NCBI RefSeq assembly: GCF_041381155.1 | Contig: NC_091134.1 | Span: 62,240,902-62,304,901 of the forward strand | DNA: 64,000 bases | Direction: 5' to 3' | DNA from: Argopecten irradians | Taxonomy: Eukaryota > Mollusca > Bivalvia > Pectinida > Pectinidae | Part shown: positions 1 to 64,000 of the stretch, piece after piece | Numbering within the stretch: the first letter of the stretch is position 1 | How the letters are laid out: every line of letters begins with the position of its first letter | Notes under the pieces: model-generated | What the model was told of the DNA's origin: nothing | The model's database searches: none | Seen by the model: the letters and a program-made list of their open reading frames with translations, nothing else | Position numbers and translations under genes: made by a program

Positions 1-594
1 CAGCATGTAAGTGTATAGATGTATTATTTTATTTAACTCAATATTAAATATTATATACTTGAGTATAAATAGAAGACTAGTACATAGTTCTGTTAAATGT
101 CAATAAAATACCATATACCAAAGTAAATTTGTGAAAATCATGTTTGAAAGGTGAAGATATTTCATGAATCTATTATTGTGGTGAATTTTTATATTTGTAC
201 CATGATTAAAGATTTCTTTTCTCAGGAAAGTTTGTATCTAGCCAAAGCAGAGGTTTTGATATATAGAGCAATAATAGGCAGAAATGCAGCATATTCCATA
301 TAATATACATGTCAAGCAGTTAATGACATAAGGTATATAAATAGGTAGGAAGATGATACAGGACATCATGCTTCACAGGGGAGATAACTTTACCTGTTGA
401 ACGGGATGCTGAAATTAAGCAATCAAAAGTTCTCAATTAATTAACAATTTTATCATCACTACTTTAAATCCACTAAATCTTATGTTAACATTCTCATTTT
501 TGAAAGACTTTAAAAACTCTTAACAAATTTTCTGAAGTTATTTATGAGAAAATCTTTTTGTCAACAGTGGAACCTAATCAGTACAAATTGTTAC

Positions 595-3500
595 CTTAGA
601 CACTCCTATTCCTGTAGAGGCAGTGGGGTCTTGAAATGTGGACGGCAGTGAGAACTCAATCTTATTGGAGGAGAGCTGCAGTGGCTGACGTAGGGCCGTG
701 GCAATGACATGCTTACTGGGGGTGGCGATAGTCAGGGGCTGGGGGCGGGGATTAATGATATGTTGAATGCTGTTCTTATTTGAGGGAGCAGGGGTGGGAG
801 GGAAAGGGGTGGGGGCCGGAGAAGGAGCTCCAATCTGATTAATTATAACTGGCATAATGAAGTCATATGCTGCCACCTACAAAAATTAACATAGAACATT
901 CAAAGTCAAAGGAAGAGGACACCTCAAGTAAACGACATAAGGACAGACATGCATTAAAAAGTGACAAATACATGTATATTATATGCTCAATCACGTAAAA
1001 ACACTGTTAACATAATGTATTATAGGAATAAAAATTGTGTATACCAAGCGGCATCCCAAATTCAGTCTCTCTTTTTTTAAATCTGTAATAAGTGTGGTAT
1101 TGAGATATAAATCTTTCGCTATGTACAATTTGTGGAATTATATGACTTTGTTGAAATATTTAAGTGTTGAAATAACTAATTCAGGTGAATTCAAAATCCC
1201 TAATTGTTTCTCAGAACAAGACTATTTCAAATATTTCTGAATACTCACCTCTGTTGGAGTGAAGATTATCTCCCCTTCAATGGTCTCCTCTGGTGCCATG
1301 GTAACTGTGTACATCCCAGGATTCAACATCTGATAACTGTAGTCCTCTGTAAAAATACAAAGTATATTGTCGAAATAACTGTATACACACCAGAGATTGA
1401 TAAAGTTGTCATTCAGTATCTATTACATACTAGTAAATCATGTGCATTAATCTCAATGATATTAAACACATTCTTGAAAGGACCAAACTTCTATAATGAT
1501 AGGACATTTTTGCCCAAATCACAAACAGATGATACCTATAATTCTAAACATATACCAACCTTGTGTCTGGTATCCTGAGAAGTTGAGAGAAAAGTCTTTG
1601 TATCTTGTTAAATCCAGCTCCAACTTCACTTTAGTGATTGCCTGAAATTTAAAAGAATAATGATGTAGTCTGAATGATCCAGCGTTAGTATTTCTTAAGC
1701 TTTGTGATCTCCCACTGTAATGTATTTACTAGTTATGTATTAAGTTGATTGCATTATAGGAAAAGTTCAACACCCATATATATATATAATGTTTGATAAA
1801 GATTTGTGATACTAACCTTGTTGGTGAGTTTGAAAGGGAGAGTTTGTGATACTAACCTTGTTGGTGAGTTTGAAAGGGAGAGTTTGTGATACTAACCTTG
1901 TTGGTGAGTTTGAATGGGAGAGTTTGTGATACTAACCTTGTTGGTGAGTTTGAATGGGAGAGTTTGTGATACTAACCTTGTTGGTGAGTTTGAATGGGAG
2001 AGTTTGTGATACTAACCTTGTTGGTGAGTTTGAATGGGAGAGTTTGTGATACTAACCTTGTTGGTGAGTTTGAATGAGAGAGTTTGTGATACTAACCTTG
2101 TTGATGAGTTTGAATGGGAGAGTTTGTGATACTAACCTTGTTGGTGAGTTTGAATGGGAGAGTTTGTGATACTAACCTTGTTGGTGAGTTTGAATGGGAG
2201 AGTTTGTGATACTAACCTTGTTGGTGAGTTTGAATGGGAGAGTTGCCCCAGATCCACAGTACACACCACCAAAGTTAAAGGAGTCCTGTAAAAATATTTC
2301 CAATAAGATTGTGAGGAAATCAAAAAACAATATCATGTCAATATCTGAGATGGTCTTAATCCCTAGTTATTGATTTTATACATAACAAATTTATCCTCTT
2401 GTTTCACTGATACTTTCATATTTCACCTTCTAATTAATACCAAATATTAAAACTGGCAGACACAGCATACAAATTAAAGATTTTAATAGTTTTAACTATT
2501 GTTATCTACTGATACTAAACATATAAAAATGAAGAATATTAATTCTTCATAGTACCGAGTTAGATGCCTGTTTGCAATAAAGTCATTACTTACCATATCT
2601 ATATCGACGGTCGGCGGTTCCACAGTCCCACCCATTCTTAACTCCAGCACCTTACCCCCCTTGATGGCCACCTGAACCTTGGTGTCAAACTTAAGGATGG
2701 CTGAAGGGGTCAGCTGGACTTTAAGTTCAGCATGACCACCGACAGGTACCACCCCATGTAAGGGAGTAACCATCAGGCCAGGGAAAGGGTTAGAGTCAAT
2801 TACCTACAAAACAACAAAATCATAGATTGTAGAGTCAATTACCTACAAACACAAAACAATCAAATTATAGAGATTGTATCATTGTTACACTTATAATTAG
2901 TTGACAATATTAATTTCAAAAGGTTTAAAAAGTCAGCAAGACATATTTCCCAGCAACATAAACAACCTTCAAAAATTGTCAATGGTCAAAGCTAACAATG
3001 AGAAACAAATATAATCAGCTGGAGGTATATAATATCAGACATTCAGGAAAGCATCATAATAAAACAAATAAGAAACCTTACAAGTCAAGATAAGCTGTAA
3101 GCTTTGGCTTAAAATTCACAAAATTAAGGTATTGTGTCAAAACTTCCAACAAAACATAACAAACCAAAAGACAGCACCTTACTGCCTTTACTATTGTGAT
3201 GCCTTACCTGGAAATAGGCGTGATGTTGACCAGTGTTGGCCAGTAAGGCATTCCTTATAGTGGTCAGATTGATCGGGGTCTGACCAAACATTACCCTCCT
3301 CTCCATAAACTGGACATTGGGGGTTCCCATCTGTAAAAACAAAGTGGAGCATAAATATTTTTATTCTTCTTTGAAATCTACATCCAAAGGCAAATTTTCA
3401 TATTGCAAAAACATCAATTACAAAATTATGTCTTTGTCTTCACTGGCATTTTACAAAGCAAACACACGTACTAAGTGTATAGTGAGTTAACATAAGAAGG

Positions 3501-6500
3501 ATTTTATATGTGAAAAAAAAACCCAACAGAAATAGAACTTTTAGTAGAATTTTTAAAACACAATGTAACATCTATGGTGTAAACCCTATCCTGTCTAAAA
3601 CAGATACAGACTTCTAGGGACTATTAATCCACCCGAGACATATTGCTTACTGACCTCGACTTTACACTGGAGCTGTAGGGTGGGGCCTCCATGTACCATG
3701 AGGGAGAAGGAGCCATCCTCTGGGGCGAGGAAGGACGGGTGCCATACAACCTCACAGTCTAAATCTTTGTGGGCGTCCACAATACCTGGAAATAATCAAA
3801 TCAGTTGATTGTATTTATAGCAACACATTACTTGATTTTATTTCATAACAATTTCTTGCAATGCATGATACAAATGTATGTAAATGAATACATAATTCAT
3901 ATAGAATGATATGTAACAAATCACAATTGAAATGAGACATGGCAAGTAAAGCCGCTATGCATTGTTATTTGAAACAGGTTATAAATGCTGTTTTACAACT
4001 ACATACCTGTAGCCGGTCTGATAGAGAAAGCAGTGCCTCTTTCTCCAAGGTTTGGGGCCCACGTAAACTCAGCTGGGTAATTCAGTTTATTGAACAGAGT
4101 AATCACTCCACGGAATTCTGTCGAGCAAATTCATAAATCACATTTAAACAATCTTCTTTATCAATTAAAGAAAGATAGAATCACACAATTTTAATATTAT
4201 ATCTAAATGGATTAATGAATGAAATAAAAGTACACTTTACAACATAAATTTTGAAGAACTTTTAACTTCTTATGTAACTTACATTCATATCATTATAAGT
4301 CTCTTGGTCTGTTTTTTGAAAAGTTATATATTTACCTGCTTCTGCTGGCAGTCCAAAGGCAGGTGTGAGGACGAGCTCTTCAGTGGAGAGTTCCAGAGCT
4401 ACATGGACGACCTCGGCCACAACTGTCACATGGTGTTTGTAGTGACCATTAACAGTGTAGGACACTGACCTACACGGAAAGACACACAGTTAGGATATAT
4501 TTCACAAAGTGAAGTAAGACCAGCAAAAATTATATTTGACATTTTATAAATAAATTATCTAATGACTTTTACAACAAAGAGTAACTACATTGTACATTTA
4601 TTTTCTCCAAACATTCTTGACATCCTACTAAAGCCAAGATAAATAATTACTTGTATCTTGACTAGGAGATTATGTTTCGCTTCCTAAAATCAATTCATAA
4701 ACTGTTATTTTATTCCTCTCTTAAAATGGCCCATACAGCGAATCCCTGACTGGAGGACACAAGGAAACATCTCACCTCTGGAATTTCCCTTTAGAGTTGG
4801 ACTCAAACACGATGGGGAGGTGAGCCTTGGACTTAGGAGGAATCACCTGGGACAAAGGACTACTCTGTCTCAACTCTCGACAATCAATCTGATCAACAGA
4901 AATTGTATCCGTCAATGAATTTGGTTTCATGTAATTAAGTGCTATCAAAATACATTCTCATAATAAAACCTTGAAGATTTAATCTTGATTTGACTCCATT
5001 GTTCAAGGACACAAGTAAATATAGCTGAGTTATCTGTTTTTGAGGTACTGTAAGTACTGATTGTTTGTGAACGTAATATAAAAGTCATATAAAAAAGCTT
5101 GATTTCCACACACAAACTAGAAACATCAGATTCAATAACTTCATCCAAGTGCAGACGACTCTGTAATATGTGGAATATTCACAAGAACATCAGTCATACC
5201 AAAATCATTGAAGAGTAAGTACATTACATACCTCTGCAACAACATGTATGTATGTGTCCAAGTTGTTTACGATGGACAGATTCCTTGTACAGACTGACCG
5301 CAGACATACTTGACCAAAGTCCAGGGTTGGAGGGCCTAAAATATAAACAAATTTCCCATGTAGTCTATATACATCATTTTAATAACATAATTATGTATTG
5401 TGATTGCTTTATTGACATGCTGGTATTTATAATCTAATATTGGCTGAAATAGGAATTGCTCCAATGATCAGTGGAATGTAATAACTGACCTATGATAATT
5501 TGGTGTAACATCTGTGGTGATAGGACCTTAGTACAGTCCAGTTTCTCCTTCTTGGTGGTAGGTACAGCATTTAGACCCTCACAAGCCTGGAAGAAGCATT
5601 TAAACAGAAGTTTTTCTATTGGTATTTAGACAGCTAGAATGATTGTATGATACAATATCCATTTATGGACATGCTAGAAAAATTTCAAGATTAATAATAA
5701 CAGTAAGTTCAAATAAAATTTAGCTAAAAGTATATATTATATACAGATGGTCTTACCTCTTTAGTAATAGTTTCAGCTTCAGCAGCAGACAGTTCCTTTG
5801 TACTCAGGAGTTTGAAGTCTGCATTTGGAGGAGTAGGGCCTAGATTTATAGAAAAAATAAATTAAAATCATCAAATTAAATGTAATGTTTTCAAATCCTT
5901 TCTACTTCATTGACAGTGAACAGGCATTAGGAGTACATCAATCCTGATAGAATTTGATGACTGGTGTTCCAGTTTGGGATTTAGAAACAAGAAATGTATA
6001 CAGCAGTTGGTTGCTAGGCTTGACATAATGAGAAGTAGTTGTCCTCAATGAGAAAATAATGAGAAAAATCAATAGTGAAATACATGAATGTCTATTGTTT
6101 GTGAGGAGGATACTAACTTCTAGGATCTGGTTTGATCTCCATCTGTGTCAGACGTTTTGGCTTCAGACCAGCAGCTGACTTGATTCCAATATCCAACTTA
6201 TTGTTTGTTTCTTTGAATTCTCTGTAAAATTTTGATAGTTAAGTAAAAACATGTTCTATCCAAAGGTCCAATATTACACACTGATTATTGTATCACTAAT
6301 GAAAAAGGAAAGTCTTTTTAATTTATAGATATCAATAACATGTTTGTCATCATTAATCGCTGATAAATGCTTCAAACGCATAAACAAAGTCTACTGAAGA
6401 ACAACAAAAATCTTAACGACATGCATTGTTATTTTTAACATTTTGAAGGTATTTCAAGCAAAATCTTAAATTTTCAAAACTTGACCCTGACTGAATATAA

Positions 6501-9500
6501 AGTACCTGGACTTGATCTGATTGAGACGGTTTTGCCTCATTTGCCTTAGCATGCCCACATAACTGTTACGATGGTTCACTTTGCTGGCTTCCTCGTTGAG
6601 ATTCAGGGCATAGTCAGGGTCTACATAGTTATGACGTTTTGTCTTGGTAAAAATAGTTCTGTAATGAAGCGAGAACAGGATTATAAAGCCTCAGTAAGCA
6701 CTAGTACTGAAATGTAAGTACTGTTTTCTATATTATTAGATTAGTGATTCTAACAACAATACCAGGAATTAAGCTATTTACGAAACATCAATTCTTAAGT
6801 GTCTTGACATTAACAGCTAGGTACAAATGATTTAAGTCACAGAAAAAATCATACAAAATCATAACTTAGAGTGCAGAGATAAGTTATTATTTTTAATAAA
6901 ATACTAAAGAGCTAAATAAGTCACATTTCCAAAACTTTCAACAAATTCATCTAATCTACAGAAAGAAGGAGATAAAAGTATAAACTTACTTATAAGTCTC
7001 GCCCCTCTCACTTGGCCTAATACTAGTAGCCCTGTCATTGGGAAATGACACTCTGGCATTATCATCAGTGGGGTCAACATTTTTCTGAGAATGAAGTCCA
7101 GGTTTGCCTCCTCCTGCCACAGCATTCCTAGGATTTTCATCGAGCTGGGAAAATGTGGTGTCCACAAACATGCCCACCTCATTGCTGATGTAAGGTGTGA
7201 TTCCTGGGAAAACATTAAACAATATTGAACAAACATTGTCAACAGTTATACAAAATTAAATCAGGATTAATTAGGGGATAGATTGACATTTTCATGAATC
7301 TACATTGAGTTTTTTTAGTCATGAGACAATATTTGAAATGCATGTTGCATTTTGGGGGGGGGGGGGAATGTTGAATAAAATCTCTAGATGACTTTCAACT
7401 TACCTGGGTTGTACTTTGGCTGCTTTTTCTTGAAGATAGGATCACTCCTGCCAAGGAATGTCAGAGGGAATGTGCTGATCACTTGTAGGTTGATTTCCAT
7501 TGGATTCTGGTTGTCTGCCACCTGACCGATCACATCCAGCATCTGTGTGGTCTTAAATCCCCCTGGTTATACAGATAAAACTATAGTATACACACCATAG
7601 GGAATATTTAAACGAGATTATGTATAATCATTATATGTGAACCAGAACATATTACACAATCTCAAAATATGAATATATCTCTAATGAATTTAACTGTTGG
7701 TCTTAATAATATTGTAGATATATTTTGTATTACCCTTTAACTATATTAGTTTAAAAACTAATGCACCACTGATTTTGTTTGGCCAGCTCCATGGTATTAA
7801 CTTACATTTAATTAGTTAATTTGAAATACTACACATACACAAATATCTATAGTTGAGGGAAATTAAAGTGCAAAAAATGCAATCAGTCCTAAAGCTACAC
7901 TAACAATTTGATAAAACATTACATGAATATACCTATTTGTTTTGGTGAAAATGAGAATATAACATCTTGAGATTGGTTGGCAGGAATTTTTCCACTGGGT
8001 GGGTGGGTGGAGAAGTGAGCCACTCGTCTGAACTGGAATGTTGTGGCTAGATCCGGAGACTCGTTTTTAATGGTACATAGGACATCAGCATGCTCTCCTA
8101 TAGGACACTCCCCAAAGTCATACTTCAGTGACGGCATCACAGATAACAGTACAGGTAACGCTGTACCAGTCAGGGCCACCTCCACAAATGAACCTGTTAT
8201 AACACAAACAGTGGAATCTGTGTAAACAGCACCCTGCATTATACCAAATATCTTTCTGTGCTATACAGAGGATCAATTTCCAAGAGAATTTCCAATACAA
8301 ATAGTGGTATCAATCTGTGATTTTATTGAAACTCTTATGTTTGAATCAATCCATTTTTTTTTTTTTTTTTTTAAAGTATCTGCATTTAAATTTCATAAAC
8401 TTGATCTTATATTTGTTACTAATCAAATGTCTCCTTTGCAAATATTCTTTACAAATTCATTTATCCATGTATAAACATGTAGAAATCTACTTTTTTCAAT
8501 ATTAAGCAGGACAGATTATATAAAAATAGGAAGTTCATTTGAAACATCACAAACATTTCCCCCTTATTAAATAACTGTTTGTGAGGCGACATAATATTGG
8601 CAAACAAATATGGAGAAAGTAAGGCATTATAACAGAATTGCATACTAGATCAAATACATACCATCTGCATATTTACCAGGTGACTTAGAACTAAAGCCAG
8701 TGCTTGAGCCTACAATCTGTATCCTCATAAACAGCGCAAAGTCCTTTCTGGGAGGGGGCTTCTTCTGTCCCTTCCATCCCTCTTTGGAAGCATTCCACCT
8801 GCATAACATTGACACATGTATAGTTTATAGGACTAAAATAACCTTTGATCTTAAATTTACCATTATATTCCAAATATCGTTGCCAACAATACTTCTTTTT
8901 TAGTGTTAATATATTTCTCTGACTTTGTAGGATACAGAAACAAAGTAGTTTGCCCAAGAACAGACATAGCGAAAGTTGAAAAAAATGGCAGGACATTCTG
9001 ACTGGCAAGGACTGTGAGTAAGCCGTACCAAACAAAATTTTGTTGGACCGAACATTAATCTGAATTTTTGAAGTAAACATAACTTCCACCTATTAATATA
9101 CAGGCAGCGTTTTCATGATTATCTTATGCAGTTTACATTTTTGCCAGCTTCCGCACCTGCATCATACTTCAGACACCATTTCTACCTACTTCTGGTACTC
9201 AATAATTGCCGGACAGTCGGTCTGGACTGCATTTTAAAAAAGCCGGTCCGAGTCAAATTTTGCCGGACATGTCCGTCGGACCGGCATATTTCGCGATGTC
9301 TGCAAGAATACTTTGGCATTGCATTTTATTGTTTTTATATTTCTCATACAGGTCATTTAGAATGTTTGAAGTACTCATTTCTCGCATTTGTTGGTGTGAA
9401 TAAAAATGAATTGCATTTTCTAATTCATACTTACCTAGGACTAAACCTAAAGAATACTGGTATCTTTTCATATGGCTGTAGCATTCCTTGGTTAGGAATA

Positions 9501-12500
9501 GCCGTGATCAGGGAGGTCAGCACATTAGTATGACCTTGAGGTTTCTCTCCGTCTGACCCCTGGTCAGCTAAAGCATCCACAGTACTCTGGGTCAAGTCCA
9601 CACCCTGGAGCATTACCAATATGTTGGTTTAACAAATCACAACAACTTTGATAGCAACATAAGAATCCATATTCAGCATACTAGCAATGTTTCTCTGGCC
9701 TAAATGTACCCATCCCTCAGGAAGGGTGGGGCATAAAATGTTACCATCAATGTTTATACAAGCAATGTTTCTCTGGCCTAAATGTCCCCACCCCCTCAGG
9801 TAGGTTGGGGCATCAAATGTTAGTAATCACCAGGAACTGCAATCAAATGATGCAGTAGCAGAAAATCTCAATTCTTAATTTTGTTAAAAAAATAATGGAA
9901 GTTCTCACAATATGCAAAGTTAGCAATAAAACGTAAAGAATGCTTTCTCCCTTTTTTTCTTTTACAGACCATTGAATTTGACAGGATATCATTTCTGATA
10001 AATAAGTTTTTTAATGGAACAGTTGTTTTCATATATATATTTTAATTTTGAAGAGTTAATACCATTTCTTGTGCAACTGCATCTTCATCAAGAACAGCCA
10101 CAAAATTAACAGGTTCTGGTCCATTGTTGAACAGTAAAGCACATTCTGTTTTGTCAGAGCCGTAGTAAGTGCTTCCAAATCGAACACATTCCACTGGTTT
10201 CTGTGTGTTCATGCCCAAAACCTCCAGTGTTCTATCCACTAATGTTCCCTTTATCACAAGATTTTTACTCTCCTTTCCTTCCAGTTTAACCCTGTAGTGA
10301 AAATAGGAAACATAATGAGGATTAGCAACTGACCCAATTCATTATTTTTTATATTTTTTCCATTATGTTAACAGTGCAGTGTTATAGTATTATTATGAAA
10401 TACACATACATATGTATACTGTAAGAGATTGTTGAGAACATTTAAACTTATACCAGGTACCAATGTTTATAATATCCTTTCTGACCTTCAGACTGATTCC
10501 ATTTCTGAATATTTTTTAACGATTAGCATATCATTTATTGAAACAGTTTAAAAGCTAAGTTGTTTATTTGGACTATATGTTGTTGTGTTATGACTTACTT
10601 AGCCACTTCTTCAAATATTCCAGCTTGTTTTGTAACATATTCAACCTGAAATAAAAAAGGCACATCAGTTAGACAAAACTACACATGTACCGGTATATAG
10701 GTTACCAACACATTTTACGAACACCAAACTTTCATTAGAACAGGCAAATGATAACAAATCTTCATTTTATCAGAATAATAACAAGTAATAACCAGTTCAT
10801 ACCTTTATCATCTGGACACTCTTAGGAGGAACAGAGCCACTGCTTGGCATGATGGCAATAGGCTTGTCACCTCCATACTTGATTTTGAAGTCTCCTGCCT
10901 TTGAGCCATGGTTTACCAAGGATATCTCATGAGACACAGTCTTACTGTTAGCTACAAGATTTCCAAAGTTTACCACTTGCTCAATTTCAAGCAGAGGTTG
11001 GGGAGGATAACTGAAACACACAAAAAGTTAATCTCTAATTAAATATTGTGATGAGAAACATAAGTTTTATTATATCAAACTTTTGATCAATCATTTTAAA
11101 GGTAAGTAATTGTTAAAACCAATGTTCATTTTATTGTGTAATTTCCTTTTATTGAGAAACATTTATAATTACTGGTGATAGAACTTGTGAATCTTTCCTA
11201 CTTACGCCACCAATGGTATTTCTATCACATCTCCATCTACTGTGACCACAAGTCTGTCAGTAACTTCTTTCTCCTCTTTGATTTCGAATTCCACCACAGC
11301 AGGTACACATAATCCTGGGGCTACAGGTTTAGTTGGGTTTCTTACTTTTAGTTGAAAATGCTGAAGCATAATAAGTATACAATCAAATTTAAATAAGTGT
11401 TTTAAAAATTGACAGATTACCAACATAATAATGGATAAGGATTAATGCAAGATGAACTACCTTTTTTGGCAACAATAAAAAGCTTTTGGATTCTTAATTA
11501 CATAGACAGAAAGATTTGATCATGGATTTATAATAAATAGGAAGGTTTGATTATTTCTTCTTGGTAAGTAACATGTTGATTATAAACAGGAAGGTTGAAG
11601 GATTTCCCCCCATTTTAAGGTATTGATTTTTTTGACAATTTTGTGAAACATCTGTGTCATAGAATAATAATATGACATTTTAAGAAATGCAACATATTTA
11701 ATCCTAACTGTATTTTCTAATATTAACTACGAATAAACATAATTATTACTACAGTACATAAGTTGTCAAAATTTTCTATAACAGTACATTTATTCTACTG
11801 TTGAGTGTTCAAATATGGTACAATCCAGAAATATCAAAATACACACATGGTATGACCATGGGCAGAGGTGTAATACTGAAAATCACATTTGTTCTGGGGC
11901 TGATACTGTCAGCTGTTCAACAAACTTGTATGTACAACGCATAATTTCCTCTACATTTGTACATTGACAGACTAATTATCTTGTTCGATCTAAATCAGAA
12001 GTTTAACTTAAACCTTGTAGCAAACATTTTATTGCATCAAGTCAACAGTGTTGCAAATATGCTACATATCACTTTCTTGGAATGCAATTCCTTGACAAAA
12101 TTTAGAACATTTATATTGGACCAGACTGACCAAGGACGTATAAATCCTTGGAGTGACGAAGGAGACAAATGACAATAATTTGCTTCCTGTACTACAGTAG
12201 GCCTCCCGTGCATCAAATGACGTTGATTTGTAAGTACGTGCTGGAGAAACAGCTTTGATGGTAGCGCATGGCAGATGTATATTTTGAGAAACAGTTTTAG
12301 AGGTCTAGCTACAATGTGCAGGACAAGTCTAGGTTGCATATTGATAATAGATATTAAAAACTTTATTAATTTTATTCTACGATAAATAACAATACCTAGG
12401 ACTACTGTGGTAAATAGATATGAAACACCTACCTTAGTTTTTGGGCCATAGTAACGAATGCTTTTGCTGGTTTTACTCGTATTTTTTACTGTGACATTTA

Positions 12501-12582
12501 GCTGATGCACAGTGTTCACTTCTGCATCATAAAATTCTAGCACCGATGGCGTAATCCGGACGCCACATTTATCCCCTTCCAT
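595..12582 (-). CDS. CFAP47: CFAP47-like cilia- and flagella-associated protein, 5' part (25 exons; continues beyond the left edge)
   Basis: Axonemal protein built of Ig-like ASH/MSP beta-sandwich repeats. I read 25 in-phase exons, about 1,207 residues: 12433-12582 (start ATG), 11206-11360, 10803-11010, 10599-10645, 10063-10291, 9435-9604, 8662-8798 (or from 8677), 7933-8193, 7404-7562, 6990-7203, 6506-6658, 6118-6221, 5757-5839, 5490-5586, 5232-5335, 4776-4888, 4336-4469, 4007-4117, 3655-3785, 3208-3330, 2594-2802, 2217-2285, 1560-1641, 1249-1346, 595-876. The protein starts MEGDKCGVRITPSVLEF. A conserved-looking linker, PNDRATSIRPSER followed by TIFTKTKRHNYVDP, lies near residues 565-590. 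Known of the family: CFAP47 is a very long sperm-flagellum/cilium protein with a CH domain further on, not reached here. CFAP74, CFAP65, CFAP221 and DLEC1 share the ASH fold, but as I recall their N-termini do not match. The axonemal ASH-protein class is firm; the CFAP47 name rests on memory. Confidence 0.8.
1801..2244. repeat. 40-bp minisatellite, 11 copies, each containing the exon-22 splice donor of the CFAP47-like gene
   Basis: Eleven tandem 40-bp units run from 1801 to 2240, plus a 4-bp remnant. Read on the minus (coding) strand, each unit holds 27 nt matching the end of exon 22 (TLPFKLTNK) followed by the donor GTTAGTATC. The gene's own junction is the rightmost copy, donor at 2215-2216. 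The next exon (1560-1641, starting GCAATCACT) continues in phase from AACAAG. Copies differ by a few substitutions: GAAAGG for GAATGG at 1801 and 1841, GAATGA at 2041, TTGATG at 2081. Confidence 0.95.
8961..9302. mobile_element. MITE in a CFAP47 intron (family copy 1)
   Basis: The ends are inverted: CAGACATAGCGAAA at 8961 and TTTCGCGATGTCTG ending at 9302. The inside is rich in GGTCCG/GCCGGAC motifs. A second copy in the opposite orientation lies at 23811-24155, so this is a dispersed repeat. No coding capacity seen. Confidence 0.7.
9682..9821. repeat. Direct duplication of about 78 bp in a CFAP47 intron
   Basis: AGCAATGTTTCTCTGGCC and the following CCTCAGG and GGGGCAT stretches recur with a 78-bp offset (9682 and 9760). 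Non-coding. Confidence 0.75.
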
Positions 12583-12997
12583 TCTTTCTAACAGACGACG
12601 ATATCAACGTACGTCAAAAAGTCCAACAACAAACACTTTCCATCAATCTTTCATACCGCTCAATGTATTCATTACGACGCGGCCATATTGTTTGATGTTG
12701 TTGCTCGGAGATGCATATGTCCTTGTTTTCGTAGCAAAAGTTTCGTATAATTCTTCTTTATCCTAAAAACCAAACTAGTGAATAACTTTTATGGCGTTAT
12801 AAATAATAAACACTGCCTATATGTACATCTAATAAGATATCTTAATAAAAATAGACCGTATGTTAATCGAATATACGAAAACATTTAATACGTAACTGAC
12901 GCTTACCAATAAATCGTAGCTCAGTGTTTACCGTTGCCAGGCGATACACGCCATTTTTCAATAACGTTTCACGAGTTTCAGCCACTGAAACGTCAAA
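12583..12997. promoter_or_regulatory. Presumed bidirectional ciliary promoter between CFAP47 and DNAJB13
   Basis: 415 bp separate the two divergent start codons. X-box-like candidates for RFX factors, which drive ciliary genes, are GTTTTCGTAGCAAA at 12725-12738 (one mismatch to RYYNYYN2RRNRAC) and a GTTGCC half-site at 12933-12938. The arrangement is direct observation; RFX control is inference. Confidence 0.5.
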
Positions 12998-15900
12998 ATG
13001 GGAGTAGATTACTACAACATCCTCAGTTTATCGAGGAGTGCAACTGATACCGACATTAAGAAACAGTAAGTCACAATGAAGTGATCATATTGTTAACAGC
13101 ATATAGAAATTTGATCATAACCGTATTTGAAACCATGTAAACAAAACATATCGTCTTGACTCGTGTGTCTCTGTTTCTTCTGAATACCGATTATCATACG
13201 GCTAAAAATCCTGTTTTGTTCCTTAATTTCTTTCGTCATATTAGTGGTGTAATAGAGATCATTATTTATCTGTAAAGATTCAATAAAATAACCCCATTCA
13301 TTTCGCCAGTGTTTTCATTATCAGTGAATAACCTAAAATCTACAAAAATCTAAACTGTTTTTCTGTACGAGCATGGGTCTAAACATTGTGTACATTTTGT
13401 ATGTAAGGATACTCGAATAATGTCTTCTCTATTTTCTTTGGTAGTGTTAAATAAAATACCTCAACCTGTAAGATATTTCTTTATAAATTAATATATTTGT
13501 AATAGGAGAAGAGAAAATGTAACGGCCAGATCGGGATTCGAACCCGGGACCCTCCAAACACTAGCCAAGTGCTCTACTGACTGAGCTACCTGGTCACCGA
13601 TGATCAACAAAGTCCAATCCCGCTACACTCCTCTCTCCTTTCACAAAGTCTTCGCCCTCGAAGACATACGAGCCACTTCCAAACACAACCACTGTGGGCT
13701 ATTTAGTTAGGCGCCAATTCTGTAACAGGAGAGGAGAAAATGTAGTGACCAGACCGGGATTCGAACCCGGGACCCTCCGAACACTAGCCGAGTGCTATAC
13801 CGACTGAGCTACCTGGTCACCGATGATCGACCAAGTTCAAACCCACTACATATCTACAAGAACAAGAGAGCGGCATTTGAATTTTGAATTAACAATCTGC
13901 GAACAGGCAAACACTAAACCAGAAACCAATGTTGTATTGATTGGGCTTTAACACCCGCTTTTGGTTCCCGACGGTACCCACCAGTCAATACATCCTTTCT
14001 TTTCTCAAAGTTTTTACCCTCAATTACATCGAAGACCACCACTGTGGGTAGTTGGGCACCAATTCTGTAACTGTACTGTAGAGCAGAAAATGTAGCAGCT
14101 AAAACAGGTTTATAAAACATTGATTGTCAAAAATATTTTAAGGGTCTTCATGCATGTAATCAAATAAGTTGTTCCGTTTTATACTCAAATTTTACTGTAA
14201 AGGCTGCGACTGGCCCTTTGTCATTAAACAAACATTAAAGGCCCAATATCTGTATCTTTCTTATTTTTTTTTTCGTGATTTAGAAGAATGTTGAAAAAAA
14301 ATCCTGTTATAAATCATGCAGAGACAGCAGTCAAGATGAGCGATTATGATTCAGAATATTTTGATAAAAATCAAATAAATATTAAACATCGCTAGGTGGG
14401 TCCCACTTAGTCAAACAAGCCGAAGTTAGCCGATATTGTAAAGTTGTTGCCGAGAAAGTCATGTGATTACCGTAACTACGTAATGTCTGTCCGAACTCTT
14501 CCGAAAACGGGTCATGAACTTTCCGACTTCCGTTCCGCAATAATCGTAACTTCTATGGAGACCAGTTTAAAATGAAAGCATGTTTACATGTATCGAATTT
14601 CAACAACTGCTGTACCAAAGTTATTAAAAAAACATTATAAATATTCTTTAATATATCTTAATTTTAACCACATCTACAAATTTTAACAATAACGAAGTCG
14701 AATTTAACTTGAACTTTTTGTTGATAGTTACTTATACTATAGTGTGGCTTTAAAGTTGTTAAATTACAAAGAAAATCATTCAACTATTGATATTGTATTG
14801 TTTTACAGATACAGAAAGTTATCCCTCCGTTTCCATCCAGAGAGAAATCCTGGAGATCAAGCAGCTTTTGACAAATTCAAGCAAGTGGCAGAGGCTTATG
14901 ATGTGTTATGTGATCGTAAGTTGTTTTTTCTTACTTGCACAGATAGAAAGTACAGTATACTCCATTGTTATACAGTTTGCCACCTTTTGTCCAGTGTCCA
15001 TTTTGGTGCTATAACAGGGAATGCAGTACAACAGTGTTTACAATATGAAAGACCCAACCAATATCGATCGTGACCACCAATGATATTCCAGTATATGTGC
15101 CGCTTCCGTTCATTTAGTAACTTAACCTAGATACAAACGCATAAATTAAATATCATATTTTTTAAAGAAACAATTTAAATAGATTGTGTATCCTCTGTAG
15201 CCTTTGTTATATGTTAATGACGATACACTTGGGAGGGGGAGAGGGCGGTAAAATGCAGAATCCATTATCTAATTCTAAATTCAAATAATTTGTGCAATTT
15301 CAGCTCCTAAGCGTGCAGTATATGATCAGTTTGGAGAAGAAGGTTTGAAGAATGGTGTGCCTGAGGGAAGTGGGGAAACTGGAGCATGGACTCAAGGATA
15401 CACATTCCATGGAAATTCTGACAAAGTTTTCAGAGATTTCTTTGGAGGAGATAACCCATATCAAGGTAAAATTTCAATAGTAGCAGTTGAACTGAATTTT
15501 ATGTGTGTCTTAGTTTTATTGTAAACGAGTTCTCCAAGGAGCTATAGAAGCTAAGATGTATCAATCCATGCAACACTTCATTAAATACATGTACAAAAGT
15601 TATGTTATATCAATCTATGAAAATGACAAAATGTTTTGAATTTCTACAGAGTTTTACGACAGAGTGGATGGTGACCTCAGCATGGGTTTTGGAGGTCTGC
15701 AGGGAAGAGGTCGCAAGAAGCAAGATCCTCCTATTGAGAGGGACTTATTTCTATCACTAGAAGAAGTTTACCATGGTTGCACGAAAAAAATGAAGATTTC
15801 AAGAAGGGTAAGTTTTAATTTTGCTTCAAGATTTTTTTACATAGAAAAAGTTTTCTTTTGCCATCATTAAATTTCCATATCATCCCCCTAACAAATGTGA

Positions 15901-16852
15901 AATTCCAGCTTAATTCAATCAGTGTTAAATACTATCATACTCCGATATAATTCTAGGTCATGAATGAGGACGGCCATACTTCCAGCATTAGGGACAAAAT
16001 TCTTACAATCACAGTGAAAAAGGGATGGAAACCCGGAACGAAAATCACATTTCCAGAGGAAGGCGATCAGGGACCTAACAATGTGCCAGGTAATACTGTA
16101 GTTTCTCTTGGTTTTGTCTCTGGTGTCTGTTTGAAACAACTGAATTTTGAAAATAATCATTGGAAGAAAAGATAGTGTAATGATCATTTGATATATGTTG
16201 CATTTGTCTTAGACATTCTATAAATAATGTAGTATGTAAAAATCTTTTTCACATGACATGTATTAAAATGGAATGAATTTAAATCTTTCAATTTTAGCTG
16301 ACATTGTATTCATCGTAAAAGATAAGCCCCATCCTCGGTTCAGACGCAGTGGTGTAAACCTGGTCCATACTGCCAAGGTACCACTCGGTAAGGCTCTCAC
16401 AGGGTGTGACGTGGAAATTAACACTCTGGACGAGCGCACACTACACATCCCCATCAATGATATCATCAAGTAAGTTACATGCTTCACTTCTCAAAAATTA
16501 CGATATCTTAAATGCATCTTTCAATATTTACAAATAAAACTACAACATAATCAGATATTAAGACTTCCATTGAGTTTTAGAAATAAAAATAAGGCAGCTC
16601 TCTGCATCATGTTTTCAAAATTCTCATGAAAAATAAGTAATTAAACTTCTCTTTGTTGCAATGTTGTAAGTATGTGATTTCTCTTTTTTTGTTTTGAGGC
16701 CTGGATACACAAAAAGAGTTCCTGGAGAAGGAATGCCAATTTCACAGAACCCATCACAGAAGGGAGACTTAGTGATAGAATTTGACATTGAATTCCCTAC
16801 ATCCCTAACACCGGACAGGAAAGATATGATTAGGCGGTCCCTTTTACAGTAA
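12998..16852 (+). CDS. DNAJB13: DNAJB13-like DnaJ-family protein (radial spoke component)
   Basis: Seven exons: 12998-13065, 14809-14915, 15304-15465, 15650-15807, 15957-16089, 16298-16469, 16699-16852, total 954 nt, 317 residues. N-terminal J domain ([10 protein letters not shown]...), then a J-B-type substrate-binding region with [32 protein letters not shown] and [14 protein letters not shown], ending [14 protein letters not shown]. Order and length fit DNAJB13, a sperm/ciliary radial-spoke protein. The HPD motif that stimulates Hsp70 reads HPE here (residues 32-34). Human DNAJB13 also lacks HPD, having HPL as I recall, so canonical co-chaperone activity is unlikely. Start choice: first ATG, in the family-typical MGxDYY context. 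The gene is divergent from CFAP47. A polyadenylation signal AATAAA lies at 17333-17338. Confidence 0.93.
13524..13595 (-). tRNA. tRNA-Thr(AGT)-like sequence, copy 1 (probably SINE head or pseudogene)
   Basis: It folds into a 72-nt cloverleaf: acceptor GACCAGG/TCTGGCC, D stem GCTC/GAGC, loop CTAGTGT with anticodon AGT, and a T arm with GGTTCGAATCC (B box). The anticodon stem is weak and the acceptor and T stem carry mismatches. It is embedded in a longer repeat with copy 2, which argues for a tRNA-derived repeat rather than a working tRNA gene. Confidence 0.6.
13746..13818 (-). tRNA. tRNA-Thr(AGT)-like sequence, copy 2 (SINE head or pseudogene)
   Basis: A 72-nt cloverleaf plus position 73: acceptor GACCAGG/TCTGGTC, A box TAGCTCAGTCGG, B box GGTTCGAATCC, T stem CCGGG/CCCGG, anticodon loop CTAGTGT. 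The D stem has one mismatch and the anticodon stem four of five pairs. Both Pol III internal boxes look intact. The copy sits 223 bp from copy 1 with shared flanks (GAGGAGAAAATGTA), so a tandem SINE-like unit is the better reading. Confidence 0.6.
14239..14749. mobile_element. TTAA-flanked MITE in DNAJB13 intron 1 (piggyBac-like?)
   Basis: TTAA occurs at 14235-14238 and 14750-14753. The ends AGGCCCAATATCTG and TATAGTGTGGCT are only roughly inverted. Family assignment rests on the TTAA flanks and weak TIRs; no transposase is present. Confidence 0.4.
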
Positions 16853-18278
16853 AGATCAATGTGAAATCAAACATTTACCATCAGATAAAAAAATTTCAAG
16901 AAGAATCAATTTGAATTTTGGAAAACAAAAAAGACTTTAGTGCACACGAAAAAGGAAATGACAAGGAGAGCTTGGTTGAAAGTGGGAGAAATGTGATGAC
17001 CTTAAAACTGTGATAGATATAACTAGCATCAAGTGTTTTAAAGATTTTGAAATTATTTATAAATATCATGCAAAAATTCTGTGAAGTTTTTTTACATGCT
17101 ATATATCTGCTTTTATAGCATTTGAAATGAGATGCATACATCAAACTTAACAGTGTAATTATGTATTATTTTAAAAAGATCTAGCTAGTTTGGATGTATC
17201 AACAAAAGGAAGGATTTGTGAATTTTGCTGGTACACCTAATTTTCATAAACTTTTGTAAATAATAGGCGTCAATTCTGTCACTTATCTGAAATTAGAAAT
17301 TCAGATAAATTGTACATATTTAATTATATAAAAATAAATAAGTACCTGTAAACAAGTTTGGTATTTTCATATTTATATCTTCAATAATTTCATATCAGTG
17401 GCACATATCGCTTTCATGCACATTAGTCTACTAACACCTATCAATCATTTCTTAGGGTAATTTCAATCAAAACATACATAAATATGATTAATAGATTATG
17501 TACTTAATAAAGTCTTTCAAGCAACATAAGTAATTACATACCATATGTTTAGGATATCAAAACATACAAAAAATTATAATATTATTCAAATTTTTATTGA
17601 AACTGAAGACTCATATTATATTCCAATGGACTAGTGTTAGACTGATTTTCTACTTTACTAAATGGCTATAAATTATGAAAAGTACTAATTAATAATCCAA
17701 GGGGAGATAACTCATGTACTCCATATGTATTCGCTGATCTAAACCAGGTATAACCCATACCAAATAAAATCTATCTTTAACAAGTGATAATATAGTAAAC
17801 AAAGAATCAAACAATAGATTTACCTCTTCCAAGTGTTGTTTCATCTTTCAATTATAAAATTTCATTAATTCGCCGTAATTCTCCCCCAACCCCCCCCCCC
17901 CCCCCCCCCAACCCCCCTCACCCCCCATTAGCCCATGGAACAATAGTGACAATATCATATCAAATTCTTTGTTTTTGTACCTTTTCATGGTACCAGTACT
18001 CTCAATAGTTTCTACACAATCATTTTAAGTTATACAGTGTATGGTATAGTTGTGATTAGTTTTCTGTATAGGTTTCTCCAAGATAGCCTTGAAGTAAAAG
18101 TGACTCAAAACTCTTGAAAACAGCCAACAACTTATCATGGTAACAACTATATCCTGCACAAAAATGTACCTCAATACACTCTTATAAACATGATTACAGG
18201 TATATAGATATACATGTAGATACAAAGATTTTCTTCCACAGATAATCCCATGTCCACTATCATTAAATTACATAGAGG
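16853..18278. other. DNAJB13 3' UTR and gene-free DNA
   Basis: A probable 3' UTR runs to about 17355 (AATAAA at 17333). Beyond that it is AT-rich, with a C-rich tract (mostly poly-C) at about 17884-17927 and no gene or clear element that I can support. Confidence 0.6.
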
Positions 18279-18444
18279 TTACACAATAAGTGGTTGTTGA
18301 ATATTGAATTTATTCCACACGAGTGAGATATTTTTTTTAAATTACAAAAGACACAAGCTTTAGCGAGTGTCTTTTTGTAACTTTTAAAAAATAACTTACG
18401 AGTTAGGAATAAATTCAATATTCAACAACCACGAATAGTGTGAC
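18279..18444. repeat. Fold-back element 1
   Basis: The left arm GTGGTTGTTGAATATTGAAT onward (18290-18316) is matched exactly by its reverse complement at 18406-18432. Weaker pairing extends inward to the loop around GACACAAGCTTTAGCGAGTG and outward to 18279/18444. Non-coding. Confidence 0.9.
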
Positions 18445-18960
18445 CTGTTTCTACCACAATTATATTCGTTTTAGCCGACAGAAATACGGCGGGGATACGG
18501 TAACGTGTATTTACTGAAATATACAAATAACGTGTAGTAATATATATATCGGCAAAAAGACACTAATTAGTATTCAAAAGTCATTGTTTGATAAAGAATC
18601 CAACGATATCAAATTCTTCTATTAGGGAACATTTTTAGGGTTAAATAATGGTACTTATTTAAGGTCTTATTGAGTTCAAATCTTCATAGTTGCTCCCAGA
18701 AAATAAAATTCATTGTCGGACTACATGTATACATGTAAAAGCATTCGCATAACACGGCATCGTCTATTTCCCGCGAGATAATCATCAAGCCATTACCATC
18801 AAGATCTTATATTTATATTAAGATCAAGTTCGTTTCATACACGTTAATTCTACGAAACTCATCAGTGAAATTCTTATCCGTCAAGATGTATTATTAGTAC
18901 TTAAGGTCAATTTAACATGTATGAAAACGTCCCGTATTTTGACACAACGACAACGATACA

Positions 18961-19214
18961 TACACTTTCCAACAGCAGTTTTGGACGTCAAGCGGCGATC
19001 ACAACATAGAATGACGTCATTTGATTATTGATGACTTTTACAATGATGACTTGACACTGAGAAATAAGTAGTTCGGTCAAAGTTCAACATATACTTTCCA
19101 ACAGCAGTTTTGGACGTCAAGCGGCGATCACAACATAGAATGACGTCATTTGATTACTGATGACGTTGACAATGATGACTTGACACTGAGAAATATGTAG
19201 TTCGGTCAAAGTTC
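18961..19214. repeat. Tandem duplication (about 129-bp period) carrying CRE palindromes
   Basis: Two near-identical copies of CTTTCCAACAGCAGTTTTGG through GTTCGGTCAAAGTTCA. Each has TGACGTCA, at 19012-19019 and 19141-19148, the consensus for CREB/ATF factors. Confidence 0.9.
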
Positions 19215-19275
19215 ACCGTCAGCCAATCTGAATATGTACAAAGTTTATACCACGTGCACGTGGTATATAAAAATT
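19212..19275 (+). promoter_or_regulatory. Promoter-like cluster: CCAAT, double E-box palindrome, TATA box
   Basis: AGCCAATC near 19211 is followed by the perfect 20-bp palindrome ATACCACGTGCACGTGGTAT (19247-19266), which holds two CACGTG E-boxes. It runs directly into TATATAAAA (19264-19272). The two CREs lie just upstream. No convincing host exon follows on the plus strand, so this may be the promoter of a repeat-borne transcript. Confidence 0.45.
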
Positions 19276-20462
19276 GTTAATCAACAGCTGCAGTGTTTAT
19301 TCGATGTCCTGAGAGTTGAATAACATCGCCTATTGTGGTAGAAAGAAAATTAAACTACAACCAAATAGAAAATGTGTACATTTATTTTCATTGAAAGAAC
19401 AATTGTTAGATAACAAATTCATAACAAGACAAACAATATACAATGGACATAAACAAAATTTAAAAACCCTAAGTAAGCACTTGAAAAAATGTTAACTAAA
19501 AATTCTATCTATACATGTACCTTGTGTGTATAGCGATTCATTACAGAGGGATTTCATGAAGACATTAAATCAAGTACATTTAGAAATAATGACTATTACT
19601 CTGCATATTGCTAAATTAAGGAACGTTTTAAAGCTATTGAAATCCATGCACTGCTGAAGAAATGAGTACCTTGTACTGCCTCAGTATTCTGGATAGCAAG
19701 GCATGTATGTGTAAATTGTACTGTTTTATTCACATTTGTAAGATGCCACCATGACTAAAACACACAGCCTTGTCTACTTATTGCTTTTATCCTAATAAAT
19801 AAACACATCCATTTTCAAACAGCAAACATTCATCCAGGGAAATACCACAAGTTCAATCCGGACAATCCTGTAGTTCTTTCATATCTGAAAACATAAACAA
19901 AGACCTAGAGTATAAAGGAGTCCACATAATGGAAATATCTTGTTCAATAGCTGGTAGAATCTACAAAGAAAAATTGTGATTTACTACATACACATACATC
20001 CTTTTTGTGTTGATGTCTATATGATTATAACTTTACTGTTTTGGTGTTGCAAAACAAAGAACAAAACCAGGCATGAGCACAATTACTTAAAAATGCACAC
20101 TTTATCTAGGACCTGTCGGTCGGTGATCATGACCCAGGAGCTGGCCATGCCTTGTACCTGCGTATACTGCACACCCCAACTTTTCACTTGATAATTTATG
20201 AAAAAAAGTTCGCACTATATGCGCAAAAAAATACGGTAACTAATTATTTATTAGAAAATGCTGTAATCGATTATGGGTATTCGATTATTTATCGATTACT
20301 TACAGGTATTTTTGGCTTGTAATCGATAACAATCAGTTACTTAACAAAAAAAATCAAGCATTATTTTCAATAAGCTCAAAAGATGTTGAGAATAATGCTC
20401 AAAGGTCTTACCAATATTTTAATTCAAAGACAGGTTTTCTACATACCTCTCTACCTAATCTG
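19276..20462. other. Gene-free DNA and likely COX17 3' UTR
   Basis: No coding region supported. A minus-strand AATAAA (TTTATT at 20247-20252) could end the COX17 message. The rest is unremarkable AT-rich sequence. Confidence 0.5.
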
Positions 20463-23400
20463 CTAAATTTTGAATCCAAGCTTTCTCATGCACTCTTTGT
20501 GGGCTTCAATCAAGTCTTTACAGTTTTCCTCTCCTTTAAGAACTATGCTGTAAAAGTAAACAGGTTTTTTGTCAAGAAACATTGTAACAAAAATATTATA
20601 TACCGTATTCGACCCGATAAGCGCCCAGGTCACTTAAAAAATTGATAAAAATGAAAAGGTGCTAATAAGTCTAAATTATTGCAAATTTATACCGTTATAT
20701 GTAGTTTTGGTCCTTATTTGTGCCTGGGCAATTGAAATTGAGGCCTCAGAAAGGGGGAGGGGCGCTTATAGGGACATGGGCGCTTATTGGGTCGAATACG
20801 GTAATTTATATTATATTTTGCCAAATTTGGACAAATCTACTGGTAGCTAAACAGCTGGAACAGTTCATTCAAATATACATTCAACCATTGCTCACTTAAA
20901 ATTACACCCAATAATGACGTAAATCTAGAAAACATCAATACCGATATTATAATAGAGCTGTCATTGATGTAAATTTTAAGTATTGATATATATTGAAATT
21001 ATGCTGCTGTTGAGAAAAGGATGAAATCTGTAGTACATGTATTTCCTATATAATTTGTGGTAGTTGTGAAAAAATCTTAGAGTTAACATGATCAGAAACC
21101 TTACAAAATATATACAATTGGTATAATGTAAGAAATAATGTATAAGTCGTTGGCATCTGGAATTCCAATGTTACTAGGTCATCAAGTATATTTTTGGTCA
21201 TTGAATTGATTTCAGAAAATAGGAATCGATATCCTATCGGAAGATGATGATCAATATATCAATATCGTTGTAACGATGACAACTCTATATTATATCTACC
21301 ATAACATGCATTTGAGATGGCACTGGTCAGTCTATTTTCTGAACATTATTTTGCTGGCTGCGTTGTTGCATGATGTAACATTTCAAAAGTGTCTTCTGTT
21401 CCATGAATTGGAGTAGAATACATGATGTACACCATACAGAAAATTGTCAGAAATTTATCTGTTAGACTGTTTTGATAAGGATGAGAGTTTTAGGAGATCT
21501 TCAGGTTTAAATTTTAAATCCATAATCAACGTCCTATAATGAAGTTTCTTAAAATTCACAAACATTCTATGATTATACTCAATCTCTTTGATGTTGAATT
21601 TCAGTGAAGATTTCATATCGCTTTTTTTTGAAGTTCTGTCTTTTAAATATTACATATATCAATATTATACAAGAGATCCCAGCGAGATCTTGGCACCCAC
21701 AAAAGATTGATCTATGTCTGACAAATGAAAGAGGGATCTTTTCTCTGCTTTTCAAACTTAATCTTCTTTTTTCCGCTTTTTAAACTTAAACTTCTTTTTT
21801 CTGCCTTAGTTTTCAAACTTAAAACTTCTTTTCTCTGCTTTTCAAACTTCAAACTATCAAATTCCAAGATGGTGGTCGACCATCTTGTTGACCAATCGGT
21901 CCCAAAATGCAATAGGCAGAACTAGGGCTCTATAACAACCTACATGAAATTTTGAGAACAATCCCTTCAAACTACCAAAATCCAAGATGACTGCCTGGTG
22001 GCCATATTGTTTTTCCGATCAATCTCAAAATCAGCTAAACTCACAGTGCCCTAGGGGAACCTACATATGAAATTTGAGACAAATTCCTTCGGTATTTTCT
22101 GAGTAATAGTGCATGTGGTAACAAACATCAACTGCCAAAATCCAAGATGGCTGCCTGGTGGCCATATTGGTTTTCCTATCAGTTTCAAATTAGCATGACA
22201 CTCCGTGTGCCCTAAGGAAACCTAGCTACATATGAAATTTGACACAGATCCCTTTCTGAGAAATAGGGGTATTAATCATCAACTGCCAAAATCTAAGATG
22301 GCTGCCTGGCGGCCATATTGTTTTTCTGATCAGTCTGAAAATCTGCATGACACTCCTTGTGCCCTAGGGAAACATTAACCTACTTATGAAATTTGAAACA
22401 GGTCCATTGAGTACTTTCTGAGAAATAGCGGTAACACACATCAACTACCAAAATCCAAGATGGCTGCCTGGCGGCCATATTGTTTTTCTGATCAATTTAA
22501 ACTCACAGTGCCCTAGGGGAACCTACATATGAAATTTAAGACAGATCCCTTCAGTAATTTCTGAGTAATAGTACACATGGTAACAAACATCAACTGCCAA
22601 AATCCAAGATGGCTGCCTGGTGGTCATATTGGTTTTCCAATCAGACTCAAATTAGCATGACACTCTGTGTGCCCTAGGGAAACCTACATATGAAAATTTG
22701 AGACAGATCTGTTCATTACTTTCTGAGAAATAGCGGTAACAAGCATTGTTTACGGAGGGATGACCGACCATGGACGACGAATCACGGATGAAAGGCGATT
22801 TGAATAGCCCACCATCTGATGATGGTGGGCTAAAAAGATATATATATAATACACTGTATTGCTATAAAAAATAAAGAATAGACTATTTTTTTATAATATT
22901 TATACATATTTTAAAGATAGAAGTTCAAGCACCTATGGTTATATGATATATATTATTTTTTGTTGTATGATATATATTATCATAATTTAAGGACATGATT
23001 AAAGTTGATAAAATGATTATGGAGATGATCAATTATAGGTCACACAAATCTATTTCTTAAGCTTGCTAGGGGCTAAAAATGGGACCAGAAATATGTGTTT
23101 CTGATAGGACACAGGGAAAATTCAAACAACCATGACATTTGCACTAATGGCTGTACAGCAGGTTGGTCACAACCCTGCATATGGGTAACAGTTACCCATT
23201 TGAGTAACAGACACCTGTTTGAGTAATCAATAAGTTTCATATGTACCGTAAAAACTTGTGTAATTTGCGCAATTTTTCTGAGCAAAAAATAAAATATGAA
23301 GTTGGGGGTGCGCAAAATACATTGATAGAGGTGATTTTAAAATTTTACGGGAAAAAAATCTGTCCATTCTGAGGGGCTGACGATCTATGAATGTCGAGGT

Positions 23401-25470
23401 ACCGCTCTGTTTATGGTAACCTTAATGGTTAAGTTATGATCACGATGTCTTGTTTCCATTTGTCCCGTGAATGCAATGGCGACTGACTACTTACAGCAAG
23501 AGATGTATACCCTGCACACCTCGTAGTATAATGGGACAGCCACAATCAGTGAATTTGGCCGGATCCATCTAGTTTACCTGTATTTTTTTAGGGGTATGTT
23601 TATTGTAATCCTATATGCTATTTGCATTCGGAATGAAATGAAGTAAAATTGAAAAAAAAAAAAGTTTCCCAAATGAGGAATTCTATGAAAAGAAAACACA
23701 TTAATGTTGCTTTAAAAATTATTACCAAAAAAGGCGTTAAAGTTTTAGAATGCCTTACAACTAATCTAAGACTCTATGTTTCTGTGCATGAAATGTCAAA
23801 TTCTGTTATCAAACATCGCGAAATTTGCCGGTCCAGCAGACATGTCCGACAAAATTTGACTCGGACCACTTATTTTAAAATCCGATCTGGACTGACCGCC
23901 CGGCAATTATTGAGTACAGGAATTCAGTAGAAATAGCGTCTCTTAAGTATTACGCAGGTGCCAAACCTGGCAAAAACATAAACTGCGTAAGATAATCATG
24001 AAAACAGCTGCCTGGATACTTATAGCAGGAAGTTATGTTTATTTCAAAAATTCACATTAATGTTCGGTCCGGCAAAATCATGTTCTGTCCGTCTTATTCA
24101 CAGTCCTTGCTGGTCCGAATGTCCGGCCATTTTTTCCCAACTTTAGCGATGTCTGTGTTATTGTCTCACTTTGTTGTAAAATGAAAATTTAAGTGTTCTC
24201 CATTGATTAGTCACTACAGACAGTGTATAGCCGTAGGGAAATTCAGTGCAAATGTCATGCATATGGTTGAATGAGTTTTACCTGTGTTCTATTTTTAGCA
24301 CCATATATAGTAAGCAATGGAGGTGATTTAGTTTGTAACTTTTACCAAAATTGAGATAAAGAAGTTTTCCCATTTTGATTAATAATTTACTAAGTTATGT
24401 TAGTGATGGTGCCATGTCAAAATCATTACACCCTTTTTTGATAAAAAAAAAAAGTTTAAAACACCTTCATGCATTTTTCTTTCACATAATTCCTCATTTT
24501 GGTAACTGACTGATTACTCAAACAGGTACCTGCTACTCAAATGGGTAACTGTTACCCATATACAGGGTTGTGCCCAACCTGCAAGTAAAGTCATTATATC
24601 ATGTATAAATCCTGACGGATCAGCAGTTTTTAATACAGGCCTGTGAGGGTTTATCAAGGCTCGTCTGAAAACAATATAAAATCATAAGGTCCGTCTTTAA
24701 TTCATAAACAAACAACTTGGTCCAACCAGTCAAACAGTATAATCGAAAACGGCTCTACTGTTAACGTTATCAGGGTTCGAAATTAACACTTGCCAACTGG
24801 CCAAATACCAGTTGATTTTTGAAATGGCGAGTTGAAAAATATTGTACTTGCAATTTTTGGCGAGTGAGCGCATCAGATTTTATTCTAATATATAAACAAT
24901 CCGAGAACCAGGCGTCCAAACACTGTACCTGTACACTGTGCAGACCTTAAGACAGTGATTTATTTTATGTTATTTAGTCTACTTAAAACACTATCAATTC
25001 TGCTGTTCATTATATGTGGGCTTAAACAAACACCCTGTTTTCATATTAACTTGTTTTCATTTACACAAAGTGACACAATCTGAAAATAAATTGTTACACT
25101 ACATGGACACTAAAAATGTTAAACATTTGTTATTACCTACAATAAGTAACATAAATTACAGTGAATTTGGTTGCTTTTAATTTTACTTTCAAAGCGGCAA
25201 GTAGATTTCTGATTTGGCGAGTCAAAATTTTACCATTTTGCAAAAATGGATAGTGGCTTAAAAAAATAAATTCTACCCCTGCGTTATACAAAAATATTCC
25301 ACAACAAAACAGTAAACATGCATGATGAAACAAGATTTACTGTACCATTCATCTCTTGGTCCCCTTGTTTCAGGACATGCGCAGCATGGTTTCAGTTTCT
25401 TTGGAGGTTCTTCTGGTGTTGATGGGGTAGATGGTGCTGCTGGAGCCGCTGGTGCATTAGCATTTCCCAT
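20463..25470 (-). CDS. COX17: COX17, cytochrome c oxidase copper chaperone
   Basis: Two exons, 25346-25470 and 20463-20547 (125 + 85 nt), 69 residues. The protein ferries copper in the mitochondrial intermembrane space to SCO1/COX11 for cytochrome c oxidase assembly. Visible hallmarks: a proline/alanine-rich N-terminus, the copper motif [10 protein letters not shown] (C29, C30, C32), and the twin CX9C fold (C32-x9-C42 and C51-x9-C61) in the segments ...[18 protein letters not shown] and MRKLGFKI. Length and C-terminus fit the family closely. The intron (20548-25345) is 4.8 kb and full of repeats, which is large for such a small gene. The start is the first ATG, next to the shared promoter with TAF13. 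Confidence 0.97.
20601..20803. mobile_element. Mariner-like MITE in the COX17 intron
   Basis: The TIRs CCGTATTCGACCCGATAAGC and its near-complement ending GGGTCGAATACGG are flanked by TA on both sides. 203 bp, no coding capacity. TA flanks suggest the Tc1/mariner superfamily. Confidence 0.8.
21669..22833 (+). mobile_element. Hairpin-ended element A with internal tandem repeats (HINE/pearl-like)
   Basis: The 5' end is ACAAGAGATCCCAGCGAGAT. The internal part repeats AATCCAAGATGGCTGCCTGG about six times at roughly 120-175-bp spacing. The 3' part reads GGACGACGAATCACGGATG, GGCGATTTGAATAG, then the hairpin AGCCCACCATC/GATGGTGGGCT (22806-22831). Relatives lie at 33385-33752 and 50254-50950. The architecture resembles non-autonomous Helentron-type repeats of bivalves; the family name is inference. 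Confidence 0.75.
23158..24582. mobile_element. TIR element of about 1.4 kb in the COX17 intron, with a nested MITE
   Basis: About 65-bp inverted termini: GCAGGTTGGTCACAACCCTG at 23158 against CAGGGTTGTGCCCAACCTGC ending at 24582. GGGTAACAGTTACCC and CCTGTTTGAGTAATCA are also mirrored. No transposase reading frame and no clear target duplication found. The second copy of the 8961 MITE sits inside it. Confidence 0.8.
23811..24155. mobile_element. MITE (family copy 2, opposite orientation to the copy at 8961)
   Basis: Ends AACATCGCGAAA and TTTAGCGATGTCTG. The inside matches the reverse complement of 8961-9302, for example GAAGTTATGTTTATTTC and AAGATAATCATGAAAACAG. It is nested in the 23158-24582 element, so it inserted later. 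Confidence 0.7.
24585..24715. repeat. Dispersed repeat, inverted partner at about 26605-26730
   Basis: CATGTATAAATCCTGAC, ACAGGCCTGTGAGGG, AAACAATATAAAATCA and GGTCCGTCTTT all recur in reverse complement at 26605-26730. The two copies flank the COX17/TAF13 promoter. Confidence 0.75.
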
Positions 25471-25755
25471 TTTCTAAATTGATACTGGTTCAAACACAAC
25501 ACGTGAAGGTTAACTTCACCGGAAGTTTACTTTATGTAAGTTAACACCGGAACGAATAATAGGGAACTTTTTTTTTCATCTGTAATTTTTGGAGACTGCG
25601 CAATATAGCGCTTAATAAGATTATCTTGATTTTAATATTTTAATTTATTTAAGTATTTTGGAAGTTTAAAAATTAGATTTAGATAAAAAAAAACCATGAT
25701 AATATAGCCAATGAAAACTTCCGATGATCTAGAACCGGAAGTATCATTTATTAAA
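25471..25755. promoter_or_regulatory. Bidirectional COX17/TAF13 promoter
   Basis: 285 bp between divergent start codons. ACCGGAAGT, the consensus for ETS/GABP factors, occurs at 25518-25526 (near COX17) and 25734-25742 (near TAF13), with another GGAAGT core on the minus strand at 25717-25723 and GCCAAT near 25707. TATA-less, ETS-driven bidirectional promoters are common for housekeeping genes; function here is inferred. Confidence 0.6.
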
Positions 25756-28700
25756 ATGGCCGAAGCTGAAAAAGATCAAGTAAGAAATGGCTTTTAGTCG
25801 ATAAAATACAGTTGTCTCTTCATTCTAGTCCTTCCTTTTTTAATGATGTATATGTATGTTAATAACTTTGTTACAATTTTTCGATAAGTGAAATTGAAAT
25901 GAGCCTTCCAAAGACCGTTACATGGCTAAGGCCGTTTTCGATTAGGTTGTACTGTAGGCTAACGTTAGTTGTTAGTTTAATATGAATTTAAGGCAAAGCC
26001 TTAGAAGAGCGCAGCTACATGTAAAAGATTATAACATCATAACTCTATATTTTTCTACGAGATTAACAATAAAATATTTCACCGACATGCAAATACTATC
26101 GATAGAAAGAATTCAAAACGATCCAAAAGGAATAGTTCAATATACTTCAATCTTGTTTTTATCAGATGCAGAGAAAACTTGGCAACATGCCATGCTATCA
26201 AAATACGCGCGAATCTGTGCCGTCATCTTTGGCGTCAGGTTTTGTGACGTCACTGCTGACGGTGCCGTGCGCTTGAGAACATACACAGTATATATTGGAC
26301 AACTACATTTATTGCGTTGTTCTTGTATATGTGTAAATTAAAACTACTTACAGTAATTTTAAAGCGTATACTGATAACACATTTATTCTAGTACAGAAAT
26401 TTCAAATCTCGTCGTGCTGATAACGAGAATTAAAACATGGCTGCCTACATGGAGGCGCGAGACTTTTCCCGCGGGACACAATTTCAAAGTCCAAGGGGTA
26501 CTGGATTGTATTGGAATCTATATGCTCACACACGTGTTATGGTTAGTAGAGCTTCGCTCTACGCGGCCTTCGGCCGCGCAGAGAGCTGTGCTCTTATGAA
26601 TTAACAGTTAAAAGACGGACCTGGTGATTTTATATTGTTTTAAGACGAGCTTTGACAAAGCCCTCACAGGCCTGTATCATAAACTGCAGGTCAGTCAGGA
26701 TTTATACATGAAATAATGACTTTTACAAACGGTCGAACCGGTTGTTCCGAATAAACGAAAACGGCCTTGGTCTAGCCACAGGCGTCTGCATCTGGTTTGG
26801 AAAAATAAAATATCCTAATCCCTATAGAGACATCTATCAAACGTCCGAACATAAATGAGTCTAGAGGAGGAATCTTAATAGGGATTAAAAATATCCTACC
26901 CCTACTATAATATGAATTTAAGGCAAAGCCTCATAAGAGCGCAGCTACATGTAAAATGTAAATATAGTTAGGATTGTAACCTCAGAACGAGATTAAAACT
27001 TGTAGTTCGATCATTGATTTTTAGCTCACCTGGCCCGAAGGGCCGGTGAGCTTATGTCATGGCGCGGCGTCCGTCGTCCGGCGTCCGTCCGTTGTCCGTC
27101 CGTTAACATTTCCTTTAAATCGCTACTAGTCATAGAGTTCTGCATAGATTGTTACCAAATTTGGCCACAAACATCCTTGGGGGAAGGGGAACAGAACTTG
27201 TATAAATTTTGGCTCTGACCCCCCGGGGGCAGGAGGGGCGGGGCCCAATAGGGGAAATAGAGGTAAATCCTATAAATCGCTACTTGTCCTAGAGTTCTGC
27301 ATGGATTGTAACCAAATTTGGCCACAAACATCCTTGGGGGAAGGGGAACAGAACTTGTATAAATTTTGGCTCTGACCCCCCCGGGGGCAGGAGGGGCGGG
27401 GCCCAATAGGGAAAATAGAGGTAATCTTATAAATCGCTACTTATCCTAGAGTTCTGCATGGATTGTAACCAAATTTGACCAGAAACATCCTTGGGGGAAG
27501 GGGAACAGAACTTGTATAAATTTTGGCTCTGATCCCCTGGGGGCAAGAGGGATGGGGCCCAATAGGGGAAATAGAGGTAAATCCTATAAATCGCTACTTG
27601 TCCTAGAGTTCTGCATGGATTGTAACCAAATTTGGCTAGAAATGCATCCTTGGGCTAAGGAGAACAGAAAATTGTATAAATTTTGGCTCTGACCCCCTGG
27701 GGGCAGGAGGGGCGGGGCCCAATAGGGGAAATAGAGGTAAATCCTATAAATCGCTAATAGCCATATAGTTCTGCTTGGATTTTAACCAAATTGGGCCAAG
27801 AAATATCCTTGGGGTTAACGAATTTGTATAAATTTTGGCTTTGACACCCTTGAGCAGAAAGAGTGGTGCCCAATAGGGGAATTAGAGGTAAATATTCAAA
27901 TTCTTTCAGAAAAGAAACAATGAACTTGTATTCAGAACATTCCTAGGCATTACAAACCAGGTGAGCGATACAGGCCCTCTGGGCCTCTTGTTATTAAATG
28001 CTATTCTTCAATACTATAGATTGATGTTTTGTGTATAGCAATATATTGACAGTCGTCATATACAGGCCAGAAAGACACATTAAACTGGAATAGTTCAATT
28101 TCCTTTCGATCTTGTTTCTCAGTAAGGCGGATAACTTGACAACATGCCATGTATCAAAAAAGCGCGGGAAAATGTGCCGTCATCTTTGGCACCAAGCTTC
28201 CTGACGTCACGGCTGACAGTGCGCTTGACAACACACAAACAGTATATTATTTGACTAGTACATTTATTGTATCGTTCGTATCGTTGTGTAGTTATCTTAA
28301 ACTACTTACAGTAATTTCAAAGTGTATCCTGGTGATACATTTTGTCTTTAGAAAAAAATTCAAACCTCGTCGTGCTGATAACGAGAATTAAAACATGGCT
28401 GCCTGCATGGAGGCGCGAGACTTTTCCCGCGGGACACGATTTCAAAGTCCAAGGGGTACTGGAATGTATTGGATCTTTATGCTTACACACATGTTATGGT
28501 TAGTAGAGCTTCGCTCTACGCGGCCTTTGGCCGCGCAGAGAGCTGCGCTCTTATGAACATATAGTAGGGGTAGGTTATTATATTTTTCCAAAACCAGATG
28601 CAGACGCCTGTGGTCTAGCCTAATATGGTTCCCATACATCTGAATGTGTTGAAATATGTGTGTAACTTATAATTATATGATAATGTACTGATTAAAACTG

Positions 28701-31700
28701 TGTACTGTCTAGTTAAAGGAGTTTAGATGTGGAAATGTCTATTTTCAATTCGCAGTCACCATAAAAATACATTTTATTTAATGAAGTCTTACCGTTTTAT
28801 TAGGAGAAAATATTTTTTAAAGGAGCAAATCAGTTATTTCCCTTTAATTAATCTGTTCTTGCAGTTTGAAGATGAGGAGACGGAGGAGGATGCCCCACTG
28901 GAAAAGAGAAACAAAATATTTTCCAAAGAGTGTGAGTACTAAGAAACAAAATCATGGTAATTTTTAATATGACTGAAGGCAAGACCAGATTTTTCAGTAA
29001 CCATTAATTATGCACTTTTAAAAAGTTCAATTTATGGGAAAAAATGGTGCCGAATTTTCTGTTTATTTTTTAGTCATAAATTCACACTTGTCACAAAACC
29101 CCAATTTGAGAAGAATTTGGTGGTCTATAAAGTTCCATTAAGCTAGGTTTATATATTACTAAAGTTATCACGTTCACAAGGTCCAATAATAATTATCATT
29201 GCAAAGGGCAATAACTCCATAATTAACAGTCGAATCAAATCAATTTTTGAACTCGTCCGCGATGTTTCCAATGTTAGTCTACATACAAAGTTTCATTAAG
29301 CTGAGTGCATATTTACTTATAGCATTCACAAGGAAATATTAACGGATGTTGCACGAAGCACGACGGACAGCGCACGATGCACGACGACGGACAAAAGACT
29401 AACGCAATAGGTCACCATGACCTATGGTCAGGTGACCTAATAGATATGCATTCAGCTTTATGAAACTTAGTATTGTGACTAAAATTGGAAAGATCTCGGA
29501 CAAGTTCGAAAATTGACCTGATTAGATTGTAACTTACGGAGTTAATGCCCTTTGTTATTATATCTATTTAATCTTGTGAACATGATAGCTTGAGTAAATG
29601 ATCTGAGCTTAATGAAACTTTGCATATAGACTAATATTGTAAATATCTCTAACAAGTTTGAAAATAAGCTTGATTAGACTTAACTTATTTACAGAGTTAT
29701 TGCCCTTTGCAATAATAATTATTGAACCTTGTGAACATTGTAATGTGAGTAAATATGCACCAAGCTTAATAAAACTATGTATGTAAAGCTAAAAGATGTA
29801 TGATCCTATTTTGTGAACAAATAACATCTGTTGGCTTGTAAATTACATAACTAATTTGTATAAAATATCAGGTGGCCTCTAGAATGAATATACGTACCCA
29901 GCCTACTATACCTTTCGGCCGGGTACGAATTGGTCCCTATGTGTCGTAGTGGAGCACTGCCTCTGAAAATCACTCGGGCATAGTTTTCTATACTTTTTTG
30001 TAGGTTTCCAATCATTTTTATGCTATACATGCATTTACATGTTATTTTTGTCCAAAACAAACATAACTACCATTCTTAATATCTACTGTACCGCTCAAAA
30101 GACATCAAATTCACAATTTGTGGACTTACCGTGTAAATTCCCTTCAGAAATATATGATACATACTATAATTAATACAATATTTGATAGTTTATGTTGTTC
30201 AGTTTTATTGCCTAGTAGGTAAGCGATATCAAACAAGTACGATAAAATGCAAACAAATATTTTATAATGGTTTGCATAATCATTACTTTGCTCCATTAGC
30301 AGTATTAGGCACCAATTGTAGCTCTAAAGACGACACCATTTTCTGTCAAAAAGTCTTTTGAGCTACAATATTGCAGCTAATGGGCCTCATGTTCATTTTA
30401 GCAGTCATTTGAAGAAACCAAAGAGAAAACAGTTTTTTCTCTCAAGTGTGATAATTTTCATTGCAAGTATGGCCCATCAACTAAAGAGAAATATTTCCAT
30501 ATATTTCCATGTCTTCAGGATTTTGATTTTCATTACAGCTGTTGGTCAAAGCCAAAAGGTAACAGCAAAAAGGGGTGTAATTTAATGGATTATTATTTCA
30601 CTATTGTGCATGCACAACCACACATACAGTATTAATATTTATCAACTTTTTCCACTATTTATAGTGCGATGTATGATGTATGGCTTTGGAGACGATAGAA
30701 ATCCCTACACAGAATCAGTGGATATCCTGGAGGATCTAGTTATCGACTACATCACAGAAATGGTAAAATTGAAAATATTTAAATACAAATATTATGGGAT
30801 GAGAATGTACTTGTCTTAATTTACATTCATAACTTCACATAAACAAGAAAAGATAAAATTACAATCTGATAACCTATAATGTCGATATAAAACTGATCTA
30901 ACTTGACATACCTCAGGATGTAAGAAAGTAAAAAACCAAATACATGTATTGAGATGAACCTACTTATTCAAGTGTTGGTTATGCCAAAGTAAATCCAGAA
31001 AGGAGGGTTCTACATGATTATTCATATTGTACTGAAAAAAGCTGTCACTATATACCAGGGTTGGGGTAATTAAAAATGTAATTGTAATTAATTGCAATTA
31101 ATTACATTTTTTCAAGTAATTGAAAGTAATTTGTAATTAAGAAATATTTCAATTACATGTAATTGTAATTAATTACATTCTAAAAATGTGTAATTAGCAA
31201 TTACATTTCAATTACTTTTCAATTACATATATATATTTACTAGATTAATTAATGTAAGACATGTATTTGGCTAGATAGAAATTTAAACAGGTAACATATG
31301 TGAGGCAGTGACCATAGTATACACTACACTTGTATCTGTTTTACCTGTAGTTTACCCCTCAGGCAATATACAGGTGTGAGGTGTGAACACATAGCCTGTG
31401 ATTACAACTCACGAAGGTCTTGCTTATACAACACCTGTTGATCACCTAATTAGCATATCTAATGAAGGCAACCGCCCCCTGGCAAAAAAATTAAAACAGA
31501 AGATTTTTTTTTTCAGTTTTCTTCCCACTACACCCTCACACTACACCCTCACGAAAGAGACACAACTCAGGTTTTAAATCCAATAAAGTAGACATCTACG
31601 GGTACATTCGTGAATATTGCACACAGAGATGTTGTGACCCATTAAAGTTCTGGAAAGATAATGCTTGCAGATTTCCAAATTTGTCTATTTCAGCTAGCAA

Positions 31701-32679
31701 ATACTTAGCTATACCAGCCACTTCAGCTCCAGTAGAGAGATTGTTTAGTGTTGCTAGCAAAGTATCCCGACCAGACAGAAACAGACTGTCTGATGATAAT
31801 TTTCAAACACTGATGATGATAAAATACAATTCAAAAATATGAATACCTGGTACGGTACCAGGTATTCATATTTTTGAATTGCATTTTATCACCATCAGTG
31901 TATGAAGTTTTAAATGCACATTTTTATTGGACCTAGGTCCAATAAAAATGTATGTGTAAAACTAATACACCCTACCAATACTCACTTGTAACTTGTGGTT
32001 TATGTGAAGCACATGTTCCATCCGAATTTACTGATACTGACATACCCCGGTATATATGTATAAATGCTTCATTATATGACTATACAATTGTGTATATGTT
32101 ATTAAAAATAAACATGTTAAGAAAATGTAATGTGTAATTGTAATTAATTACTTTTTGAAAGTAATTGTAATTAATTACATTTACATAACTGAGTAATTGT
32201 AATTGTAATTGTAATTGAGTTTTGAACAAGTAATTGTAATTGTAATTAATTACATTGCAATGTAATTGACCCCAACCCTGCTATATACACCAGTACTTCA
32301 CAAATTGAAATAAAGGTTTCATGTGTGTAACTTTTTTTTGGTCATATTCTAAATAAGTTGAAGCCTAGAGAATGTTTTAATAGTCACTTTGTAATGTAAG
32401 AAATCTGTTCAAACTCATAAAACCTATAATATGTTATTTTAGAGGTGTGCCTTACCTTTTTATATTGCTTTATAAATTCATACCACATCTCTCTTCCAGA
32501 CAAAAAAGGCTATGGAAGTTGGAAGGCCAGGAAGAATCTCAGTTGAAGACATAATATTCCTCATTAGAAAAGACCCAAAGAAATACTCTCGTGTGAAAGA
32601 ACTACTTATGATGAGTGAAGAACTAAGGAAAGCAAGAAAGGCATTTGATGAAATTAAATATGCCACTGCAACAAAGTGA
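25756..32679 (+). CDS. TAF13: TAF13, TFIID subunit (histone-fold)
   Basis: Four exons, 25756-25779, 28865-28931, 30665-30762 and 32500-32679, 369 nt, 122 residues. TAF13 pairs with TAF11 through histone folds inside the general transcription factor TFIID in the nucleus. After an acidic N-terminus (residues 9-20) comes the signature KELRCMMYGFGDDRNPYTES (29-48), then VDILEDLVIDYITEM, GRISVEDIIFLIRKDPKKY and EELRKARKAFDEIKY, matching the animal family nearly residue for residue. Length is usual (human about 124). Start: the only ATG in frame, giving MAEAEKDQ. Introns of 3.1, 1.7 and 1.7 kb are packed with mobile elements. AATAAA lies at 33064-33069. Confidence 0.97.
25960..26605. mobile_element. 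Hairpin-terminated MITE copy 1 in TAF13 intron 1
   Basis: Starts near AATTTAAGGCAAAGCC with AGAAGAGCGCAGCT and ends AGAGAGCTGTGCTCTTATGAA, so GAGCGCAGCT-type ends are inverted. The right part holds three hairpins in a row (26548-26595): AGAGC-TTC-GCTCT, GCGGCC-TTC-GGCCGC and AGAGC-TGT-GCTCT. A CRE palindrome TGACGTCA lies at 26245-26252. Copy 2 is at 26909-28560. Confidence 0.7.
26605..26730. repeat. Dispersed repeat, inverted relative to 24585-24715
   Basis: See the partner entry; the reverse complement shares CAGGCCTGTGAGGG and CATGTATAAATCCTGAC. It lies directly beyond the end of MITE copy 1. Confidence 0.7.
26767..28620. mobile_element. TIR element containing MITE copy 2, which contains hairpin-ended element D (triple nest)
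   Basis: The outer inverted ends are GGTCTAGCCACAGGCGTCTG (26767) and CAGACGCCTGTGGTCTAGCC (to 28620). Inner MITE copy 2 runs from about 26909 to 28560, with CRE TGACGTCA at 28202-28209 and the same triple hairpin near 28507-28552. It is interrupted by element D at 27023-27993. Confidence 0.7.
27023..27993 (-). mobile_element. Hairpin-ended element D with a 157-bp internal tandem repeat
   Basis: On the minus strand it starts AACAAGAGGCCCAGAGGGCC and ends in the hairpin AGCTCACCGGCCC/GGGCCAGGTGAGCT. Inside are five tandem units with starts at about 27161, 27318, 27475, 27632 and 27791 (period 157). GGACGCC/GGACGAC-rich sequence lies next to the hairpin. This looks like the widespread mollusc AACAAGAGGCCC repeat; non-autonomous. 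Confidence 0.8.
28950..29800. mobile_element. Hairpin-ended element F with a mirrored partner
   Basis: GCACGATGCACGACGACGGA and a terminal hairpin AGGTCACC/GGTGACCT (29409-29438) mark the end of one element. Sequence to the left (TTCACAAGGTCCAATAATAA, GCAAAGGGCAATAACTCC) reappears inverted on the right (29520-29750). So two copies or halves meet at the hairpin. Ends outside are not clear. Confidence 0.55.
31048..32288 (+). mobile_element. hAT DNA transposon remnant in TAF13 intron 3, with target duplication
   Basis: The 8-bp duplication CTATATAC sits at 31048-31055 and 32281-32288. TIRs are CAGGGTTGGGGTAATT and its complement AATTGACCCCAACCCTG, giving an element of 31056-32280 (1,225 bp). 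Both ends are filled with GTAATTGTAATTAATTAC-type sequence. Inside, about 31600-31842 encodes the C-terminal hAT dimerisation domain: KYLAIPATSAPVERLFSVAS followed by RPDRNRLSDDNFQTLMMIKY. Most of the transposase is absent, so the copy is non-autonomous. Confidence 0.92.
31800..31951. repeat. Inverted duplication and 34-bp perfect palindrome inside the hAT element
   Basis: The transposase 3' end (ACTGATGATGATAAAATACA through CCTGGTA) is followed at once by its own inverted copy, centred near 31857. At 31918-31951 lies a perfect palindrome centred on GGACCTAGGTCC. Confidence 0.9.
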
Positions 32680-33134
32680 TTACTTAGATGTGTTTACAGT
32701 GTCACTAGGTGTAAAGAGGGACTTGCATAGATTTATGCTAGTCTATTGAAGAAATATGATCAAAGTGATTTTAGTAGTGAAATGCCACTTTGTTTATTAA
32801 TGATTTACATGAATTTATGAAATCATGAAAGGAAAAATGAAATGTGTGGTAAAATTTGTAAATGATGACTGTTCCACATTTGTTATTCATGAATGATGTG
32901 TTTGTTAGTGACTCCAGTTGAAGGGTGTATGTGAATGTGTTGTATTTATCTGGAAGAATGTTTAAAGTATGATATGCTGAAGTGTATGCTATAAAAGTTG
33001 TTGTTAGTTGTGTGTGTTGATGTTGTTTAATTGTTTTGTATATGTAAACCTATCATAAAAGGAAATAAAGGAATCTAATTAATATAATTTCAATAGTTCC
33101 ACTTCCAATATTTATGAATTTGAGGGTAACACAT
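32680..33134. other. TAF13 3' UTR and short gene-free stretch
   Basis: A probable 3' UTR runs to about 33090, with AATAAA at 33064. Nothing else seen. Confidence 0.65.
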
Positions 33135-33829
33135 CCACGATAATCCAGGGGTTACTTTCACTGACATTACATGTTATATCCACCCTGGACTATCTGATAG
33201 TAAAACTGAAGGCAGTTCAGTGAAACAAAACTTACCAATCACATAATTTGCAGATATTTTCTATGATACATACAAAGAATTGAATAACAGTATACTGTGA
33301 TTGACTGTCTTGTTTTGAAGTTTTGCGTGGCTCTCTGTAATCTTCAAAGGATATCTCTGCAGGCCTGTAATTGGTCAGTTTTTTAGCCCACCTTCATCAT
33401 TGGTGGGCTTTTCAAGTCAACTTTCATCCGTCCTTCCGTTAACAATTTTCGTTACGGCTGTTGCTCAGAAAGGCTGAAGGGATCTATTCTATCAAATTTT
33501 ATATGTAGGTTTCCATGTAACCCTAGCTGCGATGACGTAGCTCTGAACGACGGACGAAAAGATTTCTGACTTGGTCGTCGTGGGAGTGGAGGCAGGGTAT
33601 GATTATTCGTTCTAATGGAACCTTAGTTGTGCAAGTACTGAAGATTTTTTTTCTTAAATTATATATATAGTTTGTTAAAGTTTGAAAAGCAGAGAAAAGA
33701 TCCCTAATTCAGACATAGGACAGTCTTTGGTGGGATCTCTTTTTTTCTCTTGAACTGCCTTCAGTTTTACCATGACATTGTCCTGAGGGGTAAATAACGA
33801 CAGTGAAAGTAACCCCAGGAGTATCGAGG
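33135..33829. mobile_element. Fold-back/TIR element with nested hairpin-ended element B
   Basis: About 85-bp arms: GGGGTTACTTTCACTG and GTAAAACTGAAGGCAGTTC on the left (33145-33222), mirrored at 33748-33829. Between them lies element B (33385-33752, minus), with the terminal hairpin AGCCCACC/GGTGGGCT at 33385-33409 and an end reading CAAGAG...AGATCCCACC. B is a short relative of elements A and C. Confidence 0.75.
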
Positions 33830-33984
33830 TTTAGGGGATGGGTACATAATGGTTAGGGCCAAACGTGTTTCGGGAGAAAATTAAACATTAACACGATCAT
33901 GAAAAGATACGTAGTATACGTATAACTAAACGGAAAACGCAATGAGCGGCAAATAAAACACGTGTAGGAAAAGATTTTCGTAGT

Positions 33985-36925
33985 TCTACATTCAAACTTT
34001 TCTTTCAAATAGAAAAAAGTGTAAATCATAATTAATGTTGTTATATCTACGCTCGGAAAGAGTTCCTTTTGAACCCCCCCCCCCCCTCCAAAAAGTTTTT
34101 TTATCGCTTTAGTGAAGTGTCTGAAATGGGTTCTTTTTAAGGGGAACCAAGAAAAATTGGGGCTTGGTCTTTTTGGGGTTAAAAATAAAAAAAAATAAAA
34201 ATATATAGTTTTCTCTATACATTTGTATCTATTTTAATCGCATTCATGTGATATTTTATATATTCTGAAATGTGGTCATATATACAAGGTACCATATTCG
34301 GTAATGTGGTTATATATTTGATATATTTGAGGAAAAGTCTGTTACTTATTTACTGTTTTAGGAATTTTTAGGAAGAACAGGAGGGGGGTTCAAAAGGAAC
34401 TCTTACCCTACGCTCTTTGTCAATATCATTATGGTCTATGCTAACAATGTTAGAGGTTTGTGAAATCAGCATGATGAAGAAGTTGGAATTTAGTCATTTA
34501 CCAAAGATGCAGCAACCCAATTAAGAAACTAAACAGAATGCATACGAAGTCGCATTGTTTAATCGAGGCATATTTCAAGTTTTGAAAATCTGACCTATAA
34601 AGTACATGTGAAAATTTAGCTTATGCATTGTTATTTTAGTTGAACACAAGCCATGGGCGGCCATATATCGCTCTTCTCACAGAGACCTGAGCAATATTCA
34701 CATCTTATCCTGTACTAGGTCTTAGATTGGTGTGTGGATACTAGGACAGTTCCAACTTTAGTCTTTGTAAACTGTAACTTATGTTCTAGTTCCTAAGATA
34801 CCTACTGTTGAAGAATAAATCACGAGGGTTCCAACGATGAGGATTGATGGAGACTACGAGAGAGCTCTAGGTCCATCACGACCTCTTGAGGTAGGACACT
34901 TTCTACCTTTGAGAATGGAGATATGATGTTATTCATATGCTTGATGTGTTGCTGCTGGCCTACCATTTCCAGACTGTCATTGTTCTTGACCAAGATGTGA
35001 GGATCGCTTTAAAATACTGCTACAGAGTACACATACCTGATTCTAATGCACATTACATAAAACACTCTACCGATCTGTATTTCGTCGGATTATGATTACA
35101 TTTAAAACAGTAAAGTAGTAAAAACACATATTCTACTGCCACAACTATATTGTATTTGTGTGATACCACTACAAACTTAGTTACCGATACAAAATATTAC
35201 TGTAAACACATAATGTGAATAGTTTCTCCTGGTACCAAACAATTAACGTCCTATTAACAGCCAAGGTCATGTGACCATGGAAGGCTTCCCATGTATGCGG
35301 TGTGTTGCTTGTATGAAGTACGGGTGTATGGTTTGGGAGACTGTGGTATTTATATATTCGTGTTTTGTTTTCTTGTATAGTAGAATCTTGTCATTTTTAT
35401 AGTGCTATATCACTGTTCAAAGCATGCTGCCGAAGACACCAAGAAACACACCCACCGGTCACATTATACTGACAACGGGAGAACCAGTCGAATTGATGGA
35501 TGTATATTGCATATATACCGTATAACTATAGATAACCATTGTAGAGAAGACAAGCATTCCACGGCAGTGGATGTGTCGCCTGCACACCAGTTTAAAACAT
35601 CACAAAAATTGTAAAATACCATTATAACGTTGAAAAATATATTGCTACTGGAAAAGGAAAAAAAAATTGATACAGAGTGGAGAAAGTGGAAAAAACTTGT
35701 TAATTTCTCTAAAAGCCTGTCTCAGTGTTTCTTCATTATATATTTAAGATAACTTTTGACAAGGCCGACTACCACAATTCTGATAGCCTACCTTCATCTT
35801 TTCTCAATCTTTATCTTACCCCTTTGTTTTAATCCCTTTTCTTTCTGCTCTACTGATAATATAAGTGCATACCTCTATCAATATATATATATACTATAAG
35901 CCTAACTTAAATCTAATTTACTAATATCACCTTACTGATAACCGCCTTCATGAGTGAAAGATAGTATGAGAGAAGAGTATATATATGATTATGTATGTTT
36001 CTGTTTTTTATGTTTGGATGGAAGAGCGTGATTGCTCTTGAATTAGTACAAGATGAGAATATGGACTATGATATATGACTGTATGATTACATGTATGTTG
36101 GCGAATACGAAGTTATATTGAATTATGCGATGATGAATGATGATGATATGAGATGATGGTGAGATGATTTGAGAGGATAATGATGATGTGATGATGATGA
36201 TGATGATAAATGTTGATGAAGATGGTGATACTGATGGCAAATGCATGTATTGAGATGATACTTACTTATTCAAGTGTTGGTCATGTCATAGTAAATCCTG
36301 AAGGGAGGGTACTACATTCAAACTTTTCTTTCAAATAGAAAAAAAGTGTAAATCATAATTAATGTTGTTGGCCAAAAAGTTATATCTACGCTCTTTGTCA
36401 ATATCATTATGGTCTATGCTAACAATGTTAGAGGTTTGTGAAATCAGCCTGATGAAGAAGTTGGAATTTAGTCATTTAACAAAGATGCAGCAACCCAATT
36501 AAGAAACTAAACAGAATGCATACGAAGTCGCATTGTTAAATCGAGGCATCTTTCAATTTTTGAAAATCTGACCTATAAAGTACACGTGAAAATTTATCTT
36601 CTGCATTGTTATTTTAGTTGAACACATGCCATGGGCGGCCATATATAGCTCTTCTCACAGAGACCTGAGCAATATTCACATCTTATCCAGATCCTGTACT
36701 AAGTCTTAGATTGGTGTGTGAATATTAGGACAGTTCCAACTATAGTCTATGTAAACTGTAACTTATTTCCTAGTTCCTTAGATACCCACTGCTGAAGAAT
36801 AAATCACGAGCGTTCCAACGATGAGGATTGATGGAGACTACGAGAGAGCTCTAGGTCCATCACGACCTCTTGAGGTAGGACACTTTCTACCTTTGAGAAT
36901 GGAGATATGATGTTCTTCGTATGCG
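33985..36925. repeat. Duplicated segment, direct copies about 2 kb apart
   Basis: Copy 1 (about 33985-34925) and copy 2 (about 36310-36910) share long near-identical stretches, such as TATCATTATGGTCTATGCTA, AGCAACCCAATTAAGAAACT and GGTCCATCACGACCTCTTGA. Copy 1 alone carries the insertion at 34055-34407. GAT-rich microsatellite follows copy 2 and precedes it at 36100-36240. No coding potential supported. Confidence 0.9.
34047..34415. mobile_element. hAT-like MITE with 8-bp duplication and a matching empty site
   Basis: CTACGCTC at 34047-34054 and 34408-34415 brackets a 353-bp element with inverted ends GAGTTCCTTTTGAACCCCCC and its complement. The duplicated segment near 36387 has a single CTACGCTC running straight into TTTGTCAAT, the uninterrupted site. 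Confidence 0.9.
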
Positions 36926-37110
36926 TATGGTGATACTGATGGCGATGATGATGATGGTAATATGATGATTGTAATATTGATGGTGATGAGTAAGATATTG
37001 AGAATCATGGAATGATGATGATATAGATGATGGTTGTGATGATGATGATTATGATGAATGATGATGATGATGATTATATGAGTAAGATGTTTGAGATGAG
37101 TGTGATAGTG
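36112..37110. repeat. GAT microsatellite tracts
   Basis: Imperfect (GAT)n runs at about 36125-36240 and 36930-37085. They produce meaningless His/Ile-rich open frames on the minus strand. Confidence 0.9.
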
Positions 37111-37139
37111 ATATTGACTGTGAATAAACATAAAAGTAT

Positions 37140-39848
37140 TTAGCTATATATAGTATTTTGGTTTATTGCATATGAAAAAAGAAATTTAAAAAAAAATCTT
37201 CTGTCATATCGTTTATATCTTATTTATTATAACAACTTATTTGTTTTTTGAACCAATATTCATTCTCTGATACTCGAGCAGGAATGGTCGTTGTAAAGAG
37301 TGGACTTAAATGTTTCAAAAAGGTAGGTCAAGGTTTGCTTTTGGTGATCTGCATATATCCATGCTGGCAATGGTGATTTTTTTTGCGTTGTGATATGTAA
37401 TTGATTTGACTTTCCCCTACTCATACCGTTGTTTAAAACAAAATCGAAGGGAACGACATAATTTTGGTATTCTTAAAAATATTTGAATAAATAAACACTG
37501 AATATATATTCGCGTGTAATGCATGTTGTAAATCTTTTACATAGATGTACAGATTTTACAAAAAGGATAAAAACATAAAACCAAACAAACAAAAGTTTGC
37601 GAATAAAATGGTCTTTAGGCCTTCGATATAATATTCTTTTCGTATAACGTTAGTTGAAACTTTGAATAAAACTTTCAGAGAGCCTGTGCACATCTAAGCA
37701 ATAAAACCACTCCGCGATGGAAATTTAATGTTATTTTGTTCATTTTACATATTACTTGATGGTATGAATAAATCACACCTCAGTATTCAAAAACACAAAC
37801 ATTGAATTTGTACTTACATATTCACCATAGACGGTATGTTTTAAGTGTTCAGTAGGGACACTATGATTTATGTATACCTACGCGTCATGTATGGTCCCAA
37901 AATCACGAACAACGCCTTCTTTGATGTATTCCTCCGCGGCAGACTTTCGGTGGATTTTGGATTGTTTACGTTTTTTCAAATTTACGTAATTCATGCTACT
38001 GATCGATTAATGTAATGAAATGTTAGGAAGACAATTGCAAAAGAAAGTTCTTATAACGGTTATAGATGTTTTTGTTTCGGTTGCTTTGACTAACTATATC
38101 TGATGATATTATTGCGCAGTAAAAGTTAATGGTTATGAGGTTCCTCCCTTGTTCTGTCACTGGGAGCTAGTTGTGCCTATTGCGTTATATTGAAAGTGAA
38201 AAAGTACAAAGTTTATCAACATAAACTTAAAAAATATAATTATAATATAGATCTATATATATACGAGCTACTAAAAGTGACAAATGAACTTATATTGTCG
38301 TGTAATGTACAGTAGCCTTCCGAAGACTTGCTGAAGTCCGAAGTTTTCTTGACGTTATCGTTCTTATAAATTCAAAAGAAATTTGAGTGTTATAAGTAGC
38401 CAAATAATGTACCTTTTATTTGGCAAAAATATCTGGCGATGATTTATTATTATTCAAAAGTCGACAAAGCAAATATCACGATAATATGTTCTTCACGATA
38501 ATATGTCGCCAACCAGTAGAGTTCTTACGAAGACTTGCTAAAGTCCGATGCAATACATGAAGGTTTTTTGATGTAACCGACTAGCGTTCTTGTGAATTTA
38601 AAATAAATCCGAGTTTTATACGTAACGAAATAATGTACTTTTATCTGGCAAAAGTATCTGGCCATGATTTATAAGTCAAAAGTCGTCAAAGCAACCCATG
38701 TTATTTTCTAAACAGGAAACCAAAATATATCCGCAAATCGTAACATTTCTAATGTTATATTTTTCCGAAAATATTCTTAAATGTTAAATGGATATGAAGA
38801 TACGGCTATGTTAACTTATGATTTTTTTTTGTCTTTAAAGAGATGATGAAATTTATAACGTTAGTAATTAATAAAGAATTATAAAAAAATGAAACTCAGA
38901 TTCTGACCGGTTTTATTGGTGTTGAAATCGTTATTTCAGAAATAATTTTAATATGAAATTTATTTCAGGAAAATGAGTTATTCAACTTATTGTTCTTGAA
39001 TCAACTTTAAATATCGTGAAATAATTAATTTTCTCTTTGTTTCTGGCTTTCTGATTGGCCTATTCATTTTTTTCATTCCATGATGAAAAAAAAAAAATCC
39101 TAGAATGGCGGGGAAACCCGACGTTCATACCCCGATGAAATTAAAAAATAGTGACTTCAATGCTCAAACAAAATTTCTTTCATAACCCGATGAAATTAAA
39201 AAAATAGTGACTTCAATGCTTAAATAAATACGGTATACCGTTAATATATTTTATTTAACTCCAAAATTCAACACTGCATACTTAATTAGTATACTAAATT
39301 CAATATTTAAATGAAAAACCAATTCTTTATTCCTTTGTTCGAGTCCTTCATTCACAGCATCTGTGAGTTGCCTTGGCACTTTGATTAACATCAAGGCGTT
39401 GCAAGGACGACTAGTTTGGTAACTGACGTTTCTTTGTGTGTCTTGGACAGCATGCCCCAGAGACTATAATATGTTTAGGAACATTCCACGCATGCATTGT
39501 CCATCTATCGCTTTAAAATAGTTATTTAGACGAAAGAACGCTTTAAAAAAAGAAAACAGCACAAAAAAGTGATTTTGTGTTGTGTATCTACAGTCTTTTG
39601 ACCATATTATTTTCTCTTTGAAGTATCAGCAATTTACATAATGCTCTTTATCGTAAAGCGCGAGTAATTGCACAGTTCCATTACACATGTAATTCACATT
39701 TTCGTTAAAGGACAATGCATAAACTCGTTCATATTTAACACAATTTTATTTTACAAATGTAATGATATTAACATATAAACTACATGTATTTGAAAGAATG
39801 GTGTTGAGAAAGCATCTTGCTTCACGGTATCAATTTGGTTATTATAGT
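37140..39848. other. Gene-free, AT-rich DNA with a local duplication
   Basis: No gene supported. A diverged direct duplication of about 170 bp (GAAGACTTGCT(G/A)AAGTCCGA through GTCAAAGCAA) occurs at about 38320-38475 and 38525-38695. A shorter one (CCCGATGAAATTAAAAAA... GTGACTTCAATGCT) lies at about 39132 and 39187. Confidence 0.7.
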
Positions 39849-39997
39849 AGGATCTCGCACTCCTGGCTACGTAACATGAACTTTATTATGCGAGTGCAAT
39901 AAATTGATATGCCACGAGCCTTTTAGGCGAATTGCATATCAAATTATTAAACGAGTTTAATAAATTTCATATTACGTAGCCACGAGTGTAAGATTCT
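39849..39997. repeat. Fold-back element 2, with CREs nearby
   Basis: GCTACGTAA and TGATATGC on the left mirror GCATATCA and TTACGTAGC on the right. The loop region is CACGAGCCTTTTAGGCG. Two TGACGTCA palindromes follow at 40278-40285 and 40315-40322. Confidence 0.85.
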
Positions 39998-40399
39998 ATT
40001 TATCATATAAAGAGTATCAATGGAAATATAGACAAAACTTTCGATTTTTGTCTTACGATATTTATGACATGGCTGAACAGACCAGTTGTGTGATAAATAG
40101 AGGATCTTTATATTAAATAACTTTTATTCTATTTTAGATAAATCATCTACTATTCTATTTATCACATAACTTTTATTAATAGAAATATCAGTAAAACTTT
40201 AACTTTCGTTTCTATATGATACAAAACAGCAGAAATACGGCTCAGATGTGACATTACCATGAAATGAGACAATCATGTGACGTCATATATAATTTATGAT
40301 GTCAAAATTACATGTGACGTCATAATAGTGTTATAACATATTTGTCTTACGATATTCATGACATGACCGTATGATATGGCTGGATGGGCGAGTTATGCG

Positions 40400-42083
40400 A
40401 TTAATTAAGTAAAATATAATGGGCTTGTTATGCAAGCCATGAAACATCAAAAACAGACTGAAGAATAAATCAAATGGTTTACATGAACACATAACAAGAA
40501 GACCAGAGACAATTATGTAAATATGAAAGTATTAATACATGCATTTCAAAGAAAAATATGCTGTACACGTTCACTGATTCAAAAAACGCAAATACTTTAA
40601 ACGACGGATTTCCAATGAGAAAATAAAACCCATAATATATATTAATTAAAAACAGAAACAAAGAAACAATATCGGAACCTGAATACATGAAAAAAGAAAT
40701 AAATAAAATAAAACCAAAACTTCTGATAAAGTTTGGGTATAGAAGCAGTTGGATCAATTACCCTATCCAAGATAGTCGACCAGGAACATATATCATATAC
40801 TAGTAAGATACATCACGTACATTTTTAAAACATAACAGCACGTTTCTTGCTAATCTCAGATAAAATTAATGAAGTACCAAACTGAAGTTGTCCTCCGTGA
40901 CATTAAATACACAATAATTTAGAGGTAATTGTGACAATTTTGATATTTCACCCCAAGACCAGCCCAAGGACTATAGGCTATAATAACATGGTTACGGAAA
41001 TAGAAAGGGTGTAATATCAAAATAAAATCATTACAAAATCATATCTATATATCAAATACCAACACACATCTGCAGTAAGTCAGATGCCTAAACCACGTGC
41101 ACCACACGAGTAAGCCATCCCATAAGAGGTCAACAGCTGATGCAATATTTTAATCTAAAGATATATAAATATGTAAATTAATACCAATCATAACACATCT
41201 ACATATCATGATGATATGTCACAAGTTTAAAGCTGTGTAGGTTCAAAAACATTAAAAAGCAAATCAAAATAAACTTCAATGACGTATTTCACAAGACATT
41301 AAGTAGTAGATATGTCTCTGATAAGGTTACTACGTTCATTCTCCACTAAACGTCACAACTAAAAAGGAAAGGTCAAAAAGAAAATACTAATTGTAAAATA
41401 TGTGTAACACACTGTATCAACATATGATTTCTTTCTTTTGATGTGTCTAATGCTGAATTTGTGTAAATGTGATGAGCTTCATATCATGTCCCTGGCAAAA
41501 GATGTTATACACATAAAAATCTGAAAAGAGAAAAGTGAATCAATCAGACCAAATGTGAATCACGGTGAAACTGTTATGAAAAGTACGTGTAGTTTCATTT
41601 TAACGTAACTTGTTTCATTTGGTGTAAAATTTTATGGAACCAATCAAGCTTACATGCTTCAAAGTTATCATCGATTTCAAAACAGTTGCAGTGGAGAAAT
41701 GCCAGTTCTATTCTTTGTGAAATAGCTCATAAGCTACATTCATAATGTATATATATATTGGGTTTTTTTATTTCGCCTGCTTGTTTTACCGGAAGACTTA
41801 CCAGTGGTATCGTGTCCACTGTGGGCTAGTCTTTACAGGAATTACTGTCAACTCCACCTGTTATATATGGAGTTTTGATTGCTTCAGGAAGTGCAACAAA
41901 GATCCGGGAGCAGTACAACATTCAACCATTTGTTGATGGAAAGCCAACGTGAACAGGAACTAATGACAAAGCACACATGGCTCATTTTAACTAAAGCAGA
42001 TATCATATTCCGGGTCACCCAGTCCATAGCTTGATAGCTGAATTGATTGAAAAAACGCGCATTTGAACACAAGATTAACATGG
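40400..42083. other. Gene-free DNA and IAP 3' flank
   Basis: No other coding region supported. TTTATT at 41767-41772 gives a minus-strand AATAAA 310 bp beyond the IAP stop, a candidate polyadenylation signal. Confidence 0.5.
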
Positions 42084-45000
42084 TTACGTGAGCCAGGTTT
42101 TGACTGTGCCCTGTATGATGACTCCACATACAGGACAGCGCCTCACTGCTTGAGCGCATATTTGACAACACAGGAGATGGGCACACGGAAGAAACGCGAT
42201 TGAGGCATCTTCATCTTCACATATCCTACACAGCATTTGTTTTTTTAATCTGTGGTTCTCTTCCATCAGCCGTCGCACCTCACGTTCTGAAAATGCGAAG
42301 GTGAATTTGTGTTATCAGATTCACATAATATATAGTTTATAATGCAGTACATCCTCCTATTGTGAGTGTTGAGAAGAAATGAATGTTAAAACATAAGAAG
42401 CAAAAAGGTGTTTATATATATATATATATGCAGTAAATACGACTACTACGTTTGCAACAAGCTAATCTATTGAAAACAACGCTAATTTATTGTAAACATC
42501 GTTAATCTAATGTATGTAAACAACACAAATCTATTGTAAGCAAGGCTTATCTATTGAAGACAGTGTTAATAAAAGAGTGGTACCACTTAAGGTGGTAGTC
42601 TCACATTCCCCAAAATTTTCCTGTCGTTCAATATTTTTCATATTTGATTTATGAAGTAAATATGTTGTTATGCATCTTCTGTCAAAGTTTCGAAGAAATT
42701 GAACCATCCATTTTTTCTAAATACATGTAAATATTCAAATTTGCCATTTTTGAGTAGATTCTGCACATGATAAAACAGCATTAGTCTGTACTAAATCTGC
42801 CCTGTAAATGAAAATAATTAACAAAATGTTCTACGATATATATATTGTTTAATTGATGTGATATATATCAATCCTTTTTTGAAGAAAATGCTTTACTTCT
42901 CGTCATAATTAATTTCTAGTGATCATTTTTGGAGGAAATTAGGTAAAAAAGACGCAAGTAAATTACCTAAAATATTCTCACCAAAATGAAAATAAATCAA
43001 AATTGTGAAGTTCAATTTTTATAGAAAAATAACAGACTAAAAAGTGACAAAGTTGCTTTTAATCAGTCAATTTTCAAGAAAATTGAACCACAATTTGTCA
43101 AGATAGAGCATTTTTAGCACCAAAAAACCTTCATTTTTCATTGAAAAAGACGGGATTCACAATAGAGTTATCTCCCCTAATATGTATACTTTTTATACAA
43201 TCACTGCAGAATTTTCTGTTACAATATAGCCTAGATGTCAATACTTTTAGTTTTAAAATCATTAACAATGTTTAATTAATATATATTTACCAGAAAATAG
43301 CAATTTAAGATTGATAGGATTATTTGTGTTGTTATTTTTCAAACTAATAAAATAATTTATTCATAAATTCGAACTTCAGAAAAGGGGGTATTAATCAAAT
43401 CGCGGTCATTCAAATGCTTGAAGAGCTTGGGGCACTGTCATAACTCAAGCGTCTGTATGAAAAAATCATGATCTATCTCCCTTACCACGAGACTACATTC
43501 TTAATATTGATTCTTCATAGCTGCAATGTTTTCACATAATCCATTCGACTCTAAAATAAATGGACGTCTTAAAGCATTTTCAGAGATGCGCTTAATACTG
43601 ACATATGTTATACAGTAAAATAAGTATATTTGTGTTGTTTTTATCAGAAAGGGAAAATACAAAGTACATTCGCCATTGGCTGTTGAATTCTGGTGACTAC
43701 ATATATTTAAACTCCAAAATTGGAGTGAAAGGAGATGTAAAAGATACTTTCTGTAATAGTGCTTAAAAGAAACTTAACAATAATTCAGTGCTATTTTGAG
43801 AGTACTGATTTAATAACATTACTTATAAATCTCAAGATACAAGTTACTTATGTAATAAGTGCCAAGTGTCGTGTTTATAATAATATTATAATTATAATTT
43901 CCATGTTAAAATACAAAATGTATTTAAACCGGATCATCCATTACTGGGAAATTTTGGATGGCACACTTTCTCGCTGTTTATCCTGTAATTCCGCTTTGAT
44001 TGTAATGATGATTTGACAAACTGATTATATATAGAACACAGATACTTTTCCATGTGTTCTATAGGCCTAGAATAATTTTTGTACCGTTCTGTCTTATTTT
44101 ATATAGACTCCGACGAACGTCCGAGCTATTCACAAATAGACAATAGAACAGTCATTACAACCTGAGTTGTGGGATAATAATGCTGATAATAAAGATGACT
44201 TATTACAATGACAATACACTGCTAACTTTTAAATAGCTGTACAAATTGATTGAGCTGTATCACATTTTTGGTTCTTCAGGATAAGGACAACCATCACTCT
44301 TGTCATACAGCTTAGTCACAAGATGTCGTCATAGGTATAGAGCAAGCAAAGATCGAGGCTAGCAGTTAACACACAAATAAATTTGAATTTTCATTGCCTA
44401 CTTTTAACTGTCGAAAAAAAATCAAAACACTTTTATGATTTTTTTTTAAATTAAAAAAGTAGATACTGGCAAATATGAAGCGAATGATATAGTAACGTGG
44501 TTATCTAGGAATGCATTTCCTTGTCTGAAGTGATAAATTCCCTAAAATTACAAATGATGTAATACTTGTAAACAGCAGTTGTAAGGAACACATGTAGCCC
44601 AATATATAGACAAACACCTAACTTACCGTCTGGGTCCTCACTGTTTGTGTTCGGTATGTTCTCACTGCTTGGTAGTCCTCTATCATCCATAGTAGTACAC
44701 CCCCCTTCATTAGTACGTAGCATCTCTCTCAGAATATCAGTACTGTGGATGTCGCTCTTCCCTACAAATACATGGATATGACATAGTAAATCTCGTCTAG
44801 TATGATTTGTTTTTGTAGTTGTATGTCGTAACGGGACGTGGAGTGCTTGTGAGCAATCAAGTGCTTTCCAAATTGCTTTCGAAACATGCAATGATACGGA
44901 GTAATTAGTTTTTTCTTTCTATTTAGTAGTTATTTAATGATGGTCACATCGGGACAAAAATTACAATCTGTTCTAAGAATCAGGTGGCGAAAATGGAACA

Positions 45001-48000
45001 GAATGCGCCAAAGACAGTAATCACTTTCTCTCAAAATTTTCCGAAAGATTAAAAAATGTATGAAAAAATTATACTGTGTTATATTTTGACGCGTTGAAAT
45101 AATCACCAAAACCTTATATGACTAGTTTGATAATCCTTTCAACATTGCGGAAGATAAGTCACATCCGAGGAAGTATACATTGATAACTCATTTCCCTGAG
45201 TATTTATATCTTGTTTTACTGTAATGACAAAGAAGGAAATTAGAGTCTAGTGTTGCTTGGTCCCTATAATCTGACTTTTCTCCTTGTGGCACGGAAGTAT
45301 GGACTTACAAAGATAAATGAAAAATAAGCCACACAAACAATTTTATTGATAATTTACTGGTTTGATTTTAGTCAGATATAACCTGCTGAATATGGTGTTG
45401 GTGGAATACGATCAGATATTCCATTTGGACGACGTTACTTCTCTTTAGTGACATTTCTTTACTTCTCGCCTATTCCTTAAATTGTTCATGGTATTGTAAC
45501 ATAACTATTTAATACCGTTATACATAGATCATTGTTTTACAGCAGGAAAACTAGGTGGTAGATTCAGCTGAATTGCAATAAATCTTAATGATAGTAGCAC
45601 CAAAACTGGAGAGTATGCTCTCCTTTTTGACAACTCTTTAAATCGTCAAAAAATGATAATATCTCTAATAATTGACTAATACTAGTTATCATTGCTTTGA
45701 TTTACGCTCCCAATATATGAGTTGAGAGCTATGTGACAGAACTGGGATTACCTTTGGACCACAGGTCCTGGATCACTTGTTTGGCCTGTTCTGGGGAGTA
45801 CCCTTGTTGTAACACGCTCTGAAATGCTGGTAGCTCCTCCATCATTTTGTCAGTCAGAAGTTCATCTGGATTTTCGCACACTTTCCCTGACGTTTTACCA
45901 TTGCATTTTTCATTTACCTATAATATGAATAGCAAACATGTTTATAAATACACAATATATAAAATTTCAATGATTAGTGCTTAAAGATGCTCCACCGCTG
46001 ACAAATAGTATTTTTTTCCCTATCAAAAACAGGAGCAGACGATTTAGTATTTTTCTTCAGTTACAAAAGCTACTTACTTTACACCATTACCACCATTGAA
46101 AAGTTTGAGCTTCTAATTTTACTTCAAGTTAAAATATGAAAAATAATTAATTGCATCCCGAAAAAATTCCGTGGCACTATACCTAATATAGAATGAGGTA
46201 ATGTTTGCGCATGCACCAAAGGCGAAATAAATTAGTTTATGTTATTTTTTGTCTTAATAAGGCATATATATATACGATTAAACACCAATTATTGTTCAAA
46301 TGATGAATATCATTTATGCTCTGTCGGCGGTGGAGCATCTTTAAGTACTTCTTACATTTTCATTGTAGCTACTGCTCTAACGGGAAAGCAGCGCATATGA
46401 CCAGTCTGGTGATTAGGAAGTGAAATAAGCTATTTTAATGTGTAACAGTAGCTATAAAAAGCTATAATCACCAGATTATTATTCCACTGCTTTTGATATA
46501 TGTTGATTTCTGTACATAAAACATTTACCTGTACCTGATCATCTGTGGTTACTCTTTCATGCACCAGACGGATGAAGTCAAGGCCTTTGTTCTGACGTAA
46601 ATATCCACACTTTGGAAACCATCGCGCATGCTCAATCCAGGGGTCATCTCCATCCTCCCAGTTCCTCAGTCCTCCTCCACAAAAGAAGCACCTTGTATAA
46701 TCTGCGTATCCAGCATACACCAGTCCAGCCTCCGCCATAAGGCGGGGTGCCTGTGATCCTGACCACCCCCTAAACGAACTGATTCTCACGGTCAGAACAG
46801 CAAACGCTGGGTATTTAGGCTTGTCGAATATTACCCCAAGAGGTGCTAACTTCTGAATCACCGATTCACTGACAGAACCAGAAGCGGAAGAAGATCCAGT
46901 ATGACTGCGGCGATTTTGAACTGGCGAGGTATTCCGTAGACCGCTAGCTGTATCATTCATTTGTGGTCCAGTATTATGCTGCCCGTTCCTAACATTATCA
47001 TGCGCACGTTCAGGTGATTGTCCATTTAGATAGCTTCTTGCCATGTGCTGAGTCTGTGTAGGTCTGTCCGTAGGATAAGTTGGTATTGGTTCCCTTTCAT
47101 TTGTACGATATTCACCAGAAGGATCCTCTTGTTGTGTATCAATATTCCTAATCGGTGTATTAAAATGACGACCGTTCCGTCCGTCTTCGCCGTTGTTAAC
47201 ACCTGATACGCCTATTGAAGTTCCACTCTGTAGATTTCCATCTGACGCAGTCTGATGCTTATTATGAAGTACAGGCTCTCCGTAATTTGTAGGCAATGGT
47301 TGAGAAGCCGTCGTGGGATTTTGAGACGAATGGTCATCATCGGTGTCTCGAGGAATCGGAATGTTAGAATCGTCTGAATCGTTCACATGCCTGCACATAG
47401 GCGATATCTGTCTGTGGATTTCAAATGGATCTTCGCCTGCAATCCAATTTGATCGATATTTCCCACAAGAATAGCATCGCACTTTGTCTAACGTACCCGT
47501 ATGGTAAAATCCAGCTCTCGCCAATAGGATTGGCCGCACGTTCATATCGCGATGCGCAGAAAATGACTGTAACCGCAACCATTCAATATTCATTGATTGC
47601 GAAGTATCGCCATCTGCTGAACTTTGAAAATAGAGATTCAGACTTGATGGGAAAACATCCAGGTATGTTTTATGATGTAAAGGTAGGCATAGCGATGAAA
47701 AGTTCTTTTTGAATACCAAAGACGAAAATGTCTCTGTCTTGTCCTTGACACTCTTTACGTCTTGTATAGTCACAGAACATTTACTGAAACATAATTTATC
47801 CATTTTTGATTCGACATCAATACTTTGGATATCCTTTATAAGACCAATTATCACCAACACGTGCATGATAATGTATAATATCCTGATGTCATAAACGATA
47901 CAGCTGATGATGGCGAATACAGCTATAAATATAATGATTCTATCAATAACCACAGAGGGTTTTCTACTCCACACGCCTAAGGTTTCATGTTGGTAATTCA

Positions 48001-48316
48001 GACGACGCTTAAAAACCTCCAGATTTACTAACTTATCATATTGCACACTGGCTTCTGTAGACTTATCTCTTTCCCCGGATTTCACTGGTTTGTTGAAAGA
48101 TTTAAACAAGCATTTTGATAACTCGGATTTGTTTCTAATAACATTGTTATGTGCGAAATTTGGACGTTTCTCCTGTTGCCGAGATGAGGTAACACCTCCG
48201 TCCGACTGTGACCGTCTGTGTCTGGGGTGAAAGTATTTGCCAAATATATGTTCCGAATGCCGACGACATCTGCTCGTATCGCGGCAACCACGGTATGGTC
48301 CTCCGAAAGAACTCAT
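42084..48316 (-). CDS. Inhibitor of apoptosis protein: two BIRs, UBA-like segment, RING, with putative membrane anchor
   Basis: Four coding exons, 46529-48316, 45752-45917, 44627-44761, 42084-42286, 2,292 nt, 763 residues. BIR1 (about 244-310) has zinc ligands C281, C284, H301, C308 and [11 protein letters not shown]2 (about 508-573) has C543, C546, H563, C570 and DGDDPWIEH. Residues about 615-652 look like a UBA domain ([15 protein letters not shown]). The C-terminal RING (716-750) reads CRIC...[10 protein letters not shown]...CPVC, an E3 ligase module. Known: BIR/UBA/RING proteins bind caspases or signalling adaptors and ubiquitinate them, and bivalves have expanded IAP families. Odd: residues about 124-160 are two strongly hydrophobic stretches ([17 protein letters not shown] and [15 protein letters not shown]), after a basic N-terminus. 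The BIRs are 200 residues apart, joined by a polar Asn/Thr/Ser-rich linker. No CARD. It is one of the BIRC2/3/4-like group, not assignable to a symbol. Confidence 0.93.
42287..44626. other. IAP intron 3
   Basis: AT-rich with a TA microsatellite near 42415-42430. The stretch TTAAGGTGGTAGTCTCACAT at 42590 and a roughly inverted counterpart near 43485 hint at an old element about 0.9 kb long. No coding sequence supported. Confidence 0.4.
45981..46344. mobile_element. piggyBac-like MITE in IAP intron 1
   Basis: TTAA at 45981-45984 and 46341-46344 brackets inverted ends AGATGCTCCACCGCTGACA and TGTCGGCGGTGGAGCATCT (one mismatch in 19). TTAA target duplication is the piggyBac hallmark. No transposase. 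Confidence 0.85.
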
Positions 48317-48581
48317 AATTTGTATCTGAAATGATATACAAACAGATCACATGGGGCGAACTTTTCACGAACAGAACAAAACTGCGATAAACTTAAAAAT
48401 AAACTGAAACATTAAGGAAACTTCCTTATGTGTCGCTAAGAACGCCTTTAATATCACGTGGACTAGATACTGACTTCCGCACTGTCGATAATTATAGACA
48501 GACAGACAGACAGACAAACATTCTTTACAGAGATTTACAAAGATTGTTTGTCAATTTTATGTTTATGAATTAATCAAAATA

Positions 48582-49655
48582 CAGTGGGACCTCCCGAAAC
48601 CGATCATGGTCGGTGCACATAATTTCGGCCGGTTTAGAGAGGGTTCGGTTTGGAGAAGTGAATCGAATACCAATCATTACGATCTGGATTTAATCGATCG
48701 GAAGTCGTTTTTTACACTAGTGTACCGCATGTATGCCTAGTGTTCGTTAAAACCGACCGATATTGATTGTTAATGTGAATGTTATCACAAAAGAGAGAAT
48801 CATACGTTTAAAAGGAATGAATTACAACAATCTTGATTTTGTTACCGCTTATAAACGTAGTTTAGTTAGTTGCGTGAATGTTCTTGTGGATGTTCTCGTC
48901 TGCACTAACCTACATACGGCCGATCGCTTCCGGTTACGTCAAGAATCAAATTATATGGTCTAATTACACGATGATCAGTCGATGCCGGTCATTATATGAC
49001 ATAGTCATTTTCTAAAACAATACGTGGCTTCGGCTTCTTCATACAGATAATTTACGACATATGTAAATAAAAAAAAAACCGTGTGATTTGAATACGAAAC
49101 TATCTCTTTATTACTTGCTCTGCTTGTTTTCATACAGTAAACAAACCGCGTGCACGTGGTAGACTTTCGTTAAATATCTAAACAATAGACATGATTAAAT
49201 AATTTAATCACTATCTCGGGTATAATTACCATGTACCTGAATCGCTGAATCGCTGTGGTCGGATCGCTGTAAGCTAGTTCTAGCTTGTGAAGATCCATCG
49301 TGGTCATTTAATTACTGGTTACAGTTTCAAATAGCCTTCACATCTGTATACATGCCCCAGGACATGGCATGCGACAACTATGGTACAGGTACGTGTGTAT
49401 TTCACGGTCGGTTGATCAGACCTCAATGCAATCTATCGGTGTCGCTCAGGTTAAGGCCGGTTTTCAGAAGTGTATTTTAGTTACATTTGACGATTCCGAT
49501 CTCAAAATCGGTCCGGTATTCGGAATTGGGAGGTATCGGTTTTGGGAAGTTTTATATACTATTAATAAAGAGGAATTCATTCCGTACATGACATCCATGT
49601 TCGGTTTCTAGAGGTGATCGGTTTTGAGAAGGTTCGGTTTCGGGAGGTTCCACTG
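48582..49655. mobile_element. pogo/Tigger-like TIR element, non-autonomous
   Basis: Inverted ends CAGTGGGACCTCCCGAAACC and GGTTTCGGGAGGTTCCACTG are flanked by TA on both sides, 1,074 bp. Internal GGTTCGGTTT-type stretches echo the ends. No transposase frame recognised. Confidence 0.8.
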
Positions 49656-50175
49656 TAGACAGTTCCTGTATCATATTATGTACACAAGTTGCTAGATTAG
49701 TCACTAAGATTGACCATCTATCTTCATCGAGTAAAATATCTTGTTTACAACCAAGTATAAATGAGTATTTCTGAAAACTTCCAAATTATCAAAACGAACA
49801 TATTCATGGACATTGTCGTGAATTCTCATTATGATTATGACGTCATAGTCAATGGTCTGACGTGACGTCATCTCGTAAGTCAGTTCAAATAAAGATGTCA
49901 AGAAAGATGAAGGTGTCGCAATCTATCAACATTACAGACATCAAGATAGTTTACAAGAAATTCCAACAATTTGTCATGACTATCGAAAAGACGATAAAAT
50001 TGTATGAGAAAATGCATAGAGATGTTGTTCGTGGATGTACTACATAACGTAAACATGACAGTCTCTTTAAGATCTCAGATACATTTATGTTTGTCAACAA
50101 CTGATATGTAGATGTTTACAGGAAACACAATTACATCAACATCTGATTATGATAAGTTTTTCGAAGACTGCATAT

Positions 50176-50970
50176 ATATATATATATAGGGATTGAATGT
50201 ATTTTTCTAATTTTCATAGCGGCTATGAATAGCATACTTGCTATGAAAATTAGAACAAGATATCCCAGAGGGATCTTGGCGCCCACCAAAGAATGATCTA
50301 TGTCTGACAATGGAAAGATGGATCTTTTCTCTGCTTTTCAAACTTTTTCAAACATACTACAAACAAAATTTGAGACAGATTGCTTCAGTACTTTCTGAGA
50401 AATAGCAGTGACAAACTTCAACTATCAAAATCCAAGATGGCTGCCTGGCGGCCATCTTGTTGATCGATCGGTCCCAAAACGCAATATCCATAACTATGGC
50501 CCTAGGGAAACCTACATATGGCATTTGAGACAGATCCCTTCAGTACTTTCTGAGAAATAGCGATAACAAACTTTAACTATCAAAGTCCAAAATGGCTGCC
50601 TGGCGGCCATTTTGTTGATCGATCGGTCCCGAAACGCATCATGCACAACAAGGGCCCTAGAGGGACCTACATATGAAATTTGAGGCAGATCCCTTCAGTA
50701 CTTTCTGAGAAATAGCGATAACAAACTTTAATTATCAAAGTCCAAGATGGCTGCCTGGCGGCCATCTTGTTGATCGATCGGTCCCGAAACGTATCATGCA
50801 CAACAAAGGCCCCAGGAGGACCTACATATGAAATTTGAGGCAGATCACTTCAGCACTTTCTGAGAAATAGCGATAACAAGAATTGTTAACGGAAGGACGG
50901 ACGACGGATCACGGATAAAAAGCGATTTGAACAGCCTGCCATCATCAAAAATACATTCAATCTATATATT
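50176..50970 (+). mobile_element. Hairpin-ended element C inside an inverted-repeat frame
   Basis: Outer inverted repeats GATTGAATGTATTTTT (50182) and AAAAATACATTCAATC (50948). Next comes a 14-bp-stem hairpin CTAATTTTCATAGC/GCTATGAAAATTAG (50196-50250). Element C then starts AACAAGATATCCCAGAGGGA, with several internal repeats of CCAAGATGGCTGCCTGGCGG, and ends GGCGATTTGAA-like sequence with a partial terminal hairpin near 50940. Confidence 0.75.
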
Positions 50971-52311
50971 TACATTAAAATAATTTATGAAAATAAAGTT
51001 AAAATAATATGTAATTGACTTATTACAGTAAACCTTAGTTGGTTCTTATACATTAAAATATTTTGGGGGACTATTTTTATTGATATGACACTGGCGTAAT
51101 GTTTAAAATAAGCTGATCGATGCACGAGAATCGTTGTATTCATAGTGTATTCATAGTGTTTTCATAGGCAAATCATATAGTGACGAAACACTCAGAATGT
51201 AAATATATGTCAATATCAAAATCACTCAAAAGATTTACCGTGTGAAAACGGGAAGTGAGTTCTTTCACGTGAAAAGACAATTACTACTATAAGTCTCTGT
51301 ATTAAGCATACAAATATTGTTTGCACGAGTACACGAGACCACACATTGCACACTATATACAAACACACACATGAACAAATGAATGAAAGAATGAATGGGA
51401 GGACGAATATAGACGGGTAACAGTGCAGCGATTACTGGTACTGAACTGAGTTTCCGAAGCGATTCACTTCCTATGAATTTATTCTTAGCATTTTTTAGTT
51501 CGATAAAAGAAACAATCAAGATTTTTTCTAAAATACACTTTGATATTTAAATCATTCACAATTATGAGTTCAGTTTTGGTAAACATGTTGTTGACATTTG
51601 GTTTGTTTGAAGGGCAAGGACGTACACGGACCGTAAACATCAATACACACGTACAATGTCGGTTAAAACTAGCGGGCACCGGCTATAACAGCTCCAAAAT
51701 AGTTATCTCAACCAAACAAATACTTAATACCAGGAAAGGGCTTGCTCACTTTACGTAAACAAATCATTGTTAAATAATCAAATTGACGTCTTTATTGCAT
51801 ATCCGAGATATTTCAAAAACAAATATTTTATTAATAAGACCAATAAAATGTACCAGAACTGCCCGACTGATTAACACGTGCATCATATATCTAAATAAAA
51901 TTCCCATGCGTAAATGCATTATCCTTATTGTTCATCTGCTCTTCAATTTTGTTTGTCATTATAATGTAGCACTTTTGTTGCCTGACTTCTGAAGGGCTTC
52001 TGAATGACACCGTGTCATTTGATTTTTATAGCATTATGTCCTAAAACGGTATTCTATTTATGTAGGAAATACGAAGGAAACCTGACTTTGATCTGGCCCT
52101 ATTTATGGTAAGACCACGCTGCCTTTGTGTTACAATCCAGCTTTGTTAATATAGAATAAAGATAAAAAGTTCGAATAAAACTTGAATAAGACCTATTTTA
52201 ACACTATTTCAAATGTTCTGTAGCTCTATAAAGTAACCGCTAATATCACAAAAGTATTAGATATATATAATTTAACTTATTATATATAAGTACGGAAATG
52301 AAATTATTTAC

Positions 52312-52402
52312 CTGAAGCGTATTCACGTGTTTACAGTTGATCCTAGCATCACTTTATACATAGGGGAATCCCCAAACACGCTACTCCCTTATCTTGACGT
52401 CA
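52312..52402 (-). promoter_or_regulatory. Candidate IAP promoter: kappa-B site, CRE and TATA-like box
   Basis: Within 90 bp lie GGGGAATCCCC (52363-52373), which fits the NF-kappa-B consensus GGGRNWYYCC, TGACGTCA (52395-52402), and on the minus strand TATAAAG (52352-52358). A good donor (CTTCAG|GTAAAT) is at 52312/52311. Vertebrate BIRC2/3 are NF-kappa-B targets. Linking this site to the IAP 4 kb away is inference. Confidence 0.4.
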
Positions 52403-53417
52403 TATGTTTATACTGATCATGACTTGTAAACAATGCACAACACGTTACAAAAATAATACTTACACGCAATATTCTTAACTATTTATGTAATACAGTATAT
52501 TATAAATATGTTTTGAAATGTACATTAGCAAATAACAAATGTCTTCTCATAAGATAAGAATCGCTACATTCAATATAGTGTTACTAGAAATGGACGAGCT
52601 CTTGATTGTTATCGAAATCGCAGGGTAAGGTAATTCCCTTGAAGTAACTTCGAGAGTAAAGTTCACAAGGAAAAGAAATATGTAAGAGAAATTTTTCATC
52701 TTTTGATTTAGATAAGGTTTTGGAATTGATTGTTGATATCTAAAAAAAGTCATCATCCAGACAGTAATGATATATATTGGTGTAAAAATAATAATAAAAT
52801 AATAATACTAAAAAATAAAAATCTAGATTAAACTTTTTCCTGGTTTAAAATACTGGTATATCCAGTAATAAAATGATATATTGAACCTGATTACAGATAG
52901 GATCAATCCGTCCCTGTGATATCCATGAAATATTTAGAAATACATATATCTGTTAATGTTACTGTAATGCCTTCATCATCCCTAATAGTTTGCTACAATC
53001 TGTAATTGATAATTAGTTAATTTCAGAGACTTTGTTGGTGGAAATCAGAGGAAAGACTATTTCTTATTCATCATTATATGAAAAAGCAGTAAAACCTTAA
53101 AGGAACGAACTTGTGAAGACCTATCCTGTAAAGAAGGACAAATAGCTACAGTGAGGATTTAGAAACTAGGATGAAAGAGCTAGAAGCTAGACGTGTTAAT
53201 AAGCATTATACGGCCGAGGGCTTAGTGCTGGATACGAGAAGGTGAAAACTCCACATCTGTCTTATTCAGTCTGACATGAAAACAGTTACAAATTACTTTT
53301 ATTTAAAGTAATTTCAAACAAAATACCCATTGGAAGATAATATTGGAAGATACAGATTACGAAGTTAAAAAAGTGAAAAAATAATAAAGTCCTGGTTCTC
53401 AAAAATTATTGCAGAAT
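52403..53417. other. Gene-free, AT-rich DNA
   Basis: No open frame with family resemblance and no clear repeat ends seen. Confidence 0.5.
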
Positions 53418-55118
53418 AAACAAGAGGTCCATGGGCCTTAACGGTCACCAGAGTTCAGATACAGAATGAAACAAAGACATGCATATAAACACTATATATT
53501 TGCCCATCAGGCCCTTGAAGACAGTCAGTGATTTTATAAATTTGACTTTTTAATCTATGCAGATTATTTGTTTCCATCAAATCTATGAATTCAGAAGAAA
53601 GATTTTTGAAATGTAATCCATTTTGACGCCTTTTGGCCCCACCCCTCTGGCCCCTGGGGGTCGGCCACGACCAATATGGATATGATGTTAAAATGCTATC
53701 TCAGGCTATTAATTCTAACCCAGATTGACTAACTTCCTAAGAAAACTATGCAAATAATGTTCCTAAATGTGTTTTTCCTATATAAACAATAGTAAATTTG
53801 ACCCCCTCCCCAGGGGAAAATCTGAGATCCCAGGGCCATGATATTCACAATTTTTTGTAAAGGGCCTTAAGACCTTTCCATCTATGCAGAGTATTTGATT
53901 CTACCAGTTCCAGAATTTCAGAAGAAGATTTTTGAAGTTTTAGCCAAGACCAATATAGATATAATATTAAAATGTTATCTCAGGCTAATAATTCTTAATA
54001 AGTTTGGCTCATTTTGAAAATTGAGCAAAAAATGCTCATAAATGTGTTTTTCCTATATAAACTATAGTAAACTTAATCCCCTTCCCAGGGGAAACGTGAG
54101 ACCCCAGGGTCATATTATTCACAATTTTTGTAAAGGACCTCAAAACCTTTCCGTCTATGAAGAGTATGTGATTCTACCATTTCCAGAATTTCAGAAGAAG
54201 ATTTTTGAAGTTTTAGCCTATTTGACCCCTTTTGATCCCGACCCTAAGGCCCCTTGGGGTCAGTCAAGGAAAATTGGTTAATAAGATTCAATGTCCATCT
54301 CATACTGATAATTCTGATAATATTTGACTCATTTCCTATAACAGATGATCAAATAATACTCAAAATTGTGTTTTCCCTATATAAACTATAGTAAACTTAA
54401 TCCCCTTCCCAGGGGAAACGTGAGACCCCAGGGTCATATTATTCACATTTTTTGTAAAGGACCTCAAAACCTTTCCGTCTATGAAGAGTATATGATTCTA
54501 CCATTTCCAGAATTTCAGAAGAAGATTTTTGAAGTTTTAGCCTATTTGACCCCTTTTGATCCCGCCCCTAAGGCCCTTGGGGTCAGTCATGGAAAATTGG
54601 TTCATAGGATTCAATGTCCATCTCATACTGATAATTCTGATAATATTTGACTCATTTCCTATAACAGATGGTCAAATAATACTCAAAATTGTGTTTTCCC
54701 TATATAAACTATAGTAAACTTAACCCCCCCCCCCAGGGGGAAACGTGAGACCCCAGGGTCATATAATTCACAATTTTTGTGAAGGGCCTCAATATCTTTC
54801 CATCTATGAAGAGTATTTAATTCCATCACATCTGTGAGTGGAGAAGAAGATTTTTGAAATATTAGTCAAGTTTACCCCTTTTGGTCCCTCCCATAGCTCC
54901 CTGGGGGTGTGGGGGTGGGGGTGGGGACCATATAATTCACAATTTTGATTGGCCTTATGCCTCAGAAGGTTTGTGCAAAATTTCATTGAAATTGCTTCAG
55001 AAGTTTTGGAGAAGAAGTCGAAAATGTAAATTGTTTACGGACATACGACGCACGATGCACGACGACGGACAAAAGGCGATTAGAATAGGTCACTTGAGAC
55101 TTCGTCTCAGATGACCTA
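53418..55118 (+). mobile_element. Hairpin-ended element E with a 324-bp internal tandem repeat
   Basis: Starts AACAAGAGGTCCATGGGCC. Internal units with period 324 bp (starts of CCCTTCCCAGGGGAAACGTG at about 54079 and 54403, diverged copies on either side) give the matching open frames at 54042 and 54366, which are repeat artefacts. It ends with CACGATGCACGACGACGGAC, AAAAGGCGATTAGAATAG and the hairpin AGGTCACTTGAGAC/GTCTCAGATGACCT (55087-55117). Confidence 0.8.
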
Positions 55119-55134
55119 AAAAAAAGGAAGAATT

Positions 55135-55440
55135 TGTTGTTAGATCTATAAAATATGAATTTTCAGTTGGACAGTTTTCCATAACACAAAGACGAGGTAT
55201 TATTACAAGTATCAATAAAGGAAACAAGCCAAATAATTTGATGGATAATTGGAAACACATATACCTTTTACATATAACATATAAGAAACCTTCTGCAGCA
55301 ATATCTCCAGAATATCAGGGCGGTTTCAGACAAGTTAATAAGCAATTACGAAACGCGCTTTATACAGTACCTGACCGCTACATCGGGGGAAATGTCCCTA
55401 CTATATATGATATGATGCTTAAGATTTATTTGTTACTTTA
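55135..55440 (+). pseudogene. LINE reverse-transcriptase fragment
   Basis: A frame reads FSVGQFSITQRRGIITSINK then KPNNLMDNWKHIYLLHITYK, resembling the RT finger motif SQRRGIITLIPK...NWRPISLL of L1/Tx1-type LINEs. Further on, RYIGGNVPTIYDMM resembles the later GRYIGEN motif, but the intervening part is missing, so it is internally deleted. It starts directly after element E. Confidence 0.55.
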
Positions 55441-55564
55441 AACAAATTTTGAAAACGCTTTTAATTTTGTGTCGTGATTTATTAATGAGAAGGTCTTGAA
55501 CTACGTATTTTAATTTTCGGAATGAAAACATGCAAATTTCCACAGATGGGACCTTGTAGCATCA

Positions 55565-55730
55565 CCTGACTGTGTGGACAGAGAGGAACTCTCCAATACA
55601 TATTGACCTCGTGTCATGCGGCATTGCACCAGGGAGAAATACATGGCCCCACAACCAAGTCCTTAGGGAGCTGGTAAATGTTTTGGAAAAAGAGCGGAAG
55701 AGCATCAAGTCTATCTAACCAATGTCCAGT
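55565..55730 (+). pseudogene. LINE C-terminal zinc-knuckle fragment
   Basis: CGQRGTLQYILTSCHAALHQ, then in another frame WPHNQVLRELVNVLEKERKS, matches the pattern C..C/GxTLxHIL..C..AL.QGRYxWRHNQVLREL found after the RT of many invertebrate non-LTR elements. The frame is broken, so it is a dead copy. Confidence 0.55.
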
Positions 55731-55899
55731 CATACACCGATCAGGTGTGGGGGAAAACGGAAGGTGGAGGGAACATCTGGATCTAGAGATCCACCGTGAT
55801 GGCTGCAGATCTCAACCAGAGATAAACTTTTTCCGATATTGTTCCCATCTAACATCAGCTGTGTATTCCTCTACTTTTGAAATATGTTTTCCAGGATAA

Positions 55900-58800
55900 A
55901 ATAAAAATGTAGTATTGTACCAGTAGCAAATAGAGTAACAAGTGGGAACAATTTTACTATGACACAAGACAGATGGAAAATCACCCCGCATTCCTGTTTA
56001 AATATCTCTAAGTGCAAAATTACAATGGTTCAAACTTAGAATAATACATCATATTTTAGTCACAAATAATTACCTTTTCAACGTCAAGTATCTACACCTG
56101 CCCGTGCACTATGTAGATAGTCCACAGCTCTCTATGGGTTATAAATACAGGAATTTGAAACTCTTACGGATATCAGTTTTATCTAATTTTCCACAAATAA
56201 AGGAACCCGCCTATTCGGAATCCTGTCATATCATGCTAAAGAACTGAAACTATCATTCTTATCAAACGTATATTAAATATATTGGACTAAGCTCAGATGC
56301 CTCTAAATGTAAATGCCCTTTTTAATGTTATAAAAGAACATTCATCAGTTCCTAATTTTGAAATCATTATTGAAGCTGTAATTTCTCGCCAAAAATATGT
56401 AGAGACATGTTTACAATTTACATATATATATTAACCATCTTATCCATTTTATGTCAAATAATGCATATGGTTTTTACTTATTTTTATAATACGTTCTCCA
56501 TAAACACCTTGTTAATACCAAATTTAGATACATTAACTGTCATATCGCATTGAATGAAAAATCTACTATGTAAACCTTAGATATTTAACGATAAATCGAC
56601 ACACTTTAGAGTGAATAGTGCGGCAATGAAAATCAGTCATAATGCATTTTTGGCCTTCGAAAAGTTGTTACATAGCAAAATGATGGTAAAATTCGGCTAA
56701 CATTGTCCGACTCTGCATGACTATTCATCTTAAGCAGCTGTTATTTTATTCATGCATGCATATGATATAAAGTGTCCTAGGATTGTGCAATGTATTTGGC
56801 GCAAGGTTCATACTAGTTATCTCCAATGAAGCACCAGTACAACAAAGTGTAAAATCACTAAAAAAAAAATTTTAAAAATCACATTTCATCTGATAAATAA
56901 AGCATAAACCAAAGGGACCTGCTTTTTTTTCTTATGACGTTTATTATTGTATATTATTAAGAACATGGAATACCATTTTTCTAACTTATAAAATAAATCT
57001 TATACATGTATATAACATTGTGATGAAATAATGGGCCACTATTGCCAGTGACCAAATACTTGGTCTAAGTGAGACGTGAGACGACATTGAGATCAGCGGT
57101 CGTATTGCCTTGAACATATTTATATGTGTATATTTCATTAAAAATTGAAATAAACGTGAAAATTTACATGTGATTTTAATAATTAGATAATCTATGTAAA
57201 ACCAATTTAGATATACAGTATGTGTTAAACATTCAATTCCTACATTATATCTATTTATAAATAAACAATTTATTAGATTTATTCCGTTATTTTAATTCAA
57301 TTTACTTAAATACTGGCCTGGTCAGCGTAAGACTGCTATCACGTGTGTCCCAATACTTGTCCTCTGTCCGTACTGACAATAACACTTTGCCACTCGTTAC
57401 TTTACACACTGTACACAATGCCTTAGTAAGTTACATCATACTTATATATCAATACTTATCGATAAATCAGTTATTTCTGAAGTTTATGTAATCATTAGGT
57501 TATATACACCGTACTTTGAAATGTCTTTAATGGAAATGACAAGACTTATGAGTCTGTTATTTTCTTTTGAAAATAATATTCACTGAATTTTTTTAAATAT
57601 CCCATTTTTATATTGATCATTAAAGTTTTAAACTTCGTTTGTTTATGCCTTGTCGTATAAAATTCTTCTTCTGTATATATCATGTGCTTGCATGCTCCAT
57701 CATTCTAAATGATGATTCATATAAAATGAAATGTTAAAAAAAAAGAGGAGGGAGTGGGGGGAAACATCCGTCCTACAATATAGATTTTATCAGCAAGCAA
57801 ATTAATACTACGGAATGGAACAGGACATGTGAAAAGTTTTGTAGTATTTATTACGTTCGCACGAAATAACATTTTGATTATCCATGTTCTTTCCAAGTGC
57901 ACGATATACCTATTTTGTAACCTTTCTGATGCAATCTAATGTCTAGTTCGTTGTACCTCTTACCATTTCGTCATACATTATATTATTTCCAAACAAAGAC
58001 TCTTGCAGAACTACCAAAGTCAGTAAACGAAGGAACAAACTTTTATTCATGTACCTTAATATATGTATTATCCTTTGCTAAAACGTTCAGATAGGGTTAT
58101 GGGTGATTGACTATTCGAAGTATAAAATTATAAGAAAATGAGGTGGACGGACGCAAGAGTGAATTTGCTATACACACAATTCGTTATATAACATTCGTGG
58201 GACAAATAGTTATATATTAAGCTGTAGACGGAAGATGTGTTTTATTTCGTTATACGTAAAAATTCCTTTTATAGAGTTCGTTATATTCGGATTTTACTTA
58301 CTACATTGGCTTGCCACTCGAACGTATTAAGTTCAAATTAATTTATTTCTCTTTTTATACCATTATTCATATGCTTACTATTTGCAATATTATATATACA
58401 ACATTATTGTTAATGTTCTTTGTAGATATACAGCTCTGTTTCAGGTTATACGAAACAATTGTGTTAAAGAGGACACATTGTTCTGTTAATAATTCTGATA
58501 AAATGTGTACAGTTTTTCACGGAAATGTTTTTGTATTAGTAGAACTCATAAGTTCGCCAAACATTATTACATTAAGTCGAAACCAAAAATATCTGTCTAT
58601 GTACAAAGTATTTTGCGCAAGTAGCGTTGTACATAATGGATAAATAATGAAATCCATTACAAATTTGTTGCCTGTTACAAAATAAACTTTTTCTTTTAAT
58701 ATAGTCAATTTAGTGCCACATGTCTATTTCAACAATAAAGAGCGTTGGTTGTACGGGATTTACAAAACTGAACATGCCCTTTTTCAATAAAACAATTTTT

Positions 58801-60205
58801 TTTTTCAAAATCAGAGTTATCTTTCAAAAATCTATGACAATGCCTTTGATCAGTTACTTACATCACCCAGTTCCATTCGTACTGGTCAGTAAAATATATG
58901 ATTGTTTTCGGAGGTTACTTGGATATTTCATTTAAATAAAATAACTCGCCCCACATTCGTTTGTAATATTTTAATTGAGAAAATGCATGGCCTGGTGGTG
59001 CTAGTTGTGAAATGCTGTTGTAATCGATTAAAGGGAAAAAATCTAATGTTCTGAATCCAATGTGACCAGTATGATGCTTCGATCACACGGGAGTGTTTTT
59101 GCTAAACTGCGATGTGGAAGTTCGCCACTTTTTATAGAAACAGAGTGGTGTGTATACATGTATATTGTAAATCTAACTGTGTTGAATCTGAAATTCATTT
59201 TTATGTGAATGTGATAATTAAAATGAAATTATGAAACAACTTTTTTTTATAATGGCTAATGACATCTCATCAGATTTTTTAAATATGAGTGCAAAAGAAA
59301 AGTTTATTTTCTGAACGAATAGGAATCTCTACAACGTATTTTAGCTAGAAATATATTTTTATTAATGAGAAAACGACGTTCTTTTAACCCGGATTAACAT
59401 GGCTTTTATGTAATAATATATTGTGTCCCGTAAGCCAAACACTGTCTGGGCATTTTATAAATCATGCATTGTTTAATACTATTATGTATGTATTTTTTTA
59501 ATGTGTGACATGCTAATAAAATATTTCTTATTAACATTATTACGGATATTTAGGATTTTAAGTGTTTAATGATTAAGGTCTTTGGTTATTAAAAGTTGCT
59601 GGAGGCGATCATTCCTGTTCTTGTTAGATCATATATTTATTCTACAAAACACGCATACTGCCTACATTGTATGTGGTAACTAAATCCGGTGTACGTTTAT
59701 ACACTGTTGAAATGTCACTCTGTTCAGCCGACTGTACGTATTTCTCCAAAGTTCGCGTTTAAATTTTGATGAATAAGAATTCAATATTGGGGAACCCAAG
59801 AAAATATTATACTCGTCTTATATACTACCTCTCGAATGAGCACTTAATACAGTCATATCGGCGAAGTTTATAACTATATAATTATAATACATTTGTAGAA
59901 AAAGAAAGCTACTCTGACAAATGATTGTTATCATAGAATTTACAATAAGGAACAATTTTTTATTTAGAATTGCTTAATTATATAATAATTCGATGGATAC
60001 ATGTTATTTACTAACCTTATGTTTAGGATTCTCACCACATCCGACATAATTGTTCACGTCATCAACATCACACAGTTAACAACTGATGATGAATAATCGA
60101 TGTTTCATTTTTAAAACACATTATCCATTAATCTGCCTGATTAAAGCAGACAAGTTGTCTCTAACATGCAATTATCCATTGCATGAATTAACTTGTCTGA
60201 TCAAT
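55900..60205. other. Gene-free, AT-rich DNA
   Basis: No gene or structured repeat I can support. The longest open frame (58311-58643) is AT-driven, unlike any family I know, and lacks exon context. Confidence 0.5.
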
Positions 60206-62189
60206 CAGTGGCGTAGGAAGATGAAACGTCATGGGGGGGGGGGGGGGGGGGCAAAGGTCCTCAATATTTTGTAACCCCCCCCCCCCTTACGAGAGAAGAT
60301 TAATTCAACCCCCAACCATATAATGTATGCTTTATGTAAATTTTTCTTATATCACTAAATTTAATCCTTGTACACATTTATAGACAGTGGGGTCGCTAAA
60401 AGGAAATTAACGAAAACGCAAATTGGCCAAATTAGCGTGTGAGCGTCGAAGGCGCGAGATTTTTGTGTTTTGTTAGGGGTCTGAGGGTGACCCCCGGGAT
60501 GAGTTTTATGTATTTTGATGATTTGAGATCGCCAGAAAGCGCGAGATTTTGGTGTTTGGGGGGGTCGGGGGTCTCCCCCGGGAAAAAAATACGATTTAGA
60601 ATGGCTTAGATGAGTTTTACGATGCATTTTGATGAATTTGTGAGCGCCCAATGGCGCGAGAATTTGGTGTTAGGGGGGTCCGGGGGTCTCTCCCCGGGAA
60701 AAAAAATTACGATTTAGAATGGCTGAGATGAGTTTTGCGATAAAGTTTAATGATTATAAAGCGTTCTTAACATGGTAATTTTTCGATTTAAAGCTACCTG
60801 CATTTAGAAATGATAATTGTGTCGTCATAACATTGTGCAACCCTTCTCGATCTGAATATACCGGCTTCATACCATCGGCACATTGTTGTGTAACATAAAA
60901 AATGAATTAATTGTCTCGCTAAGACATATAAACAAATTGATTTTTTTAAGAGACATTTTTCTAAATAGTACGTAGAATCCCTTGATGGACATTTTTAGTC
61001 TAGATTTTTGTGTATTGAATTTTTACTATTTAAGGTTTGACAATATGTGCTTGAACGTTTTAGGAAATGCGCCGCGCAGCGGAAAATTTTCTAGAATGAA
61101 GTACGAAAAATGTGCAGGAGGACCCTTTTTTTCTTTCAAATAAGCATTTTTAGAAAATATCAGTCGGCGAAAATGGGGGGGGGGGGGGGCAAAAAGACAT
61201 GTTTGCCCCCCCGTCCAGGGGAAAAGGGGGGGCAGTTGCCCCCCGTCCCGGGGAAAAGGGGGGGCAGTTGCTAAAAGGAAATTAACGAAAACGCAAATTG
61301 GCCAAATTAGCGTGTGAGCGTCGAAGGCGCGAGATTTTTGTGTTTTGTTAGGGGTCTGAGGGTGACCCCCGGGATGAGTTTTATGTATTTTGATGATTTT
61401 GAGATCGCCAGAAAGCGCGAGATTTTGGTGTTTGGGGGGGTCGGGGGTCTCCCCCGGAAAAAAAAATACGATTTAGAATGGCTTAGATGAGTTTTACGAT
61501 GCATTTTGATGAATTTGTGAGCGCCCAATGGCGCGAGAATTTGGTGTTAGGGGGGTCCGGGGGTCTCCCCCGGGAAAAAAAATTACGATTTAGAATGGCT
61601 GAGATGAGTTTTGCGATAAAGTTTAATGATTATAAAGCGTTCTTAACATGGTAATTTTTCGATTTAAAGCTACCTGCATTTAGAAATGATAATTGTGTCG
61701 TCATAACATTGTGCAACCCTTCTCGATCTGAATATACCGGCTTCATACCATCGGCACATTGTTGTGTAACATAAAAAATGAATTAATTGTCTCGCTAAGA
61801 CATATAAACAAATTGATTTTTTAAGAGACATTTTTCTAAATAGTACGTAGAATCCCTTGATGGACATTTTTAGTCTAGTTTTTTGTGTATTGAATTTTTA
61901 CTATTTAAGGTTTGACAATATGTGCTTGAACGTTTTAGGAAATGCGCCGCGCAGCGGAAAATTTTCTAGAATGAAGTACGAAAAATGTGCAGGAGGACCC
62001 TTTTTTTCTTTCAAATAAGCATTTTTAGAAAATATCAGTCGGCGAAAATGGGGGGGGGGGGGGCAAAAAGACATGTTTGCCCCCCCGTCCCGGGGAAAAG
62101 GGGGGACAGTTGCCCCCCGTCCCGGGGAAAAGGGGGGCAGTTGCCCCCCCTGCCCCCCCCCCCCCCCCCCCCCGCTTCCTACGCCCCTG
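60206..62189. mobile_element. G/C-tract element with an 875-bp tandem duplication
   Basis: The ends CAGTGGCGTAGGAAG (60206) and CTTCCTACGCCCCTG (to 62189) are inverted, followed inward by poly-G on the left and poly-C on the right. Inside, 60396-61270 and 61271-62143 are near-identical tandem copies with period 875. Each contains TCCGGGGGTCTCC-type patches and ends in GGGGAAAAGGGGGGCAGTTG. No clear target duplication and no transposase. Confidence 0.75.
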
Positions 62190-62387
62190 CCAATTATTCT
62201 TTCCGATTTGTAACAAATTCCTGCAAATCTATGTGGTTTTGCATTGTAGAAGTATAACGATGCACCACGTGCGTTTGGCTCTATTGGCGTTTATATATAT
62301 ATTTATTACATAATTTGTTTACACCAATCTATATATGAAGAAATATAATATTTTCAACTATTACACCGACCGTTCAAAAAAAACTTG

Positions 62388-62470
62388 TTATATTGCACGG
62401 TTCGAAGTTATATTGCACGCTTCCATGGAAACGTTATATTGCACGGTTCGAAATGTTATATTGCACGGCT
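62388..62470. repeat. Cluster of four TTATATTGCAC direct repeats
   Basis: Copies start at 62388, 62408, 62434 and about 62456 (spacing 20, 26 and 22 bp), several followed by GGTTCGAA. The same TTATATTGCAC forms the head of the fold-back at 62871-63042. Confidence 0.85.
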
Positions 62471-62636
62471 TTAGGAACACCTCGCTGTTGTTGTCTAGTT
62501 TTGTAGAAAACTTCTGAGGAATTGCGAGTAACAGTGAGTTACGTTATTATGACGTCACAAAGGTTCACGCTCAATTTCGCGCTGGATTTATAGAACGTCA
62601 TGTAGACGTTTACTGTACCGTGTAAAGGACGGACAC

Positions 62637-62723
62637 GATGAATGTATTAGATCAAAAGGCTGCAAGCAGGTCTAATAATGTGAAAACAGACAATAAGACA
62701 TCCAAACCGGAGTTACAACGTGA
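62637..62723 (+). CDS. Possible first coding exon of an unknown, perhaps element-borne, gene
   Basis: ATG AAT GTA... gives MNVLDQKAASRSNNVKTDNK followed by TSKPELQRD, then a donor-like GTACGTAGG. A TGACGTCA CRE lies 80 bp upstream at 62550-62557. I recognise no family and see no following exon before the fold-back. Confidence 0.2.
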
Positions 62724-62870
62724 CGTACGTAGGCTATACGTCAATCTTCAATAGGATATTAAGGTTTTTTTTCCGTACGATACGGTGTTGGTTATTTTGT
62801 TAAGTGATTGTCGTATTCGTTTTATAAAAAAAAATATTCAACTGAAAAACTGGTGATTATGTAATAAAAC

Positions 62871-63042
62871 AAATATTCCATGGTTACTGTGCCCTAGTTC
62901 ATAATATTTACCCCTCGGTGATGGTAATCAACAAATGTTATATTGCACTCGGCCTTTTGCCTCGTGCAATATAACATTTGTTGATTACCATCACCTCGGG
63001 TTAAATATTATGAACTAGAGCACAATAACCCATGAAATATTT
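62871..63042. repeat. Fold-back element 3
   Basis: About 80-bp arms: AAATATTCCATGGTTACTGT on the left mirrors the sequence ending CCATGAAATATTT on the right. The centre reads TTATATTGCACTCGGCC-TTTT-GCCTCGTGCAATATAA. Non-coding. Confidence 0.93.
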
Positions 63043-64000
63043 GTATAATATATAGTGAGAAACATGCACTCGACATTCAAAGATCTACGGTCGCTGGGAA
63101 CGGACATAGACAAAACGAAATAATTGTACTATTGCTTGGGAACGAAATAGTTCTGTCAAATATTACATTTTGCAATTATTTCATATCCATTTTTTGTTTA
63201 AATAAATCATTAAATTTACCTTTTACAGAACTGTTCAGTGCCTCCCCAATACAGTCTGGATACGTTAGTAGTTGCTTTCTAGACAATTGCACTGTGTCGT
63301 CAAAGACCTACGACGAGAATGTTAAAATATCGAATATAAATACAAACCATATACAATACTTCAGAATTAGTAAGACAAATTACAGGAATTAGCAAAAGCG
63401 AGCAGAAAGTGAAGTTTTGTTTTTAGCCATTTTGTTCTAAAAAATTAGAATGGAGTCAAATGAATTTCCAAAATCAAAATAAATAAACCATTATAAATTT
63501 GTTATTATTGATAATATTTTTTTTTAAATAGTGAACCATCACAGATAGGTGACAAGCTTTGCAATTCCTTCTGAAGTCAGATATTTTTGTTATTTAAAAA
63601 AAGATATTCCTCACAAAACAGATACTGTCATCTAGAAATCTTGCTTAATTCAAGGCTTTGTGTATCTATCAGCAGTCAAATGTCTTTTTGTCGACTTTTG
63701 TATCAATTATTTCAAGAATATTCAACTGCTCACAGAAAATACTTATATGTTTTGTTTGACATTCTTCTTAATTAAAATTCATGACTACATAAAATAAAAA
63801 AAATAAAAAATAAATAAAGCAAAAATCTTATTTTCATTAACAAGAATTTCACAGCGGTTTAAAACATCACAAAAATAATTATTTACAGTTGAAATATCGT
63901 TAATAGTCCAGCGGATTCGTGCAGAAATTTTGTCAAATTGTGCACTTTTTTCATATAACAATTAGAGGAAGTTATCAAGTTCTGTAACTCTTGCAAATAT
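63043..64000. other. Gene-free, AT-rich DNA to the right edge
   Basis: Nothing supported. Confidence 0.5.

Follow-up and report, generated by a model that had tools for sequence, protein, structure and literature searches.

An array of eleven identical splice donors at the exon 22/intron 22 boundary of CFAP47 in Argopecten irradians, probably carried as a tolerated minisatellite

How does a gene stay intact when the donor that ends one of its exons is repeated eleven times, and which of the eleven is used? Where two comparable donors compete, the intron-proximal one was reported to be favoured, by a means which that report gives as not known (PMC6002489). The interest of the locus described here lies in the conflict between this rule and an intact CFAP47 gene. 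The locus lies near one end of the window, by which we mean the whole stretch of 64,000 nucleotides that was analysed (NC_091134.1, positions 62,240,902 to 62,304,901).

The assignment to CFAP47, proposed in a first-pass annotation of the same DNA, is borne out by homology: a peptide that includes exon 22 matches residues 775-1189 of the solved CFAP47 chain 9ijj_4A (E 8e-90), and the N-terminal exons match residues 21-331 of the same chain (E 6.7e-53). A 25-exon model was built by hand from sequence and homology, in which the first coding exon (12582-12433) is taken as exon 1; the designation "exon 22" is valid on that count, with which the earlier numbering agrees. Because the frame of the 25 exons is open, without a stop, over 1208 codons, the gene does not look decayed. 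It extends past the window, since a two-exon peptide from locus L016 matches residues 2129-2192 (E 2e-11). The donor of exon 12 is likewise GTTAGT (GAA/GTTAGT, the slash marking the junction; 6113-6118, minus strand), and here too, like in the array, ATC comes next. Upstream of CFAP47 and divergent from it, exons coding for DnaJ (E 8.8e-12) and DnaJ C-terminal (E 3.8e-6) domains are found at 14708-16172 (plus strand). Elsewhere in the window, a 638-aa open frame at 46433-48346 (minus strand) contains two BIR domains (Pfam E 7.8e-36), and about 4 kb beyond it, at 42087-42311 (minus strand), lies an exon for a RING finger (E 3.3e-12), an arrangement like that of inhibitor-of-apoptosis proteins.

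The boundary itself is made up of the following features (positions in the window):

1803..2242, minus strand: minisatellite of 11 units, each of 40 bp (26 nt of exon end plus 14 nt of intron start) with AAG/GTTAGT (TRF and sequence)
2217..2285, minus strand: CFAP47 exon 22, 69 nt with both ends in phase 0, of which the final 26 nt are array copy 1 (homology and gene model)
1642..2216, minus strand: intron 22 with donor 1, 575 nt (175 nt with donor 11) (sequence)
1560..1641, minus strand: CFAP47 exon 23 (homology and gene model)

As assembled, the units run head-to-tail on the minus strand from the first, 2242-2203, to the last, 1842-1803, each unit being CTCTCCCATTCAAACTCACCAACAAG followed by GTTAGTATCACAAA. 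Near-identical head-to-tail units of 40 bp in 11 copies are what is expected of a minisatellite or VNTR (units of about 10-100 bp), and this one overlaps a splice junction, the exon 22 donor lying within copy 1. TRF reports it at 1803-2244 with a period of 40, 11.1 copies and 98% matches, the top score among the 34 rows with a period below 100 in the window. The consensus is matched exactly by 7 of the 11 units; each of copies 4, 5, 10 and 11 departs from it once (4 differences per 440 bp), so that the high homogeneity noted in the first-pass annotation holds. The intronic part of every unit opens with GTTAGT, and the exonic part counts 26 nt, or 28 nt if the dinucleotide AA that the exon-side (left) and right array edges have in common is included. 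The earlier description of a 40-bp unit, made of the exon end and a GTTAGT donor, was thus correct; its 27 exonic nucleotides differ from the 26 or 28 found here, within the phase ambiguity, and its array end at 2285 is in fact the start of exon 22, the array ending at 2242.

When an 80-nt array query was searched against the 846-Mb, 1508-contig assembly, 6 matches were obtained among the best candidates scored, all within the array; hence no second-haplotype copy was seen with this query among those candidates. A transposon or dispersed family was rejected as a source, the query having no match outside the array among the same candidates. A loose pattern search placed GGTTAGT in further tandem arrays of contig 1.

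The outcome of each donor can be read from the gene model:

2211..2216, minus strand: donor 1, GTTAGT, the sole donor of the 11 that leaves the reading frame open (gene model)
1811..2176, minus strand: donors 2-11, at 2176, 2136, 2096, 2056, 2016, 1976, 1936, 1896, 1856 and 1816, each giving a premature stop (gene model)
2172..2174, minus strand: TAG within the GTTAGT of copy 2, codon 1069, in frame with any of donors 3-11 (gene model and sequence)

Joined via donor 1, exons 22 and 23 align without a gap to 9ijj_4A (TLPFKLTNK/AITKVKL versus IIPFIIKNR/GVTRARV). Use of donor 2 gives a 109-nt exon and a TAA that begins 8 nt into exon 23, and use of donors 3-11 gives exons of 149-469 nt, all with the same TAG. 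The first-pass annotation had placed the donors at 2216, 2176, 2136 and onwards, joined to the acceptor at 1642 with 40 nt added at each step, and these positions were recovered unchanged. It had further supposed that the frame is shifted unless the donor number is a multiple of three, a rule that fails because donors 2-11 all yield stops: donors 4, 7 and 10 keep the frame, yet carry the TAG, which rules out a rescue of the frame at such multiples. Thus, to judge from the sequence, donor 1 alone of the eleven would be productive. Exons 24 and 25, within the window, and one more CFAP47 exon, in L016, lie downstream of the stops; since each premature stop precedes further exon junctions, decoy transcripts should undergo nonsense-mediated decay.

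What, then, could set donor 1 apart? Donors were scored with a weight matrix derived from the 24 other CFAP47 donors, which were themselves scored leave-one-out for comparison. The repeated donor reaches 9.65 bits, a value exceeded by 8 of the 24, and its duplex with the unmodified 5′ end of U1 is predicted at -6.4 kcal/mol, 13 of the 24 being stronger. The 9-nt donor is unaltered in every copy, as had been claimed, and the array thus holds eleven identical donors, of ordinary to good strength by these scores. Because all of them are identical, donor 1 has no advantage within the 9 nt.

The donors had also been called equivalent, which stands for their sequence, whereas predicted folding separates one of them from the rest:

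2091..2096, minus strand: donor 4, in whose copy a C-to-T change weakens the predicted donor-covering hairpin (-1.6 versus -4.2 kcal/mol) (folding)

In single-unit folds, the unit is predicted to close over its own donor (ACU-C-ACC-AACAA-GGU-U-AGU), the higher stability being shared by the consensus and the forms of copy 5 and of copies 10 and 11, and the lower one being that of the copy 4 form. In local folding, the probability of an unpaired 9-nt donor is 0.026 for donor 4 and 0.0015-0.0032 for the other ten, and donor 4 stays the most open under two further window settings; for comparison, openness falls below the array median in 4 of the 24 other CFAP47 donors. The predicted accessibility of donor 4 is therefore about tenfold that of the remaining ten, and if structure matters, the preferred decoy would be donor 4 (2096). 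A fold of 521 nt gave z = -3.29; since shuffling removes the periodicity, single-unit folds were preferred as evidence over this score.

A second repeat in the same gene also falls on a splice junction:

2791..2872, minus strand: exon 21 acceptor duplicated, 39 bp x 2.1 copies, with the exon 21 start at 2803 and the extra-acceptor start at 2842, the latter leading to an in-frame TAG (TRF and sequence)

Here the two sites are unequal, with 7.35 bits for the extra acceptor versus 13.34 bits for the true one. Within the span of exons 1-25 (595-12582) TRF reports only these two repeats, each covering a junction. Because 15.7% of random 40-bp units placed in this span would cover one of its 49 junctions, a founder that struck a junction is unsurprising; for both repeats to do so, at 15.7% each, a post hoc calculation gives about 2.5%. 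Context was sampled in 160 kb taken from 16 fixed positions of the assembly, in which 13 arrays had five or more copies of units 15-100 bp long; these total 25,438 bp and are distributed over 8 of the 16 regions. A donor as strong as that of the CFAP47 array was absent, on both strands, from 46 sampled arrays of 1.8 or more copies. In a small control of 38 dynein exon matches at 7 loci, in which repeats were considered only near the ends of the HMM matches, none covered a junction, and the two 2-copy repeats found less than 40 bp from a match both ended short of the acceptor AG. Arrays are thus common in this assembly and junction arrays uncommon, though a single one is within the reach of chance.

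Several further repeats were noted in passing. In CFAP47 itself, an array of 47 bp x 10 at L016:5782-6247 (minus strand) begins 32 nt into the intron past the donor at 6279, and its units include CTCCTCCAG/GTCC, an acceptor-like motif; another, at L016:7045-7550 (minus strand), has 46-bp units x 11 with 98% matches and sits between exons of the gene. At L018:1563-2958 an array of 120 bp x 11.6 (96% matches) has a coding-like unit rich in Lys, Ser and Asp. Dynein AAA_6 gave equal or near-equal scores at G000 C669:5740-7972 and C3:9463961-9466047, as expected if a second haplotype had been left in the assembly.

The CFAP47 array differs from its known relatives in that an existing donor is multiplied. 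Zhuo and co-workers reportedly described, in 2007, human introns that arose from tandem arrays. In human segmental duplications, variable internal tandem repeats at exon-intron boundaries were reported, with 27 intron modifications and units averaging 30 bp x 4 (PMC2812944). There too, minisatellite-type units sit on the boundary and can alter splicing, through alternative retention or removal of repeats and through new introns in the segmental duplications; in CFAP47, in contrast, one existing donor is repeated 11 times, and no other copy was found in the assembly among the candidates scored. In flies and in potato, introns are reported to have been born through a duplicated AG/GT (PMC2891723; PMC4974935), and the likeness is that a tandem duplication makes extra AG/GT motifs, the potato duplication also crossing an intron-exon boundary. 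CFAP47, however, needs no new intron: its acceptor at 1642 is not part of the array, and the AGs that were duplicated score poorly as acceptors. Similar in spacing is exon 1 of estrogen receptor alpha, with two equal donors 33 nt apart, about one U1 footprint (PMC6002489); it has two donors, whereas CFAP47 has eleven natural copies with identical flanks, of which only the most intron-distal is productive. As available to us, PMC8724738 offers background on U1 at duplicated sites and no rule for the case of eleven donors. In a limited search of titles and abstract openings of the open-licence literature, no array with this many copies of one natural donor was found.

We lean towards the view that the array is a recent minisatellite carried as a tolerated passenger, with donor 1 used often enough for the protein to be made. 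It would have been founded when a segment spanning the boundary of exon 22 and intron 22 was duplicated in tandem, with 2 nt in common at the breakpoints; because the array edges share AA, the end match would have been of 2 nt at most. The minisatellite would have grown later to 11 copies and would persist since its 5′-most copy still has the exon end and donor of the original junction. With donor 1 joined to the 1642 acceptor, the other ten copies would be discarded in the 575-nt intron and the conserved protein would result, and the array would be tolerated, close to neutrally, because donor 1 preserves the protein and the array leaves with the intron. The ten extra donors would be real decoys, the use of which would cost some output and yield no new protein. 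Several points count against a tolerated passenger: the donors are identical; the intron-proximal rule (PMC6002489) would make donor 11 win (an intron of 175 versus 575 nt) and give a stop-bearing transcript; donor 4 is predicted to be the most accessible; the dynein control holds no junction-spanning repeat; and no equally strong donor occurs in the sampled arrays.

The first three of these points would equally suit a minisatellite that poisons the gene, a reading that we regard as unlikely but take seriously. U1 would sit on many copies, the intron-proximal or the most accessible donors would win, and most transcripts, bearing a stop whichever extra donor is chosen, would be decayed; the allele would be hypomorphic or null, dependent on copy number and possibly segregating. 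U1 was reported to cover 23 nt of exon and 12 nt of intron, 35 nt in all (PMC6002489), and could occupy every copy because the 40-nt pitch just exceeds this footprint. Against this, the remaining frame is intact across 25 exons, and loss of CFAP47 function is reported to harm sperm flagella in humans and mice (PMC10326514), for which reason a strong null would be expected to be rare except in heterozygotes.

A related and rather doubtful idea is that of a donor rheostat, in which 11 U1 snRNPs at that pitch compete, the productive fraction of CFAP47 mRNA depends on the repeat number, and the C-to-T change that opens donor 4 is a leak. We give similarly little weight to the reading that the array is real in kind while the number of copies, or whether most individuals have it, is a matter of the assembly or of a single individual: near-identical short arrays are easily mis-sized, and there is one assembly with no second copy found, but the array is ordered, with distinct marks in copies 4, 5, 10 and 11 and unique sequence to either side. 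Recursive splicing or nested small introns, which would remove the array in 40-nt multiples or stepwise via zero-length exons, is conceivable because AG abuts GT in all 11 units (CAACAAG/GTTAGT), the arrangement needed for intron birth by tandem duplication (PMC2891723; PMC4974935), but is highly improbable, as the AAGs that abut the donors reach, as acceptors, -3.0 to -4.0 bits, less than any of the 24 real CFAP47 acceptors (leave-one-out minimum -2.94 bits, next 1.05) and short of a usable acceptor with a pyrimidine tract, and as the acceptor in use is located outside the array, which would thus not supply both ends of a new intron.

With the tolerated passenger as the preferred reading, the CFAP47 locus offers a natural series in which up to eleven donors and their flanks are identical, a test of the choice between equal splice sites whose outcomes can be read from junction reads. 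If donor 1 wins, proximity and equal strength would be insufficient to decide donor choice; if it loses, a minisatellite can switch a gene off via the multiplication of a splice site. Should the rheostat be true, alleles of different array length would set the dose of a ciliary or sperm-tail protein.
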